From Roseiflexus sp. (GTDB taxonomy: Bacteria > Chloroflexota > Chloroflexia > Chloroflexales > Roseiflexaceae): a DNA stretch of 64,000 bases. Below are positions 1 through 64,000 of the stretch, in pieces. The stretch spans positions 1-64,000 of the forward strand of contig JAGHYV010000010.1 in NCBI GenBank assembly GCA_017743475.1. The letters are read 5' to 3'. Position 1 is the stretch's first letter. Each line of letters opens with the position of its first letter. Made by a program: the position numbers and the translations under genes. Under the pieces are notes generated by a model. The model did not search any database. It was not told the origin of the DNA and was given only the letters and a program-made list of their open reading frames with translations.

Positions 1-1500
1 GCCAGCGACCTGCCCGACTGGTTGCGCGACATTGCCGCTGTGCCGCCTGCACCTCCTGCCGCGCCGTCTGCGCCGGTCGCGGAGACCGCGCCGCCTGCCA
101 GCGACCTGCCCGACTGGCTGACCGGCACACTATCCACTCCCGACATTCCTTCGGTGGAAGAGAAACCTGTCGCACCCCCGTCAACACCATCCGATCTGCC
201 GGACTGGCTTCAGGCGCCCGATGCGTCGCCAGGAGCGACAGGATTGCCGGACTGGTTGCGCGGCGCTGAAGTCCCTGCGGCAACCGATGCCTACGATGGT
301 CGGTCCTACACAACCGAACCTGCTGCACTGCGGGGATCCAGCGATCTGCTCAGCGGGATGGATCTGCCGGAATGGCTGCGCGTCGAGCCAGAGCCAAAGC
401 CGGAACCGCCCCTGCTCAGCGGGCGCGATCTCGACTGGTTGACACGTCTTGGCAGCATTGCAGAGGACGAGACGATTACCGGCGTGACGGTTACCACGCC
501 AAAATTGCCTCCTCCCCCAGCACCAAAGCGTACTGAAGAACAGCTTGCAGCGCTCAACCTTCTGAGTCGTCTGGCTGCCGAACCAATCCCGGCTGCGACG
601 CCGTTGCCGCATCCTGAACCGACAGGCGCGCTTCAACGCATTGGTCTTGAGCGCATGATCTCGATGGTTCTGCTCATCCTGGTTACCGTTGCCATCATAA
701 TTCCAGGGCTTGTCCCGGCGCTTGAAACGCCGCCGATCATCCCTGACGCATCGGAGGTACACCAGCAAATCGCAGCACTTGGCGCAAACGACGTTGTGTT
801 GATTGGCTACGAGTGGGATGCCCGGCGCGTCGGTGAATTGCGACCCCTGGAACAGGCAGTGATCGGACAGTTGATCGCGCAGAATGTCAAGCTGATATTG
901 GTGAGCACTGATCCCCAGGGAACATTGTTACAGTTTGATCTTCTTGATACCCTGCGCCAGGCAGGTTACCGTCAGCAAGGAGAAGGGTACCTTCTGTTGG
1001 GTTACAAACCCGGCGGCGAGATGGCACTACGCATGGTAGGGCGCGATTTCCAAACTGTGCTCCGCAGCGATTACCGCGGTGATGATGCTACCGGCAGCGT
1101 GCTGATCACAGGTGTCGACACCGGTCGCCCTATTGAGCGTCTAAATGACCTGTCGCTCATTATTGTTCTCGCAGACGATACACCCGACGTCCAGGGATGG
1201 ATGGAGCAAGTCTATCCTCAGGCGCAAATGGGTGACCGCCCGGTGTCACTCGTCTTCCTGCTGCCAGAGGAGGCGGCACCGATTGTGCAGCCGTATATGC
1301 GTCAGCCTGGTGTTATAGCGCTTGCCGGACACCGCGGCGCACTGGCGTATGCCGCGCTTGAACAGAATGCCGGTTCATTCGATCCAATGGTCGCCAGGTC
1401 TATCGCACAACAGCGACTGGCAACTCTGCTGTTTGCCCTTGTTCTGCTCTTCGGTCTGGCAGGTGTCGGTATTGCTGCTCTGCGCAGGAGACGATTATGA
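1..1500 (+). CDS. LPDWL-repeat membrane protein (5' end outside window)
   Basis: The frame is open from base 1, so the true start lies upstream; the TTG at 22 is only an internal codon. The N-terminal part is rich in Pro and Ala and carries six copies of a short motif: LPDWL four times, LPEWL once and LDWL once, spaced 15-80 residues apart. A membrane segment (about 655-720) follows, then a soluble region of about 230 residues, a second membrane segment (about 1417-1480) and a basic RRRR tail. The likely topology has the repeats in the cytoplasm and the soluble region outside. It overlaps the next gene by ATGA, so the two are probably translationally coupled. I recognise no catalytic domain; the repeats look like short linear docking motifs (inference). 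Confidence 0.8.
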   Translation, partial: ASDLPDWLRDIAAVPPAPPAAPSAPVAETAPPASDLPDWLTGTLSTPDIPSVEEKPVAPPSTPSDLPDWLQAPDASPGATGLPDWLRGAEVPAATDAYDGRSYTTEPAALRGSSDLLSGMDLPEWLRVEPEPKPEPPLLSGRDLDWLTRLGSIAEDETITGVTVTTPKLPPPPAPKRTEEQLAALNLLSRLAAEPIPAATPLPHPEPTGALQRIGLERMISMVLLILVTVAIIIPGLVPALETPPIIPDASEVHQQIAALGANDVVLIGYEWDARRVGELRPLEQAVIGQLIAQNVKLILVSTDPQGTLLQFDLLDTLRQAGYRQQGEGYLLLGYKPGGEMALRMVGRDFQTVLRSDYRGDDATGSVLITGVDTGRPIERLNDLSLIIVLADDTPDVQGWMEQVYPQAQMGDRPVSLVFLLPEEAAPIVQPYMRQPGVIALAGHRGALAYAALEQNAGSFDPMVARSIAQQRLATLLFALVLLFGLAGVGIAALRRRRL

Positions 1501-2144
1501 CTCAGGACGTCATTGTCAATATCGTTGCGGCAGTACTGACGCTAATGGTCTTAAGTCGGGTTGCAGGCGATAATCCATTGTTTCGTATTGCACAGTATCT
1601 GTTCGTTGGCGTGTCGCTCGGTCTGGCATTCGTGGTAGCCTATCATCAGGCGCTCCGTCCTGCAGTGGTAGCACTGTTGAGCGCTGAACCGCCGATGATC
1701 TGGCTCTATGGCGTGCCGCTGGCGCTTGGCGTGCTGCTCCTGCCGCGTATTACCAGCGATCAGCGTTTGTCGTGGTTGGCGAACATTCCGCTAGCGCTCG
1801 TCTTCGGCGTCGGGGGAGCGCTGGCAATTGGCGGTGCGATCATCGGCACATTACTGCCACAGATCCGTGATACTGCACGCGCACCCTCCGGAGACATCGG
1901 CGAGATTGCTGGAGTTGCAGTGCTGGTCATCGGGACTGTTCTGACACTTGCATCCTTCTATTACACAACGCCGTCAGAGAGCCGCAGCGGACGCATGATC
2001 AAAGGAATAGCCGCGATCGGGCACTGGTTGATCATGGTCGCATTTGGCTTTTTCTTCGCCAGTGCGTTACAAAGTTATCTAAGTGCACTGATTGAACGGT
2101 TGAACTTTATACTGGCTGTGGTTCGTAGCTTCTTTGGCACCTGA
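1497..2144 (+). CDS. Polytopic membrane protein, unknown function
   Basis: A 215-residue hydrophobic protein with about five or six predicted membrane segments separated by short loops (for example LVIGTVLTLASFYY and IKGIAAIGHWLIMVAFG). Its ATG overlaps the stop of the LPDWL-repeat gene as ATGA, and its end lies about 20 bases before the MutL-like gene, so the three probably form one operon. I do not recognise the family. The spacing suggests that it works with the repeat protein in the membrane. Confidence 0.8.
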   Translation: MTQDVIVNIVAAVLTLMVLSRVAGDNPLFRIAQYLFVGVSLGLAFVVAYHQALRPAVVALLSAEPPMIWLYGVPLALGVLLLPRITSDQRLSWLANIPLALVFGVGGALAIGGAIIGTLLPQIRDTARAPSGDIGEIAGVAVLVIGTVLTLASFYYTTPSESRSGRMIKGIAAIGHWLIMVAFGFFFASALQSYLSALIERLNFILAVVRSFFGT

Positions 2145-2163
2145 GAATAGGAAATCGCATCGC

Positions 2164-4176
2164 ATGTCCGAGCCAAAACTCCACGCTCTTCTGGTTGCCG
2201 ACATTGGTAGCGTGATGACGCACGTCTGGCTGGTTGACGCTGTTGATGGCGAAACGCGCCTGATCGGTCATTCCGAGGCGCCATGCGGTCTCGCGCCAGC
2301 AGAGGATCCAAAATCTGCCATTTTTGAGGCAGCCCGCCACATCGAGGGTCAAACTGGTCGTCGCCTGATTGACAACGGCGTGCTTATTATGCCAAAGAAC
2401 GCAGAGGGTCAAGGGATCGACAGCATTGTTGTGTGCAGTAGCACAGCTGGCTTGATGGGTCTGGTGATTGCCGCAATCGCTGGCGACATTTCGGCACGGA
2501 GCGCCCAGCGTGCTGCACGTGCAACATACACGCACGTGCTCCAGACGATCACGCTCGATGATGCTGCACGCCAGGAACAGATCGGGGTGATCGGTGATTC
2601 TGGATTGACGTGGATCGAACGGCAGGTGCAATCGCTCCTTGGTGTGCGTCCTGATGCAGTGTTGATCGTCGGCGGGATCGAGGGGGGTGCGCAGGAAGCG
2701 CTGGTTCGCCTGGCGCACATTATCGGATTGGCGTCGTTGAACATTCAGGTGGATACACAGGGTCAGCAAATGCGCAATATTGCGCGGCGACCGGTCATTT
2801 TTGCCGGGAACAGCCAGGCGCGTGATAGGGTTGCGGCTGCGCTTGCGGATCGCGCCGATCTGATCATCACTGACAACATTCGACCAACGCTCGATGTCGA
2901 GTGTCTCGAACCAGTGCGCCGCGAGATCGTCCGTTTGTATGATCGACTAATGATGCCTCGACTTGCACGCATATCGGCATTGACGCGCGTTCCAGCACGC
3001 GCTTCTTGTGATGCGGCAGGCGTGATGACGCGCTTTATCGCCGAGCAGACTCGGAGCAGCGTTCTCACTTTGGATGTCGGCGGAATGAGCACAACTGCAC
3101 ACCTATGTAGCCAGGAGCGTTACAGTCCAGTGGTGTTGGGTGGTGTGGGCATCGGGTACGGGGTTGGCGCAGTCCTGGCGCGTCGGGGGGTCGAAGCTAT
3201 TCGGCGCTGGCTGCCATTCCCAATCAGCGAGCGTGATCTGGTGCACTGGCTGCTCAACAAGATGCTGCGTCCACACATTCCACCGCTTACTCGTGAGGAT
3301 CTTCTGATCGAGCATGCTGTTGCGCGTGAGGCGCTGTCGTGCGTACTGGAGGCGCTGCTGGACGAGCGCCCAGACGCTACTTACGACCGTGTCTTTATCG
3401 GCGGCGGGGTCTTCCGGCATGCGCCGCATCCTGGACTAACGACGCTGACCGTTCTCGACGCCTTGCAACCAGCATCGAAAGAGAGCACGATGGCGCTCGA
3501 TCTTCACCTTGATGCGCTCGGCCTGATCAATGCCTGCGGTGTGCTCGCTTTCTCCGAACCTGATGCTGCGTTGACCCTTTTTGAACGCGATCTGATGCAC
3601 AACTCTCCACTGGCGACCGTTGTAACGACATTGGGTGAAGGTCGTGCAGGGGAACTGGCTGTTGAAGCCGAGTTGCGCGTAGAAGGAGGCGCAACGCACA
3701 CGGTGCGCGTCGCTCACGGTGAAATTGCACGCCTGAATCTGTCTCCCGGTCGATACGGCACATTGACGCTGCGCCCGGCTGCTGGCGTGCGAATTGGCAG
3801 AAATGCGCCCGGTGCGGAGGTATCTTCAGACCTGGCAGCCATCCATGGCAGCGCCCTTGGTGTGGTCATCGATGCCCGCGGAAGACCGTTGCGCCTGCCA
3901 AAAGATGCGCAGGCGCGTCAGCAGGCGCTCTGGTCGTGGCTGATGGCGCTGGGCATTGAGCGCGAACCCCTACCCTACCCTGCGCTTGATAGCGTCGTCG
4001 AGGCGTCGCTTCCCGTGCTGACCGCGCCGGTCATCACGTCGCCATCGCTGCGCCCTAGCGAAAGCCATCCGACAACCGAGACGCCTGTTACGATCAGCAG
4101 CATTGAGAGCGACCTGGCAAAACTGCGACAGACGGTCGAAGAGCCAAAGAGACGCGGACTCTTCCGCCGCAAGTAA
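2164..4176 (+). CDS. MutL/GlmL-like ASKHA-fold protein
   Basis: A 670-residue protein resembling the glutamate mutase L (MutL) family, which has an actin/Hsp70-like ATPase fold. The N-terminal LLVADIGSVMTHVWLVD fits a phosphate-1 loop, VLTLDVGGMSTTAHL near residue 305 fits phosphate-2, and FIGGGVFRHAP is a later glycine-rich motif. The C-terminal region is more variable and ends in KRRGLFRRK. I chose the ATG at 2164 rather than the TTG at 2134, because the TTG precedes the stop of the upstream gene and has no ribosome site. No B12-dependent mutase subunit is visible here, so a role in glutamate mutase activation is unsupported. Its partners are more likely the two membrane proteins upstream. 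Confidence 0.75.
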   Translation: MSEPKLHALLVADIGSVMTHVWLVDAVDGETRLIGHSEAPCGLAPAEDPKSAIFEAARHIEGQTGRRLIDNGVLIMPKNAEGQGIDSIVVCSSTAGLMGLVIAAIAGDISARSAQRAARATYTHVLQTITLDDAARQEQIGVIGDSGLTWIERQVQSLLGVRPDAVLIVGGIEGGAQEALVRLAHIIGLASLNIQVDTQGQQMRNIARRPVIFAGNSQARDRVAAALADRADLIITDNIRPTLDVECLEPVRREIVRLYDRLMMPRLARISALTRVPARASCDAAGVMTRFIAEQTRSSVLTLDVGGMSTTAHLCSQERYSPVVLGGVGIGYGVGAVLARRGVEAIRRWLPFPISERDLVHWLLNKMLRPHIPPLTREDLLIEHAVAREALSCVLEALLDERPDATYDRVFIGGGVFRHAPHPGLTTLTVLDALQPASKESTMALDLHLDALGLINACGVLAFSEPDAALTLFERDLMHNSPLATVVTTLGEGRAGELAVEAELRVEGGATHTVRVAHGEIARLNLSPGRYGTLTLRPAAGVRIGRNAPGAEVSSDLAAIHGSALGVVIDARGRPLRLPKDAQARQQALWSWLMALGIEREPLPYPALDSVVEASLPVLTAPVITSPSLRPSESHPTTETPVTISSIESDLAKLRQTVEEPKRRGLFRRK

Positions 4177-4178
4177 CA

Positions 4179-4961
4179 TCACTGCTCAGTGATCGTCACC
4201 TTGAGCATTTGCTCGCCCGGTTCGGTTGGATTGGCATCCGGGTCACGCAGCGGGATTCCGTTGACGATCTCCTGACCTTGGATTACCTCGCCGAAAATGG
4301 TGTACTGACCATTCAGATGAGGCGCCGGTGCAGTGGTGATAAAGAACTGCGATCCAGCGCTGTTGGGCATGGGGGTTCGCGCCATTGCCACAATTCCGGG
4401 TCGATCAAAGATCATGTCCGGACGGAACTCGTCTTTAATCGTGTATCCGGGTCCTCCTGTCCCAGTTCCAGTCGGATCGCCTCCCTGTGCCATAAAGCCG
4501 GGCAACACCCGATGCCAGGTCACCCCGTCGTAGAACCCTTCACGTGCTAGAAAGACAAAGTTGTTGACCGTTTCCGGCGCAAGATCAGGACGCAGCCTGA
4601 TGACAATATCGCCGCGGGGTGTGGTGATCGTCGCAGTATAGGTTTTCTTCGGATCGATCGTCATGGGCGGGGGCGCAGTATAGAACCCATTGCGCGCAGT
4701 AACGTCCGCTGGCAACCTGCCAGGCGTGCTGCCAACTGTCGGTGGCGCAGCCGCAAATGGCGCTGATGTTGGTTCGGCAACCTGTTGCCGGGCAGTGCTA
4801 CCGGATTGCGCCAGCATAATCCCCAGCGCGACGAAGAGGACAATGATGGCAACTGCAGCCACGATCCCGGCTGGTGAGACACGCTGGGACGCCGGTTCCT
4901 GCACCTTCTTGTTCCGTGATATCCGACTCACACGCGATCTCCATCGTTGCATATCTTGCAT
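4179..4961 (-). CDS. Membrane-anchored cyclophilin-type peptidyl-prolyl isomerase
   Basis: Catalyses cis-trans isomerisation of Xaa-Pro bonds, probably outside the membrane. From the ATG at 4961 the protein has a basic N-terminus, one hydrophobic anchor (VAAVAIIVLFVALGIML), a Pro/Ala linker and a C-terminal cyclophilin domain. The domain shows WHRVLPGFMAQGGDP (catalytic Arg region) and NSAGSQFFI, both typical of bacterial cyclophilins. The usual active-site Trp position reads HLNGQYTIFG. A second ATG at 4952 is possible; the frame opens further upstream but without a good start. It converges with the MutL-like gene, whose stop is 2 bases away. A TATAAT box lies 35 bases upstream. Confidence 0.9.
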   Translation of the reverse strand: MQDMQRWRSRVSRISRNKKVQEPASQRVSPAGIVAAVAIIVLFVALGIMLAQSGSTARQQVAEPTSAPFAAAPPTVGSTPGRLPADVTARNGFYTAPPPMTIDPKKTYTATITTPRGDIVIRLRPDLAPETVNNFVFLAREGFYDGVTWHRVLPGFMAQGGDPTGTGTGGPGYTIKDEFRPDMIFDRPGIVAMARTPMPNSAGSQFFITTAPAPHLNGQYTIFGEVIQGQEIVNGIPLRDPDANPTEPGEQMLKVTITEQ

Positions 4962-4995
4962 TTCGCCCGCTTCCAGGCGATACAAACAGCTCAAT

Positions 4996-5001
4996 ATTAT
5001 A
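4996..5001 (-). promoter_or_regulatory. -10 box for the cyclophilin gene
   Basis: Reading the minus strand, TATAAT lies 35-40 bases before the chosen cyclophilin ATG. I see no convincing -35 box, so this rests on the -10 hexamer and its position alone. Confidence 0.4.
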
Positions 5002-5096
5002 GCAGCACCGCAGACCCTGCCGCCTACTGAACATCCAATGCGCGGCACATACAGTAATTTGGTATCATGACGATCACACATCCAACGAGGAAGACT

Positions 5097-6134
5097 ATGA
5101 GCGAATCCGAACAGACGAGCAGCCGCAAGCTCGACCACGTGCGCATTGTGCTGGGTGAAGATGTTGCCGCCAAAGGGGTCACTACTGGTTTCGCCGCTTA
5201 CCGCCTGCCGCATGAGGCTGCACCCGAACTCGACCTTGCTGAAATTGATACCAGTGTGACGTTTCTGGGAAAACGAATGCGCGCGCCGCTCCTCATCAGT
5301 TCAATGACTGGCGGTGCGCGTGATGTGGCGCGGATCAACATAGTGCTCGCTGAGGCTGCCGAAGCGCTTGGACTGGCGATGGGAGTCGGTTCGCAGCGCG
5401 CAGCACTGGTTGATCCGCGCCTGGCGGATACCTATCGCGTCCGCCATGTCGCGCCTACGATCCCGCTGCTGGCGAATCTCGGCGCTGTGCAGCTCAACTA
5501 CGGTTTTGGCGTAGATGAATGTCGTCGCGCAGTCGATATGATTGAAGCCGACGCGCTGGTGCTGCACTTCAATGCATTGCAGGAAGCCGTACAACCCGAA
5601 GGGAACACCAACTTCAAAGGATTGTTGCGGCGGATTGAAGAAGTGTGCCTGCACCTTGATGTGCCGGTGATTGCCAAAGAAGTGGGAAATGGCATTGGCG
5701 CGGCGACGGCGCGACGTCTGGTTGATGCCGGCGTGAAGATCATCGATGTCGCTGGCGCTGGTGGCACCAGCTGGAGCGAAGTCGAGCGATACCGCCATAC
5801 CACCGAGCGCGGTGCACAGGTGGCTGGCGCTTTCGCCGGATGGGGCATTCCCACCACCGAGGCGATCCGTCAGGTGCGCGCTGCGCTTCCCGACATTACA
5901 ATCATCGGTAGTGGTGGTGTGCGGAGCGGCGTCGATGTGGCAAAGGCGATTGCACTTGGTGCCGATCTTGCTGCCACTGCGCGACCCGCACTCATTCCCG
6001 CAGTCGATGAACGTGGTGCAGCGGCAGTCATCGAAAGCTTACAGACCTATATCGACGAACTGCGTATCGCAATGTTTTGCACCGGGTGCGGCGACCTGGC
6101 AGCGCTGCGGCAGTTGCGCCTCGAACGGGTCTGA
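5097..6134 (+). CDS. fni: Isopentenyl-diphosphate isomerase, type 2 (FMN-dependent)
   Basis: Interconverts IPP and DMAPP for carotenoid, quinone and bacteriochlorophyll side-chain synthesis. The 345-residue protein has the type 2 pattern: RKLDHVRI at the N-terminus, [10 protein letters not shown], a central [15 protein letters not shown], the [11 protein letters not shown] segment and the FMN phosphate-binding [16 protein letters not shown] near the C-terminus. The ATG at 5097 follows a GAGGAAG ribosome site, so I prefer it to the ATG at 5067, which would add ten residues. It is divergent from the cyclophilin gene and lies 26 bases before recF. Confidence 0.93.
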
Positions 6135-6160
6135 GCGCTGTACGCCCAATGGTCGCTGGT

Positions 6161-7345
6161 ATGCATGTGTCACACCTCAGTCTACGTGACTTCCGCAACT
6201 ACGAACGGCTCGATCTAACGCTCGAACCAGGTGTGATTCTGCTCTACGGTCCGAATGCTGCTGGTAAAACGACCGTACTCGAAGCGATTTACTTCCTGGC
6301 AACGACTCGTTCACCGCGTGCCGGAGCGGATCGCGAACTGGTACGTTTCGAGGCGCAGGGGGACATCGGCGTTCCCCCTTTTGCGCGACTGGTGTGTGAC
6401 GTCGTGCGCGCGGACGGGCGCGTGCGTCTCGAAGTGGTGGTGCAGCGTCGCTCCGACGAAGAGTCGCCTGGCGGCATTTCCCCGACGATCAAGACTGTGC
6501 GGGTAGACCATAAGACCGTGCGCGCGCTCGACCTGGTAGGCAACCTGCGTGTGGTTCTCTTCACTCCAGCCGACATTGCGCTGGTCACTGGCGCACCTGC
6601 CGAACGTCGTCGGTATCTCGACGTGACCCTTTCGCAGATCGAAGGGCGCTACGTCCGTACCTTGGCGCACTACCAGAAAGTGGTTCAACAGCGCAACAGC
6701 TTGTTGCGTGCCTGGCGTGACGGGCGCCGTCCACTACGTCATGCTGACGACGAACTGGCTTTCTGGGATCGGGAACTGGCGATGGCGGGCGCCTACCTGC
6801 TGCGTGAACGGCTCCGCGCGGTTGTTGATCTCAATGCGCTGACAGGACCGCTCTACTGCCGGATGTCCGGCAGTGATATGCCACTCGTTGTAACCTACCA
6901 GAGTAGCGTGGCAGGCATCGATCCAGAGTCCGACAGTCGGATGATCGAGCAGGCGTTTCTGACGCACCTGGCGCATCTGCGCGACGATGAGATTGGACGA
7001 GGGCAGACGTTGATCGGTCCGCACCGCGACGATCTACTTATCACCATCGGCAATATCCCGATGGGCGTATACGGTTCGCGCGGGCAGCAACGCAGCGCGA
7101 CACTGGCGCTCAAGCTCGGCGAGGCAGAGTTGATGCGGGCGCGCACCAGTGATACACCAGTGATCCTGCTGGATGACGTGCTTTCGGAACTGGACGCCGA
7201 GCGGCGAGCGTATGTGCAGGAAGTCATCGCACGACCTGGCCAGCAAACCATTGTTACTGCCACTGGTACCGACGACTTCAATGTTGAATTTCTCAGGCGC
7301 GCGCGTCGCTGGCGCGTTGAGGGCGGTCGTCTCTATCCTGCCTGA
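6161..7345 (+). CDS. recF: DNA replication and repair protein RecF
   Basis: An SMC-like ATPase that helps load RecA at gaps. Walker A is GPNAAGKTTVLEAIYFL near residue 30, the ABC signature region is SRGQQRSATLALKLGEAEL, and Walker B is VILLDDVLSELD followed by a conserved Asp-Ala-Glu-Arg. Its length of 394 residues is normal for RecF. I chose the ATG at 6161 (MHVSHLSLRDFRNYERL); an ATG at 6149 would add four residues, and the frame runs back into the isomerase gene. It is not next to dnaA, dnaN or gyrB here. Confidence 0.95.
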   Translation: MHVSHLSLRDFRNYERLDLTLEPGVILLYGPNAAGKTTVLEAIYFLATTRSPRAGADRELVRFEAQGDIGVPPFARLVCDVVRADGRVRLEVVVQRRSDEESPGGISPTIKTVRVDHKTVRALDLVGNLRVVLFTPADIALVTGAPAERRRYLDVTLSQIEGRYVRTLAHYQKVVQQRNSLLRAWRDGRRPLRHADDELAFWDRELAMAGAYLLRERLRAVVDLNALTGPLYCRMSGSDMPLVVTYQSSVAGIDPESDSRMIEQAFLTHLAHLRDDEIGRGQTLIGPHRDDLLITIGNIPMGVYGSRGQQRSATLALKLGEAELMRARTSDTPVILLDDVLSELDAERRAYVQEVIARPGQQTIVTATGTDDFNVEFLRRARRWRVEGGRLYPA

Positions 7346-7429
7346 TGCATCCGGGCGCTGCAATGCTGCGTGAACGCAACGGTATTGCACCGGGCGCTGC
7401 GCCACAGCGCCTCTGTAGTGTCCACAAAA

Positions 7430-7466
7430 CCTGTCCCCTCTTCCGTAACCCGGAAGAGGGGACAGG
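7430..7466 (-). terminator. 16-bp perfect hairpin between recF and the phasin-like gene
   Basis: CCTGTCCCCTCTTCCG at 7430-7445 and its exact complement at 7451-7466 flank a 5-base loop. On the minus strand the stem is followed by TTTTG, so it could end the phasin-like transcript. It lies about 85 bases after the recF stop and could also serve that gene. The rest of 7346-7622 has two copies of CGGGCGCTGC but no gene. The hairpin may instead belong to a dispersed repeat family. Confidence 0.6.
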
Positions 7467-7622
7467 GACAGGAGAAAAAGCGCACAATTCCTCTTCTCCC
7501 TAACGCTACAACGCCAGGGTCAGAACAGTATAGTTGCAACATCGCATCGTGCTTTCCGCCGCCCGCGCCAGCAAATGCGGAGACGCAGTCACGGCGGCGG
7601 GAGTGAGGATTGCTCGAAGGAA

Positions 7623-8111
7623 TTACTCCTTCTTGTCACCCGTGATGGACATCCAGCTTTCCAGCATTTTGCGCTGTGCTTCAATTGCGCTGTTGACCGT
7701 CTCGCGCCATGCATCGAACGCTTTGCGCGTCCCCTCGTCCCAGTTCTGCACCATAGCAGCGGCATCAGCTTTTGCAACTGCATCCAGCCAGTTGCTCCAA
7801 ATCTCATTCTGAACATTCGTCCAGCGCTGGGTAGTTTCGACAATCAGGGTGGACATTTCCTCCATTTGCTTGCCCATGAGCGGCATAGCGGTCATACTTT
7901 CTGACCAGAACTTGACGAAGTCAGCCTGGGCGTTTAGTGAGCGCTGCATGACATCTTTCCATGCTGCCACTGCCTGCTTCCACTCCTCGCTGGCAGGCTG
8001 CGCGCTTATTGTCGGCATCAGCGAGCGCCAGTTCTCCCATAGCGCTTGCTGCGCCTTCGTCCAGGTCTGCATCAATTCCTGGGTCTGAGTTAGCCAGTCG
8101 TTGTTCGCCAT
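7623..8111 (-). CDS. Phasin-like amphipathic helical protein
   Basis: A 162-residue, wholly helical protein rich in Ala, Gln, Trp and Met, with a Trp roughly every 15-20 residues (WTKAQQALWENWRS, WKDVMQRSLNAQADFVKFW, WSNWLDAVAKADAAAMVQNW). This pattern fits phasins, which coat polyhydroxyalkanoate granules; PHA storage is known in filamentous anoxygenic phototrophs. The ATG follows AAGGAGAC at a good distance. It stands alone with a terminator-like hairpin downstream. No PHA synthase or polymer enzyme is in the window, so the granule role is inferred from composition and length. Confidence 0.65.
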   Translation of the reverse strand: MANNDWLTQTQELMQTWTKAQQALWENWRSLMPTISAQPASEEWKQAVAAWKDVMQRSLNAQADFVKFWSESMTAMPLMGKQMEEMSTLIVETTQRWTNVQNEIWSNWLDAVAKADAAAMVQNWDEGTRKAFDAWRETVNSAIEAQRKMLESWMSITGDKKE

Positions 8112-8417
8112 GGAATGTCTCCTTTTTTATTCAACCGGTATGCTGGTACGCCGTGGCTCATATACATAGATGCAAGATCAGTATACACGCACGAAGAATG
8201 CTCACAGTTACGTGCACCTGTTTCAACGGTCGTGCCTGTGATGCGCATCAGTGCGTGATTGGGTTCGGGCGAAACATGCTGCTACTGCGCGGCGTTGCAC
8301 CAGGATCGTCGCGTTGAATGATTCTCCTGCAAAAAGTCTATTTCACTGAAGCGGCTTGCAGATGCAACGAGTGATTGATAGAAACCTCTGTGCCCTCGGC
8401 GTTTCAGCTGTGAGTTT

Positions 8418-8444
8418 TTGGTATAGAGTCAAAAATGGTATACT
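8418..8444 (+). promoter_or_regulatory. Candidate promoter for the zinc ribbon/FHA gene
   Basis: TTGGTA at 8418-8423 and TATACT at 8439-8444 are separated by 15 bases, slightly short of ideal; GATAAT at 8445 is an alternative -10. It lies 43 bases before the ATG at 8487. The rest of the 375-base gap from 8112 holds no gene that I can see. Confidence 0.4.
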
Positions 8445-8486
8445 GATAATCATCAGGCGGATAGCATCCCTCAGAGGAGCGTCGTT

Positions 8487-9278
8487 ATGCCCTTCTGTCC
8501 TCAATGTGGCGTTGATAATCCTGCCGGTGCGCGTTACTGCGACCAGTGCGGCGCGATGTTGATACCGGTTCCGGCACAAGCCACAGCGCCAGCATCTGCT
8601 CCGACAACATCCGTTCCGGCAATTGGTCCAACCGTTTGCCCGCAGTGCGGTCAGGCTGCGATTCCCGGCGAGGCGTTCTGCGATAACTGTGGAGCGCCGT
8701 TGAGTGCGCCATCGCGCCCCGTCGCTCCGGTTGCGCCGCCGCCACACAGCGCTGCACCGCCGCAACCGGTGTATCCACCGCCAACGCCAGTCACGATTTC
8801 TCCGACTGCACCAGCGCAACCCGCGCCCACCATATCGCCAGTGTCCTCCCCGCCTGCCGCGCCTCCGTCGTACCAGGCGCCGCCAGTGCAACCCGTGCCT
8901 GCCAGGTCCCCGGTGTCGCCTCCAACGCCCGCACCCGTCAGTGGACGAACATCTCTCGCTCCATCGATGCTGGTTGTCGTTGGTGCTGGTGTTCCTCTGC
9001 CGCTGCCTGCGGCACCGCAGGCAATCATTGGGCGAAGCGACCCGGTCAGCAAGTTTTATCCCGATGTCGATCTCGGTCCGTATGGCGCTCTTGATCAGGG
9101 CGTCAGTCGACGCCATGCGCGCATCTTCGTGCAGGGCGGACAGGTACTGATAGAAGATCTCGATAGCATCAACGGCACCCTGGTCAACGGTCAACGGGTG
9201 CTTCCCTTCCAATCACGCGCACTGGCTGACGGCGACCAGATCACCCTGGGGCGGATGCTGCTGCGCTTCCAGGCGTGA
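8487..9278 (+). CDS. Double zinc ribbon and FHA domain protein
   Basis: A 263-residue protein with two zinc ribbons at the N-terminus (CPQCGVDNPAGARYCDQCG and CPQCGQAAIPGEAFCDNCG), a long Pro/Ala/Gln linker of about 90 residues, and a C-terminal FHA domain. The FHA part shows IIGRSDPVSKFYPDVDL, SRRHARIF and the LEDLDSINGTLVNG-like core, so it should bind a phosphothreonine peptide. The ribosome site GAGGAG lies 8 bases before the ATG. The next gene, 45 bases on, also begins with zinc ribbons, so the two probably act together, perhaps downstream of a Ser/Thr kinase encoded elsewhere. Confidence 0.85.
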   Translation: MPFCPQCGVDNPAGARYCDQCGAMLIPVPAQATAPASAPTTSVPAIGPTVCPQCGQAAIPGEAFCDNCGAPLSAPSRPVAPVAPPPHSAAPPQPVYPPPTPVTISPTAPAQPAPTISPVSSPPAAPPSYQAPPVQPVPARSPVSPPTPAPVSGRTSLAPSMLVVVGAGVPLPLPAAPQAIIGRSDPVSKFYPDVDLGPYGALDQGVSRRHARIFVQGGQVLIEDLDSINGTLVNGQRVLPFQSRALADGDQITLGRMLLRFQA

Positions 9279-9323
9279 GAACGCAAGGCTGCACAACATT
9301 GTGAGAAAGAACAGGTCCACAGT

Positions 9324-10817
9324 ATGACGCTTGATCGAGTCTGTCCATCGTGTGGCGCAACGCTGGGCGATGATGGCATCTGCGTGTCGTGCGGTTCGCT
9401 GTCACGAGGCTTTTTTCGCGGGCTGGATCTGGGTGCGCCGCAGGTTGCCGCAGCCGTGGCGCACGGTCTTGATTTTTACCGCCTGCTCGACGTTGATCAG
9501 CAGGCGGAAACGCTTGCAATCGCCCGCCAGTACCGGCGACTGAGGACGCTCTTTCCCGATGACCCATCATCGCTGGCGCCGGAACCGCGCCGCAAGTTTG
9601 AGTTGCTCCAGGTTGCCGGTCGCGTCCTGACCGATCCTGCGCTGCGCGCCCTCTACGATCAACTGCGCACCTCTGCCAATCCCCACATCCAGAAGGATGT
9701 GATGCGCTGTTCCGCCTGTGGCGCTCCGCTCCGTTCAGAAGAAGCGCGTTGCCTGTACTGTGGTTCGCCGCGACCAGCGCAGCCTGCACCGATGGTCGCC
9801 CCGCCCCTTGCTGGGCCGCCTGCTGTCGAACCGATAGACTTCTATGCAATGCTGGGGCTTGCGCCCAAGCATCTCATAAAGCGCGATACAGGAATGTCGC
9901 GCACAGTGATGCCTTATTCGTTAGAGGAGACCGCTGTGGCGGAGATCGTGCGTCCCCCAACGCCAGAAGAGGTCGATGCTGCTTCTTACGCGTTGCAGCA
10001 GGCAACGCTCCTCCGTCCGGGGTTATCGCCCGAAGAGCGCGAGGCTCGTGTTCGTGATCTCGAAGTAGCCCGACGTATGCTGAGAAACGAGCGGCTCCGC
10101 AGCCGGTACGATAGTTTCTGGCAGGCGTTTCACTGGGGACGCTTCGATCACGGTCATCTCGAAGGATTGCACGCATTGATCGAAGAAGTGCGTACCGAAG
10201 ACGATCCGACCGTAACGCTCTCGCCCGATCAGGCGGAAACGCTGCTTCAGCAGGGACGAGGACTGATCGCCGCCGGGCTGCCGCGTGAGGCGCTCGAACC
10301 ATTGCGCCGGGCATGCGCCGCGTTGCCCGGTCGGGCAGAAGCGCACGCGCTGTACGCCGGCGCAATACTGGCATCCGCCGATCCGCTCGATCTCGGCGCT
10401 CACGCGCTGCGCCAGGCGCTCACAGCGATTGAAACCGCTGCGCGCCTTGGCAATCCGCTGCCCAAGAGCGCCGCGCTCCTGGCGCTCTGTCGCGGTCTCC
10501 TGGCGCGTGACGCCGGAGATATGCATCAGGCGGAGCGCGAACTATTCGCCGCAGCGCAGCAGAACCCTTCGCTTGCTGCCGCCTGGCGCGCCCTGGCAGC
10601 GCTGGCAATCGGGCGCGGGGCGCACGATGACGCCATTGAGCACTGCCAGCGCGCGCTAAAGATCGACCCACGCGACGAGCGCGCTTGGTTGATGCTGGCA
10701 GGCGCCTGTCTGCGCGCCCGTCGTTACGCGGAGGCGCGCGCCGCAGCGGAACAGGTCGCCGGATTGCGCGGCGGCGGCGTAAGCGTCGACGCAATTCTGG
10801 CAGACATTGGAAACTGA
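9324..10817 (+). CDS. Zinc ribbon, J-like and TPR domain protein
   Basis: A 497-residue cytoplasmic protein. It opens with a zinc ribbon (CPSCGATLGDDGICVSCG) followed by a J-domain-like helical segment (DFYRLLDVDQQAETLAIARQ, then LTDPALRALYDQLR). A second ribbon (CSACGAPLRSEEARCLYCG) and a second J-like segment (IDFYAMLGL with RMLRNERLRSRYD) follow. The C-terminal half is TPR repeats (for example AIEHCQRALKIDPRDERAWL). Neither J-like segment has a clear HPD motif, so stimulation of DnaK is unlikely and a scaffold role is more plausible. It lies 45 bases after the FHA gene on the same strand. Confidence 0.8.
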   Translation: MTLDRVCPSCGATLGDDGICVSCGSLSRGFFRGLDLGAPQVAAAVAHGLDFYRLLDVDQQAETLAIARQYRRLRTLFPDDPSSLAPEPRRKFELLQVAGRVLTDPALRALYDQLRTSANPHIQKDVMRCSACGAPLRSEEARCLYCGSPRPAQPAPMVAPPLAGPPAVEPIDFYAMLGLAPKHLIKRDTGMSRTVMPYSLEETAVAEIVRPPTPEEVDAASYALQQATLLRPGLSPEEREARVRDLEVARRMLRNERLRSRYDSFWQAFHWGRFDHGHLEGLHALIEEVRTEDDPTVTLSPDQAETLLQQGRGLIAAGLPREALEPLRRACAALPGRAEAHALYAGAILASADPLDLGAHALRQALTAIETAARLGNPLPKSAALLALCRGLLARDAGDMHQAERELFAAAQQNPSLAAAWRALAALAIGRGAHDDAIEHCQRALKIDPRDERAWLMLAGACLRARRYAEARAAAEQVAGLRGGGVSVDAILADIGN

Positions 10818-10820
10818 TGG

Positions 10821-10848
10821 TTGCACAACTGCCATCGTGTGATATACT
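10821..10848 (+). promoter_or_regulatory. Sigma-70-like promoter for the Yip1-like gene
   Basis: TTGCAC at 10821-10826, a 16-base spacer and TATACT at 10843-10848. It begins 3 bases after the TPR gene ends and implies a leader of about 225 bases before the ATG at 11081. Confidence 0.6.
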
Positions 10849-10851
10849 CGG

Positions 10852-10912
10852 TAGCGGACTACGGCGCTGTCCGCTAGATCTCCGCCCACAGCAGAGCATT
10901 CTTTGCAAAGAA
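10852..10912 (+). promoter_or_regulatory. Structured start of the Yip1-like leader
   Basis: Just after the promoter lie an 8-bp inverted repeat (TAGCGGAC at 10852-10859, GTCCGCTA at 10869-10876) and a perfect 14-base palindrome TTCTTTGCAAAGAA at 10899-10912. The first can fold as an RNA hairpin; the second could be an operator or an RNA dimer site. The remaining leader to 11070 shows no gene and no riboswitch class that I recognise. Confidence 0.4.
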
Positions 10913-11080
10913 GCACGCCTGCCTATCCGAAACATTTCACAGCGTGAGGCGTATTTAAGGTATCGGGGAAACGCTTCATCGGGACGCAGCGCACATGTCG
11001 CCCGGCGCACCGGTACGGGTAACAGGTTTCCTATGTCGGTCTATCGTTCAACCGCACACAATTATGAGGAGGAACCGACG

Positions 11081-11686
11081 ATGATGGTACGGGGAGTTTC
11101 AATCAACGAAATGCTCAACCAGAGTATTCAGGTCCTGACCAAGCCGGGGGTCGAAACATTTGAGCGCTTCGAGCGGCACGGTGGTCAGCGTGAGGCGACG
11201 ATCTACATTATGATCGCGTCAGCGATCAGCGCCGCAGTCGCGCTGGTCTTCGGGCTTCTGAACGGTATCGAGGTAGCGCTAGTTAGCGCGGTTTTGGGCT
11301 TTATCCTTCCGGTGGTTGGTTTCTACATTTTCGTCTTTCTGGTCTATTTCATCGGAAAACAGCAGGGCGGCACTGGCACGCAGGACGAAGTGTTCTACAC
11401 CATGGCGCTGTTCGTTGCGCCTATTCAGGCGGTCACCGGCGCCGTGGGCGCCATTCCTCTGCTCAATTGTCTGGCGCTGCCGGCGACGCTCGCGTTAGGC
11501 ATTTACCAGATCTACCTGGGCTATCTGGGTGCGCGTTCGAGCATGAACCTTGACCAGAATAAGGCGATCATCACGCTGGTGCTGGCATTCATTGCGCAGT
11601 TCATCATCAACGTTATCATTGGCGTGGTCTTTGCCGCCATTTTCGCAGCATTGGGCGTAGCCAGCGGCGCGATTGAGCTCAACTGA
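11081..11686 (+). CDS. Yip1-domain membrane protein
   Basis: A 201-residue integral membrane protein with five hydrophobic segments, among them AISAAVALVFGLLNGIEVAL, FILPVVGFYIFVFLVYFIG and LVLAFIAQFIINVIIGVVFA. The Pro-bearing segments and the LPATLALGIYQIYLGYLGAR region fit the Yip1 family, whose bacterial role is not defined. The ATG at 11081 follows GAGGAGG at ideal spacing; the longer upstream frame is not coding-like. It has its own promoter and a hairpin downstream, so it is probably transcribed alone. Confidence 0.8.
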   Translation: MMVRGVSINEMLNQSIQVLTKPGVETFERFERHGGQREATIYIMIASAISAAVALVFGLLNGIEVALVSAVLGFILPVVGFYIFVFLVYFIGKQQGGTGTQDEVFYTMALFVAPIQAVTGAVGAIPLLNCLALPATLALGIYQIYLGYLGARSSMNLDQNKAIITLVLAFIAQFIINVIIGVVFAAIFAALGVASGAIELN

Positions 11687-11721
11687 TGACCTGAATCCTG
11701 ACTTAAGACAATGAATGCCGG

Positions 11722-11742
11722 GGGAGCGCGCGATGCGCTCCC
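11722..11742 (+). terminator. 8-bp hairpin after the Yip1-like gene
   Basis: GGGAGCGC at 11722-11729 and GCGCTCCC at 11735-11742 form a perfect stem with a 5-base loop, 36 bases after the stop. The following bases (TCTATGAT) are not a clear T-run, so termination efficiency is uncertain. Confidence 0.4.
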
Positions 11743-11840
11743 TCTATGATCTCCGACACTATTCTGCGCCATCCGCATCTGTCGATGAGCCGTACTGCCA
11801 TATGATAGATTGGTCAAACAAGAAGACCGTAGTCGCTCCT

Positions 11841-12602
11841 ATGTCATCCTCCTCGTGTATGCACGCTGAACCACTGATTATTCTTGATCGCGTCTCGAAG
11901 AGTTATGAAGAAGCCGGGCGCGAGCGCGTCGTGCTGCGTGATGTCAGCGCGTCGTTCGCGCGCGGCGAGTTCGTGGTACTGGTCGGCAAGAGTGGATCGG
12001 GCAAAAGTACGCTCTTGAACCTGATCAGCGGCATCGATACGCCGACCTCTGGCGAGATCATTGTGAATGGGCAATCGTTGACCCGCCTGCCGGAACGTGA
12101 ACGAACACTGTTCCGGCGTCGTTCGATAGGCTTCATCTTCCAGTTCTACAACCTGACGCCGACACTGACGGTGCTGGAGAATCTGCTCCTTCCGCTTGAG
12201 TTGAACGGTCGGGTGACAGCGCGCGACCGCTCGGCAGCGCTCGATCTGCTGGCGCAGGTTGGGCTTGCTGATCGTCAGAACGCTTATCCTGACCGTCTTT
12301 CCGGTGGAGAACAGCAGCGGGTGGCGGTTGCGCGCGCGCTGGTGCATGATCCTCTGCTGGTGCTGGCGGATGAGCCGACAGGGAACCTCGATAGTGAAAC
12401 CAGTCAGCAGGTGCTCGATCTGCTCGATACCCTCACCCGCCGCGCCGGGAAAAACCTCGTAATGGTCACCCACAGCCCTGAGGTGGTTGGTCTGGCGGAT
12501 CGCCTGTTCCGGATCGTCGAAGGGCATCTGATAGAAGAACAGGCGCCAATGGTGCGTTCGCTCTCCTCGTCCTCTCTGTGTCCTTCTCCCTCACGGAAAT
12601 AA
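11841..12602 (+). CDS. ABC transporter ATP-binding protein, LolD/MacB type
   Basis: A 253-residue ATPase of the MacB/LolD/FtsE class. Walker A is [15 protein letters not shown], the Q-loop region is [24 protein letters not shown] (typical of this class), the signature is [16 protein letters not shown], Walker B is [13 protein letters not shown], and the switch His is in MVTHSPEV. I chose the ATG at 11841; the open frame extends to 11715 but that part is not coding-like. The C-terminal tail is Ser-rich. No MacB-type permease is next to it, so its partner lies elsewhere or has been lost. Confidence 0.88.
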
Positions 12603-12668
12603 GGGCAGACAGAACGCTTAAGCAAAGATACTCTTTCTAGCATTGCTATGCGCAATCCGCTATTTTGT

Positions 12669-12699
12669 CCGCCCCTGCGCACCGCACTAGTAGGGGCGG
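12669..12699. repeat. REP-like GC hairpin after the lone ABC ATPase
   Basis: CCGCCCCTGC at 12669-12678 pairs with GTAGGGGCGG at 12690-12699 (one G-T wobble, 11-base loop). It sits 66 bases after the ATPase stop and resembles the hairpin at 58788-58820, so it may be a dispersed repeat, a terminator, or both. Confidence 0.45.
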
Positions 12700-12850
12700 G
12701 TTCCAAACCTGTCTATCGTGGCGTTCTGACGCTGCCGGAAATGTGCATCGTACATATTTTCTGCACGCCCTTGAACGAGAAGAAGGAGGGGTCTGGGTAC
12801 CCTGATAAGCTGTTTCCCCTATGTTCCTTGCCTCTGCCAGATAGTGAACC

Positions 12851-12878
12851 ATGACAAGAAGCGGAGCATCGCTATAAT
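12851..12878 (+). promoter_or_regulatory. Promoter facing the 12.9-14.3 kb region with no gene
   Basis: ATGACA at 12851-12856 (one base from TTGACA), a 16-base spacer and TATAAT at 12873-12878. No recognised protein gene lies downstream on this strand for 3.4 kb. A strong ribosome site AGGAGG at 12949-12954 precedes a 20-codon frame starting TTG at 12964 and ending at 13026, which could be a tiny peptide. Confidence 0.5.
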
Positions 12879-12884
12879 TCGGTA

Positions 12885-14290
12885 TGCCGAACCCGCCGTA
12901 GGGCTGATGGAGCATTTATGGCAATTCTCATACTGTAGCAGTTCTCATAGGAGGTTGAACCTATTGGACAGGGCTGAACGGACGACTGCAGTCACCATCG
13001 TGCGCTCCACGTGGCAACCGAAATGATGAAGATTGAGGATTAAATCCGGTGTGTGCCTCTTTCCGTCGGGCTGATGGACTTTACCGTTCTACTGATATCC
13101 ATTGGTGTCAAGCCTTGCTCAGCAGGGTACGCTGCCTGCCCGCCGGACCCTGCAATCGCGCGTCACGGAACCGGAGGCCCGCGAAGACTTGCGCGCTTAC
13201 GTCTCTACGCCCGTATGTACGCACGGACGGCGTTCCTGCGCATCGCGTCTGGCGCGCCACCCACAATGACACTCTGCGCGCGCTGGCGGCGTCCACGCTT
13301 TCCTGCGACCGTCTCTCACTGGCGGCATCGCAGGGACGCCAAGGGCAGCGTGAGCCTCCCCTCTGGGGTGGATGCAGGCGCACGCTCGCTTTCCCCCCTG
13401 CACGCCCCGACCCCGCGACGTCGGCCACCGAGGTGGCGCAGCTGTCCGCCGTGACCCGCGTTGTGCAGGCTGACCCAAATGCGCTAGACCCTGCATGCCT
13501 GCATCTGGGAGCAGCCAGGCCTGACCCGGCGATGCACCCGCTGTCAAGAGCCTCGCCCCGCTCCCCACGACTCAGATCTGCCTGCAGGAGATCGCAGCCG
13601 CAGGGGACAATCTATGCGCACGCATCCCTACCCAGGGGGTAATGGGAGAGCGGGATGACGTCTCACCCAGTGTCCGCCCCTGGTCAACGGGAAGGGACGG
13701 GCAGGCGCCGCTCAGGGGCGGGCAGCACGGAGGCAGGCGACCGAGGGCGCGCTGCGCAGTGTGGGCTGTTTGGATAGCGTGACGGGTCGGGTCGTCACCC
13801 GGCGGGAGAAGACGATTGGCCTGGCGACGCTGGGGCAGCGCTCCCAGGATCGGCGCGCCGCCTTCCCTGCAGTTGCGCACATCGCTGGGATACTGGATAA
13901 GGGACCTGTCCGCAGGCATCCAGATGTCCTGGCAGTGCGCGCGCCGCAAACGACCCGCCGGGCGTTCTCCCGTCCCGGCACGTGACTACCACCCCTTGAG
14001 TCCGAGCTGTGCGCCGGGCTGGGGATGTCCGCCTGCCCGTCGACAGATGCTGTTGCCAAAGGATGCCTCGTGGGGCTGTCAGATCGAAACGCCAGGGCGG
14101 TGGATACGTCAGGAAGTTGCCTGCATGCATTGCTGGGCAACGGATATCAGGTGCGCAGCTGCGTGGAATCCTCACGTCGTTTGCAACTGGCTCACCGAGG
14201 CGTGTAGCGTATGTCGGCCTTGGATAGCGGATTATGTATTCAAGGACCATGAGCCCCACGGCAAAAGGCGAAAACCGTATTTTTTATTTC
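12885..14290 (+). other. GC-rich region of 1.4 kb without a convincing gene; possible structured RNA
   Basis: All six frames hold only short, overlapping open frames rich in Arg, Pro, Ala and Ser, with no motif that I recognise and no consistent ribosome sites. Many local inverted repeats occur: GTGACG/CGTCAC with an 8-base loop near 13780, CTGGG/CCCAG near 13830, CGGG/CCCG near 13960, GTTGCC/GGCAAC near 14118. The region follows a good promoter and ends in a T-rich run at 14278-14289. It could be a long structured RNA, a decayed gene or relic element. I found no group II intron domain V, RNase P or tmRNA signature. Confidence 0.4.
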
Positions 14291-14300
14291 TCAATCTCCA

Positions 14301-14444
14301 TTACGCCTCCGCTTTCTCCTCTGGACCCAGGATCAGATCGGCGATATAGACCGCAAGACGCGCTGCCAGGGTGGTTAGCAGCAGACTGAGCAACCCGACC
14401 AGCAGACGACGTTTCATCTCATTGTCGAACAGACTCGTGTTCAT
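14301..14444 (-). CDS. Small single-pass membrane protein (47 aa)
   Basis: The peptide starts MNTSLFDNEMKRRLLVG, continues with a hydrophobic helix (LLSLLLTTLAARLAVYIADL) and ends in the acidic tail EEKAEA. AAGGAGAT lies 10 bases before the ATG, which supports translation. A possible -10 (TATACT on the minus strand) lies near 14488. The function is unknown. It lies downstream of another tiny membrane protein on the same strand. Confidence 0.65.
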   Translation of the reverse strand: MNTSLFDNEMKRRLLVGLLSLLLTTLAARLAVYIADLILGPEEKAEA

Positions 14445-14580
14445 AGGTGTGGCGATCTCCTTACTGAGTTCATTGCATAATGCAGTATATCACACCCAAA
14501 CGAAGCGCGCATTTGCATTCATGACCTCACTGCACAAACGCACTGCAGAGACGCTGCCTCTGCAGTGAAATGACCCCAAT

Positions 14581-14826
14581 TTATGTATCTATCCGCGCCA
14601 AATTGGGGAACGCGCTGCGCAGGCGGGCAACGATCGCTGCGGCTGCCGTGCGTGCCGCTTCCTGCGTGACGCTATCGGGCGGGGGCAGTTCCAGATACCG
14701 CTCATCGCTCCCTGGGCCTGCGGGAAAACGGCGCCGTAGCAGAACCACTGCGGCAGTCGCTCCCACCAGAGCGCCGGCAATTATCCCTGTCATGAAACCA
14801 TCATTCTGGTGAGGGTCGTTCATCAT
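14581..14826 (-). CDS. Small membrane protein, YtxH-like (81 aa)
   Basis: An N-terminal Gly/Ala-rich membrane helix (GIIAGALVGATAAVVLLRRR) is followed by a Pro-rich linker and a short helix, similar in layout to YtxH-type proteins. Its start overlaps the stop of the GH172 gene as ATGATGA, so it is probably translationally coupled to that gene. If the GH172 frame ends early at its amber codon, this coupling would be weakened. The function is not known. Confidence 0.65.
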   Translation of the reverse strand: MMNDPHQNDGFMTGIIAGALVGATAAVVLLRRRFPAGPGSDERYLELPPPDSVTQEAARTAAAAIVARLRSAFPNLARIDT

Positions 14827-15908
14827 ATCACCTCAAGGTAATCAGCGTCGGGAAGCGGAGGAAACGGCGCCGTGGGCAGCGTCTGATACCAGTACGCCAC
14901 CGATGCAATATCGTCCTGCAACGGCAGATACCGTCCACCGCTACGCCAGCCCAGCGCCTGAATGGTCACGCGCAGGTCGCGCTCAAAGCGGATGGGATCG
15001 GTAATATGCCAGCGGTACATACCGAAACGCATCTGCGAGCGATAGAGACCATCAGGGCGGATGACCTGCGCCAGACCGGAGTACGGCGTCGTGAATTCGC
15101 GATACCCTCCCTGATCTTTGCCCACATCAAAATTGTACGAACCGCAGAAATAGTCCTCGGTGCCGGTGCCGCAAATGGTAGGATACTCATCGTCGCCATC
15201 GATATAGAACTTGATCTCCCCCTCGCCCCACCAGCCATTGTTGTTGACGCCCCATGCCATATAGGCGCCGACATACTGCCCCTGACCGCGCACACCGTCG
15301 AGGATCGTATAGACCTGTTTGTACGGCAGCGGGTTGACGCGCCGAAACTGGGCGTGGAAGTACGCCAGATCGTCGGGGACATCGGTCTCCGTGAAGGTAA
15401 TCTGGTAATAGAGCGTCATCTCCTGCGCGGCGATATTCGTCATCGTCATGCGAAACCCGCTCCGATAGGGCATTTCCCAGTAACAGTTGAACGCACTGCC
15501 GGGGTTCACACACACGGCGAGCGAACTGATCTGGACATACTGTCCCCACCCGCGGGCAAAGAAGTCGCCAGCCGGGCATTCGACCGACGGCATTTCCTGA
15601 TCATCCTAGTAGATGCACAGAATACTATGGCGCCAGTGACCGGTCAACGTCATCCAGATATGCTGAATGGCGTCTGAACCGCGCACATCGGCAAGTGTTC
15701 GCGTTTCGCCAGGGGCGATGCGGATGGACGGCGAGATCTTCCACCCGACCCTCAGGTCACGGGCGCACGCCGCGCCTGTGCCGTCGGTCGCCATTCCGCT
15801 CCTGCCCTTTTCACCGATGAAATTCTCCGGGCTGATCGAACATGTGCGCGCCCGCGACAGGCGCGCCAGGTTGCCCAAGTGCATGCCCAAACCGTTGAAC
15901 GGTGTCAT
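14823..15908 (-). pseudogene. GH172 (DUF2961) glycosidase with an in-frame amber codon
   Basis: GH172 enzymes act on fructo- or arabinofuranosides. The frame runs 361 codons from the ATG at 15908 (after AAGGATT) and keeps family segments: SPENFIGEKGRSGMA, SIRIAPGETRTLADVRG, AIQHIWMTLTGHW, VNPLPYKQVYTILDG, GVNNNGWWGEGEIKFY and CGTGTEDYFCGSYNF; the last two carry the likely catalytic Glu residues. The only break is TAG at 15606-15608, where related proteins would be expected to have Trp in an IYWDD segment. The sequence before and after it is in the same frame. It is either a very young pseudogene or read through at low level. The ATG at 15593 could start a truncated protein lacking about 105 residues. 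Confidence 0.85.
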
Positions 15909-16065
15909 TCTCAGGAATCCTTTGCGCGTGCGCGCAGAACGAGCAGATGCTGCGGGGATTATACCTCAAGGAGTGCTCGTCGTTGCTCAGTGGTATTCCA
16001 CCTCCAGGTCGCATGCTATCTGTTCTTGTATAACAGCCAGTCAGCCAGACCAGCCAGAATACATC

Positions 16066-16095
16066 TTGACGCACCTGTCCGGTACGTGCTATGCT
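16066..16095 (+). promoter_or_regulatory. Promoter for the MIP18-like/amidohydrolase pair
   Basis: TTGACG at 16066-16071, an 18-base spacer and TATGCT at 16090-16095, with TGC just before it as in an extended -10. The predicted leader is about 150 bases. The rest of 15909-16249 holds no gene that I can see. Confidence 0.5.
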
Positions 16096-16249
16096 AGTCT
16101 GGCATATCTCCGCGCTGCAAGAGAAACGTTCGCCCTTGAGGCACCCACAAACATAGCATCCGTTGCGTCAGCGCACGTGTCGGTCGCTGGCCACCCTGAT
16201 CTTCGGGATGGTCGCATGTCGTCTTGCCGTTTAGCACAAGGAGGTGTCC

Positions 16250-16669
16250 ATGGTCGAAGGTGTAACCGCTGATTCTCCAGGAACGCAAACCCCCGTGTCG
16301 GTGGAAGAGGTAATGACTGTCCTTCAGCGTTGCTATGACCCATGCTGCAAGGAGCGACAGATTAGCGTCGTAGACATGGGACTGATCGAACAGGTGCGGG
16401 TTTCGGGTGGTCAGGTCGATATCGACATCATTCTGACGACGGGTTGGTGCCCCTTTTCGATTCATCTGCTGCAAATGATTGAGGAGGAAGTCAGGGGCAT
16501 TCAAGGTGTCGAGGGGGTCAACGTCCAGATCACCTGGAATACCCCCTGGTCACCAGATCGTCTGTCGGCAACGGCGCGTGAGCGGCTCCAACTCCCGCTA
16601 GAACAACTCCTGCCGCTCCGTGAAGCGCGCCTGGCGCGCGATCAACGCCTTCGCGAGTCGGACCGGTAG
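16250..16669 (+). CDS. MIP18/PaaD-like (DUF59) protein
   Basis: A 139-residue protein of the MIP18 family, whose members help assemble or insert Fe-S clusters. The conserved block is present: CYDPCCKERQISVVDMGLI (compare the usual DPE-I-VDLGL), then VDIDIILTTGWCPFS and GVEGVNVQITWNTPWSPDRLS. The WCPFS segment keeps the Cys used by many members, and CYDPCC adds three more. The ATG at 16250 follows AAGGAGG. It probably forms an operon with the amidohydrolase, 28 bases on. It may mature a metal centre in that or another enzyme (inference). Confidence 0.85.
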   Translation: MVEGVTADSPGTQTPVSVEEVMTVLQRCYDPCCKERQISVVDMGLIEQVRVSGGQVDIDIILTTGWCPFSIHLLQMIEEEVRGIQGVEGVNVQITWNTPWSPDRLSATARERLQLPLEQLLPLREARLARDQRLRESDR

Positions 16670-16697
16670 CGTATCGGCGATGTTGAGGAGGATTGCC

Positions 16698-17702
16698 ATG
16701 ATTGATGATGCGTTCGTGTTCGACGGTGTGTGCCACGTCTTCAACTTCGATAAGTCCAATGCATTTGGCAAGCCGGGGGAGATGTTCATCGAGCATCTGT
16801 ACGCCTTTCATCAGGTGCTCAACGCTCCTGGTGAGAAGACTCTCACCCGCGAAGAGTACATGCGCGAATGGACGGTGGATGAAATCGCACGCATGGTTTT
16901 CGACGAAAGCCCCACCGACATGGTTATTGCACAGCCATTGCCGCTGACCGATCTGTTCAAGGACGGGCTTTCAAGTTGGGAAAAGTGCGCAGCGATGGGG
17001 CGTAAATATCCTGATCGGACGATCTTCTGGGGATCGATCAACCCGCTCGAAGGCAAGAAGGCGCTCGATCTGATGGAGATTCAGGTCAAGGAGTACGGCG
17101 CCCGTGGGTTCAAACTCTACAACGTGCGCTATGACTACGGGCAGCCGTTCCCGTGGCGCATGGACGATCCACGGGTAGCGTTTCCGGTCTTTGAGAAGGC
17201 GCTCGAACTGGGTGTCAACATCATCGGCGTCCACAAAGGCGTTCCGCTGGGACCGCAACCGGTTGAACACACCCAGGCGTGGGATATGGACGGCGCAGCT
17301 GCCAGGTTCCCGGAGATCAATTTCGTTATCTTCCACGTCGGATTACCGTTCATCGATGAGATCTGCTGGCAGTTGGTGCGCTATCCCAACCTCTACGCCT
17401 CAATTGCTGCAACCGTCAACTTCGTCGTTCGCTCGCCGCGTGTGTTTGCTGAGACCATGGCAAAACTGCTCTTCTGGTGCGGCGAAGACAAAATTATCTA
17501 CGGCGGCGAGACGCCAATCTGGCATCCGCGCGGTGCGCTGAAAGCCTTCTGGGAGTTTGAACTGCCGGACGACATCGTGCAGGGGTATGGATGCGGGCAG
17601 TTGACGAAGGAGGCGAAGAAGAAGATCCTCGGACTGAATCTAGCGCGTCTCCACGGAATTGATGTCGAGGAGAAGAAACGCAGCTTGGGGCTGGCAGCGT
17701 AG
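16698..17702 (+). CDS. Amidohydrolase-2 family protein with altered metal site
   Basis: A 334-residue TIM-barrel protein resembling the ACMSD-type amidohydrolase/decarboxylase family. Expected metal ligands are partly changed: the N-terminal HxH position reads DGVCHVFNFD (one His); later candidates are GVHKGVPLG and FHVGLPF; the usual C-terminal Asp of the SDxP type reads GGETPIWHPRG, with Glu. The ATG at 16698 follows GAGGAGG. It is co-directional with the MIP18-like gene. The substrate is unknown; a cyclic or aromatic acid would suit the family. The ligand changes suggest an unusual metal or none. Confidence 0.8.
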   Translation: MIDDAFVFDGVCHVFNFDKSNAFGKPGEMFIEHLYAFHQVLNAPGEKTLTREEYMREWTVDEIARMVFDESPTDMVIAQPLPLTDLFKDGLSSWEKCAAMGRKYPDRTIFWGSINPLEGKKALDLMEIQVKEYGARGFKLYNVRYDYGQPFPWRMDDPRVAFPVFEKALELGVNIIGVHKGVPLGPQPVEHTQAWDMDGAAARFPEINFVIFHVGLPFIDEICWQLVRYPNLYASIAATVNFVVRSPRVFAETMAKLLFWCGEDKIIYGGETPIWHPRGALKAFWEFELPDDIVQGYGCGQLTKEAKKKILGLNLARLHGIDVEEKKRSLGLAA

Positions 17703-17744
17703 GTTTCGGTTGGGAGGTGTGGTGGGTGAGGGTCATGTTCCCTC

Positions 17745-17772
17745 TTGACATCACGCCAGAATCCACTACAAT
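17745..17772 (+). promoter_or_regulatory. Strong sigma-70-like promoter of the decarboxylase leader
   Basis: TTGACA at 17745-17750, a 16-base spacer and TACAAT at 17767-17772. Transcription should start near 17779 and pass through a leader of about 395 bases containing an intrinsic terminator. Confidence 0.75.
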
Positions 17773-17778
17773 ACGTTC

Positions 17779-18172
17779 CTAGCGCCTGTGCGCCACATGG
17801 TGTTCGTGCTCTCCGGCAAAAATCCGCGCAAGGATGCAGCGTGATTTTTGGAGCACCATCAGAGAACGGTTCATCTTCGCATGAACGGATGGTCCCGGTA
17901 GAGCGTTCAGGAAGCGTGTATGGACGGAAAAGCCAACTTATCCTGCCGCGACCTGTCGCGCCCGGAGTTGACGCACTTCCAGGCGTGCGGGTGTGTGCCT
18001 GCCGTTCGAGATAGTCTCCTTTGACGAACCTCTGTTGCATGCGCCCCCGCACGTTGAGCGTGCGGGGGTTTTTTGCGCCCCTTTATCTGCCGGGCGAGTC
18101 TGGTCGCATGTTCTGGACTCGTTTTGCTGGCGGCAATGCCAGCCTCGTGCAGATGAAGGAGGTTCACTCCAA
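17779..18172 (+). promoter_or_regulatory. Attenuator-like leader RNA upstream of the PLP decarboxylase
   Basis: The leader has a hairpin core (GTGCTC/GAGCAC and AAAAATC/GATTTTT, about 17809-17856), a stem GTTCAT/ATGAAC near 17870-17886, and a switch region. CGTGCGGG at 17984-17991 can pair with CCCGCACG at 18046-18053, the 5' arm of the terminator, giving an 8-bp antiterminator. Alternatively CGCAC at 17972-17976 can pair with GTGCG at 17985-17989 and free the terminator. I do not recognise a known riboswitch class. A 41-codon Arg-containing frame (17889-18014) crosses the switch and could act as a leader peptide, but its ribosome site is poor. A free-standing small RNA is the main alternative. 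Confidence 0.55.
18044..18074 (+). terminator. Intrinsic terminator inside the decarboxylase leader
   Basis: CCCCCGCACG (18044-18053), a 5-base loop and CGTGCGGGGG (18059-18068) form a perfect 10-bp stem followed by six T (18069-18074). It lies about 100 bases before the decarboxylase start codon, on the same strand. Confidence 0.85.
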
Positions 18173-19741
18173 TTGAATGGGCAGCCCTACGTCACTGCGT
18201 TCACCGACCGTTATGGCGTCGGCCCTGAAGGACAGATCAACGATTTCATCAGCCGTCGTGGCGACCGGTTGCTTCTGGCGGATCAGATAGACCTCAATGC
18301 AATGGTAGCGCGCTATGGCGCGCCGCTAGAGGTCGCGTATTGCCCGCAGATTACGCTTCAGATCGAGCGAATGCTGGCGTGGGCGGGAGAAGCGCGTGCG
18401 CGGAGCGGGTATGTTGGCGGTTTTATCTATGCGTATGCGACAAAAGCCAACTTTGCCGAAGAGGTTGTACGCACAGCTATTAGCGCTGGCGCCCACTACG
18501 AAACTTCTGCCGCTGCCGATGTGACTATCGCACATCGCCTGTGGCAGCAGGGAGTGTTGCCGTCGGATCGATACATCTTCTGCAACGGCTCGAAGGACGA
18601 TGCCTACCTGGCTGCGATCAGTGCGTTGCGTCGTGCTGGCTTCGCGCGTGTTGTGCCGGTCATCGATGACCTGGACGAACTGGAGACACTGCTGGCGATG
18701 TGCCGCGAACCGTTGCTGATCGGTGTACGGGAGCGCCACGCGCCTGCCGATGTCGATGCAGATCATCCCGGTGGTGAACGGTTTGGCTTGACGCCGGACG
18801 AGATTGAGCAGGTTGTGGAACGACTGTGCCATACGCCGCACCGCCTGGTGATGTACCACGCAATGGTTGGGAGTCAGATCGAGGATGCCGATCGCTGGAA
18901 TATGCGGCTGGCGCGTTCGGCTGAGGCGTATGCTCGCCTGCGACAGCAGGCGCCATCGCTGATGCTGTTCAACTTTGGTGGCGGAATGCCAACATCCGCC
19001 TATTCGCTCGATTTTCGTTTCGACTATGTTGGTTTTCTCGAGCGCCTGATGCGCACGCTGGCATCGACCTGCGCCGCCTATGATGTGCCGCAACCAACCC
19101 TGGTTGGCGAGTTTGGTCGCTATACCGTTGCGTCGCACAATGTCTTCATCATGGAAGTCGGACGGGTCAAGCGAGGACAGGGTGATGCGCCGGATTGGGT
19201 GTTGCTCAACGGCAGTCTGATGGTGTCACTGCCTGATAGCCTGATTGTGCCAGGTCAGGAGTTCATCATCCTGCCGCTGGATGGATGGAATCGTCCGGTG
19301 CGCCCGGTGCGCCTTGCCGGTCGCCTGACGTGCGACAGTGACGACTTTTTCCCGCGACCGGGAGCGCCGCCGCTGTTGTTACCCGATCCATATCCCAGTC
19401 AAAAGATCGCATTCTTTGGCGTTGGTGCCTACCAGCAGATGATTGCTGGGCGAGGTGGCGCGCATCATTGCCTGGCGCCAGAAATGCGGCGCATTATTAT
19501 CGAACGTGATGAGGATGCGCTGGTAGTACGCGAGGTTGCGCCCCAGAACCTGGGACAGATTATGGCTCTGCTGGGGTATGCCTGTGAAACGCTGGAATTG
19601 CCGGTGCATCAACCGGTGCGCGCGCCGGTAGAGCGACGGGTAGTGCGCGAACTGTTGCGCCTGCCGCGTTCTGCGCGACGACGTACTGCACTGCGTAACG
19701 CACTTCCGCCGCGTTACGGCAGTGCAGCGCGGCATATGTGA
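18173..19741 (+). CDS. Fold-III PLP decarboxylase, Orn/DAP/Arg family
   Basis: A 522-residue PLP enzyme with an alanine-racemase-like barrel and a C-terminal beta domain. The PLP lysine lies in YAYATKANF, a His in MYHAMVGSQIED (compare H-GSQ in diaminopimelate decarboxylases), a glycine-rich phosphate loop in FNFGGGMPTSAYS, and GEFGRYTVASH matches the EPGR region. The TTG at 18173 follows AAGGAGG, so I prefer it to the longer open frame, which would run through the terminator. The substrate cannot be settled by eye: arginine, ornithine or carboxy-norspermidine-type substrates are possible, so a role in polyamine metabolism is likely. Expression is probably controlled by the leader. Confidence 0.82.
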   Translation: MNGQPYVTAFTDRYGVGPEGQINDFISRRGDRLLLADQIDLNAMVARYGAPLEVAYCPQITLQIERMLAWAGEARARSGYVGGFIYAYATKANFAEEVVRTAISAGAHYETSAAADVTIAHRLWQQGVLPSDRYIFCNGSKDDAYLAAISALRRAGFARVVPVIDDLDELETLLAMCREPLLIGVRERHAPADVDADHPGGERFGLTPDEIEQVVERLCHTPHRLVMYHAMVGSQIEDADRWNMRLARSAEAYARLRQQAPSLMLFNFGGGMPTSAYSLDFRFDYVGFLERLMRTLASTCAAYDVPQPTLVGEFGRYTVASHNVFIMEVGRVKRGQGDAPDWVLLNGSLMVSLPDSLIVPGQEFIILPLDGWNRPVRPVRLAGRLTCDSDDFFPRPGAPPLLLPDPYPSQKIAFFGVGAYQQMIAGRGGAHHCLAPEMRRIIIERDEDALVVREVAPQNLGQIMALLGYACETLELPVHQPVRAPVERRVVRELLRLPRSARRRTALRNALPPRYGSAARHM

Positions 19742-19782
19742 ATGTCGTTATGGACAACCGGGCGCCGTTGCGTGCAACGGCG

Positions 19783-20994
19783 CTACACCTCGTTGATACG
19801 CACTCGATCACGCGCCTGCGCTACCCGCTCGCACACGGCAACGAGGCGCGCTGCGCGCCATGTGTAGGTATAGGGCGCCACGCGCATGCGCCCGCGTTGC
19901 GCCAGCGTCTTTCGCAGCGCGGGATCGTCGAGCAGGGTGCGCAGCGCAGCCGCCAGAGCTGCAGCGTCGCCGCGGGGAACGTGTAGTGCGCCGTCTCCCC
20001 CAGTGATCTCGCGCAGCGCCGGAAGATCGGGGCACACTACTGCACGTTCCATCGCCATGTATTCGAACAGTTTCAACGGCGACGCCGTTACGTCGGTGAC
20101 CGTATCGGGAATGACCAGCACATCGGCAGCGGCCAGATAGAGTGGCACCCGATCCTGTGGTTGTATGCTGATGAACGTTACCCGTTCGCCGATACCCAGG
20201 CGTTGCGCCTGCCCGGCGAGTGCCGTGCGTTCTGCGTCGCGCCCGCCGACCAGAATCAGGCGCGCGCCTGGCGTGTCAACCATGGCGTTGAGCAGCAGGT
20301 CAACCCCGCGGTAAGCGAAGGTCAGCCCGGCATAGACAACCGTGGGTTCATCCGACAGACCAAGCGCCCGTCGGGCGGCATCGCGGTCTTGTGGCACATA
20401 GCATGTTTCGTCGTAGGCGTCGGGGAGTACGGCGACCTCGCGTGGATCGCGCAATCCAGTTGATGCCAGCATATCGCGGAATGCGGCAGTGAGTGACGTC
20501 AATGCCGCGGGGCGTGTCAGGGTCAGGCGGTCGATCAGGTGCAGCAGCGGCTGCGCCCAGCCTTCTTTCGCGCGCGACGGATTGCGGCTTTCCAGATCGT
20601 GCACCTCATACACCACGCGCGCGCCGGTCAGACGCGGCGCCAGCAGCGCAAGCCACAGCGCGCAGATCACTTCCCGCACATAAATGACATCAAAGCGCTG
20701 GCGACGCGCCAGACGCAGCCAGGTCAGCAGCGCCAGCACCATCCAGGCATAGGCGCTGCGCTCGGCATAGTACCAGAGGGTGGAACGATAGACCCGTGAC
20801 AGACGACCGATCCCGATGCGTGGCAGGTGGAGCGCCAACCCGTCGAACGCGCCTGGACCGGATTCGATGCGCGGTACAATCGCCAGAGTATCCGGCGCCA
20901 GCGTTTTGAGCGCCCGCAACGTTGCGTGCGTCTGCACGGCATTGGCAGAGCGCAGTTTGAGACTGTTAGGATAGGCGACGTAGCAGATGCGCAT
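19783..20994 (-). CDS. GT4-type glycosyltransferase
   Basis: A 403-residue GT-B fold glycosyltransferase. The N-terminal half has an acceptor-side pattern (MRICYVAYPNSLKLRSANAV, FDVIYVREV, ARVVYEVHDLE). The C-terminal half has the donor-binding pattern of family GT4: VVYAGLTFAYRGVDLLLNAM, the ADVLVIPD segment and KLFEYMAMERAVVCPDLPAL with the Glu of the E-x7-E motif. It starts 5 bases after the stop of the upstream glycosyltransferase on the same strand, so they are one operon. It probably builds an exopolysaccharide or glycolipid. Confidence 0.88.
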   Translation of the reverse strand: MRICYVAYPNSLKLRSANAVQTHATLRALKTLAPDTLAIVPRIESGPGAFDGLALHLPRIGIGRLSRVYRSTLWYYAERSAYAWMVLALLTWLRLARRQRFDVIYVREVICALWLALLAPRLTGARVVYEVHDLESRNPSRAKEGWAQPLLHLIDRLTLTRPAALTSLTAAFRDMLASTGLRDPREVAVLPDAYDETCYVPQDRDAARRALGLSDEPTVVYAGLTFAYRGVDLLLNAMVDTPGARLILVGGRDAERTALAGQAQRLGIGERVTFISIQPQDRVPLYLAAADVLVIPDTVTDVTASPLKLFEYMAMERAVVCPDLPALREITGGDGALHVPRGDAAALAAALRTLLDDPALRKTLAQRGRMRVAPYTYTWRAARLVAVCERVAQARDRVRINEV

Positions 20995-20999
20995 GGGGA

Positions 21000-22262
21000 T
21001 TACCCGTTGTGCGTGGAAGGAACGCTCTTGCCCGACAGGAACGGCTCATAGAGGCGCAACAATTGCCTGGCGATCGTTTGCGAATTGAACGCTGCCGCCA
21101 TGACCGGTCCGCGCTGCGCACACCTCTCCCACAGCGACCGGTCACGAAGCAACCGCACCAACGCCTCACCAATGGCGGCACCGCTGCGTGGCGCCACGAC
21201 GATCCCGCAATCCGCTGCGGCGACATAATCGCTGACGCCAGTGGTGCGGGTGACGATGGGTGGGGTGCCGACCGCTGCCGCTTCGACTACCACCCGGCTG
21301 AACGACTCGGCGACCGAAGGCACAACCACAGCATTGGCAGCTGCGAGATGCGCCATCGCCTGATCGTGTGGAATGCCGCCAGTGAACATGATTGCTGTCG
21401 CAGCTCCCAACTCCTCCGCGCGTCGCCTCAGGTATGCGCCGTAATCGCCGAATCGCTTCGTGCTGCGGTTTGGTCCCACAATCACGACCTGCGGATCGAT
21501 CCCGCCCTTACGTGCATGCGGAATGGCTTCCACCAGATACTCAATCCCCTTGAAGGGGTGGAGCCGGTTCAGGCTCACAACAATTGGGCGCGCAGGGTCG
21601 AGACCATAGCGCGCACAGATGTCAGCTCTGCACTGCTGACGCAATGTGTCGAGGTCTACGCCAGGAGGCGGATAACTATCGACGGTGATGTTGTAGGGAA
21701 TGGCAGTGACTTTCGCGGGTGGGGCACCCAGACGCACCGCCAGCGAACGGATCTGCGGCGAATCGGCGCGCAGCACAGCAGCCTGGCGGAAGACGAGCGG
21801 CAGGATCATACGAACCGCAAGAAAGCGCCCATACCCGTAATCGAACTCCGGCACGCTCATAATATCGGCGCCGGGCAGTGTGACCGCAAGCGGCGGGCAG
21901 CGACGACGCGGTGCCAGCGCTGCGATGAATCCGAGAGGGAATGCCGTTTCGATATGCACCAGGTCGTACTGTCGTGCTGCAATGAACCGTCGGAAATGCA
22001 CCAGCGCCCCCGCTAGATACGGATACCCCGTCGGTAACGCCAGCGCACGGTTCATAACTTTCAGAACGTGGTGTGAACTCACCGGCAGGCGGTGAACGAG
22101 GATGCCTTCCTGCATTTCGCTGAGCGGTCGGGAGATGCCAGCAGTGAGCGTGATCACCTCGGCATCGACCCCCTCTGCGCGCCAGGCAGCTATGACCTCG
22201 GCATGGATGCGGTTCCCCATCAATGCAGGGTCGTAGCGAGGAATGAAATAGAGAATGACCAT
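21000..22262 (-). CDS. GT4-type glycosyltransferase
   Basis: A 420-residue GT-B enzyme. It shows an N-terminal acceptor domain (YFIPRYDPALMGNRIHAEV, PPLAVTLPGADI) and a C-terminal GT4 domain with VVSLNRLHPFKGIEYLVEAI, VVIVGPNRSTKRFG, MFTGGIPHDQAMAHLA and the donor-binding VPSVAESFSRVVVEAAAVG. I chose the ATG at 22262; an ATG at 22328 would add 22 residues unlike the family. It is the first gene of a two-gene operon and diverges from the diguanylate cyclase across a perfect inverted repeat. Confidence 0.88.
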   Translation of the reverse strand: MVILYFIPRYDPALMGNRIHAEVIAAWRAEGVDAEVITLTAGISRPLSEMQEGILVHRLPVSSHHVLKVMNRALALPTGYPYLAGALVHFRRFIAARQYDLVHIETAFPLGFIAALAPRRRCPPLAVTLPGADIMSVPEFDYGYGRFLAVRMILPLVFRQAAVLRADSPQIRSLAVRLGAPPAKVTAIPYNITVDSYPPPGVDLDTLRQQCRADICARYGLDPARPIVVSLNRLHPFKGIEYLVEAIPHARKGGIDPQVVIVGPNRSTKRFGDYGAYLRRRAEELGAATAIMFTGGIPHDQAMAHLAAANAVVVPSVAESFSRVVVEAAAVGTPPIVTRTTGVSDYVAAADCGIVVAPRSGAAIGEALVRLLRDRSLWERCAQRGPVMAAAFNSQTIARQLLRLYEPFLSGKSVPSTHNG

Positions 22263-22334
22263 AATGTGTTGATCCGTCACGACAAGTTTGCATCCGCTCA
22301 CGGAAATGTAAGGAATTATAATGCGCATCGGCGA

Positions 22335-22364
22335 CTTATTGTAATGTACAACTGTTACAATAAG
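22335..22364. promoter_or_regulatory. Perfect inverted repeat in the divergent glycosyltransferase/GGDEF region
   Basis: CTTATTGTAA (22335-22344) and TTACAATAAG (22355-22364) are exact complements separated by 10 bases. Each arm holds TACAAT reading outward, so the repeat could be a symmetric operator, a pair of divergent -10 boxes, or both. Good -35 boxes are not evident on either strand. Confidence 0.55.
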
Positions 22365-22425
22365 ATGGCATAGGATCGCGCCGCACAAATTGCAACCCTG
22401 CGCGTTGTCTTACGTGAAGAAACCA

Positions 22426-24780
22426 ATGAATCTCGAATCGCTCCGTGCTGAGAATAATGCCTTGCGCGCTCGTGTGCGCGAGCTCGAGGATGAGCTTAAG
22501 CGTCTTCAGATGAGTGCGCACACCGACCATCTCTCTTCTGGCGAATCTCGCACAGATTCCCCTGACTATTTCGCGGTATTGCACGAAACGGCGCTGGCGA
22601 TTATGAGTCGCCTCGACCTGAACGACGTGCTTGAAACTATCATGATGCACGCGGCGCGTCTGGCAGGAACGGATGACGGGTTTATCGATCTGCTGTCACC
22701 TGACGGCATGTCGCTGGAGATGAAGATTGGTATCGGTAAACATGCCCGGAATCGCGGCAGCGTGATCGCAGCTGGAGAAGGTCTCAGCGGACGTGTCTGT
22801 CAAACCAGCGCGCCCATGATGGTTGAGGACTACCGCAACTGGGAAGGACGGGTGCGCTCGATCGATACGTCTGATTTCGGGACGGTCATTGCCGTGCCAT
22901 TAAGATTGAGGTCAGCGATCATTGGGGTATTGGGCGTTTCCTACGATACACCGATCTCGAAAGCTGCCCAATTCGCTGCCCGCGCCGATGGGTCAGCGGT
23001 ATTGGGTGTTTCCTACGATACACCGATCTCGAAAGAGTTTGAGTTGATCGTAACACTGCTGACGCGCTTTGCCGAACTTGCAGCAATTGCCATCGATAAC
23101 GCGCGTCTCTATACGATCGCGCAGGAGGAACTGGCAGAACGCCGGCGAATCGAGGATGAAGTACGCGCGAATGAGCAACGGATGCGCGATCTCTATGCTG
23201 TCACGCGGCGGCAGGCGCAGGAGTTGCACCTGATCGGGCAGGTGCGCGAAGCCATAGCGCGTGAGATTGATCTGCCTGCACTGTTTCGCACCGTTGTCGA
23301 GTCGATTGCAGCAACATTTGGATACACCCTTGTCTGTATCTATCTGCGCGACGGCGACGAACTAGCGCTCCAGCATCAGGTAGGCTATGCTGTTCAACTG
23401 GATCGCATTCCCTTCGGTCGAGGCGTCATCAGTCGCACGATCCTTAGCGGTCAGGCGACACTGATCGCCGATGTCCGCAGCGAACCGGATTTCATTGGTG
23501 TGATGGACGATATCGTATCGGAGATCTGCGTCCCGCTGCGCGACCAGGATCGTGTCATTGGTGCGCTCAATATCGAGAGCACCGCGGTGTTGACTGACGA
23601 CGATCTGCGCGTGATGACCGAGCTGGCAGAGCACATCAACGTTGCCATTGAGCGCGCCCGACTCTACGAACAATTGTGGCGGCGAGTGCAGCAACTTGAT
23701 GTCTTGTACGACATCATGACGGATATTACTAGCAATCTAGATCGCGATACGGTACTGAAGACAATCGTTGAACGGACAATAGCCCTGCTGCGCGTTACGA
23801 GTGGGATGATTGCTTTGTATGATCCAGAGCAGAATAATTTACGGATCCATTACAGCGTCGGTATGAACCGCGATTACGCTGGTATGCGCATTGCGCTTGG
23901 CGAAGGCGTCATCGGCAGAGTAGCGCAGACGCGCCAGCCGCTCGTGGTCTATGATTACCAACGATGGGAGGGGCGAACGCTGCTGTTTCAGGAGATGCCT
24001 TCGGCGAATGTCCTGGGTGTGCCGCTGCTGTCTGACGATGAATTGATCGGCACGCTGAGCGCTGGTGATGTCAATCTCAAACGGGTGTTCACCGAGGACG
24101 ATATACGTCTGCTTGGCATGTTTGCGCAGCAGGCAACAATTGCGATCAAGAATGCGCGTTTGTTCACCGAAATGCAGCACCTGGCAATCACCGACCCGCT
24201 CATGGGCATCTACAACCGACGCTACTTCTTCAGCGCAGCGATACGTGAATACGAACGCGCACGGCGTTATCATCACCCTCTGGCAGTGATTATCGCCGAT
24301 CTTGATGATTTCAAGCAGATCAACGACCGGTATGGTCATCCAATCGGTGATCGTGTTTTGCAGGAAGTCAGCGGCATGTTTCGTCGCGAACTGCGGTCAA
24401 TTGATCTGCTGGCGCGCTACGGAGGAGAAGAAATCGTTATGCTCCTTCCTGAAACCGATTGCAGCGGTGTAATCACTGTTGTTGAACGCCTGCGGTCCCG
24501 CCTGATGAGCGCTATACCGACCGAACGCGGTGACGTGCGCATCACCGCGAGTTTTGGCGCAGCGGTGAGTCAGTGCATCAGGACGCCAGATGTCGAGACG
24601 CTGATCGCCTGCGCCGATCAGTCGTTGCTCTATGCCAAACAGCAGGGAAAGGATCGTCTGGTTATCTGGTGTGACATGTGTGATGCAGCCGGTCATTGCC
24701 CCCATATTGCACCGCATATGTCGCCTCCTCGGGTGAGTACTATCTTTCTCCCGCCCGGGAAGCCGGACGAATCGGCGTGA
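22426..24780 (+). CDS. Triple-GAF diguanylate cyclase
   Basis: A 784-residue signalling protein that should make c-di-GMP. It has a short coiled coil (residues about 5-30), three GAF domains (about 60-240, 275-425 and 435-590) and a C-terminal GGDEF domain. The active-site motif is GGEE at residues 666-669 in ARYGGEEIVMLL. An RxxD inhibitory site (RSID) lies five residues before it, so product feedback is expected. The first GAF domain carries a 72-base in-frame duplication that repeats LGVSYDTPISK. The ATG at 22426 is the first good start. It diverges from a glycosyltransferase operon, consistent with control of polysaccharide or mat formation (inference). Confidence 0.9.
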   Translation: MNLESLRAENNALRARVRELEDELKRLQMSAHTDHLSSGESRTDSPDYFAVLHETALAIMSRLDLNDVLETIMMHAARLAGTDDGFIDLLSPDGMSLEMKIGIGKHARNRGSVIAAGEGLSGRVCQTSAPMMVEDYRNWEGRVRSIDTSDFGTVIAVPLRLRSAIIGVLGVSYDTPISKAAQFAARADGSAVLGVSYDTPISKEFELIVTLLTRFAELAAIAIDNARLYTIAQEELAERRRIEDEVRANEQRMRDLYAVTRRQAQELHLIGQVREAIAREIDLPALFRTVVESIAATFGYTLVCIYLRDGDELALQHQVGYAVQLDRIPFGRGVISRTILSGQATLIADVRSEPDFIGVMDDIVSEICVPLRDQDRVIGALNIESTAVLTDDDLRVMTELAEHINVAIERARLYEQLWRRVQQLDVLYDIMTDITSNLDRDTVLKTIVERTIALLRVTSGMIALYDPEQNNLRIHYSVGMNRDYAGMRIALGEGVIGRVAQTRQPLVVYDYQRWEGRTLLFQEMPSANVLGVPLLSDDELIGTLSAGDVNLKRVFTEDDIRLLGMFAQQATIAIKNARLFTEMQHLAITDPLMGIYNRRYFFSAAIREYERARRYHHPLAVIIADLDDFKQINDRYGHPIGDRVLQEVSGMFRRELRSIDLLARYGGEEIVMLLPETDCSGVITVVERLRSRLMSAIPTERGDVRITASFGAAVSQCIRTPDVETLIACADQSLLYAKQQGKDRLVIWCDMCDAAGHCPHIAPHMSPPRVSTIFLPPGKPDESA

Positions 24781-25032
24781 AGCATGGCGCAACCAAATAT
24801 CTGCTGTAGTACAAAGCTGCATGTGGGTAAGACGCCCGCGCACCCAAGTGGTGCAGGGACGTGCATTGCTCTAGCGCGCCAGGAACATCCCGGAACGACC
24901 ATGGGTTGCCCTGGCAGGGCTGCATCCTGATCGATCACGATTTGGCATCACTGTATCACCCGACCATGCTGGTGTTCCTCTGTAAACTCGTGATCGAGAT
25001 TGCGCACCAGGATAGTTCGGAAAGGCAAGCGT

Positions 25033-27024
25033 GTGGCACAGCAGATCACATCCCGTCCAGGAATCTTTATCGCCGGTTATACAGTGGTGGCATTGGCGCT
25101 TGGCGCGCTGGTCATTGCGCTGCGTGGATACGACCTTCCGCTCTTTATTCTGATCTGGCCTGTTATTCTGAGCGCCATACTTGTTCCCTGGCGCATGTAC
25201 CTGATCCTTATCGGCATTGGTGTCACAGTGACAGCGGTAACTGTGCCGCTGGTTGTTCCAGACCTCAAACAATCGGCGATGACGGCGGCAGCTGCCACAG
25301 CATCGGCATTCCTGATCTGTGAAAGCGTCTACCGTGTCATGCGCCGTCAGCATGCAATGGCGCGCGCAGTGCAGGAGAGTGAAGCGCGGTTTCGTTGCAC
25401 ATTCGAGCGCGCCCCTGCGCCAATGGCAATAACCGATGTTCACGGTCGTCTGAAGTGGTTCAATCAACGTCTCTGTGATGCACTGGGGTATGGGTATGAG
25501 TGTGACGCGCTGAAGGGGCGGATGATTAATGATTTCGCCCATCCTGAGAATCGGCACATTCGCCTGCACGGTGTGCTAATCGCAACTGTCGATGGCGAAG
25601 CGTCGGTCGAAAAGCGCTACATCGCCGGGGATGGTCGAGAGATCCCTATGCTGGTCAAAGGAGCGCTGATACGTGACGACTCTGGCGAACCGCATGAGAT
25701 TCTGGTGATATTTGTCGATCTGACCGCGCAACATAAAGCCGAAGCGCAGTGCCTGGCGATAGAACACGCTATGCAGGAAACGCAACGCCTTGAGAGCATG
25801 GGTGCGCCGGTAGGCGGGCTGGCGCACGATTTCAATAACCCGTTGTCCAGCATTTTGGGGAATACAAACCTTGCGTTGCTCGATATTCCGGCGCACGCGC
25901 CAGCGCGCGCGTATCTGGAGCAGGTTGAAATTGCCGCCCAGCGCGCAGCCGAGATGACGCGACAGATCCTGGCGTATACCGGGCGCGGTCAAGTAGCGCG
26001 CGAGATGGTCGATGTGCATCATCTGCTCGACGATTTCAAGACACTGCTGGAAGCTGCCGCGCCTGCGACTATTACGATCAACTATCAATTCGAACCAGGG
26101 CCGCTCTTGGTCTGCTTCGATCGCACACAATTGCGGCGGGTTATTGTCGCGCTGGTTCACAATGCTGTCGATGCGATCGGTGATGGCGCTAGCCAGATCA
26201 CGGTGACGATTGGTGAGCACGTTTTTGATGACGCCCATCTTCTCCACAACCCTGTCGGTGCCAGGTTGCGCGCCGGGCGCTACGCGATCGAGGTACGGGA
26301 TACTGGTGGCGGGATCGATAAGCAGACGATGGAACATCTGTTTGCCCCTTTCTTTACGGCGAAACAGGGCAGGCGAGGTCTGGGACTCGCGGCAACACTG
26401 GGGATCGTGCGCAGTCACGATGGCGCTATTCAGGTAGAAAGCGCTTCTGGACAGGGCAGCGTCTTTCGCGTGTTCATTCCGATTGCACAGGAGTGTCCTG
26501 AGACGAAGACCGCTCCTGCGGATGTGGATGCTTCATCTACGGTTGTTCAGTCGCTCGACGATCAGGCATCTCCGGTCCAATCCGCACCTGCGGGTTTCAC
26601 CCCTGCTCCCCCGGTCGATCAACAATCAGCCGCGCATGCAATGCAGGACCTTGTGCTGATCGTCGATGATGAACCGATGGTGCGTTCGGTGGCAGCGCGC
26701 ATGGTCGAACATACGGGTTTCACGACATTGCAAGCGTCTGATGGCATTGCGGGCGTTGACCTATTCCGTGCCAATGCCGACTCAATAGCCTGTGTCCTGC
26801 TCGATGTCTCCATGCCAGGCATAGGTGGAGCGCAGGCGCTTCAGATGATGCGCGCCATACGGCCTGACGTGCCGATTGTGTTGATGAGCGGGTACGCGGG
26901 TGAAGAACTGGCGGATCGTTTTGCGCAACTGCAACCGAGCGGCTTTCTGTACAAGCCGTTCAATATCGCTGAACTCAAAGCCTGCCTCGAGAGTGCGATC
27001 CGGAAAGGAGTGCGCCCAGGATGA
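25033..27024 (+). CDS. Hybrid sensor histidine kinase with PAS and receiver domains
   Basis: A 663-residue membrane sensor. Hydrophobic segments near the N-terminus (FIAGYTVVALALGALVIAL, LFILIWPVILSAILV, LILIGIGVTVTAVTV) are followed by a PAS domain (about 110-230). The HisKA box has His265 in GGLAHDFNNPLSS, followed by an HATPase domain with N-box LVHNAVDAIGDG and G-box DTGGGIDKQTMEHLFAPFF. A Pro/Ser linker leads to a C-terminal receiver domain with phospho-acceptor Asp591 in VLLDVSMPG and Lys in FLYKPF. I chose the GTG at 25033 after GGAAAGG; a TTG at 25000 would add 11 residues. The 250 bases before it hold no gene that I can see. No output regulator is adjacent. Confidence 0.85.
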   Translation: MAQQITSRPGIFIAGYTVVALALGALVIALRGYDLPLFILIWPVILSAILVPWRMYLILIGIGVTVTAVTVPLVVPDLKQSAMTAAAATASAFLICESVYRVMRRQHAMARAVQESEARFRCTFERAPAPMAITDVHGRLKWFNQRLCDALGYGYECDALKGRMINDFAHPENRHIRLHGVLIATVDGEASVEKRYIAGDGREIPMLVKGALIRDDSGEPHEILVIFVDLTAQHKAEAQCLAIEHAMQETQRLESMGAPVGGLAHDFNNPLSSILGNTNLALLDIPAHAPARAYLEQVEIAAQRAAEMTRQILAYTGRGQVAREMVDVHHLLDDFKTLLEAAAPATITINYQFEPGPLLVCFDRTQLRRVIVALVHNAVDAIGDGASQITVTIGEHVFDDAHLLHNPVGARLRAGRYAIEVRDTGGGIDKQTMEHLFAPFFTAKQGRRGLGLAATLGIVRSHDGAIQVESASGQGSVFRVFIPIAQECPETKTAPADVDASSTVVQSLDDQASPVQSAPAGFTPAPPVDQQSAAHAMQDLVLIVDDEPMVRSVAARMVEHTGFTTLQASDGIAGVDLFRANADSIACVLLDVSMPGIGGAQALQMMRAIRPDVPIVLMSGYAGEELADRFAQLQPSGFLYKPFNIAELKACLESAIRKGVRPG

Positions 27025-27031
27025 TGCAGCA

Positions 27032-27652
27032 TCAGCGTCGCAGCACATTTACCAGTTGGCGCACCGTTGCAAACGGATCGACTGCACGCATCACTGTTCC
27101 CATTACGGCTACACCGGCTGCACCAGCGTGCAAGCAGTCGGCTGCATTCTCCGTCGTGATACCAGCCAGGGCAATGACAGGAATCGTCAAAGCATGCGCC
27201 ACCTCTCGCAATCCTTGCAACTCCAGGGCAGGACCATAGTTGGGTTTGCTCTCCGTAGCAAAAATCGGGCTGAGTGTGATGTAGTCTGCACCGGCGCGCG
27301 CTGCTATTTCAGCTTCCGCCAAAGAATGTGCGGAGACACCTACCCATCGCATTGGTCCTACCATCTGACGGGCATACTGCACATCTGATCCCCACGGCAG
27401 ATGTACGCCGCACGCCTGTGCCGCCACTGTGGCCTGAACATTGGAACTGACACTCACAAAAGCATCGTAAGGGCGAGCCAGATTGATAATCTCTACCGTC
27501 AGCGCAACCAGGTCGTGATGAGATAGATCTTTCTCACGTACCAGGATCCAGCGACAACCTCCAGCCAGAGCCTCAGCCAGAACTGTCATAAGCGGTCGAG
27601 ATGTCATCTTACGATTGGTGATGACCAGCAATGGCGGATCGGGCAGCTTCAT
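27032..27652 (-). CDS. TenI-like thiazole tautomerase / ThiE-family protein
   Basis: A 206-residue TIM-barrel protein of the ThiE/TenI superfamily. It keeps [11 protein letters not shown], the [18 protein letters not shown] segment and [20 protein letters not shown]. At the ThiE magnesium site, where IINDRVDLA is usual, it has [12 protein letters not shown], without the Asn-Asp pair. GVHLPWGSD and AHSLAEA resemble B. subtilis TenI (VQLPSGS and VHSLEEA). I therefore favour aromatisation of the thiazole carboxylate (TenI) over ThiE thiamine-phosphate synthase, though databases may call it thiE. The ATG at 27652 overlaps the thiG stop. It ends the operon, converging on the histidine kinase gene 7 bases away. 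Confidence 0.75.
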
Positions 27653-28488
27653 GCCTGAATACGTCCCTCCCACGGGCTCGATGCACTGGCATAGAGCCGA
27701 CGCGGCATGCGTCCTGCTTCGTAAGCCAGACGCCCTGCTTCAACTGCCAGCCGCATTGCTCGTGCCATCTTGACCGGATCGTGAGCTTGCGCTACTGCCG
27801 AGTTAAGCAGCACACCGTCGCAGCCCATCTCCATAGCGATGGCGACATCAGAGGGGACGCCAACGCCCGCATCGACGATGACCGGGATACGGCATTGGTC
27901 GCGGATGATCTGAAGATTATAAGGGTTGCGGATGCCCATGCCTGAACCAATAGGTGCAGCCAGAGGCATTACCGCAGCACACCCAATAGCTTCTAGCTTT
28001 TTGCAGGTCACCGGATCGTCATTGCAATAGGGTAAGACAACAAAGCCATCGTCAACCAGCGTCCGGGCGGCCTGAATCAGTTGCTCAACGTCAGGAAAGA
28101 GTGTCTCTTCGTCGCCAATCACCTCCAGTTTGATCCAGTTTGTGCCCAATGCCTCCCGCGCAAGCCGGGCAGTCAGAATGGCGTCTCGCGCTGTGTAGCA
28201 ACCAGCAGTATTGGGGAGGATAAAATAACGTTCCTTGAGCAGATCGAAGATCGTTTCGCTCTCTGCACCGAACTTAACCCGACGAATGGCAACCGTCACG
28301 ATCTCAGCACCGCTGGCTTCCAGTGCATCCAGCATAACTTGTTGATTGGGATAGCGGGCCGTGCCCAGGAAGAGTCGAGAGCATATTGTTTTCCCAGCAA
28401 TCGTCAGCGGTGATGAATTTATGCTCTTTTGCGATCTTTCGGTCTGGATGCCTGCATCTTGCAGGTTTGTTGTTGGTGTCGTCAACAT
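27649..28488 (-). CDS. thiG: Thiazole synthase ThiG
   Basis: Forms the thiazole ring of thiamine from deoxyxylulose 5-phosphate, the ThiO product and ThiS thiocarboxylate. The 279-residue barrel shows [40 protein letters not shown], the Schiff-base Lys in [22 protein letters not shown] and [19 protein letters not shown]. The N-terminus is about 25 residues longer than many homologues; internal starts are possible. It lies in the order thiO-thiS-thiG-tenI, with thiS 18 bases upstream. Confidence 0.95.
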
Positions 28489-28506
28489 CGTTCTGTCTCC
28501 TTCTCT

Positions 28507-28734
28507 TTAGCCGCCAGCAACGGCTCGCACAATCTCGATCTGGTCACCCGGCTGTGGTCGTACTTCGCGCCACTGACGACGAGGAATAACTTCAGCGTTG
28601 AGGGCGATGGCGATTCCTGGCTTATCGGGTTCGAAGCCAAAACTTTGCAGCAACTCATATATCGTCTGCCCTCTGTAGGGTTGCAACTCCCCGTTCACCG
28701 TGAAGGTAGCGTCTGCGACTGTCTTCTTCTCCAT
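28507..28734 (-). CDS. thiS: Sulfur carrier protein ThiS
   Basis: A 75-residue ubiquitin-fold protein ending in VRAVAGG, with the C-terminal Gly-Gly that is adenylated and turned into the thiocarboxylate. FTVNGELQPYRGQTIYELL and IAIALNAEVIPRRQW match the family. It lies between thiO and thiG. ThiF, the adenylating partner, is not in the window. Confidence 0.93.
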   Translation of the reverse strand: MEKKTVADATFTVNGELQPYRGQTIYELLQSFGFEPDKPGIAIALNAEVIPRRQWREVRPQPGDQIEIVRAVAGG

Positions 28735-28756
28735 GGTTTTACCTCCTCTCTTTAGT

Positions 28757-29950
28757 TCATCCCAATTGATCTTCGCTGGATGCTCCTGATACTTGTCGAG
28801 GGTTCGTTGGATGGAAGCGTTCCAGTCCGAAGGGACGGATCAGCGCTGGTGTCTCTCCGGTCAGGATCAGTTCAGCAATTGCATCTGCTGTAATCGGTGC
28901 GAGCAGAATGCCATTTCGATAGTGACCAGTGGCGAGAATCAATCCTTCCACTGGTGTCCGCCCCAGGATCGGTGCATCATCCCGACTGCCAGGTCGCAAT
29001 CCAGTCCATAGCTCGACAACAGGGGCTTCGTCGATAGACGGGAGAATCTCCCACGCACGGCGCAGCAGCGCATAGATTCCACCCGCAGTAAGATGGCTGT
29101 CAAAGCCCCTTTCTTCTACCGTTGCACCGATGAGTAGCCGACCATCTCGACGAGGAACGAGATAGACATCACGCCCCCAAATGACATGGCGTACCAGAGG
29201 CGCGTCTTCAGGCATCGCAATTGCAATCATCTGACCTTTCACAGGCCGTACCGGTGGCCGTGCTTCCCGTGGAATGCCGGGCAGCCCTGCTGACCAGGCG
29301 CCAGCTGCAATCACAACGGTTTGTGCCAGGAGCGTCTCGCCTGAGGTAATCTTTACTCCACGCACCTGGTTTCTGTCCACCAGGATTTCGGTCACGGTCG
29401 TCCGTTCGCGCAAGATGCCGCCAGCGGCGAGGAAGGCTGTACGCAGAGCGATTAGCACTTTGCGATTATCGACCTGATGATCCAACGGGCTGTAGATGGC
29501 AGCGAGCACGTTGCAGGCGAGGTGTGGCTCGCGCTGGCGAGCGACAGGACCGGCGATCCATTCCAGTTCTATGCCCAAACGGCGCTGAAACGTGTATTGA
29601 TGGTGCAGGCGTTCAGCCTGATCGCGATCCAGAGCCACCACCAGTGTGCCTTCGGTGCGATAGCCTGTATCAATCCCGCTGGACTCCATCAACTCTTGAC
29701 TGAAATCAGCCCAACGAGCGTGACTTTCTCGCAGCAGGGAAAATAGCCTTTCCTCTCCTGGTTCTGCTTCGATATAGGGCGCCAGCATACCAGCTGAGGC
29801 CCAGGTGGCCGCAGGCAGCATCGCAGGACCCACTTCGCTGCGCTCCAGGACAGTCACCGCCTGTCCAGCCTGAGCCAGACGCCAGCCAATGCTCAGTCCA
29901 ATGATGCCGCCGCCGATGATCAGAACTGGATGTTGCTGTGCTACTGCCAT
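28757..29950 (-). CDS. thiO: Glycine oxidase ThiO
   Basis: An FAD enzyme that oxidises glycine to the iminoacetate used by ThiG. The FAD-binding GGGIIGLSIGWRLAQAG lies at residues about 12-28. The middle of the protein has DHQVDNRKVLIAL; the C-terminal FAD motif region is PVVELWTGLRPGSRDDAPILG followed by LATGHYRNGILLAP. At 397 residues the length is normal. It is the first gene of the operon. A -10-like TACAAT lies at 30003-30008 on the minus strand with a poor -35. I looked for a TPP riboswitch in the 160 bases upstream and did not find its core. Confidence 0.93.
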   Translation of the reverse strand: MAVAQQHPVLIIGGGIIGLSIGWRLAQAGQAVTVLERSEVGPAMLPAATWASAGMLAPYIEAEPGEERLFSLLRESHARWADFSQELMESSGIDTGYRTEGTLVVALDRDQAERLHHQYTFQRRLGIELEWIAGPVARQREPHLACNVLAAIYSPLDHQVDNRKVLIALRTAFLAAGGILRERTTVTEILVDRNQVRGVKITSGETLLAQTVVIAAGAWSAGLPGIPREARPPVRPVKGQMIAIAMPEDAPLVRHVIWGRDVYLVPRRDGRLLIGATVEERGFDSHLTAGGIYALLRRAWEILPSIDEAPVVELWTGLRPGSRDDAPILGRTPVEGLILATGHYRNGILLAPITADAIAELILTGETPALIRPFGLERFHPTNPRQVSGASSEDQLG

Positions 29951-30106
29951 TGAGCACGTTCCTTTCTCGAAGAACAGTCACCGGATCAAGCGACCTGCGA
30001 TGATTGTAAGCACTCTTCGCGCTCGAAACTCACTCACAACGTTATCTTGTGCTTTTTGTGATAAGCGTTGAACCCTGCCCAACACGGTACGTCATTGCTT
30101 CCCCGA

Positions 30107-32728
30107 TCACCCGTCACGCTTGATGTCGCTCGCATGCTGCGTGGCGACTGCCCGGCGGATCCAGGCTTCCTGATCCTCGCGCGTGGTGACGATTCCGTCG
30201 AGATACGCAGCGCGCAACCCGGCAAGCAGTTCGCCAAAGCGGGGACCTGGTCGCAACCCTAGCGATTCGAGGAACTTTCCGTCAACTGCAAGCCTGACGC
30301 CGCGCAGATGGTCGATGTAGCGCTGGATGGCTTGCGCAGCGGTGTGCGGTTCCGCAATCTGCGCTGCCCGGAGTGCAGTAGTGCCAATGCCATGCAATGC
30401 CCGATCGATCACGCTATCGGCAATCCGCTGATCAGGGTGTTCCGCTTCAGCGATCAGCGCTTCCAGGCGTTCGCGCACCAGGGTGATGTCTGCCAGCAGG
30501 CGCGTTTCGCTTGCCGGCAGGCGATACGTTGCGGCAAATGTTGCGCGCTCGTCACCAGTCAGCGGATAGAGCAGAAGCGCCAGGTACAGTTCAGGCAGCG
30601 TCGTGTCGGGAAAAGCTGCCTGTCGTGCCGCGACAAACCATTCGGCGATTGTGACAGTCCATCGCAGTGCAGGATGCACAGCGTGCAGCACTCCCAGGTC
30701 GTCGAGGAGCGCCAGGGCTGGCTCAGGATGTTCTTCCGCCAGGATCAGCCGCAGTTCGTTCATGACCCGCTGCGGCGTGGCGCGACCAAGAATCCCCTGT
30801 TCGAGTGCGTCGCCGATCAGGGCGCGTGTACGCGGCTCGATGGTGAACCCTAACCGCGCGGCAAGGCGCGCCGCGCGCAGGATGCGCGTCGGGTCGTCGA
30901 TGAAACTCAGGTTGTGGATCACACGGATCAGCCCTCTAGCAATGTCGCGTCGCCCACCGTAAAAATCGTAGAGCCAGCCATAGCGTGCCGGGTTGAGACA
31001 GATCGCCAGTGTGTTGATGGTAAAATCGCGTCGGTGTAGGTCATGGCGCAACGAGGCGGCTTCCACGTCGGGCAATGCCGAAGGGTGCTCGTAGAACTCA
31101 GTGCGTGCCATAACAAAATCGAGCGTCAATGCGGTTCCCGCATCACGCTTCAGGCTCAGCGTTGCGGTGCCGAATGCTGCGTGACTGCGCACTGTGCCGT
31201 TCAATTCGGTGGCCAGTGCTTCCGCCAGTCCGATGGCATCTCCCTCAACCACCAGATCGAGATCGTCTGGGGTACGTTGTAGGATCATATCGCGCACTGC
31301 ACCGCCGACAATATACAACGCGGCACCGCGCTGCTGCGCAATCGTGCCAGCTCGACGAAGAATGGCGAGCAGGTCGCGGTCGAGAAATCGCTCCAGCGCC
31401 TCACCAACAAGATCGTGATCGCTTTTGCCTGCTTCCTGCCCTGCTGCCCAGGCGCGCAGCAGGTCGCTGCGGGTGATGATCCCTAGCAGTCGTTTCTGAG
31501 AATCAACCACCAGCAGACGCCCGGTGCGGTCGCCGTTATCAGCAGCGAGCGCGCTGCGCACCGTTGCGAGCGATGCGTCCGGCGGCAACAGCGTCGGTCC
31601 GTGCCACAGGTAACGCGCCAGCGGCGCGTCGCGCAACCCGTGACGCAGTGCCCGGTCGAGATCGCGGCGCGAGATCAGCCCCTGGACAACCCCGTCATGA
31701 TTGACGACCGGCAACGCGCCATGACCATAACGTAACAGGAGTTCTTCTGCCTGCGCTACCGTTGCATCGAGCGGTGCGGTATGCACCGGGCGGGTCATAA
31801 TATCAGCTGCGGTTAATGCTGGTCGCATCAGTTCGCGCACCGCTGCTTCCACCTGGTTGAGCAGCGAAATGGCATCAATACTACGCACATACGCGGCAGC
31901 GGCATAGCGATGTCCTCCGCCACCGAACCGCGCCGCCAGCGCGCCGGCATCGAGCGTATCGGCACTGGCGCGCAGAATAAGTTGCGTGCCGGTATCGCCA
32001 GTTGCGATCGCCAGCACAATGACCGCCGGGGCATATAGGTCGCGCAGGCGATGGGCAAGCGATGAGAGTTCGGGCACTGGTCCATCGACGCGCGCCCGGG
32101 CGAACAGCACACTCCAGCCGCTGATCTCTTCCAGGCGCATGGTCTGTTCGAGTTGATGCAACACCTGCTCTTGAACTGCCGAGAGAGGACGGCGGAGAAA
32201 CTCGCCAACCGCTTCGATCCGCGCGCCGCGTTCGAGCAACCATGCGGCGCAGGCGACATCGATAGCGCGTGTGCCGGGCAGTGCCAGGTTGCCAGTGTCC
32301 TCATAAATGCCAAGAAGGAGCAGAGTCGCTTCGACGGGGGTCAACGGCAGATGATATTCCATCAGACGGCGCACGAGAATCGTTGTGGTGGCGCCGGTAT
32401 CGGCATAGATCAACTCTTCGTTGGGGGCGAGATCGCGTTCAGGGCGATGGTGATCAATAATGATCGTTGGGATCGGTGTGTCACCCAGCAATGGCAGGCG
32501 CGGGGCGGTAGACGTATCCACCAGGATCAGGCGTGTCACCGGTTCGCGCGGCAGGTCACTCATGCGGACGAACGGCAATTCCTCGCGGTACAGCGCAGCA
32601 AACTCGCGCACATTCTCGTTCAATTGCGGGTTGAGCACCGCCAGTGCGCCGGGATAGAGGCGCGTCGCCGCCATTTGCGACGCCAGCGCATCGAAATCGG
32701 TATTGCTGTGGGTGAGGATTAGTTCCAT
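30107..32728 (-). CDS. DHH-CBS-tRNA nucleotidyltransferase fusion (CCA-adding type)
   Basis: An 873-residue fusion. Residues about 1-310 are a DHH/DHHA1 phosphoesterase module (THSNTDFDALASQ, IIIDHHRPERD and FGGGGHRYAAAAYV). Two CBS domains follow (about 315-435; ADIMTRPVHTAPL and GRLLVVDSQKRLLGIITRSDLL). The C-terminal half is a class II tRNA nucleotidyltransferase with YIVGGAVRDMILQRTPDDLDL (GG and DxD motif), RRDFTINTLAI, YDFYGGRRDI and RILRAARLAARLGF. It should add A or CCA to tRNA 3' ends, with the DHH module possibly trimming RNA. The same architecture is known in other bacteria. It is transcribed alone. Confidence 0.92.
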   Translation of the reverse strand: MELILTHSNTDFDALASQMAATRLYPGALAVLNPQLNENVREFAALYREELPFVRMSDLPREPVTRLILVDTSTAPRLPLLGDTPIPTIIIDHHRPERDLAPNEELIYADTGATTTILVRRLMEYHLPLTPVEATLLLLGIYEDTGNLALPGTRAIDVACAAWLLERGARIEAVGEFLRRPLSAVQEQVLHQLEQTMRLEEISGWSVLFARARVDGPVPELSSLAHRLRDLYAPAVIVLAIATGDTGTQLILRASADTLDAGALAARFGGGGHRYAAAAYVRSIDAISLLNQVEAAVRELMRPALTAADIMTRPVHTAPLDATVAQAEELLLRYGHGALPVVNHDGVVQGLISRRDLDRALRHGLRDAPLARYLWHGPTLLPPDASLATVRSALAADNGDRTGRLLVVDSQKRLLGIITRSDLLRAWAAGQEAGKSDHDLVGEALERFLDRDLLAILRRAGTIAQQRGAALYIVGGAVRDMILQRTPDDLDLVVEGDAIGLAEALATELNGTVRSHAAFGTATLSLKRDAGTALTLDFVMARTEFYEHPSALPDVEAASLRHDLHRRDFTINTLAICLNPARYGWLYDFYGGRRDIARGLIRVIHNLSFIDDPTRILRAARLAARLGFTIEPRTRALIGDALEQGILGRATPQRVMNELRLILAEEHPEPALALLDDLGVLHAVHPALRWTVTIAEWFVAARQAAFPDTTLPELYLALLLYPLTGDERATFAATYRLPASETRLLADITLVRERLEALIAEAEHPDQRIADSVIDRALHGIGTTALRAAQIAEPHTAAQAIQRYIDHLRGVRLAVDGKFLESLGLRPGPRFGELLAGLRAAYLDGIVTTREDQEAWIRRAVATQHASDIKRDG

Positions 32729-32890
32729 AAACCGGCGATGGCGCGTTCAAACCATTCAATCCACACCAGACTCGCTGCTTGCTGAACTTGGGTAACAGCG
32801 CACATCACAGATCCAGGTCGGGCGGCAAAAGGGTGCAATTCTCCACCATTCGACGACACTCAACCCAGCCTGCCACTTCACGCCCATCAT

Positions 32891-33990
32891 TCAGTGTAAC
32901 ATATCCGCGATGGTGATTGGTCCGACATATTCACCATACTGGCGATTGACCCGGTCGGGGTGCATCTCGCCAGAGTGGATCTGCTGGTAGGGGATGCGCT
33001 GTACGCGCAAAGCGTAGGCCTCCCGATCTTCATATAGCCGGATGACTGGCGGGCGCAATGCGAGCAGCACCCCGATGGCGGCAATGCACTCAGGGCGCCG
33101 ACAGCAAGAATGAGAACTGAACGCACAATAATGGCGCGATTCACCAGACAGCGCAACCTCGCGTCCGGTCTCCGCACTCTCTAGAACGGCTTCCATCATT
33201 TCCTGCACAATCAACCCATGGCACAGCGGCGCCTGGCATGGCACGCCGTCCGGGATGCATTCAACGAAGTGGGCGGCAATAGCATTCCATACTCCTTCCC
33301 AGTCTTTGGGAACATGGAAGATGCTATCCACCGGTGTACCAGCAATGGTGCGATAGACAGTCAACAGATTATAGCAACGCACGCCTGCTTCGGTACCGAA
33401 CAGTTCGATCTGGAAATCGTCAGGTTGATGCGCCGCCCAAAAACTTTCGACCTGAAGCCCGGCGCCGTTGGCAAAGCGAATGAAACCGCCAGCGTAGTCA
33501 TCGGCGGCATACTGTTGCTCCGGCGCCGGCTGTGGCTTGTAGTCGAAATAGCCAATGCCGCGCGGACCGAATTTCGCCCCTGCGACAGCGACAGCGCTCA
33601 CCGGTTGCGGCATGCCTATCATCCACCAGCGGCATCGAGCACGTGCACTCCCATATCTATCTATCACGGAAGGCGCCGCCGCCTTTTTGAACAAACCCCG
33701 GACTCCAGTGCGGAATGCTGCTCCGGCGTACACTGCGCGCACGCGCGTAGTACACTTCGCCGAGTTCGCCACGCGCCGCCGTAGCGCCGACGATCTGCGT
33801 CTCACGGGAAAACCGGGTCGAGAATGACATCAATATTGACAACCCCTGCTGCCTCGGCTGCCGCGACGAGATCGCGCGCCGGAGTGACGGCATCGGCAAG
33901 CGGCTTGGTGACCAGCACATGCTTGTCGTTGCGCACGGCTTCGAGCGCAATCGGAACGTGGAGTTGGTTGGGCGTGCCGACAAACACCGC
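32891..33990 (-). pseudogene. Gfo/Idh/MocA oxidoreductase remnant
   Basis: Pieces of a sugar-type oxidoreductase lie in at least three frames. VFVGTPNQLHVPIALEAV and HVLVTKPLADAVTPARDLV (33802-33990) match the second half of the NAD domain; VGATAARGELGEVYYARAR and WSPGFVQKGGGAFRD are in another frame; GIGYFDYKPQPAPEQQYAAD through NLLTVYRTIAGTPVDSIFHV (about 33280-33560) in a third. The Rossmann GxGxxG start is absent. The 5' edge is fused at about 33990 to a truncated acyl-CoA dehydrogenase. The 3' part is also degraded and may extend to about 32805. Confidence 0.8.
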
Positions 33991-34974
33991 GCTGGAGTTC
34001 GGTGGTCCACCATTTTGCCATCGCTGCGGTCTCGGCGGTCAACTCGCCCCGGTTCAACGCCAGCATGCACTGATCGACGAACACACGCCCAATCTGCACT
34101 TCGGTCACGAGTTCCGCCAGGGTGAAACGCACCGATTGGAGCGCACCAATCGGACGACCGAACGCCTCACGTTCACGGCAGTAGCGGATGGTTTGTTCGA
34201 GTGCCGCTTCTGCGGCAGCCACAGCGCCAACTGCAATTGCAAGGCGTTCGCGCGGCAATTGTTCCATCAGATAACGAAAGCCCTGTCCCTCTTCACCAAG
34301 GAGGTGATCACGCGGCACGCGCACATTGTGAAAGAACAGTTCAGCGGTATCCTGCGCGTGCAGTCCAATCTTTTCCAGGCGTCTGCCGCGCTCGTAGCCC
34401 GGCATATCACGTTCGACGACCAGCGGACTGATCCCCTTATGCCCGGCTTCCGGGCTGGTTTTCGCCGCTGCGATCACCAGGTCGTTGAGGATGCCGTTGG
34501 AGATGAAGGTCTTCTGGCCGTTCAGGAGGTAAACATCGCCATCGCGTAGCGTTGTTGTGCGGATCGCTGCGAGATCGCTGCCAGCGTCCGGTTCGATCAT
34601 CGCAATAGCGGTGATGCACTCACCGCTGACGCAGCGCAGTAACAGCGTCGGCGTTGGTCCGGCGTGCTATAGTTCGTGATGTAGGTAACAACAATATCAG
34701 TATGCAGCACGAAACCCCGACCGGTCGCGCCAGCGCGCCACAACTCTTCGCCAATAACGACATTGAAGCGGTAATCGCGTGCGCTGGGGCCGCCGTACTC
34801 CTCCAGTACATCCATACAGAGAAATCCCTAACGACCAGCTGCCTGCCAGAGATCGCATGGAACGACGCCGGTACGCTCCCATTCGGCGTGGAAGGGCGCA
34901 ATCTCGCGCTCAACGAATGCGCGAAACGTGGCACGGAAAAGGTCATGTTCTGGCTCAAACAGGGTGCGTTTCAT
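33990..34974 (-). pseudogene. Acyl-CoA dehydrogenase remnant, 3' truncated
   Basis: The frame starts at the ATG at 34974 (MKRTLFEPEHDLFRATFRAF), which overlaps the PAS-STAS stop. It meets an in-frame TAG near 34832, shifts frame near 34645, and then continues with classic motifs: AIAMIEPDAGSDLAAIRTTT, LLNGQKTFISNG, DTAELFFHNVRVPRDHLLG, YCREREAFGRPIG. It stops matching after AMAKWWTTELQ at about 33990, so roughly the last 90-100 residues, including part of the flavin site, are gone. The remaining frame runs into the Gfo/Idh remnant. Confidence 0.85.
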
Positions 34975-35921
34975 CAGACCAAAATATCTGGCACTGGCGC
35001 GGGCGAGCGGGTCGTGATCTGTTTGCCCAGGCGATCAAGCGCATATTCGATCCCTGCTTGCAGGTTGCTGCGGGTTACAACAGTGCTCAGATCGATGCCC
35101 AGGTGCACTATCGCCTGCGCCACTTCTGCCGAAATGCCGACCAGGACGCACTGGGCGCCAAGGAGCGATGCAGCGCGGGTCGTCTGAATCAGGTGGTTGG
35201 CAACCGACGTATCCACAACCGATACTCCCGTGATGTCGATGATGGCGATCTCGGCGGCATAATGCTGAATGCCGTTGAGCAACGCTTCCATGATCTGCGC
35301 GCTGCGCCGGCTATCGATCGATCCGACAAGTGGGAGCACAATAATCTCGTCGTAGATCGGCACGACCGGCGTTGACATTTCGCGGATCGCCTGGATGAGA
35401 CGTTCCTGTTCCTCGACGGTTGCGCGCAGTTGCTCCCGGCTGCGCTCCAGTTCCACGCGCTCCAGCATGCGCTTTGTAATCACCTCGGTAAAGAGGACGA
35501 TCCCACCGATTGAGCCATCTCCCCTGAACCATGGGTAGCACTTCCAGTTTAACCACTCGGTCGACCCATCACCACGAGTCCAGGGATCCTCCTCCGCTTC
35601 CTCGAAGGAGCCAGCCAGCACCCTGCGGTGCACCTCTTTCCAGCGTTCGGGCAAGTCGGGGAAAATCTCATAGTGGGAGCGACCAATGATATCCTGCCCC
35701 TCCAGATGGTAATCACGAATCCAGCGCTGGTTTGCCAGGATGTAACGCATATCGGAGTCGAGCATGGCAACCGCAGCAGGGGCATGTTCGACAAAGAAGC
35801 GCAATCGTTCTTCGCTGGCACGCAGTTCATCCTCAATAGTCGCATAACGTTGCATCTGCTGCTCCAGTTCTGCGATCCGCGCACGAAGTTGCTCAATCTC
35901 GGTTTCGGGAGCGTCGGTCAT
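34974..35921 (-). CDS. PAS and STAS domain protein, RsbR-like
   Basis: A 315-residue cytoplasmic regulator. A short N-terminal coiled coil (EIEQLRARIAELEQQMQRYA) leads to a PAS domain (about 40-150; FFVEHAPAAVAMLDSDMRYI, GRSHYEIFPDLPERWKEVHR). A C-terminal STAS domain follows (about 195-305; IIVLPLVGSIDSRRSAQIMEA, AIIDITGVSVVDTSVANHLI, LLGAQCVLVGIS). The STAS Ser/Thr positions fit RsbR/RsbS-type stressosome or anti-anti-sigma proteins. The ATG at 35921 follows GAGG; a TATAAT lies on the minus strand at 35965-35970. No kinase partner is adjacent. It is the only intact gene inside a zone of decayed genes. Confidence 0.85.
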   Translation of the reverse strand: MTDAPETEIEQLRARIAELEQQMQRYATIEDELRASEERLRFFVEHAPAAVAMLDSDMRYILANQRWIRDYHLEGQDIIGRSHYEIFPDLPERWKEVHRRVLAGSFEEAEEDPWTRGDGSTEWLNWKCYPWFRGDGSIGGIVLFTEVITKRMLERVELERSREQLRATVEEQERLIQAIREMSTPVVPIYDEIIVLPLVGSIDSRRSAQIMEALLNGIQHYAAEIAIIDITGVSVVDTSVANHLIQTTRAASLLGAQCVLVGISAEVAQAIVHLGIDLSTVVTRSNLQAGIEYALDRLGKQITTRSPAPVPDILV

Positions 35922-36087
35922 GTCTGCCTCACAGTGGTAAAAAAGATGTATACGACCTGATACCATTATAGTACAGAAGTCGCAGGCGCGGCGTGAAAGC
36001 GCACACGACCCTGTTGTAGTGTAGGTTGTCTGCATTACGGGAACATACCGCTTTGCATGCACCGATCCGAACGTTGCGTATGCCGAG

Positions 36088-36797
36088 TCATCGGCGCTCA
36101 CTGCATACTGGCGCCCCTGTTCGGATTGCGCCCAGGTACATTACTGCACGCACCACAGCGAACAGGTTATCGAGCACATGGCACCGGTGGCAGAGCATAT
36201 CGACAATGGTGCCGCCGCCCTCCTCCCTGCAATAGTTCCAGGAAGGACGCTGCCTGGATTGCCAGTTCTCCTCGAAAACCCAGTAGCCGAACTCACCGCG
36301 CACCGAGAGGATTCTGCCAAAGAAACCGCTTTCAACCAGGCGTTTGAGTTTGCGCAGACTGGGGAGAAAGAGTTTATCCTGCACGACGCCGTGCCTGATG
36401 CCAGCAGCTTTCGCGCGGCGCACCAGATCAAGCGCATCATCGAGCGTTGCTGCGGACAGTTTTTCGCAGTAGACATGTTTTCCGGCTGCAATCGCCGCGC
36501 GCACGCTTTCGCGCGACGTTGGGTTATCTGTGCATCGAAGTAGATCACATCGGCAGGATTGGCAAGGCATGCATCGAGATCGGTGCTCCAGCGGGAGGTG
36601 CCGTACATATCCGCCAGTGCATGCATCTTCTGCTCGTTGCGCCCGACCAGGATCGGGTCAGGCATCACCACATCGCCGTTTGCGAGCGGCACACCGCCAG
36701 CCTGGCGAATGGCGACAATCGAGCGCGCGAGATGTTGATTGGTTCCCATTCGTCCAGTGACGCCATTCATAATGATACCCAGCGAGAGCGTAGCCAT
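36088..36797 (-). pseudogene. Second Gfo/Idh/MocA oxidoreductase remnant
   Basis: The start is well formed (AAAGGATG before the ATG at 36797; MATLSLGIIMNGVTGRMGTN). The frame shifts near 36540, where YFDAQ should continue into DNPTSRESVRAAIAAGKHV, and goes on with YCEKLSAATLDDALDLVRRA, FGYWVFEENWQSRQRPSW and GGGTIVDMLCHRCHVLDNLF. The match fades at about 36140, so the last third is missing. It is not a duplicate of the remnant at 32891-33990: the subfamily motifs differ. It was probably once in an operon with the LacI gene upstream. Confidence 0.85.
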
Positions 36798-36876
36798 AGA
36801 ACATCCTTTCTGCCAAAAAAAGAACGCGCTCAAGCAGCGCGCCTGGACAGCGCATATTTCGAATGAGACGTGCTGG

Positions 36877-37885
36877 TTATGTCGCGGATGGCGGCACCGT
36901 GCTCTGACGCACGATCATCTCGGTCGGCAGGTGAATGGTGCGCAGGGTGTCTTCTGCCGAGAGCGCCAGTGCGAGCGCTTCTGATCCAAGCTGGCTCATC
37001 GGCACGCGCATGGTCGTCAACGCCGGTGTCACATCGGCGGCAATCGGAATGTCATCGAAACTGACAATTGAAATCTGGTCGGGCACAGCGATCCCGTCTT
37101 CCTGCAGCGCAGCGAGCGCGCCGATTGTCATCACATCATTGAGTGCGAAGATCGCCGTGATTGATGGAAAGCGCTCCAACAGGCAGATCGCCGCCTGTGA
37201 ACCGCCATCGCGGGTAAAACTGCAATGATCGCTTCAGGCGGCAACATGATCCCGCCTGCCTGAAGCGCCTGCACAAAGCCGCTGCGCCGATCACAGGAAG
37301 TGGTCAGCAGTGTAGGACTGTCGATCACGCCAAATGAGCGACGCCCCAGATCGAGCAGATAGTGCGCCAGCGCCCGCGCACTGCCGACGTTGTCGGGAAC
37401 AACGGCATCGGCAGCGATATTGTAGCGACTGATGACCGCTACCGTCCTCCCATCGAGACAAATAAGTCGATTGGCTCAGTCATAGGTCGGCGGTAGGCGC
37501 GATCATCAAGATCGCTGCCTGCCAGGATGATCGCCTCGACGCTCTGTGTCTGCAGCGGGTGCACATACTCCAGTTCGCGCTGTGGATCACGGAAGGTATT
37601 GCGTACAATAAATGCCCGGCATCGGTAGCGCTGCGCTGAACGCCCCGTAGGATTTCTGCGTAGTATGGATCGCTGGTGTCATGGACGATCACCCCCACTG
37701 TCTGTGTGAAGGTGCGGGCAAGCGCCTGCGCATGTGCATCAGGGACGTAGTGCAGTTCATACGCGGCAGCTGTAACGCTCGCATGCATCTCATCACTCAT
37801 GGCGCGCGCTGCCGTTGAGCACACGTGATGCAGTAGCCAGCGAAACCCCGGCGCGACGAGCGATATCAGCAAGTGTGACAGCCAT
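36877..37885 (-). pseudogene. LacI-family regulator remnant
   Basis: The N-terminal helix-turn-helix is intact (MAVTLADIARRAGVSLATAS, RVLNGSA). The protein then breaks into at least three further frames: AYELHYVPDAHAQALARTFT and VGVIVHDTSDPYYAEILRGV; DAVVPDNVGSARALAHYLLD and LGRRSFGVIDSPTLLTT; and FPSITAIFALNDVMTIGALA with PDQISIVSFDDIPIAADVTP to the end. The pieces are in correct order, so the damage is small insertions and deletions, not rearrangement. It would have regulated sugar genes, in keeping with the adjacent Gfo/Idh remnant. Confidence 0.9.
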
Positions 37886-38071
37886 AAAGCAGTTCCCGAA
37901 GCACGTTGCCCTTACAGGAGATCGCCGATCAGTTCGCGACAGGGTATAATACAAACAGGATCCGCAATCACCCCTCAAACAGCATGGCGCTGCTAGGTGT
38001 TTGCACCAGACGTATCGCTATGCAAACCTGCCAGCCGTGCGTGAACAGTGGCGAGAGAAAGGCGAGAGACA

Positions 38072-38932
38072 GTGGATACACCTGTCGAACATCATTATCT
38101 CCGCATTAACGGCATTCGCTTCCATGTCGTCCGCGCAGGGTGTGGGGATCGCCTTCTCCTGCTTTTGCATGGTTTTCCAGAGTTCTGGTGGTCATGGCGT
38201 CATCAGATCGATGCACTTGCCGATCGCTACACCATCGTTGCGCCCGATCTGCGCGGCTACAATGAAACCGAGAAACCTGCTCGCGGCTACGAACTACCGG
38301 TACTGGTGCAGGATGTGGTTGAACTGATTCAGGCGCTTGGCTTTCAGCGGGCATACGTTGCCGGGCACGACTGGGGTGGTATGATCGCCTGGTCGCTGGC
38401 GATTGCGCATCCGGAGCGCGTCGAACGATTGATCGCCCTGAATATGCCGCATCCGGCGCGTTTCTATCAGGAACTGTGGCAGAATGCAGAACAGCGCCGT
38501 CGCTCGCGGTATATTCTCTTTTTTCAGATCCCCTGGCTGCCTGAACGTGTGCTGAGTGCGCGCAACGGTGCGGCGTTCGACCGCATTTTTCGTTCAACGC
38601 CGATTGATCGAACTGTGTTCGACGATGAGACGATTCGCTGCTATAAACAGGCAATGGCGCGCCCCGGCGCACTGACCGCTGCGCTCAACTACTACCGCGC
38701 AATGGGACGGTACGGCGCAGGAGATCTGTTTCGCGGCACAGGCATGCGGGTCACCGTACCGACGTTGTTGATCTGGGGTGAGCAGGATGTCGCTTTTGCG
38801 CCGGAGGTCGTCCGAGGTACGGAGCGTTTCGTTCCCGATCTGCGCATCTGCATGCTGCCACATGCGTCACACTGGGTGCAGCAGGTTGCGCCGCGCGAGG
38901 TCAATGCTGCTCTGCGCGCATTCCTGGAATGA
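38072..38932 (+). CDS. Alpha/beta hydrolase, epoxide hydrolase-like
   Basis: A 286-residue alpha/beta hydrolase. LLLLLHGFPEFWWSWRHQID carries the HGFP oxyanion element, VAGHDWGGMIAWSLA the Asp nucleophile typical of epoxide hydrolases and haloalkane dehalogenases, LLIWGEQDVAFAPEV the acidic residue and LPHASHWVQQ the catalytic His. The HGFPE-W pattern favours epoxide hydrolase. I prefer the GTG at 38072 after an AAGGCGAG site; a GTG at 38048 would add eight residues. A TATAAT at 37945-37950 may serve it. It is divergent from the dead LacI gene. Confidence 0.87.
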   Translation: MDTPVEHHYLRINGIRFHVVRAGCGDRLLLLLHGFPEFWWSWRHQIDALADRYTIVAPDLRGYNETEKPARGYELPVLVQDVVELIQALGFQRAYVAGHDWGGMIAWSLAIAHPERVERLIALNMPHPARFYQELWQNAEQRRRSRYILFFQIPWLPERVLSARNGAAFDRIFRSTPIDRTVFDDETIRCYKQAMARPGALTAALNYYRAMGRYGAGDLFRGTGMRVTVPTLLIWGEQDVAFAPEVVRGTERFVPDLRICMLPHASHWVQQVAPREVNAALRAFLE

Positions 38933-38972
38933 CCAGGCGCGCCTGAGCATGAGCGCATGTACCGGTGAAACT

Positions 38973-39824
38973 ATGGCTATCGTCTATCGTCGCATCGAAA
39001 CTATCGACGAATACCGCGCCGTCGAAGACCTTCAGGCGCAGGTGTGGGGCAGCGATGCACGTGATGTCGTTCCGCTCCATCTGCTGCTGACTGCCAATAA
39101 GAACGGTGGGCTGGCGCTCGGTGCGTTTGATTCCGATCTGGCGCCGCCGGGCGATCTGATCGGCTTTGTGTTCGGTTTCGTCGGTCTCACGGCAGCGGGA
39201 CAGATCAAACACTGTTCGCACATGCTCGGCGTGCTGCCGCAGTATCGTGATCGGGGGATCGGTGAGGAACTCAAGCGCCGTCAGCGTGACGTCGTGCTTG
39301 CGCAGGGCATCACGTTGATGACCTGGACGTTCGATCCGCTCCAGAGTCGGAATGCGCGCCTGAACCTGCGTAAACTTGGCGCCGTATGTCACACATATGC
39401 GCGTAATCTGTACGGCACGATGAGCGACCGGCTGAACGCCGGGGTTCCCAGTGATCGTTTCGAGGTGGAATGGCATCTGGCATCGCGGCATGTCGAAGCG
39501 CGTCTGGCGCGCGCCGAACCTGAGCCAGACCTTGCGACGCTGCTCGCTGAGGGCGTACCGGTACTGAACCCGGCATCCCTCGGCGCCGCCGACGATGCGC
39601 CCGCTCCGGTTTGCTGCGATCCGTCTGGCGCTCGCGTCCTTATTCGCTTCCCGACCAACATTCAGGCACTCAAAATGACACGACCTGCAGAAGCGCTGAC
39701 CTGGCGCATGCAGGTGCGCGATCTGTGCGAACGGTCGTTTGCCGCCGGTTATACGATTACTGACGCTTTTACCGCAGGAGCGTGCAGTTACTACCTGCTG
39801 CACCAGCACTGGAGCATTGTATGA
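38973..39824 (+). CDS. GNAT-superfamily acetyltransferase (COG3375-like)
   Basis: A 283-residue predicted N-acyltransferase. The N-terminal half has the GNAT core with MLGVLPQYRDRGIGEELKRR, matching the acetyl-CoA pyrophosphate loop (R/Q-x-x-G-x-G/A), followed by MTWTFDPLQSRNARLNLRKLG. The C-terminal part is family-specific. It starts about 40 bases after the hydrolase and overlaps the next gene, an enolase-superfamily enzyme, by ATGA. Proteins of this kind are often coupled with N-acylamino-acid racemase/o-succinylbenzoate synthase genes, suggesting joint work on an N-acyl amino acid (inference). An ATG at 38949 is also possible. Confidence 0.8.
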   Translation: MAIVYRRIETIDEYRAVEDLQAQVWGSDARDVVPLHLLLTANKNGGLALGAFDSDLAPPGDLIGFVFGFVGLTAAGQIKHCSHMLGVLPQYRDRGIGEELKRRQRDVVLAQGITLMTWTFDPLQSRNARLNLRKLGAVCHTYARNLYGTMSDRLNAGVPSDRFEVEWHLASRHVEARLARAEPEPDLATLLAEGVPVLNPASLGAADDAPAPVCCDPSGARVLIRFPTNIQALKMTRPAEALTWRMQVRDLCERSFAAGYTITDAFTAGACSYYLLHQHWSIV

Positions 39825-40933
39825 GGATCGAATCAATCACCCTGCACCATATCGATATGCCGCTGGTGGCGCCGTTCGAGACTAGTTTCGGGCGTGAGAC
39901 GCACCGCCCGTGCATTCTGGTCGAGATGCGTGCAGATGGACGAACTGGCTGGGGCGAATGCGTTGCCGGTGCAGGACCCTGGTATGCGTATGAAACCATT
40001 GGCACTGCCTGGCACATTATTGGTGAGTTTCTGGCTCCGATGTTGATCGATCAGGATATCGACTCGCCTGAATCTCTTGTTGAACGGTTTGCTCACGTGC
40101 GCGGTCATCCAATGGCGCGCGCTGCCGTCGAAGCCGCGTTCTGGGACATTTTTGCTCAGGCGCACGGCGTATCGCTGGCGCGACTTATCGGCGCGACGCG
40201 GCAACGGGTGTCGGTGGGGGTGAGCGTTGGAATCGAACCGACACTCGCTGCCCAACTCGAACGGATTGCGCAATTTGTTGAAGCCGGATATGCGCGCATC
40301 AAACTGAAGATCAAACCGGGATGGGATGTTGCTGTCGTACGCGCAGTCCGTGAGCGCTGGCCCGATATTGCGTTGCAGGTGGACGCCAATTCAGCGTATA
40401 CCCTTGCTGATGCACCGGTGTTTCGTGAACTGGACGAGATGGACTTGCTGCTGATCGAGCAACCGCTGCACCACGAGGATATGGTCGATCACGCGCGCCT
40501 TCAGTCGCAACTGCGAACCCCTATCTGTCTCGATGAAAGCATCCACTCGCCCGATCATGCCCGCTGGGCGCTCGATATCGATGCCTGCCGCGTAATTAAC
40601 ATCAAGATCGGGCGGGTTGGCGGGTTGACCGCTGCGCGTCAGATCCACGATCTGTGCGCCAGTCGCGGCGTACCGGTCTGGTGCGGCGGCATGCTAGAAA
40701 CGAATGTGGGGCGTGCGGTGAACCTGGCGCTGGCAGCGCTGCCCAACTTTACGCTGCCCGGTGATATTTCCGCCTCGGCGCGCTACTATCACTACGACAT
40801 TGCGACACCCGACTTTGTGTTGAACGATGACTCGACCATCACCGTTCCCGATACACCTGGCACAGGCGTCGTCGTTCTGCCGGAGCGCCTGCGCGCCGTA
40901 CAGGTGCGCGAGATGACAATTGGGAAAGGATGA
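39821..40933 (+). CDS. menC: o-Succinylbenzoate synthase / N-acylamino-acid racemase
   Basis: A 370-residue enolase-superfamily enzyme. The catalytic Lys lies in YARIKLKIKPG (KxK), metal ligands in LQVDANSAYT (Asp), LLIEQPLHHED (Glu) and TPICLDESIHS (Asp), and the second Lys in VINIKIGRVGG. The family performs o-succinylbenzoate synthesis for menaquinone and, in many members, N-succinylamino-acid racemisation. Linkage to a GNAT protein instead of other men genes favours the racemase role, so the symbol is tentative. The start overlaps the GNAT stop. Confidence 0.82.
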   Translation: MRIESITLHHIDMPLVAPFETSFGRETHRPCILVEMRADGRTGWGECVAGAGPWYAYETIGTAWHIIGEFLAPMLIDQDIDSPESLVERFAHVRGHPMARAAVEAAFWDIFAQAHGVSLARLIGATRQRVSVGVSVGIEPTLAAQLERIAQFVEAGYARIKLKIKPGWDVAVVRAVRERWPDIALQVDANSAYTLADAPVFRELDEMDLLLIEQPLHHEDMVDHARLQSQLRTPICLDESIHSPDHARWALDIDACRVINIKIGRVGGLTAARQIHDLCASRGVPVWCGGMLETNVGRAVNLALAALPNFTLPGDISASARYYHYDIATPDFVLNDDSTITVPDTPGTGVVVLPERLRAVQVREMTIGKG

Positions 40934-40969
40934 GACTGTTACCCTGCCATTTCCTGGCAATGTCTGCAT

Positions 40970-42055
40970 TTATGCTGCGACCATCACTCCAACCGCCTCT
41001 TCCAGTGATGTGAACCCGTCACGGCGCAACCGGCGTGCAAGCCCCTGCTTGATGTCGCGTGCGATTGCAGGTCCTGCGTATACCATGCCGGTATAGATCT
41101 GGATCAACCGCGCGCCTGCGCGAATGTGCTGATATGCGTCCTCTGCCGTGACAATGCCGCCGACACCGATCACCGGTGGCGTTCCGTGCGTCATGCGGTA
41201 GATCGCGCCGATGACCTGACGTGTGTGCTGCGTCAGTGGACGACCGCTCAATCCGCCGGTTTCGATTGCCAGTCGGCTGTGCAGACCATCACGCGCCAGG
41301 GTTGTGTTGGTCGCAATGAAGGCTGCAATACCGGCGTCGCAACCGGCACGCACGACTGCTTCGAGTTGATCCGGGGTCTCGTCGGGCGACACCTTCAGCG
41401 CAATCGGACGCGGGTGTGGCAGAGCGCGGTTGAGTCGCGTCAGTTCGCGCAGGAGCGTCTCGAGCGCTGCACGTTCGTGCAGGCGACGCAAGCCCGGCGT
41501 ATTCGGTGATGAGATATTGACCGCCACATAGTCGGCGAGTGGCGCCAGTGCAACGAAGGTTGCGACATAATCTTCAACAGCGCGTTCCAGTGGCGTGTCG
41601 CGATTTTTGCCGATATTGACGCCAACGATGACATCGCGTGAGCGACGTGCGCGCAACGCACGCGCAACTGCAACCATGCCCGGACTGTTGAAGCCGAGAC
41701 GGTTGATCAGCGCAGCATCCTCCGGTAGACGAAAGAGGCGTGGACGCGGGTTTCCGGGTTGCGGGCGTGGTGTAACTGTGCCAGCTTCGATATGACCGAA
41801 ACCAAGGACCGCCAGCCCATCAACCAGATCGGCGCATTTGTCGAACCCGGCAGCGACGCCGACCGGATTGGCGAAGTGCAGCCCCGACCAATCGACTGCC
41901 AGGATAGGATCCTCCCAGGCATACAGCGCACGGATCAGACGCGGCAACAACGGCGCACGACTCGTCACCCGCAGCGCCTTCGCTGTCAGATCATGGGCGC
42001 GCTCGGCGTCGAGGCGGAATAAAAGAGGGCGAATAAGACTGTAGAACAAGGTCAT
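40970..42055 (-). CDS. pyrD: Dihydroorotate dehydrogenase, class 2
   Basis: Oxidises dihydroorotate to orotate in pyrimidine synthesis. The 361-residue protein has a hydrophobic N-terminal helix region (FYSLIRPLLFRLDAERAHDL) typical of quinone-linked class 2 enzymes, the catalytic Ser in AVNISSPNTPGLRRLH, IATNTTLARDG, GGLSGRPLTQHT and GVGGIVTAEDAYQHIRAGA (FMN phosphate). Class 1B enzymes have Cys at the Ser position. I chose the ATG at 42055 (AGGAACC upstream); the longer frame is not family-like. It is the last gene of the pyr operon, just after a PyrK-like gene, which is an unusual pairing. Confidence 0.93.
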   Translation of the reverse strand: MTLFYSLIRPLLFRLDAERAHDLTAKALRVTSRAPLLPRLIRALYAWEDPILAVDWSGLHFANPVGVAAGFDKCADLVDGLAVLGFGHIEAGTVTPRPQPGNPRPRLFRLPEDAALINRLGFNSPGMVAVARALRARRSRDVIVGVNIGKNRDTPLERAVEDYVATFVALAPLADYVAVNISSPNTPGLRRLHERAALETLLRELTRLNRALPHPRPIALKVSPDETPDQLEAVVRAGCDAGIAAFIATNTTLARDGLHSRLAIETGGLSGRPLTQHTRQVIGAIYRMTHGTPPVIGVGGIVTAEDAYQHIRAGARLIQIYTGMVYAGPAIARDIKQGLARRLRRDGFTSLEEAVGVMVAA

Positions 42056-42087
42056 TGTCAGGTTCCTGGTGAATGGCGATACAACCC

Positions 42088-42876
42088 CTAACCCCCGACC
42101 TCGCGCAAATCGAACCATGGTCCCTCGACGCAAGGCAGGCGAACTCTGCCTCGCAGTTCGACAGCACACGTTCCACACGCGCCGAACCCGCAGCCAGGCG
42201 GCGATTCGATAAGCATCTGCGCAAACCCGCGTGCCCAGCGGAGACGGACGGAGCGCATGATCCGCCCTAACTCCATGAGCGCCTCTTGCGGCAATGCTGC
42301 CACGACCGCGTCTGCCCATGCCAGCATCGAAGTTTTATCTGTTGGCTGCAGCACTGCTGCAACGGAAGCTGCAACATTCGTGTCCACTGTTGTGACATAC
42401 TCGATTGCGGAGGGAAGCAGAAAGGGCGGCGGCAGGCATTCCTGGTCATCAGCGAAGGCGAAAAGGGTCACAGCAGCGCAGGGTGCCGCGAGGCGTGCTA
42501 TGAAGATCAGCGCAGCAAGCCTTGCACCGGCGCCAATCAGCAACAGATTGCACTGGCGATCATTCAGGGGGAAGGGACGCCCAGACAACCCCACGACATC
42601 GAGGGTTTCGCCTGGCAAACGACACGCCAGCCATGCTAGTCCTGGCTCGTGCGGTTCATAGAGCAACGCCAGCTGCCCAATTTCCGGCATCGTTGCAGCC
42701 AGAAAGAGCGGGCGACGCAACAACCGATATTGGTCATCGGGATCGTCGCAGCGCACCAGCAGCGCATGACCGGGGCGCGCATCACGCGCCAGATCGGGAG
42801 CGTGCAGCGCAAGCCAGCGGAGGCGTGCTGTCAACTGGCGATGGTCAGCGATTACAAGTGTGTGCTGGCGTGCCAT
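42088..42876 (-). CDS. PyrK-like iron-sulfur flavoprotein
   Basis: A 262-residue protein resembling the electron-transfer subunit of class 1B dihydroorotate dehydrogenase. LLRRPLFLAA fits the FAD-binding RRP motif, LLLIGAGARLAALIFIARLA the NAD-domain glycine loop, and the C-terminus carries four Cys (CGFGACGTC with a later LPC) for a [2Fe-2S] cluster. Its start overlaps the pyrC stop (TAATG). The partner PyrD in this operon is class 2 by its catalytic Ser, which normally uses quinone, so this protein may have changed role or serve another oxidoreductase. Confidence 0.8.
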   Translation of the reverse strand: MARQHTLVIADHRQLTARLRWLALHAPDLARDARPGHALLVRCDDPDDQYRLLRRPLFLAATMPEIGQLALLYEPHEPGLAWLACRLPGETLDVVGLSGRPFPLNDRQCNLLLIGAGARLAALIFIARLAAPCAAVTLFAFADDQECLPPPFLLPSAIEYVTTVDTNVAASVAAVLQPTDKTSMLAWADAVVAALPQEALMELGRIMRSVRLRWARGFAQMLIESPPGCGFGACGTCAVELRGRVRLPCVEGPWFDLREVGG

Positions 42877-44369
42877 TACTCGCCATTCTCGTTGCCAAGG
42901 ATTCCTTCGAGCCGCGACGCCTGCTGCAAAGCGCCAGTGCTGACGCCAAAATTGCCACGGCGGAACACGATCTGCCCGCGGTACATCGTCAGCATTACCT
43001 GTCCTTTGAGACGTTGACCGGCAAGCGGCGTATTACGCCCTTTTGAGAAAAACTTCGCAGGATCGACAGTCCATGGCGAGTCCGGGTCAAAAATAACGAT
43101 GTCTGCTGGCGAACCCGGGCGCAGTGTTGCTGGCGCACGTCCAAGCACCGTCGCCGGACCCTCGGTGAATTTGGCAACCAGATCGACCAGGTCGAGTTTC
43201 CCGCGGTGCACAAGGGTCAATGCCAGCCCCAGCGCCGTTTCGAGACTGCTGATGCCCGGTGCGGCCAGGCGGTACTCACACTCTTTATCAACTGCGCTCT
43301 GCGGTTCATGATCCGATGCAATAGCATCAATCGTCCCATCGCGCAATCCTTCAATCAACGCCTCCACATCCTGTTCAGTGCGCAGTGGCGGTCTCACGCG
43401 CGTTGATGTGTGGTAGGGTGGTAACATTGTTGGTCTGAGACGCGACGGAAGATCGAGACCATCCTCATTTGCATCAGTACGCTCGCGTCCCCCGCGATAT
43501 CCTGATTTTCCCTCGCCGTATGGTGTATCGAGATTGCCCAGAACCCAGCGATCGGTCAGCGTCAGGTGATGCGGCGTTACCTCGGCGGTTACGCGCACAC
43601 CGCGCGCTTTCGCGGCGCGGATAAGCGCAACGCTTCCGGCAGTGCTGACATGGCAGATATGCAGATGCGCCCCGGTCATTTCTGCCAGCGCAATATCACG
43701 CGCAACTATGGCTTCCTCGGCGGCAGCCGGGTACCCCGGCAAACCGAGGCGGATACTGACGGCACCTTCATGCATGCCCCATCCACGGGTCAGGCGCACA
43801 TCTTCGCAATGCGCCATGATTGGCGTGTCGAGCATTGCCGCATACGCCAGCGCGTTCCGCATTACTGCTGCGTCCATTACGGCGTTTCCCTCATCAGAAA
43901 AGCCGACGCATCCAGCTTCAACGAGCTCCGCCATTTCGGTAAGCGTCTGCCCAGCGCGCCCAATGGTGATTGCGCCAATTGGCTCGACGCGCACCACGCC
44001 GCGTCGCCGCGCAATGTCACGGATCTGACGCGCCACCGCAGCGCAGTCGATAGGTGGGCGCGTGTCTGGCATCACGCACAGCGTGGTAAATCCGCCAGCG
44101 GCTGCTGCTTTCGTTGCGGTTTCGATCGTCTCCTTCTGCTCCTCGCCCGGTTCACGCACGTGGGCATGCAGGTCGAGGAAGCCGGGAGCAATCACCGCGC
44201 CGCGCGCATTGATCACCTCAGTGTGGTCATCGAGTGGCTCCGGCGCAATAGTAAGATCGGCAAGATCGATCACCTGAACGACCTTACCGTTTTCGACCAG
44301 CACGTTGCCGATGGTGGCAACGCGCCGTGCCGGATCGATAATCGAACCATTCTTGATCAGATACCGCAT
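42876..44369 (-). CDS. pyrC: Dihydroorotase
   Basis: Cyclises carbamoyl aspartate to dihydroorotate. The 497-residue amidohydrolase has APGFLDLHAHVREPG (two His metal ligands), TTLCVMPDTRPP, MAHCEDV, HLHICHVSTAGSV, VTAEVTPHHLTLTD and the catalytic Asp in AIASDHEPQS. It is longer than usual because of an insertion of about 35 residues between LGNLDTPYGEG and TMLPPYHTSTRVRPPLRTE, rich in Arg, Gly and Asp. The ATG at 44369 is chosen by homology to the family start (MRYLIKNGSIIDPA); the open frame extends upstream into pyrB. It lies 11 bases after pyrB. Confidence 0.93.
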   Translation of the reverse strand: MRYLIKNGSIIDPARRVATIGNVLVENGKVVQVIDLADLTIAPEPLDDHTEVINARGAVIAPGFLDLHAHVREPGEEQKETIETATKAAAAGGFTTLCVMPDTRPPIDCAAVARQIRDIARRRGVVRVEPIGAITIGRAGQTLTEMAELVEAGCVGFSDEGNAVMDAAVMRNALAYAAMLDTPIMAHCEDVRLTRGWGMHEGAVSIRLGLPGYPAAAEEAIVARDIALAEMTGAHLHICHVSTAGSVALIRAAKARGVRVTAEVTPHHLTLTDRWVLGNLDTPYGEGKSGYRGGRERTDANEDGLDLPSRLRPTMLPPYHTSTRVRPPLRTEQDVEALIEGLRDGTIDAIASDHEPQSAVDKECEYRLAAPGISSLETALGLALTLVHRGKLDLVDLVAKFTEGPATVLGRAPATLRPGSPADIVIFDPDSPWTVDPAKFFSKGRNTPLAGQRLKGQVMLTMYRGQIVFRRGNFGVSTGALQQASRLEGILGNENGE

Positions 44370-44380
44370 AGGAACTCTTT

Positions 44381-45337
44381 TCACTCGCCAGAGAGACGGT
44401 AGAGCAACGCCATCCGCACCGCCACTCCATTCGCGACCTGATCTTCGATCACGGATTGGGCTGATGTGGCGACATCGGGCATGATCTCGACGCCTTCGTT
44501 CATCGGACCGGGATGCATTACTAGGCAATGGGGTGCTGCACGCGCCACACGCTCGGCAGTGATTGCAAAAAAGCGAGTATACTCCCGCAGTGAGGGGAGC
44601 AACCCTGCTTCCATTCGCTCCTTCTGTAGGCGCAGGGTCATGATCACATCGGCATCTTTGACGCATTCGTCCAGGTTGCTGGTGATCGTCAAGTCGGGCC
44701 AGGTCGCTTTCCAGAACGACTCCGGCCCGATCAACGTCTGCGGCGCGCAGAGTATCACCGAAGCGCCCATACGGGTGAATCCCCATAGATTGGATCGTGC
44801 GACGCGACTGTGCAGAATGTCGCCGACGATCACTACCTTGAGACCTTCGATGCGCCCCAGTCGCTGCCGCACAGTGAAGAGATCAAGGAGCGCCTGGGTC
44901 GGGTGCGCGTGTCGTCCATCGCCAGCGTTGATCACCGAGCCGCGAAAATACTGTGCTGCCAGATATGGTGCACCCGACTCACTGTGGCGCATGATCAGTA
45001 TATCGGCACCGAGCGCCTGTAATGTTCGCACTGTGTCGATCAACGATTCGCCCTTCTCGACACTGCTGCCGCGCGCTGTGAAGTTGACGACATTGGCGGA
45101 GAGCGCTTTCCCGGCAAGCTCGAACGAAATCCGGGTGCGGGTGCTCTCCTCGAAGAACATGTTGACAATCGTTTTACCACGCAGGGTCGGCACCTGCTTG
45201 ATTGCCCGTCCAAGCACTTCTTTCATGCTGACGGCGGTTTCAAGAATCTCTTCAATCTCCTCAGGGGAGAAATCGTCGAGATCAAGCACATGTCGGCGAC
45301 GATGCCGTCGTTTTCCTGCTTCTGCAGGTACGCTCAT
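44381..45337 (-). CDS. pyrB: Aspartate carbamoyltransferase catalytic chain
   Basis: Makes carbamoyl aspartate. The 318-residue protein has NMFFEESTRTRISFELAGK (carbamoyl-phosphate loop), SSVEKGESLIDT, ILIMRHSESGAP, AGDGRHAHPTQALLDLFT and VMHPGPMNEGVEI. There is no regulatory chain gene (pyrI). It lies 13 bases after pyrR. Confidence 0.96.
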   Translation of the reverse strand: MSVPAEAGKRRHRRRHVLDLDDFSPEEIEEILETAVSMKEVLGRAIKQVPTLRGKTIVNMFFEESTRTRISFELAGKALSANVVNFTARGSSVEKGESLIDTVRTLQALGADILIMRHSESGAPYLAAQYFRGSVINAGDGRHAHPTQALLDLFTVRQRLGRIEGLKVVIVGDILHSRVARSNLWGFTRMGASVILCAPQTLIGPESFWKATWPDLTITSNLDECVKDADVIMTLRLQKERMEAGLLPSLREYTRFFAITAERVARAAPHCLVMHPGPMNEGVEIMPDVATSAQSVIEDQVANGVAVRMALLYRLSGE

Positions 45338-45350
45338 GTCTCAGAACTCC

Positions 45351-46345
<995 letters not shown>

Positions 46346-46417
46346 TGTCCTGCTCCTTTCCCGAAACATTGCGGACAGCTCTGTGCTGTGGAACAGCGCA
46401 GCGCGCGATTCGGTCGT

Positions 46418-46446
46418 ATAATACGGGAGATCAGACAGATTGACAA
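46418..46446 (-). promoter_or_regulatory. Promoter of the pyr operon
   Basis: On the minus strand TTGTCA (46441-46446), a 17-base spacer and TATTAT (46418-46423). It gives a leader of about 65 bases before the SRPBCC start. It overlaps the sequence just before the folK remnant on the other strand. Confidence 0.7.
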
Positions 46447-46468
46447 TCGATCAACGCTTTCTGGATCA

Positions 46469-46715
46469 ATGGCGCAGCGTGAAACAACCATCTACATCGG
46501 ACTTGGCAGCAACATTCATTGGTGATCGCGTTGCCAGGCTACAGGAAGTAGTTGTGCATTTGAGCCGGGTCATCAAGGTCACGCGCGCCTCAAGCCTGTA
46601 TGTGCACATCCCTCACCCGCGTCTGGCTAAGCGCGCATTCGTCCTGAAGCCGCTTGCTGAACTTGCGCCCAACCTGATGCACCCGGTGTTGTACTACGTC
46701 GATGATGCCGACTAG
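46469..46715 (+). pseudogene. folK: folK (HPPK) remnant with internal deletion
   Basis: The N-terminus is recognisable (ATG at 46469; TTIYIGLGSNI), then the frame shifts near 46520 and continues GDRVARLQEVVVHLSRVIKV, RASSLYVHI. The sequence then jumps directly to the C-terminal HPRLAKRAFVLKPLAELAPN. About 60-70 residues are missing, including the catalytic segment with the family RWGPRxIDLDI motif. It cannot encode a working pyrophosphokinase. The cell must use another folK or obtain folate differently. Confidence 0.88.
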
Positions 46716-46760
46716 GTGAAACTGTACGATCCAGGCGCCTGATGCCGATGCCGCCAGGCA

Positions 46761-47822
46761 TCATATCCCCAGTTCCGTGCGCAGGCCGGCTATCTCTTCC
46801 TCCAGTTCGTGCGCCAGTGCAAGGCGGTCCGTTTCGGGCAGGAACGCCGCGTGCGCGCCAGTCAACGCTATCTTCGTCAGTTCATCGGCAGTAAAACCAA
46901 AAAGCCGGGTTGCCAGGCGATATTCATTGCACAGGGTTGTGTTGAAGAAGACCGGATCGTCGGTGTTGATCGTCAGTGGCACGCCAGAGTCAAAGAGGCG
47001 ACGCAGCGGATGTGCATCGAAACCAGAGACAGCGCCGGTGCGCACATTGCTGGTCGGGCAGACATCGAGCACGATATTGCGCGTTCGGAGGGCGGTGAGC
47101 AGTTCTGGATCGTCGATGCTGCGAATACCATGCCCCACGCGGCGGACACCGAGCGCGTCAATGGCGCCCCAGACGCTTGCAGGACCGACCACTTCACCAG
47201 CGTGCGCCATCACCTGCAAGCCAGCGTGTCGCGCCGCAGCAAAGACCCCCGCAAACGGCTCTGGCGGATGGTTGATCTCATCACCGCCGATCGACCAGCC
47301 AACCACGCCGTAGGGCATATTTCGGATAGCATGATCCAGCAGTTGCCATGCCAGTTCAACCCCGAACTGGCGCCCATAATCGAACACCAGCCCGACCCGC
47401 ACGCCGTACTCACGGGCTGCGCGCGCAAAACCGGATGCCGCACCCTGCACCACTTCATCGAGATCGAGGGCGCGGCGATGATACTGAACCGGCGAAATCA
47501 TCACTTCGGCATAGCGAACGCGCTGTTTCGCCAGATCCTCGCCAACTTCATACGCGACCTGCTCAAAATCGCGCCCGGTTGTCAGGGACCGCGCCAGCAC
47601 CATGAAGATGGTCAGGAATTCGTGGAAGTTATGATAGTTGAAGAGTTGCGCGACCCCCGCTTCATCGCGCGCTGGCAGGTCGACGTCGTTGCGTTCGGCA
47701 AGCGCCAGCAGGGTGGAAGGGCGAATAGCGCCTTCCAGGTGAAGGTGCAATTCGACCTTCGGCATGCGGGCGACGAACTCATCGATCTCAGGGAGTAATT
47801 GCTGCTGGGTGCTCACAGCCAC
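46761..47822 (-). CDS. add: Adenosine deaminase
   Basis: Deaminates adenosine or related purines (adenine in some family members). The 353-residue barrel has MPKVELHLHLEGAIRPSTLL (zinc HxH), VMAHAGEVVGPASVWGAIDA (His and catalytic Glu), RRVGHGIRSIDD and LTINTDDPVFFNTTL (Asp pair). Length and order are normal. It is transcribed alone; the next gene on the same strand (prfA) is about 115 bases upstream. Confidence 0.93.
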   Translation of the reverse strand: MAVSTQQQLLPEIDEFVARMPKVELHLHLEGAIRPSTLLALAERNDVDLPARDEAGVAQLFNYHNFHEFLTIFMVLARSLTTGRDFEQVAYEVGEDLAKQRVRYAEVMISPVQYHRRALDLDEVVQGAASGFARAAREYGVRVGLVFDYGRQFGVELAWQLLDHAIRNMPYGVVGWSIGGDEINHPPEPFAGVFAAARHAGLQVMAHAGEVVGPASVWGAIDALGVRRVGHGIRSIDDPELLTALRTRNIVLDVCPTSNVRTGAVSGFDAHPLRRLFDSGVPLTINTDDPVFFNTTLCNEYRLATRLFGFTADELTKIALTGAHAAFLPETDRLALAHELEEEIAGLRTELGI

Positions 47823-47938
47823 CTCGATTCCTCAACAGACGCACTGTATCCGAATTGCTGGACGCAGATATACAGCGTCAATTCCGTGTACGTCGGAGCA
47901 GGGCGTCGTTGCTATGAACCGGGGCGGATCAAACGCGA

Positions 47939-49033
47939 TCAGCGAGTTGCCGCAGCTTCAAGGCGTTCGGCGTTGTCGGCAATGATCAGCGCATCGATCA
48001 GGCGGTCGAGATCGCCATCGAGGATACCTGGAAGATTCGAAAAGTTTTGCCCGATACGATGATCTGTCACCCGGTCTTGCGGAAAGTTATAGGTGCGAAT
48101 CTTTTCAGCGCGTTCGCCGGCACCCACCTGCGCCAGGCGCGACTCTCCCAGTTCTTTGCGGCGCTTTTCTTCTTCGCGGGCATAGAGACGGGCGCGCAAG
48201 ACGGCGAGCGCCGATGCCTTGTTCTTCAGTTGCGAACGACTATCTTGACAGGTCACAACGATTTCTTCCGGCGTCCCTGGCTTGTACACAATCCGCACTG
48301 CCGAGTCGGTGGTGTTGACCCCCTGACCGCCATGCCCGCTCGAACGAAAAACATCGACCCGATAATCGGACGGGTTCAGTTCGATCTCGGTCTCTTCAAT
48401 TTCCGGCAGGACGGCGACGGTGGCAGTAGAGGTGTGAATCCGCCCGCGCGCTTCGGTCGCTGGCACCCGCTGCACGCGATGGACGCCACCTTCGTACTTG
48501 AGGCGGCTATACGCTCCTTCCCCCTTAATCTCGAACACAATCTCTTTGTAGCCGCCGGGACCGTTCTCCGTTGCGCTGATGACTTCTACATCCCATCCAC
48601 GCTGTTCGGCGTAGCGCGTATACATGCGGAACAGGTCCGCGGCGAAGAGTGCCGCTTCGTCGCCGCCTTCGCCCTGCCGCAGTTCCATGATGACATTCTT
48701 CGAGTCATTCGGGTCACGCGGCAGCAGCAAAACCTTGATATCCGTCTCGAGTTGGGCGCGGCGCTCGATGAGATGGTCGAGTTCCTCCTGGGCAAGTTGA
48801 CGTACCTCCGGATCGGTCTCGTTCGCCAGCAAGAAGCGGGTATCCTCGATCTGGCGTTCCACATCGCGGTACGCCTGATACGCCTCGACGAGCGGTTCAA
48901 GGTCGCGCTGTTCACGTGCATACTTCTGCAACCGAACAGGATCAGTAGCGATCTCGGGTTGCGCCATTAGATCAAGCAGTTCGTTGTAGCGTGCAGCAAC
49001 ATTAGCAAGTTTATCGATCAGAGCAAAAGCCAT
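47939..49033 (-). CDS. prfA: Peptide chain release factor 1
   Basis: Terminates translation at UAA and UAG. The GGQ motif lies in SSGHGGQGVNTTDSAVRI, and the codon-recognising PxT is PAT in RVQRVPATEARGRIHTST. LRQGEGGDEAALFAADLFRM and the C-terminal YNFPQDRVTDHRIG are typical. The 364-residue length is normal. A -10-like TATAAT on the minus strand (49052-49057) lies about 20 bases before the ATG, close to the rpsU terminator. Confidence 0.96.
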   Translation of the reverse strand: MAFALIDKLANVAARYNELLDLMAQPEIATDPVRLQKYAREQRDLEPLVEAYQAYRDVERQIEDTRFLLANETDPEVRQLAQEELDHLIERRAQLETDIKVLLLPRDPNDSKNVIMELRQGEGGDEAALFAADLFRMYTRYAEQRGWDVEVISATENGPGGYKEIVFEIKGEGAYSRLKYEGGVHRVQRVPATEARGRIHTSTATVAVLPEIEETEIELNPSDYRVDVFRSSGHGGQGVNTTDSAVRIVYKPGTPEEIVVTCQDSRSQLKNKASALAVLRARLYAREEEKRRKELGESRLAQVGAGERAEKIRTYNFPQDRVTDHRIGQNFSNLPGILDGDLDRLIDALIIADNAERLEAAATR

Positions 49034-49077
49034 AGCCGTGACACCTGAAGCATTATACTATGTGCATTGGGCAAGAC

Positions 49078-49106
49078 AGAGCGCCGGGTACCATGCCCGG
49101 CGCTCT
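49078..49106 (-). terminator. Hairpin between rpsU and prfA
   Basis: AGAGCGCCGGG (49078-49088) and CCCGGCGCTCT (49096-49106) form a perfect 11-bp stem with a 7-base loop, 20 bases after the rpsU stop. The T content downstream on the minus strand is modest (TCTGTCTT). Confidence 0.65.
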
Positions 49107-49125
49107 GCGACGGTTTGGAAACAGG

Positions 49126-49326
49126 TTAACCTTGTTGAGCCTGCTGCAATGCCTTCTTGCGGCGGTTGCGCTCGGCGCGGCGACGTTTCTCTTTGCGCTT
49201 TTCGCTTTCGGAAATAAAATGCATTTTCTCGCGGAAGGTCTTGGTGATGCGCTCGGCAACGACAACCTTGTTGAATCGACGGAGCAATTGGTCAACAGTC
49301 TCGCCTTCACGTCGTTCTACTCGCAT
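49126..49326 (-). CDS. rpsU: Ribosomal protein S21
   Basis: A 66-residue basic protein with MRVERREGETVDQLLRRFNK, FREKMHFISESEKRKEKRRR and the Arg/Lys-rich C-terminal helix of bS21. It has its own promoter and terminator. The leader is about 110 bases; the ribosome site just before the ATG is poor. Confidence 0.93.
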   Translation of the reverse strand: MRVERREGETVDQLLRRFNKVVVAERITKTFREKMHFISESEKRKEKRRRAERNRRKKALQQAQQG

Positions 49327-49442
49327 ATTTCTGGCTTATCCACACACGCTGGTGGCTCACCCGGCGCGGAAGAACAACCTGTTCACCTCCCCCTGGCGCA
49401 GCATTACGGTGCAATCTGCGCCTGCACCGCTTGCACATTCTT

Positions 49443-49471
49443 AGTATACACGCTCGATTCGGATCGTGCAA
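49443..49471 (-). promoter_or_regulatory. Promoter of rpsU
   Basis: On the minus strand TTGCAC (49466-49471), a 17-base spacer and TATACT (49443-49448). The same hexamers occur in the promoter at 10821-10848. Confidence 0.7.
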
Positions 49472-49596
49472 CCCATGACTAATCTGTACATGCCAGTCTT
49501 GCCGCATGCGTGCTTTTGTGATAGCATACGGCGCCACCTGGATTGTCATTAGCGTCGTATTCAGTTGCCGCGAGAACGAAAGAGACGAGTGTTCCT

Positions 49597-50184
49597 ATGA
49601 CTGATACCGCACGTCCTCCCCGTCCACGTTTTATTGGCGTCGATACCTACTGCGATCCGCACGGTCGGTTTACATTTCGGTATCCCACCGACTGGCATCG
49701 TTTTGATCTTGACCATGGTCTGGAAGGGGTTCTCTTTTCGCCTGAGCGCGAGGATCCGAAAACGTTCTTCTCTGCGTGGGTTCGCCAGCTCGAAGCCGAA
49801 GCGGTCGCTGAAGATTTGCCGATGCTGCGAAAAGGTATCGCCGACGGGTTGGCGCAACTCCCGGAGTGCGTAATCGAGTCGAGTTCGGACGACACCTACG
49901 GCAATCTGATTAAGTTCGAGCGCATCTACATGTTCCGTGACGGCGACGACGTGCGCAAGCGCAAGGTCTGGATCTTGTATGTCGCGCAGTGGCAGATCGT
50001 GCTGACCTATCAGGGGCGCACGCCGGAAGAGTGGGAGTATTGGCTACCGATGGGCAACTATGCGTTTGCGCTGTTCAGTATTCCTCCCGAACTCTGGTTT
50101 GCGACCGACCGTGACCTGACGAAGAAAACGGGACTGCCCCGCAAGGAAAAGGTTAGGCGAGGACGCGCGAAGAACGAGGAATAA
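49597..50184 (+). CDS. Conserved-looking soluble protein, unknown function
   Basis: A 195-residue protein with no signal peptide. The N-terminal GVDTYCDPHGRFTFRYPTDW HRFDL pattern resembles the PsbP/lipoprotein-type beta fold in which a short peptide is followed by a bent sheet. The central part is acidic, and the C-terminus is basic (KKTGLPRKEKVRRGRAKNEE). I chose the ATG at 49597; the frame opens at 49543 without a clear ribosome site. The function is not known. It is followed by short TTGAACG-type repeats. Confidence 0.75.
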   Translation: MTDTARPPRPRFIGVDTYCDPHGRFTFRYPTDWHRFDLDHGLEGVLFSPEREDPKTFFSAWVRQLEAEAVAEDLPMLRKGIADGLAQLPECVIESSSDDTYGNLIKFERIYMFRDGDDVRKRKVWILYVAQWQIVLTYQGRTPEEWEYWLPMGNYAFALFSIPPELWFATDRDLTKKTGLPRKEKVRRGRAKNEE

Positions 50185-50185
50185 A

Positions 50186-50273
50186 GGTTGAACGTTGAGT
50201 GTTGAACGTTGAATGTTTGGGTGTTGGACGATAAGGGTTGAGCATTGAACGTTGTAACGTTAGAGTTGCAACG
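50186..50273. repeat. Degenerate GTTGAACGTTGA tandem repeat
   Basis: Head-to-tail 7-mers of the form GTTGAAC/GTTGAGT/GTTGAAT, becoming more degenerate rightwards. A closely similar array lies at 54917-54954. It just follows a stop codon and may extend the mRNA tail. Confidence 0.7.
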
Positions 50274-50282
50274 TTTTATAGA

Positions 50283-50651
50283 GTGGGTGCAAGCGTGGGG
50301 AACGCATCTAACTCGCGACCCTCTGCACAACATGTTCTGTCGCTCCATATCATTGGTGCATGCGTTCTGATTTGCACAGTGCTGGCACTCACAGCTGTGT
50401 TTCTTCACCCGCGCAATTGCGCATTGTTTTCTAAGCTGAATCAGCGCGGCGTCGCCTACAAGCATGTCTTCATTGATCGCACCTGGCCCGACACGGTCAA
50501 CGACGTCACCTATGGTGCGAAGTTGCTGATCACGACTCTTGAGAAGGGAGAGCTCGCCAGGCGGCTGGACTGTCGCGGATGGCAAACTGATTGTTTCTTC
50601 ACTGTGCGCGAATTGGGGATCTACCGCGAGGCGTTGCCTGAACTGACGTAG
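50283..50651 (+). CDS. Small membrane-anchored protein, paralogue of the gene at 50936
   Basis: About 122 residues: one N-terminal hydrophobic segment (HIIGACVLICTVLALTAVFL), then an outer domain with KLNQRGVAYKHVFIDRTWPD. This block matches ILDRRGIVYEQVTTDQVWPA in the next gene, followed by a shared VN-TYG/VN-YAYG segment. It has three Cys in the C-terminal part. The start is uncertain: GTG at 50283 or 50295, or a TTG further upstream within the repeat array. The function is unknown. Confidence 0.5.
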   Translation: MGASVGNASNSRPSAQHVLSLHIIGACVLICTVLALTAVFLHPRNCALFSKLNQRGVAYKHVFIDRTWPDTVNDVTYGAKLLITTLEKGELARRLDCRGWQTDCFFTVRELGIYREALPELT

Positions 50652-50726
50652 CAGCAGCGTTTGCTATGGATCGTCTGGATCAAGCAGGCGCTTGGCATAA
50701 CACTGTGCTTCCGAAGAACGTTGATG

Positions 50727-50930
50727 GAACGGGTTGCAGGTTGCAGATTGAGAGTCGCAGATTAGAGGGTCGCAGGTTGCAGCGGAGACGCACACACGGG
50801 TGATAGGCGTCGCACAGAGTACAGGTTGAGGGTTGCAGGTTGAGGACGCCTCTAACCTCCCATTCGGTTCCCGGTCCTCAGTTCTTAGTTCTCAGTGCTC
50901 GGTTCTTGGTTCTCGGTTCCTGGTTCTTGA
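50727..50930. repeat. Short degenerate repeats before the second paralogue
   Basis: Two kinds occur. GGTTGCAG/GGTTGAGG units lie at about 50731-50782 and 50821-50845. GGTTCTTGGTTCTC-type units (10-13 bases) fill about 50866-50930. They sit between the two paralogous small genes and suggest slippage or a past duplication. Confidence 0.65.
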
Positions 50931-50935
50931 ACACC

Positions 50936-51319
50936 ATGCGACTCTCCAGATCTGGTTTCATCCTGATCGCCGTATCGTCTGTCACGTGCGTGCTTGCTAC
51001 TGCGCTGCTGTTTGCCCTCCGCCCGCGCCCGATCACCAGCCATGCGGATGCCATCGCCACGATCCTGGACCGACGCGGCATTGTCTACGAGCAAGTCACG
51101 ACCGATCAGGTCTGGCCCGCAGCCGTCAACTATTACGCCTACGGTCCGTCGGTCTACCCGTACAGCGCGACGGTTAGCGTCAGATTACCAGATGACACGA
51201 TTGTGCATGGAAGCTTCGAATGCACCGATGATCGCTGCAAATGCCAGGTGACGATTGTGCGCTTCGCTATCGATAATGAACCGATCCCGGACATCAGCAA
51301 CGTGCGACCGCTGCCCTGA
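50936..51319 (+). CDS. Small membrane-anchored protein, paralogue of the gene at 50283
   Basis: A 127-residue protein with an N-terminal membrane segment (ILIAVSSVTCVLATALLFAL) and an outer domain beginning HADAIATILDRRGIVYEQVT. A C-terminal pair of Cys (ECTDDRCKC) follows, with VRLPDDTIVHGSF between. It shares the R-R/Q-G-x-x-Y and WP-xVN blocks with the preceding gene. The ATG at 50936 starts just before the membrane segment; earlier frames run through simple repeats. The function is unknown. Confidence 0.65.
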   Translation: MRLSRSGFILIAVSSVTCVLATALLFALRPRPITSHADAIATILDRRGIVYEQVTTDQVWPAAVNYYAYGPSVYPYSATVSVRLPDDTIVHGSFECTDDRCKCQVTIVRFAIDNEPIPDISNVRPLP

Positions 51320-51436
51320 ATGGAGTGGTTGCGGCAGGTGATCCAGATAGTGCGTTCATTCGGGTATGTGATGTTTGTATCAAACGTGCTCGAAAAGCAT
51401 CCATAAGCTTCTTTGTTTCAGGTTGACCGGTTCAGT

Positions 51437-51465
51437 TTGACAGTCTTTCAAAACAACGATACAAT
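51437..51465 (+). promoter_or_regulatory. Strong promoter of the oligopeptide-type ABC operon
   Basis: TTGACA (51437-51442), a 17-base spacer and TACAAT (51460-51465). Transcription should start near 51472, leaving a leader of about 165 bases before the GTG at 51637. Confidence 0.8.
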
Positions 51466-51491
51466 ACCTCTGAACACCGTGTACAGAATCT

Positions 51492-51514
51492 GGAAAGGAG
51501 AGATCATGGCATAG
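51492..51514 (+). promoter_or_regulatory. Minimal upstream reading frame (Met-Ala-stop)
   Basis: A full ribosome site GGAAAGGAG (51492-51500) is followed 5 bases later by ATG GCA TAG (51506-51514), about 35 bases into the leader. Such a frame could stall or sequester ribosomes, or could be a relic of a longer gene start. Confidence 0.4.
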
Positions 51515-51636
51515 TTCCCTCAAATATACAGTATGTGCTCCGCCACGGTGAGCATCACTTTTAGATACCCTTTTCTGACGACCGAATCGATCACTCAATG
51601 CATGAGTAACAGATGCCCTGTACAAGGAGGTACCAC

Positions 51637-53817
51637 GTGAGCAACGCACGGAAGCTCAACCGGCGCTCATTCCTGCGTCTGTCAGCCGTCACGGCGGCCA
51701 GCGCCGCGATCGCAGCCTGTGGTGGTCAGCCTGCCGCACCTCAACCAACCACTGCGCCCGCGCCTCAACCGACCACTGCACCTGCTGCGCCCGCTCCGAC
51801 CACTCCTCCTGTAGCAACTGCCATTCCTCCGGTGACAACCAAGTTCAAAGAAGCGCCAATGTTGGCGAAACTGGTGCAGGAAGGCAAGTTGCCGCCGGTG
51901 GATGAGCGCCTGCCGAAGAACCCCTATACACCGCCCCACTCCTGGCTTACCGTCGGCAAGTATGGCGGTGTGCTGAAGAAGGTCTACAACAGCAACTGGG
52001 GCATCACCGGTTTCATCCACGAGATGCAGTACGGCTCGTCGCCACTGCGCTGGCTCAAGGATGGCCTGGCGATCGGTCCCGGTTTTGTTGAAAGCTGGGA
52101 GTCGAATGCGGACGCGAGCAGGTGGACGTTCAAGATCCGCGAGGGGATCAAGTGGAGCGATGGTCACCCGTTCACCACCAAGGACATCATGTACTGGTGG
52201 GAATATACGGTTGGCGGCAACGGTAAGGAGAAGGAGTTCCCCGCCGGTCTTAAGCCGATCAACAGCCCGCCGGATGAAGCACGATCCGGCACCGGCACGC
52301 TGATGACCCTCAATGCGCTGGATGATTACACCTTCGAAATGGTATTCGACGCCCCTGCACCGCTAACGGCGGACCGCCTGGCGATGTGGGTCAACATGTT
52401 CATCGGTCCGGCATGGGTGATGCCGCGCCACTATATGGAACAGTTCAACCCAGTGCTTAACCCTGACAAGTACAAGGACTGGGAAGAGCATCAGCGCAAG
52501 TTCAACCACAACAACCCCGACTGCCCACGCCTGACCGGTTGGAAACTGGATGTGTTCGAGGAAGGCGTCCGCGCCGTCTGGTCGCGCAACCCCTACTACT
52601 GGGCGGTTGATAAGGAAGGCAACCAGTTGCCGTACATCGATCAGATCATCGTGACGGCAGTCAAGGACAAGGAGATCGAGAAATTGGCGTACACCGAGGG
52701 ACGCGCCGATCACGCGCACTTCCACGGTCAGGGTCTGGCAGATGTCCAGTCGTTGCGTGATGCCGAGTCCAAGAGCCAGCTCGAAGTTCGCTTCTGGGAC
52801 TCTGGATCGGGTACTGGTTCGCTCTACTTCTTCAACATGGACTTCAAGGACCCGAAGATGCGCGCGGTGTTCCGCGATCCGAAGTTCCGCCAGGCGCTGT
52901 CGCACGCCTACAACCGCGCCGATGTCCAGAAGGCGGTCTACTTCGGGCTTGGCGAGTTGACCACCGGCACCTTCAGCCCGAAGGCGATCGAGTACAACAT
53001 CAACGATCAGGGCAAGCAGATGTACGCTGCGTGGCGCGATAGCTACGTCAAGTACGATCCGGCGCTGGCGGAGAAGATTCTGGACGAGGCGGGCTACAAG
53101 AAGGGTCCCGACGGCAAGCGCACCATGCCGGATGGCAGTCCGCTGCAGATCCAGGTAACCTATGGCGCCAACGCAACGCCTGGCGGTGAGCACCTGTCGA
53201 AGAACGAGCGTCTGGTGCGCGACTGGCAGGCGATCGGCATCGATGCGGTGCTCACGCCAATTCCGGGTGAGGGTGCCGATGAGAAATGGCGCGCCGGTGA
53301 AATTCCGATGAAGACCGAGTGGGAAGTCGGTGACGGTCCGAATCACCTGGTCTTCCCGTCGTGGTTGGTGGCGGACGAGACCGAGCGCTGGGCGCCGCTG
53401 CACGGGCGCGGGTACACGCTGCGCGGTACGGCATCGGAGAAGGAGGAACTGGACAAGAATCCGTGGGATCGCAATCCACCGCGCATTGTCCCCACTGATC
53501 CGGATTATATGCCAGCGATTAAGAAGCTCCACGACCTGTTCGACAAGAGCAAAGTGGAACCGGACGCCATGAAGCGCCACCAGCTCGTGTGGGATATGAT
53601 CAAAGTCCACATCGAGGAGGGTCCGTTCTTCACCGGCACGATCGCCAACCCACCGCGCATTATTCTGGTCAAGAAGGGCCTGATGAACGTGCCAACCCGC
53701 GACGATCTGTTGAAGGAAGGGTTGGGCGGCTTCGTCAACCCATGGATCATCCCGTCTCCAGCGGTGTACGATCCGGAGACCTGGTACTGGGATAACCCCG
53801 ACGCACATACGGCATAA
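51637..53817 (+). CDS. ABC transporter substrate-binding lipoprotein, family 5
   Basis: Captures an oligopeptide, nickel or sugar-like ligand outside the cell. The 726-residue protein begins with a twin-arginine lipoprotein signal (RRSFLRLSAVTAASAAIAAC, lipobox Cys at about 29), then a Pro/Thr linker. The SBP_bac_5 fold follows, with IREGIKWSDGHPFTTKDIMYW and REDPKFRQALSHAYNRADV-type segments. The GTG at 51637 follows AAGGAGG. It heads a five-gene importer operon. The ligand cannot be read from sequence; the length exceeds typical DppA/OppA and fits the larger Chloroflexota members. Confidence 0.9.
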   Translation: MSNARKLNRRSFLRLSAVTAASAAIAACGGQPAAPQPTTAPAPQPTTAPAAPAPTTPPVATAIPPVTTKFKEAPMLAKLVQEGKLPPVDERLPKNPYTPPHSWLTVGKYGGVLKKVYNSNWGITGFIHEMQYGSSPLRWLKDGLAIGPGFVESWESNADASRWTFKIREGIKWSDGHPFTTKDIMYWWEYTVGGNGKEKEFPAGLKPINSPPDEARSGTGTLMTLNALDDYTFEMVFDAPAPLTADRLAMWVNMFIGPAWVMPRHYMEQFNPVLNPDKYKDWEEHQRKFNHNNPDCPRLTGWKLDVFEEGVRAVWSRNPYYWAVDKEGNQLPYIDQIIVTAVKDKEIEKLAYTEGRADHAHFHGQGLADVQSLRDAESKSQLEVRFWDSGSGTGSLYFFNMDFKDPKMRAVFRDPKFRQALSHAYNRADVQKAVYFGLGELTTGTFSPKAIEYNINDQGKQMYAAWRDSYVKYDPALAEKILDEAGYKKGPDGKRTMPDGSPLQIQVTYGANATPGGEHLSKNERLVRDWQAIGIDAVLTPIPGEGADEKWRAGEIPMKTEWEVGDGPNHLVFPSWLVADETERWAPLHGRGYTLRGTASEKEELDKNPWDRNPPRIVPTDPDYMPAIKKLHDLFDKSKVEPDAMKRHQLVWDMIKVHIEEGPFFTGTIANPPRIILVKKGLMNVPTRDDLLKEGLGGFVNPWIIPSPAVYDPETWYWDNPDAHTA

Positions 53818-53829
53818 CCGCTCAACGGC

Positions 53830-53865
53830 TTCCCTCCCGCAGGTTGAGCGATCTGCGGGAGGGAA
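53830..53865 (+). terminator. 13-bp hairpin after the binding-protein gene
   Basis: TTCCCTCCCGCAG (53830-53842) and CTGCGGGAGGGAA (53853-53865) are exact complements with a 10-base loop. Lying between the binding protein and the first permease with only a weak T-run, it probably stabilises the upstream mRNA or partly terminates, giving excess binding protein. Confidence 0.6.
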
Positions 53866-53926
53866 ATCGTTGGTGCGAACCTATTCTTGGCTATTGTATT
53901 GTACATTCTGGAATAGTGAGGCGGAG

Positions 53927-54910
53927 ATGATCAACTTCATTGCCCGGCGCGTAGTCAACATGTTTTTCTTGTTGATCGTTGTCTCCTTTGTAGGGTTCTG
54001 GATCATTCAACTTCCCCCCGGATCGATCCTCGACGTGCAGATCCAGCGCCTGCGGATGCAAGGAGGAAACATTCCCGAATCAATGATCCAGGCATTGCGT
54101 GACCGCTACGGCGTTGACGATCCGTTCTATATACAGTACTGGAAGTGGGTTTCGCGTTCGTTACAGGGAGATTTCGGCACCTCATTCGAGACGGATCAGA
54201 AGGTTGCAGAGCGCATCTACAATCGTTTGGGCTTTTCTGTGACATTGTCGGTCATCGCGCTCGTTTTCACCTGGCTGGTTTCTATTCCGATCGGCGTGTA
54301 TTCGGCGACGCATCGCTATACCTGGCCCGATTACATCATTACCTTCATTCAGTTTTTGGGTCTTTCGATTCCCGGTTTTCTGCTGGCGCTGATCCTGCTG
54401 ATCACTGCATCGCGTTTGTGGGATCAGCCGATTGGCGGTCTCTTCTCACCGCAGTATGCCGACGCGCCCTGGAGTATCGCCAAAGTGCTGGATTTCCTGC
54501 GCCACGTCTGGATTGCCATCGTCGTGCTGGCGATTGGCGCCACTGCCGGTCTGACCCGTGTGATGCGCGCAAACCTGCTCGACGTGCTGAATATGCAGTA
54601 CATTCAGACAGCGCGCGCGAAGGGGTTGAAAGAATCGACAGTCATCTGGAAGCACGCGGTGCGCAATGCTATTCACCCGCTGGTGATGGCGCTCGGAACG
54701 CTGTTGCCGGCGCTGGTCGTCGGTGAAACGCTGATTGCCATCATCCTGAGTCTGCCGACGATCGGTCCGCTCTACCTGGATGCGCTGCGCTCGCAGGATA
54801 TGTACCTGGCGGGAACCATCCTCGTGATGCTTTCGGCGTTGCTGCTGATCGGGAATCTGCTCGCCGATCTGCTGCTCGCCTGGGTGGATCCGCGTGTGCG
54901 CCTCGAATAG
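53927..54910 (+). CDS. ABC transporter permease, DppB type
   Basis: A 327-residue inner-membrane permease. An N-terminal helix (RRVVNMFFLLIVVSFVGFWI) is followed by an outer loop and five further helices. The EAA loop is present as ARAKGLKESTVIWKHAVRNA. The ATG at 53927 follows GGCGGAG. It pairs with the DppC-type permease downstream. Confidence 0.92.
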   Translation: MINFIARRVVNMFFLLIVVSFVGFWIIQLPPGSILDVQIQRLRMQGGNIPESMIQALRDRYGVDDPFYIQYWKWVSRSLQGDFGTSFETDQKVAERIYNRLGFSVTLSVIALVFTWLVSIPIGVYSATHRYTWPDYIITFIQFLGLSIPGFLLALILLITASRLWDQPIGGLFSPQYADAPWSIAKVLDFLRHVWIAIVVLAIGATAGLTRVMRANLLDVLNMQYIQTARAKGLKESTVIWKHAVRNAIHPLVMALGTLLPALVVGETLIAIILSLPTIGPLYLDALRSQDMYLAGTILVMLSALLLIGNLLADLLLAWVDPRVRLE

Positions 54911-54916
54911 ACAGTG

Positions 54917-54954
54917 TGAACGTTGAACGTTGAATGTTGAACGTTGAACGTTGT
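54917..54954. repeat. GTTGAACGTTGAA tandem repeat between the permease genes
   Basis: Five head-to-tail 7-mers (GTTGAAC, GTTGAAT and similar) fill the gap between the two permease genes, matching the array at 50186-50273. It lies inside an operon, so it is transcribed. Confidence 0.75.
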
Positions 54955-54971
54955 TAGTAAGGATTGGCGCT

Positions 54972-56099
54972 ATGGCAACGACTGCAAGTAAACTGCCCAA
55001 AGTCGCCAAAGGCAAGAAGCAGGAAGACGTCGGCCAGATTCCGCAGTGGAAGTTAATGGTGCGGCGCTTCAGTCAGAGCAAATTGTCGGTCGGTGCGCTG
55101 TTCGTGCTGGGTGTGATGTATGTGATTATGATCTTCTCGGATTTTCTGGCGCCCTACCCGCACGATGTGCTTGACTCGAACAATGCGTTTGCTCCCCCGA
55201 CGCAGATTGTCTGGGGTCCTGAGGGACCGGGCATCTATGGGTTGAAGCAAGAACTGGATATGGAGCGGTTTCAGTGGATATATACGCCTGATCCGAGTGT
55301 GATCTATCCCATCCGTTTCTTCGTCCAGGGTCATGAGTACTATTTCCTCGGACTGTTCCCGTCACGCCTGCATCTGTTTGGCGTTGAAGCGCCACCCGAA
55401 GCCAACGCGCGCGTGTTTCTGTGGGGCGCCGATAAAGAGGGGCGCGACCTCTTCTCGCGGGTGTTGAAAGGATCGCAGATTTCGTTGACCCTTGGGTTCT
55501 TTGGTGTGTTTCTGTTCGTCGTGATTGGGTCGATTGTCGGTACTGCCTCTGGGTACTTTGGCGGCGCGCTCGACAACCTGATCCAGCGGTTGATCGAGTT
55601 GATCCGCTCGTTCCCCGACCTGCCGCTTTACATGGCGCTGGCAGCGGCATTGCCGCTTAATGTGCCGATCACCGTGCGCTACTTCCTGATCACGGTGATC
55701 ATCGCACTCGTCGGCTGGACCGGTCTGGCGCGCGAAGTACGCGGTAAGGTGCTGGCATTCCGAAGCGCAGACTATACCGCTGCCGCAATTGCCGCTGGCG
55801 CCTCACACTGGCACATTATTACGCGACACCTTATGCCCAATGCCATGAGCCATATCGTGGTCGTCGGCATGCTCTCCATCCCTGGCGCCATTGGTCTGGA
55901 AACGGCGCTAAGTTTCCTGGGGCTCGGCATTCTGCCGCCAGCGGTCAGTTGGGGCATCCTCCTGCGCGATGCGCAAAGCGTCCAGGCAGTCGTAACCTAC
56001 CCCTGGCTATTGATACCGGTTATTCTGCTGATCATCACGGTGATGAGTTTCAATCTGCTCGGCGATGGCGTGCGCGATGCAGTCGATCCATATGCGTAA
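54972..56099 (+). CDS. ABC transporter permease, DppC type
   Basis: A 375-residue permease. A basic N-terminus leads to the first helix (LFVLGVMYVIMIFSDFLAPY), then a large insertion of about 90 residues facing outward (from about 55185 to 55430), longer than in typical DppC. The conserved permease core follows: LGADKEGRDLFSR-type segment as WGADKEGRDLFSRVLKGSQI, IIALVGWTGLAREVRGKVLA and an EAA loop as AIAAGASHWHIITRHLMPNA. It needs the ATPases downstream. Confidence 0.92.
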   Translation: MATTASKLPKVAKGKKQEDVGQIPQWKLMVRRFSQSKLSVGALFVLGVMYVIMIFSDFLAPYPHDVLDSNNAFAPPTQIVWGPEGPGIYGLKQELDMERFQWIYTPDPSVIYPIRFFVQGHEYYFLGLFPSRLHLFGVEAPPEANARVFLWGADKEGRDLFSRVLKGSQISLTLGFFGVFLFVVIGSIVGTASGYFGGALDNLIQRLIELIRSFPDLPLYMALAAALPLNVPITVRYFLITVIIALVGWTGLAREVRGKVLAFRSADYTAAAIAAGASHWHIITRHLMPNAMSHIVVVGMLSIPGAIGLETALSFLGLGILPPAVSWGILLRDAQSVQAVVTYPWLLIPVILLIITVMSFNLLGDGVRDAVDPYA

Positions 56100-56111
56100 G
56101 GAGCCTCTCCT

Positions 56112-57158
56112 ATGACGAATGCAGCAGCGACGGGAACAGAGCGCACCAACATTCAGATCGTCAGCGAAGACGATGTGGTACGAGTTGAAGATCTGCGTCT
56201 CAGTTTCTATACCTCGCTGGGGGTCGTGCGGGCGCTCAACGGGGTATCGTTCAACATTCCACGCGGAAAAGTGCTTGGCGTCGTTGGCGAGTCAGGATGC
56301 GGCAAGAGCCAGACGGGTCTTGCGATTATGCAGCTGACCTTTGGTCGTATCGAGGAGGGACGAATCCTGTTTCGCGAGTTCAACACCAGTGAAGTGATCG
56401 ATATTACCAAACTTGAGAAGAATGGCCCTGAGATGCGCCGCATTCGCGGCAACCATATCTCGATGATCTTTCAGGAGCCGATGACGTCACTTAATCCATG
56501 TTACACAGTCGGTCATCAGATTGAGGAAGCGATCCTGCTTCATCAGACGCGGGATAAAGCTGAGGCGCGCCGTCGCACGGTCGATATTCTGCGCAAGGTC
56601 GGTATGCCGAACCCAGAGCGCATCGCCGATAGTTATCCGCACCAGCTGTCGGGCGGCATGCGTCAGCGCGCGATGATTGCGATGGCGCTCTCCTGCAATC
56701 CGACCCTGCTGATCGCTGATGAGCCGACGACGGCGCTCGATGTGACGACTGAAGCGCAGATCCTGGACTTGATGCGCGATTTGCAGCATGAGATCGGTAC
56801 CTCGATTATGTTTATCACCCACAATATGGGTGTGGTCGCCCAGATGTGCGATGAGGTCGCCGTAATGTATCTTGGTCGCGTCATTGAGCGCGCAGCGGTC
56901 GATGATATTTTCTACGATCCGAAGCATCCCTACACGATCTCGCTGCTACGTTCGATTCCGCGTCTCGGTATTGCCCGCGGTCAGAAACTTGAGTCGATCA
57001 AGGGCACAGTGCCCGATCCGTATTCGACTGTTCCCGGTTGCCCGTTCCATCCACGCTGTCCAGCAGCTATTCCCGGTCTGTGTGATACTGTGATGCCGGA
57101 AGAGATCTTCATCGCCGGATCGCAGACGCATACGGTTCGCTGTCATCTGTATACGTAG
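56112..57158 (+). CDS. ABC transporter ATP-binding protein, DppD/OppD type
   Basis: A 348-residue ATPase: Walker [20 protein letters not shown]-loop ISMIFQEPMTSLNPCYTVG, signature LSGGMRQRAMIAMALS, Walker B LLIADEPTTALDVTT and switch His in FITHNMGVV. The C-terminal extension has four Cys in the usual oligopeptide pattern (GCPFHPRCPAAIPGLC). It lies 12 bases after the permease. Confidence 0.95.
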   Translation: MTNAAATGTERTNIQIVSEDDVVRVEDLRLSFYTSLGVVRALNGVSFNIPRGKVLGVVGESGCGKSQTGLAIMQLTFGRIEEGRILFREFNTSEVIDITKLEKNGPEMRRIRGNHISMIFQEPMTSLNPCYTVGHQIEEAILLHQTRDKAEARRRTVDILRKVGMPNPERIADSYPHQLSGGMRQRAMIAMALSCNPTLLIADEPTTALDVTTEAQILDLMRDLQHEIGTSIMFITHNMGVVAQMCDEVAVMYLGRVIERAAVDDIFYDPKHPYTISLLRSIPRLGIARGQKLESIKGTVPDPYSTVPGCPFHPRCPAAIPGLCDTVMPEEIFIAGSQTHTVRCHLYT

Positions 57159-57167
57159 AGGAGCGCT

Positions 57168-58274
57168 ATGGATACCGCAAAGAAAAATGGCAGATCAGAC
57201 GAAATATTGCTCGAAGTCCGGGGTCTGAAGAAGCACTTCCCGATCCATAGCGGTTTCCTGCGGCGCGTGACAGGGTATGTTAAAGCCGTTGATGGGATCG
57301 ATTTCTATATCAAGAAGGGTGAAACGCTCGGTCTTGTCGGTGAGTCAGGGTGTGGCAAGAGTACAACCGGTCGCACGATCCTGCGTCTCCTCGATCCGAC
57401 GGCAGGTGAGATCATTTTTGATGATCCGAATATCGGGAAAGTAGACCTGGCGAAACTGAGTCGTGCGCAACTCAAGCGGGTGCGTCCGAATATGCAGATT
57501 ATCTTCCAGGACCCCTTCTCGTCGCTGAACCCGCGCCTGACGGTTGGGCAGATTGTCGGCGAGCCGCTTGAAATCCAGAAGGCGGCATCCGGGCAGGCGC
57601 TCAGGGATCGGGTGGCTGAGTTGCTTCAAGAGGTCGGTATCCGCCCGGAGAATATGACGCGCTATCCGCACGCTTTCTCCGGCGGTCAGCGTCAGCGTAT
57701 CGGCATTGCACGCGCCCTGGCGCTCAATCCAAAACTGATTGTCTGTGATGAACCGGTTTCGGCGCTCGATGTGTCGATCCAGGCACAGGTGCTCAATCTG
57801 CTGGAAGATTTGCAGGAGAAGTATAATCTGACCTATCTCTTTATCGCGCACGATCTGAGTGTAGTTGAGCATATTTCGGATCGTGTAGCAGTAATGTACG
57901 TCGGCTATATTGTCGAGATGGCGAGCACCGAGGATCTCTACTACCACCCCAAACATCCGTACACCGAGGCACTGCTGGCTGCCATTCCGAAACCCGATCC
58001 ACGCAAGCGGACACGACCGATCAAACTCCCTGGCGATGTGCCCAATCCGGCAAATCCTCCGTCAGGGTGCTACTTCCATCCACGTTGCCGGTACGCCGAA
58101 GATATCTGCAAGGTCGAACGACCACCGTTGCGCGACATTGGCGGCGAGCACTGGGTTGCGTGCCACTTCGCCGAGCGGTTGCAGTTGCAGGGTGTGACGC
58201 GCCTGAACGAAATCCCGTTGATCGAGCTTCCCAAGCGCCAGGCGCCAGTTCCTGCCGCGTCGCCAGCGTCGTAG
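57168..58274 (+). CDS. ABC transporter ATP-binding protein, DppF/OppF type
   Basis: A 368-residue ATPase: Walker [20 protein letters not shown]-loop [19 protein letters not shown], signature [16 protein letters not shown], Walker [15 protein letters not shown] and switch His in [11 protein letters not shown]. The C-terminal region ends in [16 protein letters not shown], as in OppF. It is the last gene of the importer operon, 9 bases after the OppD-type gene. Confidence 0.95.
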
Positions 58275-58566
58275 GGGTGCAGTCGTGGGGGGCGCAGCGC
58301 CACTGCGCCGGAGAGGGGTGCTTAATGTCCCGCGTGCGTAAACGGCGTTCTGATGCAAGAGATGCCAACCATGAAGGTTGGCGACACAATATGTTTGCGT
58401 GGTATACAACGGTGGTTACATCACCCAGCAATCGGTGAGGTGGCATGTAATGACAATCCAGCATTCGTGGGATCGAGAGTCGGCTGAGCGCCTATTTGCG
58501 CATGGTCAGGTCTGGGCAGACGGTGTAATTACTGAACGTGGCAAAGATTCTGAGAACGACTGGTCT

Positions 58567-58783
58567 TTCATCAATGTGCTGCTGGTTTCTACAGAGGTAG
58601 TGGAGCGCCCTGTCTTACTGACGCATTGGCATAGTCTTCGAGCGTATGATGCAGTACATCTTGCTGCTGCGCTGAATCTGGCAGGAAGCGCTGGCGGAAC
58701 CTGTCACGCTGGCAACGTTCGACCACGAACTCTGGCAGGCGGCGCGACAGGATGGCATGCACGTCTATCCGGCAGCCAGTTGA
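58567..58783 (+). pseudogene. PIN-domain (VapC-like) toxin remnant
   Basis: The readable part is LRAYDAVHLAAALNLA, followed by a frameshift near 58690 and then VTLATFDHELWQAARQDG to a stop at 58781. This is the C-terminal half of a PIN nuclease. The N-terminal half with the first catalytic Asp (near the start of VapC proteins) is absent or unrecognisable in 58275-58566. No antitoxin gene is visible beside it. Confidence 0.7.
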
Positions 58784-58787
58784 TGCG

Positions 58788-58820
58788 CCGTAGGGGCGCA
58801 GCGGCGCTGCACCCCTACGG
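58788..58820. repeat. REP-like GC hairpin between convergent genes
   Basis: CCGTAGGGGCGCAGC (58788-58802) pairs with GCTGCACCCCTACGG (58806-58820), with one C-A mismatch and a 3-base loop. It lies between the PIN remnant and the convergent NurA-like gene and could end both transcripts. A partial copy (CGTAGGGGTGCAG) occurs near 58271. Confidence 0.65.
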
Positions 58821-58827
58821 TACCCAA

Positions 58828-59937
58828 TCACCGGGTGCGATACGATCCCAGGTAGCGTTGAACCAGGCTCAGACCAAACTCGTTCTGGAGTAGGGTGCGT
58901 GCTCCTTCGGCAGTTGCCTCAAGTGCGCGTCCCGTCTGGCGACAGATGGCATCTGCCAGGAATTGGGGTAGTGGCTCCTGGAGCGCCCCCAGGCGGAGCG
59001 CAGCGCGGAATGTCGCCAGCACTGCCCCAAGCGGCTCGCGGGCGATCAGAGCGGACGGTAGTTCAATCCGGTAGGCTGGCGCAGCAGCGTCGGGGCGATA
59101 GTAGATGACGTACAACTGACCATATGCCTGTTCGATGGCAGCCCGGCGTTCGGCAAAATCCTTTAGGCGCGGCGAACGATAACCAGTCAGTAAATGTGGC
59201 CGATCACGGCGAATGAGTGGCACGGGCAGCGTATACTCCCCTGGTTCCAGCACTGTGCTCCACAACGTCCGGTCGGTCACCGTGCCCGACAAGTGCGGCG
59301 CCAGATGCGCCACATCGTCGGCTGCGGTCGCCAGTTTGGGATGGGCGATGACACGACGAGAAGAAAGTACCGCGCGCCAGTCTTCGTCAGCAAAAAACGC
59401 GGTCAGCATATCGTCGAATGGCGTCCACCACTCCGCCATCCGCCCACGACGGGCATCCTGCGCGTGACGCACCAGCAGGCGATTGATCTCCAGCAGCACC
59501 GAATAGAATGATCCATCGAGAATGAACAGTCCGCTGGTTGTGGCACGGATGCGCTTTGCCAGCAGGCGCAGTTCCATCACTGTGCGCGCGCCGCTGATGA
59601 TCGTTTCCAGTTCCTCGACCGGCGGCATTAACCGCACCATCACATCCTGATCGGTCAGTGTAGCGTCCTCGACTGCAACTGCAGCAATTGCGGCAAACGT
59701 TGCACCGGTGGCTGGCGCCGTCGCATGGGCGCCATCGACAGCGCACAGGCGGCGCACCGGTCCGTCTGGTGCAGAGTGAATACGGCGCGCCAGCGCACCC
59801 CGCAAGCGGTCACGATCCCCTTCGAGCTGAATCAGCGTGGCGCGGCACGCCCCGACGCAGGCGTTGATTGCGCTCAGGACAGCAGCCGGAAGGTCGGCAG
59901 TGGTGAGTGAGGGTTTGACCGGAGAAGGCATGGTCAT
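58828..59937 (-). CDS. NurA-domain-like nuclease
   Basis: A 369-residue protein. RRLCAVDGAHATAP (about residue 64) and GLFILDGSFYSVLLEINRL (about residue 137) resemble the two Asp-bearing motifs of NurA 5'-3' nucleases, which work with the HerA ATPase in DNA end processing. YVIYYRPDAAAPAYRIELP near the C-terminus would be a third motif. The HerA partner is not in the window. The match is by motif shape only, so another RNase H-like nuclease is possible. Confidence 0.55.
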   Translation of the reverse strand: MTMPSPVKPSLTTADLPAAVLSAINACVGACRATLIQLEGDRDRLRGALARRIHSAPDGPVRRLCAVDGAHATAPATGATFAAIAAVAVEDATLTDQDVMVRLMPPVEELETIISGARTVMELRLLAKRIRATTSGLFILDGSFYSVLLEINRLLVRHAQDARRGRMAEWWTPFDDMLTAFFADEDWRAVLSSRRVIAHPKLATAADDVAHLAPHLSGTVTDRTLWSTVLEPGEYTLPVPLIRRDRPHLLTGYRSPRLKDFAERRAAIEQAYGQLYVIYYRPDAAAPAYRIELPSALIAREPLGAVLATFRAALRLGALQEPLPQFLADAICRQTGRALEATAEGARTLLQNEFGLSLVQRYLGSYRTR

Positions 59938-60047
59938 AAGCGTTGCCGGGTGTAGGCTTGCGCTTCAGTCATCTACCTGGCGAGGAAGCGGCAGACACGT
60001 CCACGCCGGTTGCTATCTCACAAGCCTGACGCGCATACTCTAATGGT

Positions 60048-60260
60048 TCATACCGATATGGTTATCATGTTCGCGCATACACAACCTTCGCCTCTTAACC
60101 CTATGCGCATTCCCGGCTCAAACATTACCAGCACGTCCACGTCGTTGTCAAGGCGGAAGTCGTCCTGCAGCGCCAGGCCGAAGATAGAGAGTTCTCTGAT
60201 CCTCCAGCGCTGGCAGAAGGCAGCAATCTCGTCGTACAGGATGTCAATCTGGAGAGGCAT
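60048..60260 (-). pseudogene. MNT-type nucleotidyltransferase remnant
   Basis: From the ATG at 60260: [55 protein letters not shown]. The family active site FGSxLR is changed to FGLALQ, losing the Ser, while the D-x-D pair (NDVDVLV) stays. The protein ends about 35 residues early. It was probably the MNT half of a HEPN/MNT pair; I cannot find the HEPN half. An open frame back to 60317 exists. Confidence 0.6.
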
Positions 60261-60605
60261 ACCGGCAACTTCTCCGGAACGCAGGAGGTGCCGTGTATTG
60301 TAGAGCAAACGTGCCACAATTGCAACGTTGCAGCGCAGGATATCCCCTCACTATCATTCGACCAATCAAGACGCCGTTCGACTATACCGAACATTGATCT
60401 GGAAGTCTGGCGGGATTGGTGGTAGCCTTAAGCTATCACGACAACTTCATCTCAACCAATTGTCTCCGCGCACATCATTTCGTTCGTATACGCAATGAAC
60501 GCTAAGGAGGTGACACAGGGCTGCGAGGCAAGCGGCTACGGATGGTATTCCCTTTTCACTAAATGGCATCAATGGGGATAGTATAAAGCAAAGGGAGGTC
60601 AACGA
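60261..60605. other. Intergenic region before the HpaB-like gene
   Basis: No gene seen. It holds a weak inverted repeat CGTTC/GAACG (60481-60501, 11-base spacer around CGTATACG), which could be a regulator site for the nearby IclR protein, and a -10-like TATAAA at 60583-60588 without a good -35. Confidence 0.35.
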
Positions 60606-62171
60606 ATGACCATCGAGACTGTAGAGCGAACGACACTGCCCCTCACTGGCGAGGAGTATCTGGAAAGTCTGCGAGATGGGCGCGAAATCTGGATCTACGG
60701 CGAGCGTGTCAAGGACATCACCACCCATCCGGCGTTCCGCAATACAACCCGTATGGTTGCCCGCCTCTATGATGCACTGCATGACCCCGAGAAACAAGCG
60801 GTGCTGACCTGTCCGACCGATACCGGCAACGGCGGCTTTACGCACAAGTTTTTCCGCGCGTCGCGCAGCGCGGAGGAATTGGTTGGCGCGCGCGATGCAA
60901 TTGCCGAGTGGGCGCGGTTGACGTATGGCTGGATGGGGCGCAGCCCTGATTACAAAGCTGCCTTTCTGGCGACGCTTGGCGCGAATGCGGAGTTCTACAC
61001 CCCCTATCAGGAGAATGCGCGCCGCTGGTACCGCGAGTCGCAGGAGCGAGTGCTCTACTTCAACCATGCGATCGTTAACCCGCCGATTGATCGCAACCGC
61101 TCTCCAGATGAAGTCCGTGACGTATACATGCACGTCGAGCGCGAGACCGATGCTGGATTAATCGTCAGCGGCGCCAAGGTGGTCGCCACTGGCTCGGCGT
61201 TGACTCACTACAATTTCATTGCCCACTACGGTCCGCTGCCGATCAAGAGCAAAGAGTTTGCCCTGATCTTCATCGTGCCGATGGATGCGCCGGGTGTCAA
61301 ACTGATCGCCCGACCGTCGTATGAGATGGCAGCGGAGGTGATGGGCAGTCCATTCGATTATCCGCTTTCGAGTCGCCTCGATGAGAATGACTCGGTGATG
61401 GTCTTCGACCAGGTGCTGATCCCCTGGGAGAATGTCTTTGTCTACGGCGATGTTGAGAAGGTGAATGCCTTCTTCCCGCTCTCCGGCTTTATTCCACGCT
61501 TCACGTTCCACGGGTGTACCCGCCTGGCAGTGAAACTCGACTTCATCGCCGGTCTGTTCCTGAAGGCGATCGACGCAACAGGGGCGAAGGATTTCCGCGG
61601 TGTTCAGGCACGCGTCGGCGAGGTGCTTGCCTGGCGAAACCTGTTCTGGGCAATCAGCGACGCCATGGCACGCACGCCGATTCCCTGGAACGATGGGGCA
61701 GTGCTGCCGAACCTGGATTATGGTCTAGCGTACCGCGTCTTCGCCACTGTCGCGTATCCGCGCATCAAGGAACTGATCGAGAATGACGTCGCCAGTGCGC
61801 TCATCTATCTCAACTCGCACGCCGTCGATTTCAAGACGCCGGAAATACGCAGCTACCTGGATAAGTATCTGCGCGGGTCGAATGGCTACTCCTCGCTGGA
61901 TCGCGTCAAACTGATGAAACTACTCTGGGATGCGATCGGTTCGGAGTTTGGCGGGCGGCACGAACTCTATGAGCGGAACTATGCTGGCAACCACGAGAAC
62001 ATTCGCCTGGAAGTGTTGCTGACGGCGATGGCGACCGGCGCTGCCGATCGCTACAAAGGGTTCGCCGATCAGTGTCTCAACGAGTACGATCTCGACGGCT
62101 GGACGGTTCCCGATCTGATCAACCCCGACGATGTGAATATCGTGATGCAACGGTTCGGTACCAGGCGGTAG
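60606..62171 (+). CDS. HpaB-like flavin-dependent aromatic hydroxylase (large component)
   Basis: A 521-residue protein of the 4-hydroxyphenylacetate 3-monooxygenase family, which uses FADH2 to hydroxylate phenols at the ortho position. Family segments include [57 protein letters not shown] and [20 protein letters not shown]. The ATG follows AAAGGGAGG. No HpaC-like reductase is in the window. The next gene is an extradiol dioxygenase, so the pair would turn a phenol into a catechol and open the ring. Confidence 0.92.
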
Positions 62172-62199
62172 GAGTTCCTGCAAAGAAGGAGGACAGACC

Positions 62200-63207
62200 A
62201 TGACTGACCACAAAGAACCGATCTTTGATGTCGCGCAACTGGCGCACGTCGAAATCCTGACGCCAAAACTGAACGACACCCTCTGGTTCTTCAAAGATCT
62301 GCTGGGTCTCGAAGAGACGGAGCGCTCCGGGAAGTCCGTCTATTTGCGCGCGTATGAGGATTATTACCATCACAGCCTGAAGGTTACCGAGGCGGATCAG
62401 CCCGGTTTGGGGCATGTCGCCTGGCGGGTGACATCGCCGCAGGCGCTTGAGCGCCGGGTGCAGGCGATTGAAGCGGTTGGTCTGGGGCGCGGGTGGATCG
62501 ATGGCGACCATGGGCATGGGCGCGCCTATCAGTTCACCACCCCCGATGGGCATATGATGGAACTGTTCTGGGATGTGGAGTATTTCCAGGCGCCCGAAAC
62601 GATGCGCACTGAACTGCTCAATCGTCCGCAGAAACGCCCGCTGCGCGGCGTACCGGTGCGCCGGATCGATCACGTCAACTTGCTGTGCCAGAACGTCACG
62701 CCCAACAAGCAGTTCCTGATGGATCAACTCGGTTTTCGCCTGCGCGAGCACATTATTCTGAACGATGGCTCCGAAGCCGGTGCATGGCTCAGCGTCAGCC
62801 CGCTCGTTCACGAGATAGCGACCATGCGCGACGCGACCGGCGCGAAGGGTCGCCTGCACCACATCTGCTACTGGTACGGCATCCCGCAGCACCTCTCGGA
62901 CATTGCCGACGTGTTCTCCGATTATGGTATTACAATTGAAGCCGGACCGGGCAAGCACGGGATCAGTCAGGCGCTCTTCATGTATGTGTTCGAGCCAGGC
63001 GGTAACCGCGTCGAACTGTTCGGCGACGCCGGCTACCTGATCTTCGATCCGGACTGGAAGCCGATCACCTGGCACGAGTCGAACCTGGCGAAGGGCATCA
63101 TCTGGTTCGGTTCGCCGCTGCCTGCCGAGTACTTCATGTACGGCACGCCGCCGGTGCAGAAGGAGTCGCAGGAGCGCACCGAGGAGGAGTTGGTCGGGGC
63201 GAATTGA
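62200..63207 (+). CDS. Extradiol ring-cleavage dioxygenase (VOC superfamily)
   Basis: A 335-residue catechol 2,3-dioxygenase-like protein with two VOC modules. Fe(II) ligands are in the second module: His in [12 protein letters not shown], His in [11 protein letters not shown] and Glu in [14 protein letters not shown]. The first module ([20 protein letters not shown]) is structural. It follows the HpaB-like gene by 28 bases after GAAGGAGGAC, forming an operon. The substrate would be the catechol made upstream, perhaps homoprotocatechuate. Confidence 0.92.
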
Positions 63208-63339
63208 TCTCTGTTCCTGGCAAATTGAGGGACGCGGGGGGATCACAGGTTTCCCTCACTCCCTTGCCCTTTACAGGGGCAGGTTTTTGGGGAAGCCCCT
63301 GAGTTCCTCTCTCGTTTTGGGCTTCAAGACGCCCAAACT

Positions 63340-63369
63340 CCCCCTTCTCCCCTTTGTGGGAGAAGGGGG
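63340..63369. repeat. 12-bp perfect GC hairpin after the dioxygenase gene
   Basis: CCCCCTTCTCCC (63340-63351) and GGGAGAAGGGGG (63358-63369) enclose a 6-base loop. The flanks are G- or T-rich (GGTTTTTGGGG at about 63281). It may end the operon or belong to a dispersed repeat. Confidence 0.6.
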
Positions 63370-63505
63370 TTGGGGGGGATGAGGGGCAAAAACGAACGGA
63401 AATGCCGAAAACCGATCACATCTCCCAAAAACTCTACCCTGAAAGGGCAAGACCATCCGCGCACCTGTTACCCGATCCGGTGCGATTGACGAAAGCGTGG
63501 TTGCC

Positions 63506-64000
63506 ATGCTCCAGACACTCCAGAAAGCAGTCGAAGTTCTGAGTCTCTTCTCACCGGCGCATCCTGAGTGGACGGTTGGTGACATTGCCCGCGCGCTTGA
63601 GCAGCCAAAATCGAGCACCTCGGAGTTGTTGAGCAGCATGGCGGGACAGGGATTACTGCGCCGCACCGGTCCAGGACGATACCGTCTGGGGTGGCGGTTG
63701 CTCGAATTCGGTCAGACCCTGCTCAAGACGATCGAGTTCCGCGCCGAGGCGCGCCAGGTGATGGAAGAGGTTGTGGCGCGCTGGGGCGAAACGATGCACC
63801 TTGCGGTTCTGGAGAACGGTCAGGTCATCTACATCGAAAAACTCGAAGGAACGCATGCCGTCCACATTTCGCTTTCGGGGGTCGGTGCGCGTCTGCCGGC
63901 GCACTGTAGCGGCGTCGGCAAGGTATTGCTCGCGCATGCGCCATGGAGCGAGGTGGCGCAGATCATCGAACAGCAGGGTATGCAAGCATTCACGCCCAAC
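63506..64000 (+). CDS. IclR-family regulator (3' end outside window)
   Basis: The first 165 residues are visible. The N-terminal winged helix is [55 protein letters not shown]. The effector domain begins [20 protein letters not shown] and continues [20 protein letters not shown] with the usual Cys. I chose the ATG at 63506; a GTG at 63497 is possible and a stop lies at 63440. Its position after the hydroxylase/dioxygenase pair suggests that it controls that pathway in response to an aromatic acid. Confidence 0.9.

Follow-up and report, generated by a model that had tools for sequence, protein, structure and literature searches.

A conserved leader with features of a composite transcription attenuator precedes a PLP-dependent decarboxylase gene in the Chloroflexales

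Related leaders and the decarboxylase locus

Ribosome-mediated attenuators of the trp and his type combine a leader open reading frame (ORF) with competing antiterminator and terminator structures, and the Salmonella mgtA and mgtCBR leaders sense Mg or Pro through MgtL-type peptides, with Rho acting in mgtA. The leader described here shares the ORF and the competing structures with trp and his but has no enriched control codons and carries a structured 5′ domain beside the start site. In common with mgtA and mgtCBR (e.g., PMC3641672), it is a structured leader with a short ORF whose translation would pick stem-loops, but the signals and peptides of those leaders, and the use of Rho in mgtA, set them apart; their sequences and structures were compared through Rfam only. 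In the speF leader of Salmonella and Escherichia coli, the RNA folds and termination are set by translating orf34, a frame of 34 codons, Arg codons among them, that encodes SpeFL (PMC6386406). Here too, a 34-codon ORF and a folded leader precede the gene of a putative polyamine-making PLP-dependent decarboxylase, and the position of the ribosome would select among folds and premature termination. However, consecutive Arg codons in a conserved DUF2618 core mark SpeFL, and speF uses Rho and RNase, whereas the Chloroflexales leader has an unconserved peptide, an intrinsic terminator, and, before the ORF, a large domain closed by a helix, P1; the enzyme families and phyla also differ. By inspection, the SpeFL core HIRRT..HIM is absent from all translations of the upstream ORF (uORF). 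Regulatory RNAs of Chloroflexota are little charted; the structured RNAs from Chloroflexi in Rfam include Chloroflexi-1 (RF01698) and pan (RF01749) (PMC2864571), but no Rfam model matches this leader, and the freely accessible literature searched yielded no description of it or of such a leader controlling a short-form arginine decarboxylase.

The window is a stretch of 64,000 nucleotides from Roseiflexus sp., and all features given below lie on its forward strand. The gene (18173..19741) starts with TTG at 18173, is preceded by the Shine–Dalgarno (SD) sequence GGAGG (18158-18162), and encodes a PLP-dependent decarboxylase of 522 amino acids. SpeA profiles cover residues 47-336 of the protein with scores below their cutoffs, and the LysA profile scores weaker still. 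Its alanine-racemase fold, without the insertion and extension of the long form, points to a short-form arginine-decarboxylase-like enzyme, with arginine as the putative substrate; a Chloroflexus aurantiacus protein has been named an ancestral short-form arginine decarboxylase (PMC7857480). The leader serves this gene alone, since the neighbor past the decarboxylase is on the opposite strand.

Leaders were collected using decarboxylase orthology, not leader similarity, as an independent bait, with the upstream DNA taken by coordinates. Orthologues were found in 25 of the 26 genomes of the family and 75 of the 82 genomes of the order, and the leader precedes the same gene throughout the order Chloroflexales, with approximately 60 leaders in four families and genera including Roseiflexus, Kouleothrix, Herpetosiphon, Chloroploca, Oscillochloris, Viridilinea, and Chloroflexus. 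Five further genomes of the genus carry it, in several of which the DNA further upstream differs, and two other genera show weak similarity. A purine-rich SD followed by TATGRAC is present 250-720 bases 5′ of the gene at 40 of 42 loci outside the family; of the two exceptions, one has the start motif with a weaker SD and the other a run of N. The covariance model of the leader skeleton detected the leader in 60 of the 82 order genomes, usually as a single match, and with few exceptions the match preceded the decarboxylase gene. An earlier note on this DNA had proposed an attenuator of unknown class before a PLP decarboxylase, a reading which this order-wide conservation supports; the large 5′ domain closed by P1 had escaped it, as had the conservation of the uORF at its start and ribosome-binding site. 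Because the leader is conserved across the order despite an unconserved peptide, it would offer a clean system in which a folded RNA, the ribosome, and RNA polymerase are chained in one switch; it also points to a likely sensor of polyamine metabolism.

One additional weak model match (G032:C127:71519) was without the other features of the leader and was dismissed. The Roseiflexus genome itself contains a second leader copy (L009; contig C63:1-417), which is 95% identical, ends at the contig edge, and has a different upstream neighbor; this copy may be genuine or stem from a mixture of strains.

The 5′ domain and helix P1

The leader RNA opens with a short hairpin, P0 (GCGC/GCGC, 17782..17793), aligned by eye with moderate confidence; relatives carry GGTGAAT...ATTCACC or GGTTGA..TCAACC, and the tool alignment does not resolve it. 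Downstream, P1 pairs GCTCTCCGG (17808..17816) with CCGGTAGAGC (17895..17904), a 10-bp helix that closes the 5′ domain; only a few bases separate it from the ribosome-binding site of the uORF. Aligning the leaders of relatives in search of covarying stems, as the earlier note had suggested, revealed strong covariation in P1 as well as co-variation of the antiterminator pairing in family f1 (see below). The two strands of P1 read GCTTTCCTGG/CCAGGGAAGC in L035, ACCCACTCGA/TCGAGTGGGT in L058, GCTCATCTGG/CCAGATGAGC in L074, and GCGAGCC/GGTCTCGC in L038. Among 25 sequences, native P1 duplexes average -15.3 kcal/mol versus -10.6 kcal/mol when partners are swapped, and none of 20,000 permutations reached the native sum. 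The full-length MAFFT alignment (A1) misplaces P1 in family f4; the analysis therefore relied on a skeleton alignment from which the variable interior had been removed. On alignment A2, which is off by one base in register for part of its rows, 77% of the cells pair in P1 compared to 64.5% after shuffling, 49 cells have changed on both sides compared to 17.3 (0/500 shuffles), and all slid registers are worse.

The interior of the domain (17817..17894) is conserved in the genus and contains local hairpins at 17817-17850 (CAAAAATC/GATTTTTG) and 17869-17886 (GTTCAT/ATGAAC); it varies by family and, outside the genus, is replaced by other structured inserts. In family f4, about 75 nt of the interior are near invariant among 18 sequences from many genera, and the 5′ domain has 39 consensus pairs, 10 of them with double changes. 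One such f4 leader, L085:825-992, displays the near-invariant GTTACG...GGGAAGGCACCCGRCAC..CGYAACACGCAACACCGAAC. Judged from these alignments, the f4 domain is a strong candidate for an RNA fold that binds a ligand or a protein. The interior may, however, not be essential, because a second leader copy in a Kouleothrix metagenome-assembled genome (L117; G014:C425), located approximately 240 bases 5′ of an alpha/beta hydrolase gene, lacks the interior domain, its P1 being a plain hairpin, and has a 35-codon uORF starting at ATGGACG and a terminator.

The P1 domain thus has the conserved aptamer-like fold by which riboswitches are recognized. The earlier note had seen no known riboswitch core, in agreement with our covariance-model search, in which no model of Rfam 15, including T-box and all riboswitches, reached its gathering threshold in the window; 17 relatives searched at E-values up to 1 matched no family, and the sole E-value below 0.1, itself below threshold, aligned the bare terminator with a terminator-shaped small RNA model. 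No tRNA or tmRNA was detected. A T-box-like reading of GGGTGG in L040 and L041 was dropped, the motif being unconserved and the Rfam T-box model giving no match. That P1 closes the aptamer of a metabolite riboswitch which remodels the terminator directly, leaving the uORF a secondary role, would fit its covariation, the near-invariant loops of the f4 domain, and the polyamine-type gene downstream; yet P1 and the terminator are approximately 140 nt apart with a conserved open frame between them, and the leader accompanies a single gene in each genome, not a regulon; we regard this arrangement as distinctly unlikely. There is nevertheless a real chance that the P1 domain represents a new aptamer class, and the leader is possibly a new class of RNA.

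Promoter, terminator, and antiterminator

The sigma-70 promoter of the leader (TTGACA-16-TACAAT, 17745..17772) matches 11 of 12 consensus positions and is the best of four promoter-like sites within 10 kb; its counterparts score 9-12/12 in all 41 relatives. The intrinsic terminator (18043..18074) consists of a stem at 18043-18069 followed by T6, and relatives have a stem-loop with a T-rich tail whose position, counted from the ATG of the uORF, is mostly +112 to +160. Both elements lie where the earlier note had put them, although the terminator stem has 12 bp instead of the 10 bp it had counted. A terminator pattern scan returned 6 sites versus 6.7 expected in shuffled sequences, which is not above chance, and the case therefore rests on conservation. 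The segment 17996-18075 folds into the terminator at -35.2 kcal/mol (z -4.2), with none of 200 shuffles as good.

Promoter, structured RNA, and terminator together make a unit of roughly 295 nt, which could be read as an independent small RNA followed by a gene with its own promoter, a possibility the earlier note had raised against its own model. We find this scarcely credible: no second promoter of at least 9/12 lies between the terminator and the gene in any of the 41 leaders, the leader promoter is retained in every one, and across the order the leader stays tied to the same gene and contains a conserved open frame with its start site.

The antiterminator would form between region 2 (17982..17998; GGCGTGCGGG..TGTGC), which covers codons 21-27 of the uORF, and region 3 (18040..18056), which overlaps the 5′ arm of the terminator. 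Within region 2, CGTGCGGG is found at 17984-17991, and upstream of it CGCAC (region 1, 17972..17976) forms a possible anti-antiterminator arm; both had been correctly located in the earlier note. In f1 relatives, the pairing it had proposed for 17984-17991 is found again at the corresponding position, with covariation between this strand and the terminator arm. The sequestering role it had given to CGCAC is echoed in several relatives (TCACC/GGTGA, GCAGCA/TGCTGC) but not in all. The two exclusive states it had envisaged are also recovered by folding: without the terminator 3′ arm, 17977-18056 folds into the antiterminator at -33.8 kcal/mol (z -3.9, 0/200 shuffles as good), and with that arm the terminator forms as described above. 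As modeled, equilibrium folding favors the terminator, and the on state relies on the order of folding.

Mutually exclusive antiterminator and terminator structures are present in family f1, in which the terminator 5′ arm has its pairing partner in a segment 61-82 nt past the ATG, as in one f3 leader. In genus g8, a different segment (codons 8-14) pairs with this arm, with up to 17 pairs in L049. When antiterminator partners were swapped over 14 leaders, none of 20,000 swaps was as good as the native combination, and 13 of 20,000 were when genus g8 was left out. No antiterminator at a fixed place was found in families f2-f4, and the pairing of regions 2 and 3 may therefore be specific to f1 or built differently elsewhere.

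The upstream ORF and the proposed switch

The uORF (17920..18024) has an AGGAA SD at 17909..17913 (GAGG in most relatives), starts with ATG at 17920, and encodes 34 codons, MDGKANLSCRDLSRPELTHFQACGCVPAVRDSLL*, before TGA at 18022-18024; from stop to stop, the frame measures 40 codons. The frame of 41 codons in the earlier note had counted codons upstream of this ATG. The start, TATGRACG, is near invariant across the order. In family f1, most genera have a stop at codon 35, as TGA, TAA, or TAG, and in all 42 leaders examined the frame stops at codons 22-42, remaining open for 20-40 codons past codon 2, whereas open lengths anywhere between 0 and 98 occur in frames 1 and 2. All 42 uORFs terminate ahead of the terminator, mostly 13-65 nt from it. 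Given this conserved start, frame, and stop, the uORF is very probably translated. Substitutions at codon positions 1, 2, and 3 number 77, 179, and 152, respectively, in the genus and its nearest neighbor, and are thus not concentrated at third positions; the peptides diverge between the families of the order, and a search of 301 genomes of the phylum with the uORF peptide gave convincing matches only in the genome itself and in the same genus. By these comparisons, what is kept in the uORF is its start, frame, and stop and not its peptide. By inspection, the uORF also contains a hairpin (CGCGA-CCTG-TCGCG, 17947..17960), with altered but pairing versions in several relatives.

In classical attenuation of the trp or his type, a ribosome slowed at Arg codons over region 1 would free region 2, and the 5′ domain would merely insulate the ribosome-binding site. 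The order of the uORF, regions 1, 2, and 3, and the terminator 3′ arm (region 4) would suit such a device, as would the distance from stop to terminator and the Arg codon found within codons 7-22 of 38 of the 42 uORFs. However, 35-36 of the 42 also have Arg at that place in the other two frames, and the overall Arg content of the uORF frame (13.4%) hardly exceeds that of the others (11.2% and 9.5%); no runs of any codon occur in the uORFs, and the codon-position counts give no sign of selection on the peptide. Codon-run attenuators are recognized by a translated leader ORF ahead of an intrinsic terminator, which is present here if, as we infer, the uORF is translated, and by enriched codons, which are absent. 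Since the peptide is unconserved and Arg codons are not enriched, sensing through Arg codons, as the earlier note had entertained, is not supported; the near-invariant f4 5′ domain would also go unexplained, and we judge classical attenuation unlikely.

A nascent peptide of the SpeFL or TnaC type, arresting the ribosome together with a small molecule, would account for the 34-codon length kept in f1 and a loosely shared GGSxPAV stretch, and the sister order offers a parallel in uORFs that end in VVRHPSTTAG* before the same gene. We nevertheless hold this very unlikely for the Chloroflexales, given peptides that are unconserved between families and substitutions without third-position bias even in the genus.

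The uORF of the sister order of the class (family f8, L088-L092) is a different short frame upstream of the same decarboxylase; its conserved ending lies just 5′ of the gene, looks like an arrest peptide, and, searched as HPSTTAG, had no match in the literature covered. A 10-bp helix can be drawn at the position of P1 in four of the five loci, each of which could individually arise by chance.

The leader is probably a composite transcription attenuator: whether the antiterminator or the terminator forms would depend on translation of the uORF, for which the adjoining P1-closed domain probably acts as a gate. If region 2 is free, it would pair with the emerging region 3, block the terminator, and allow transcription of the decarboxylase gene; with a ribosome on region 2, region 3 would pair with region 4 and the terminator would form, ending transcription approximately 100 bases 5′ of the gene. 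Comparative sequence analysis backs the promoter, P1, the uORF as a translated frame together with its stop, the terminator, and, in f1, the pairing of regions 2 and 3; the assignment of the on state, the role of P1 as a gate, and the nature of the signal are inferred. Since the P1 domain and the start region are conserved and the peptide and its codons are not, uORF initiation is most likely what the signal affects, by way of the 5′ domain. The signal could be arginine, agmatine, putrescine, spermidine, or a protein, the metabolites of the polyamine pathway being the obvious candidates, and the leader would probably switch polyamine synthesis on or off. Against the composite attenuator stands the position of the uORF stop codon, at which a parked ribosome would not cover region 2. 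More tentatively, the leader may represent a new riboswitch class, in which a P1-closed metabolite-binding domain leaves the terminator of the gene untouched but gates ribosome entry on a short ORF, and the ribosome relays the decision to an intrinsic attenuator of polyamine synthesis. Such a device would extend across the Chloroflexales with interiors that differ between families, and its plan of P1 and uORF may be common to the sister order.

In L059, L060, L062, and L040, a by-eye reading located an SD-like GGGAGG 3′ of the terminator, followed by AATA or AATC, and the frame opened there continues in frame into the decarboxylase, which suggests either a longer decarboxylase N-terminus from a non-AUG start or an additional leader ORF. 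Genus g8 (L042-L049) has a second small ORF of approximately 38 codons between terminator and gene, conserved within the genus and Arg-rich towards its end (e.g., MFVQWLKAQLRPSRASSTEWLASRRASLVVVRIRQRG).
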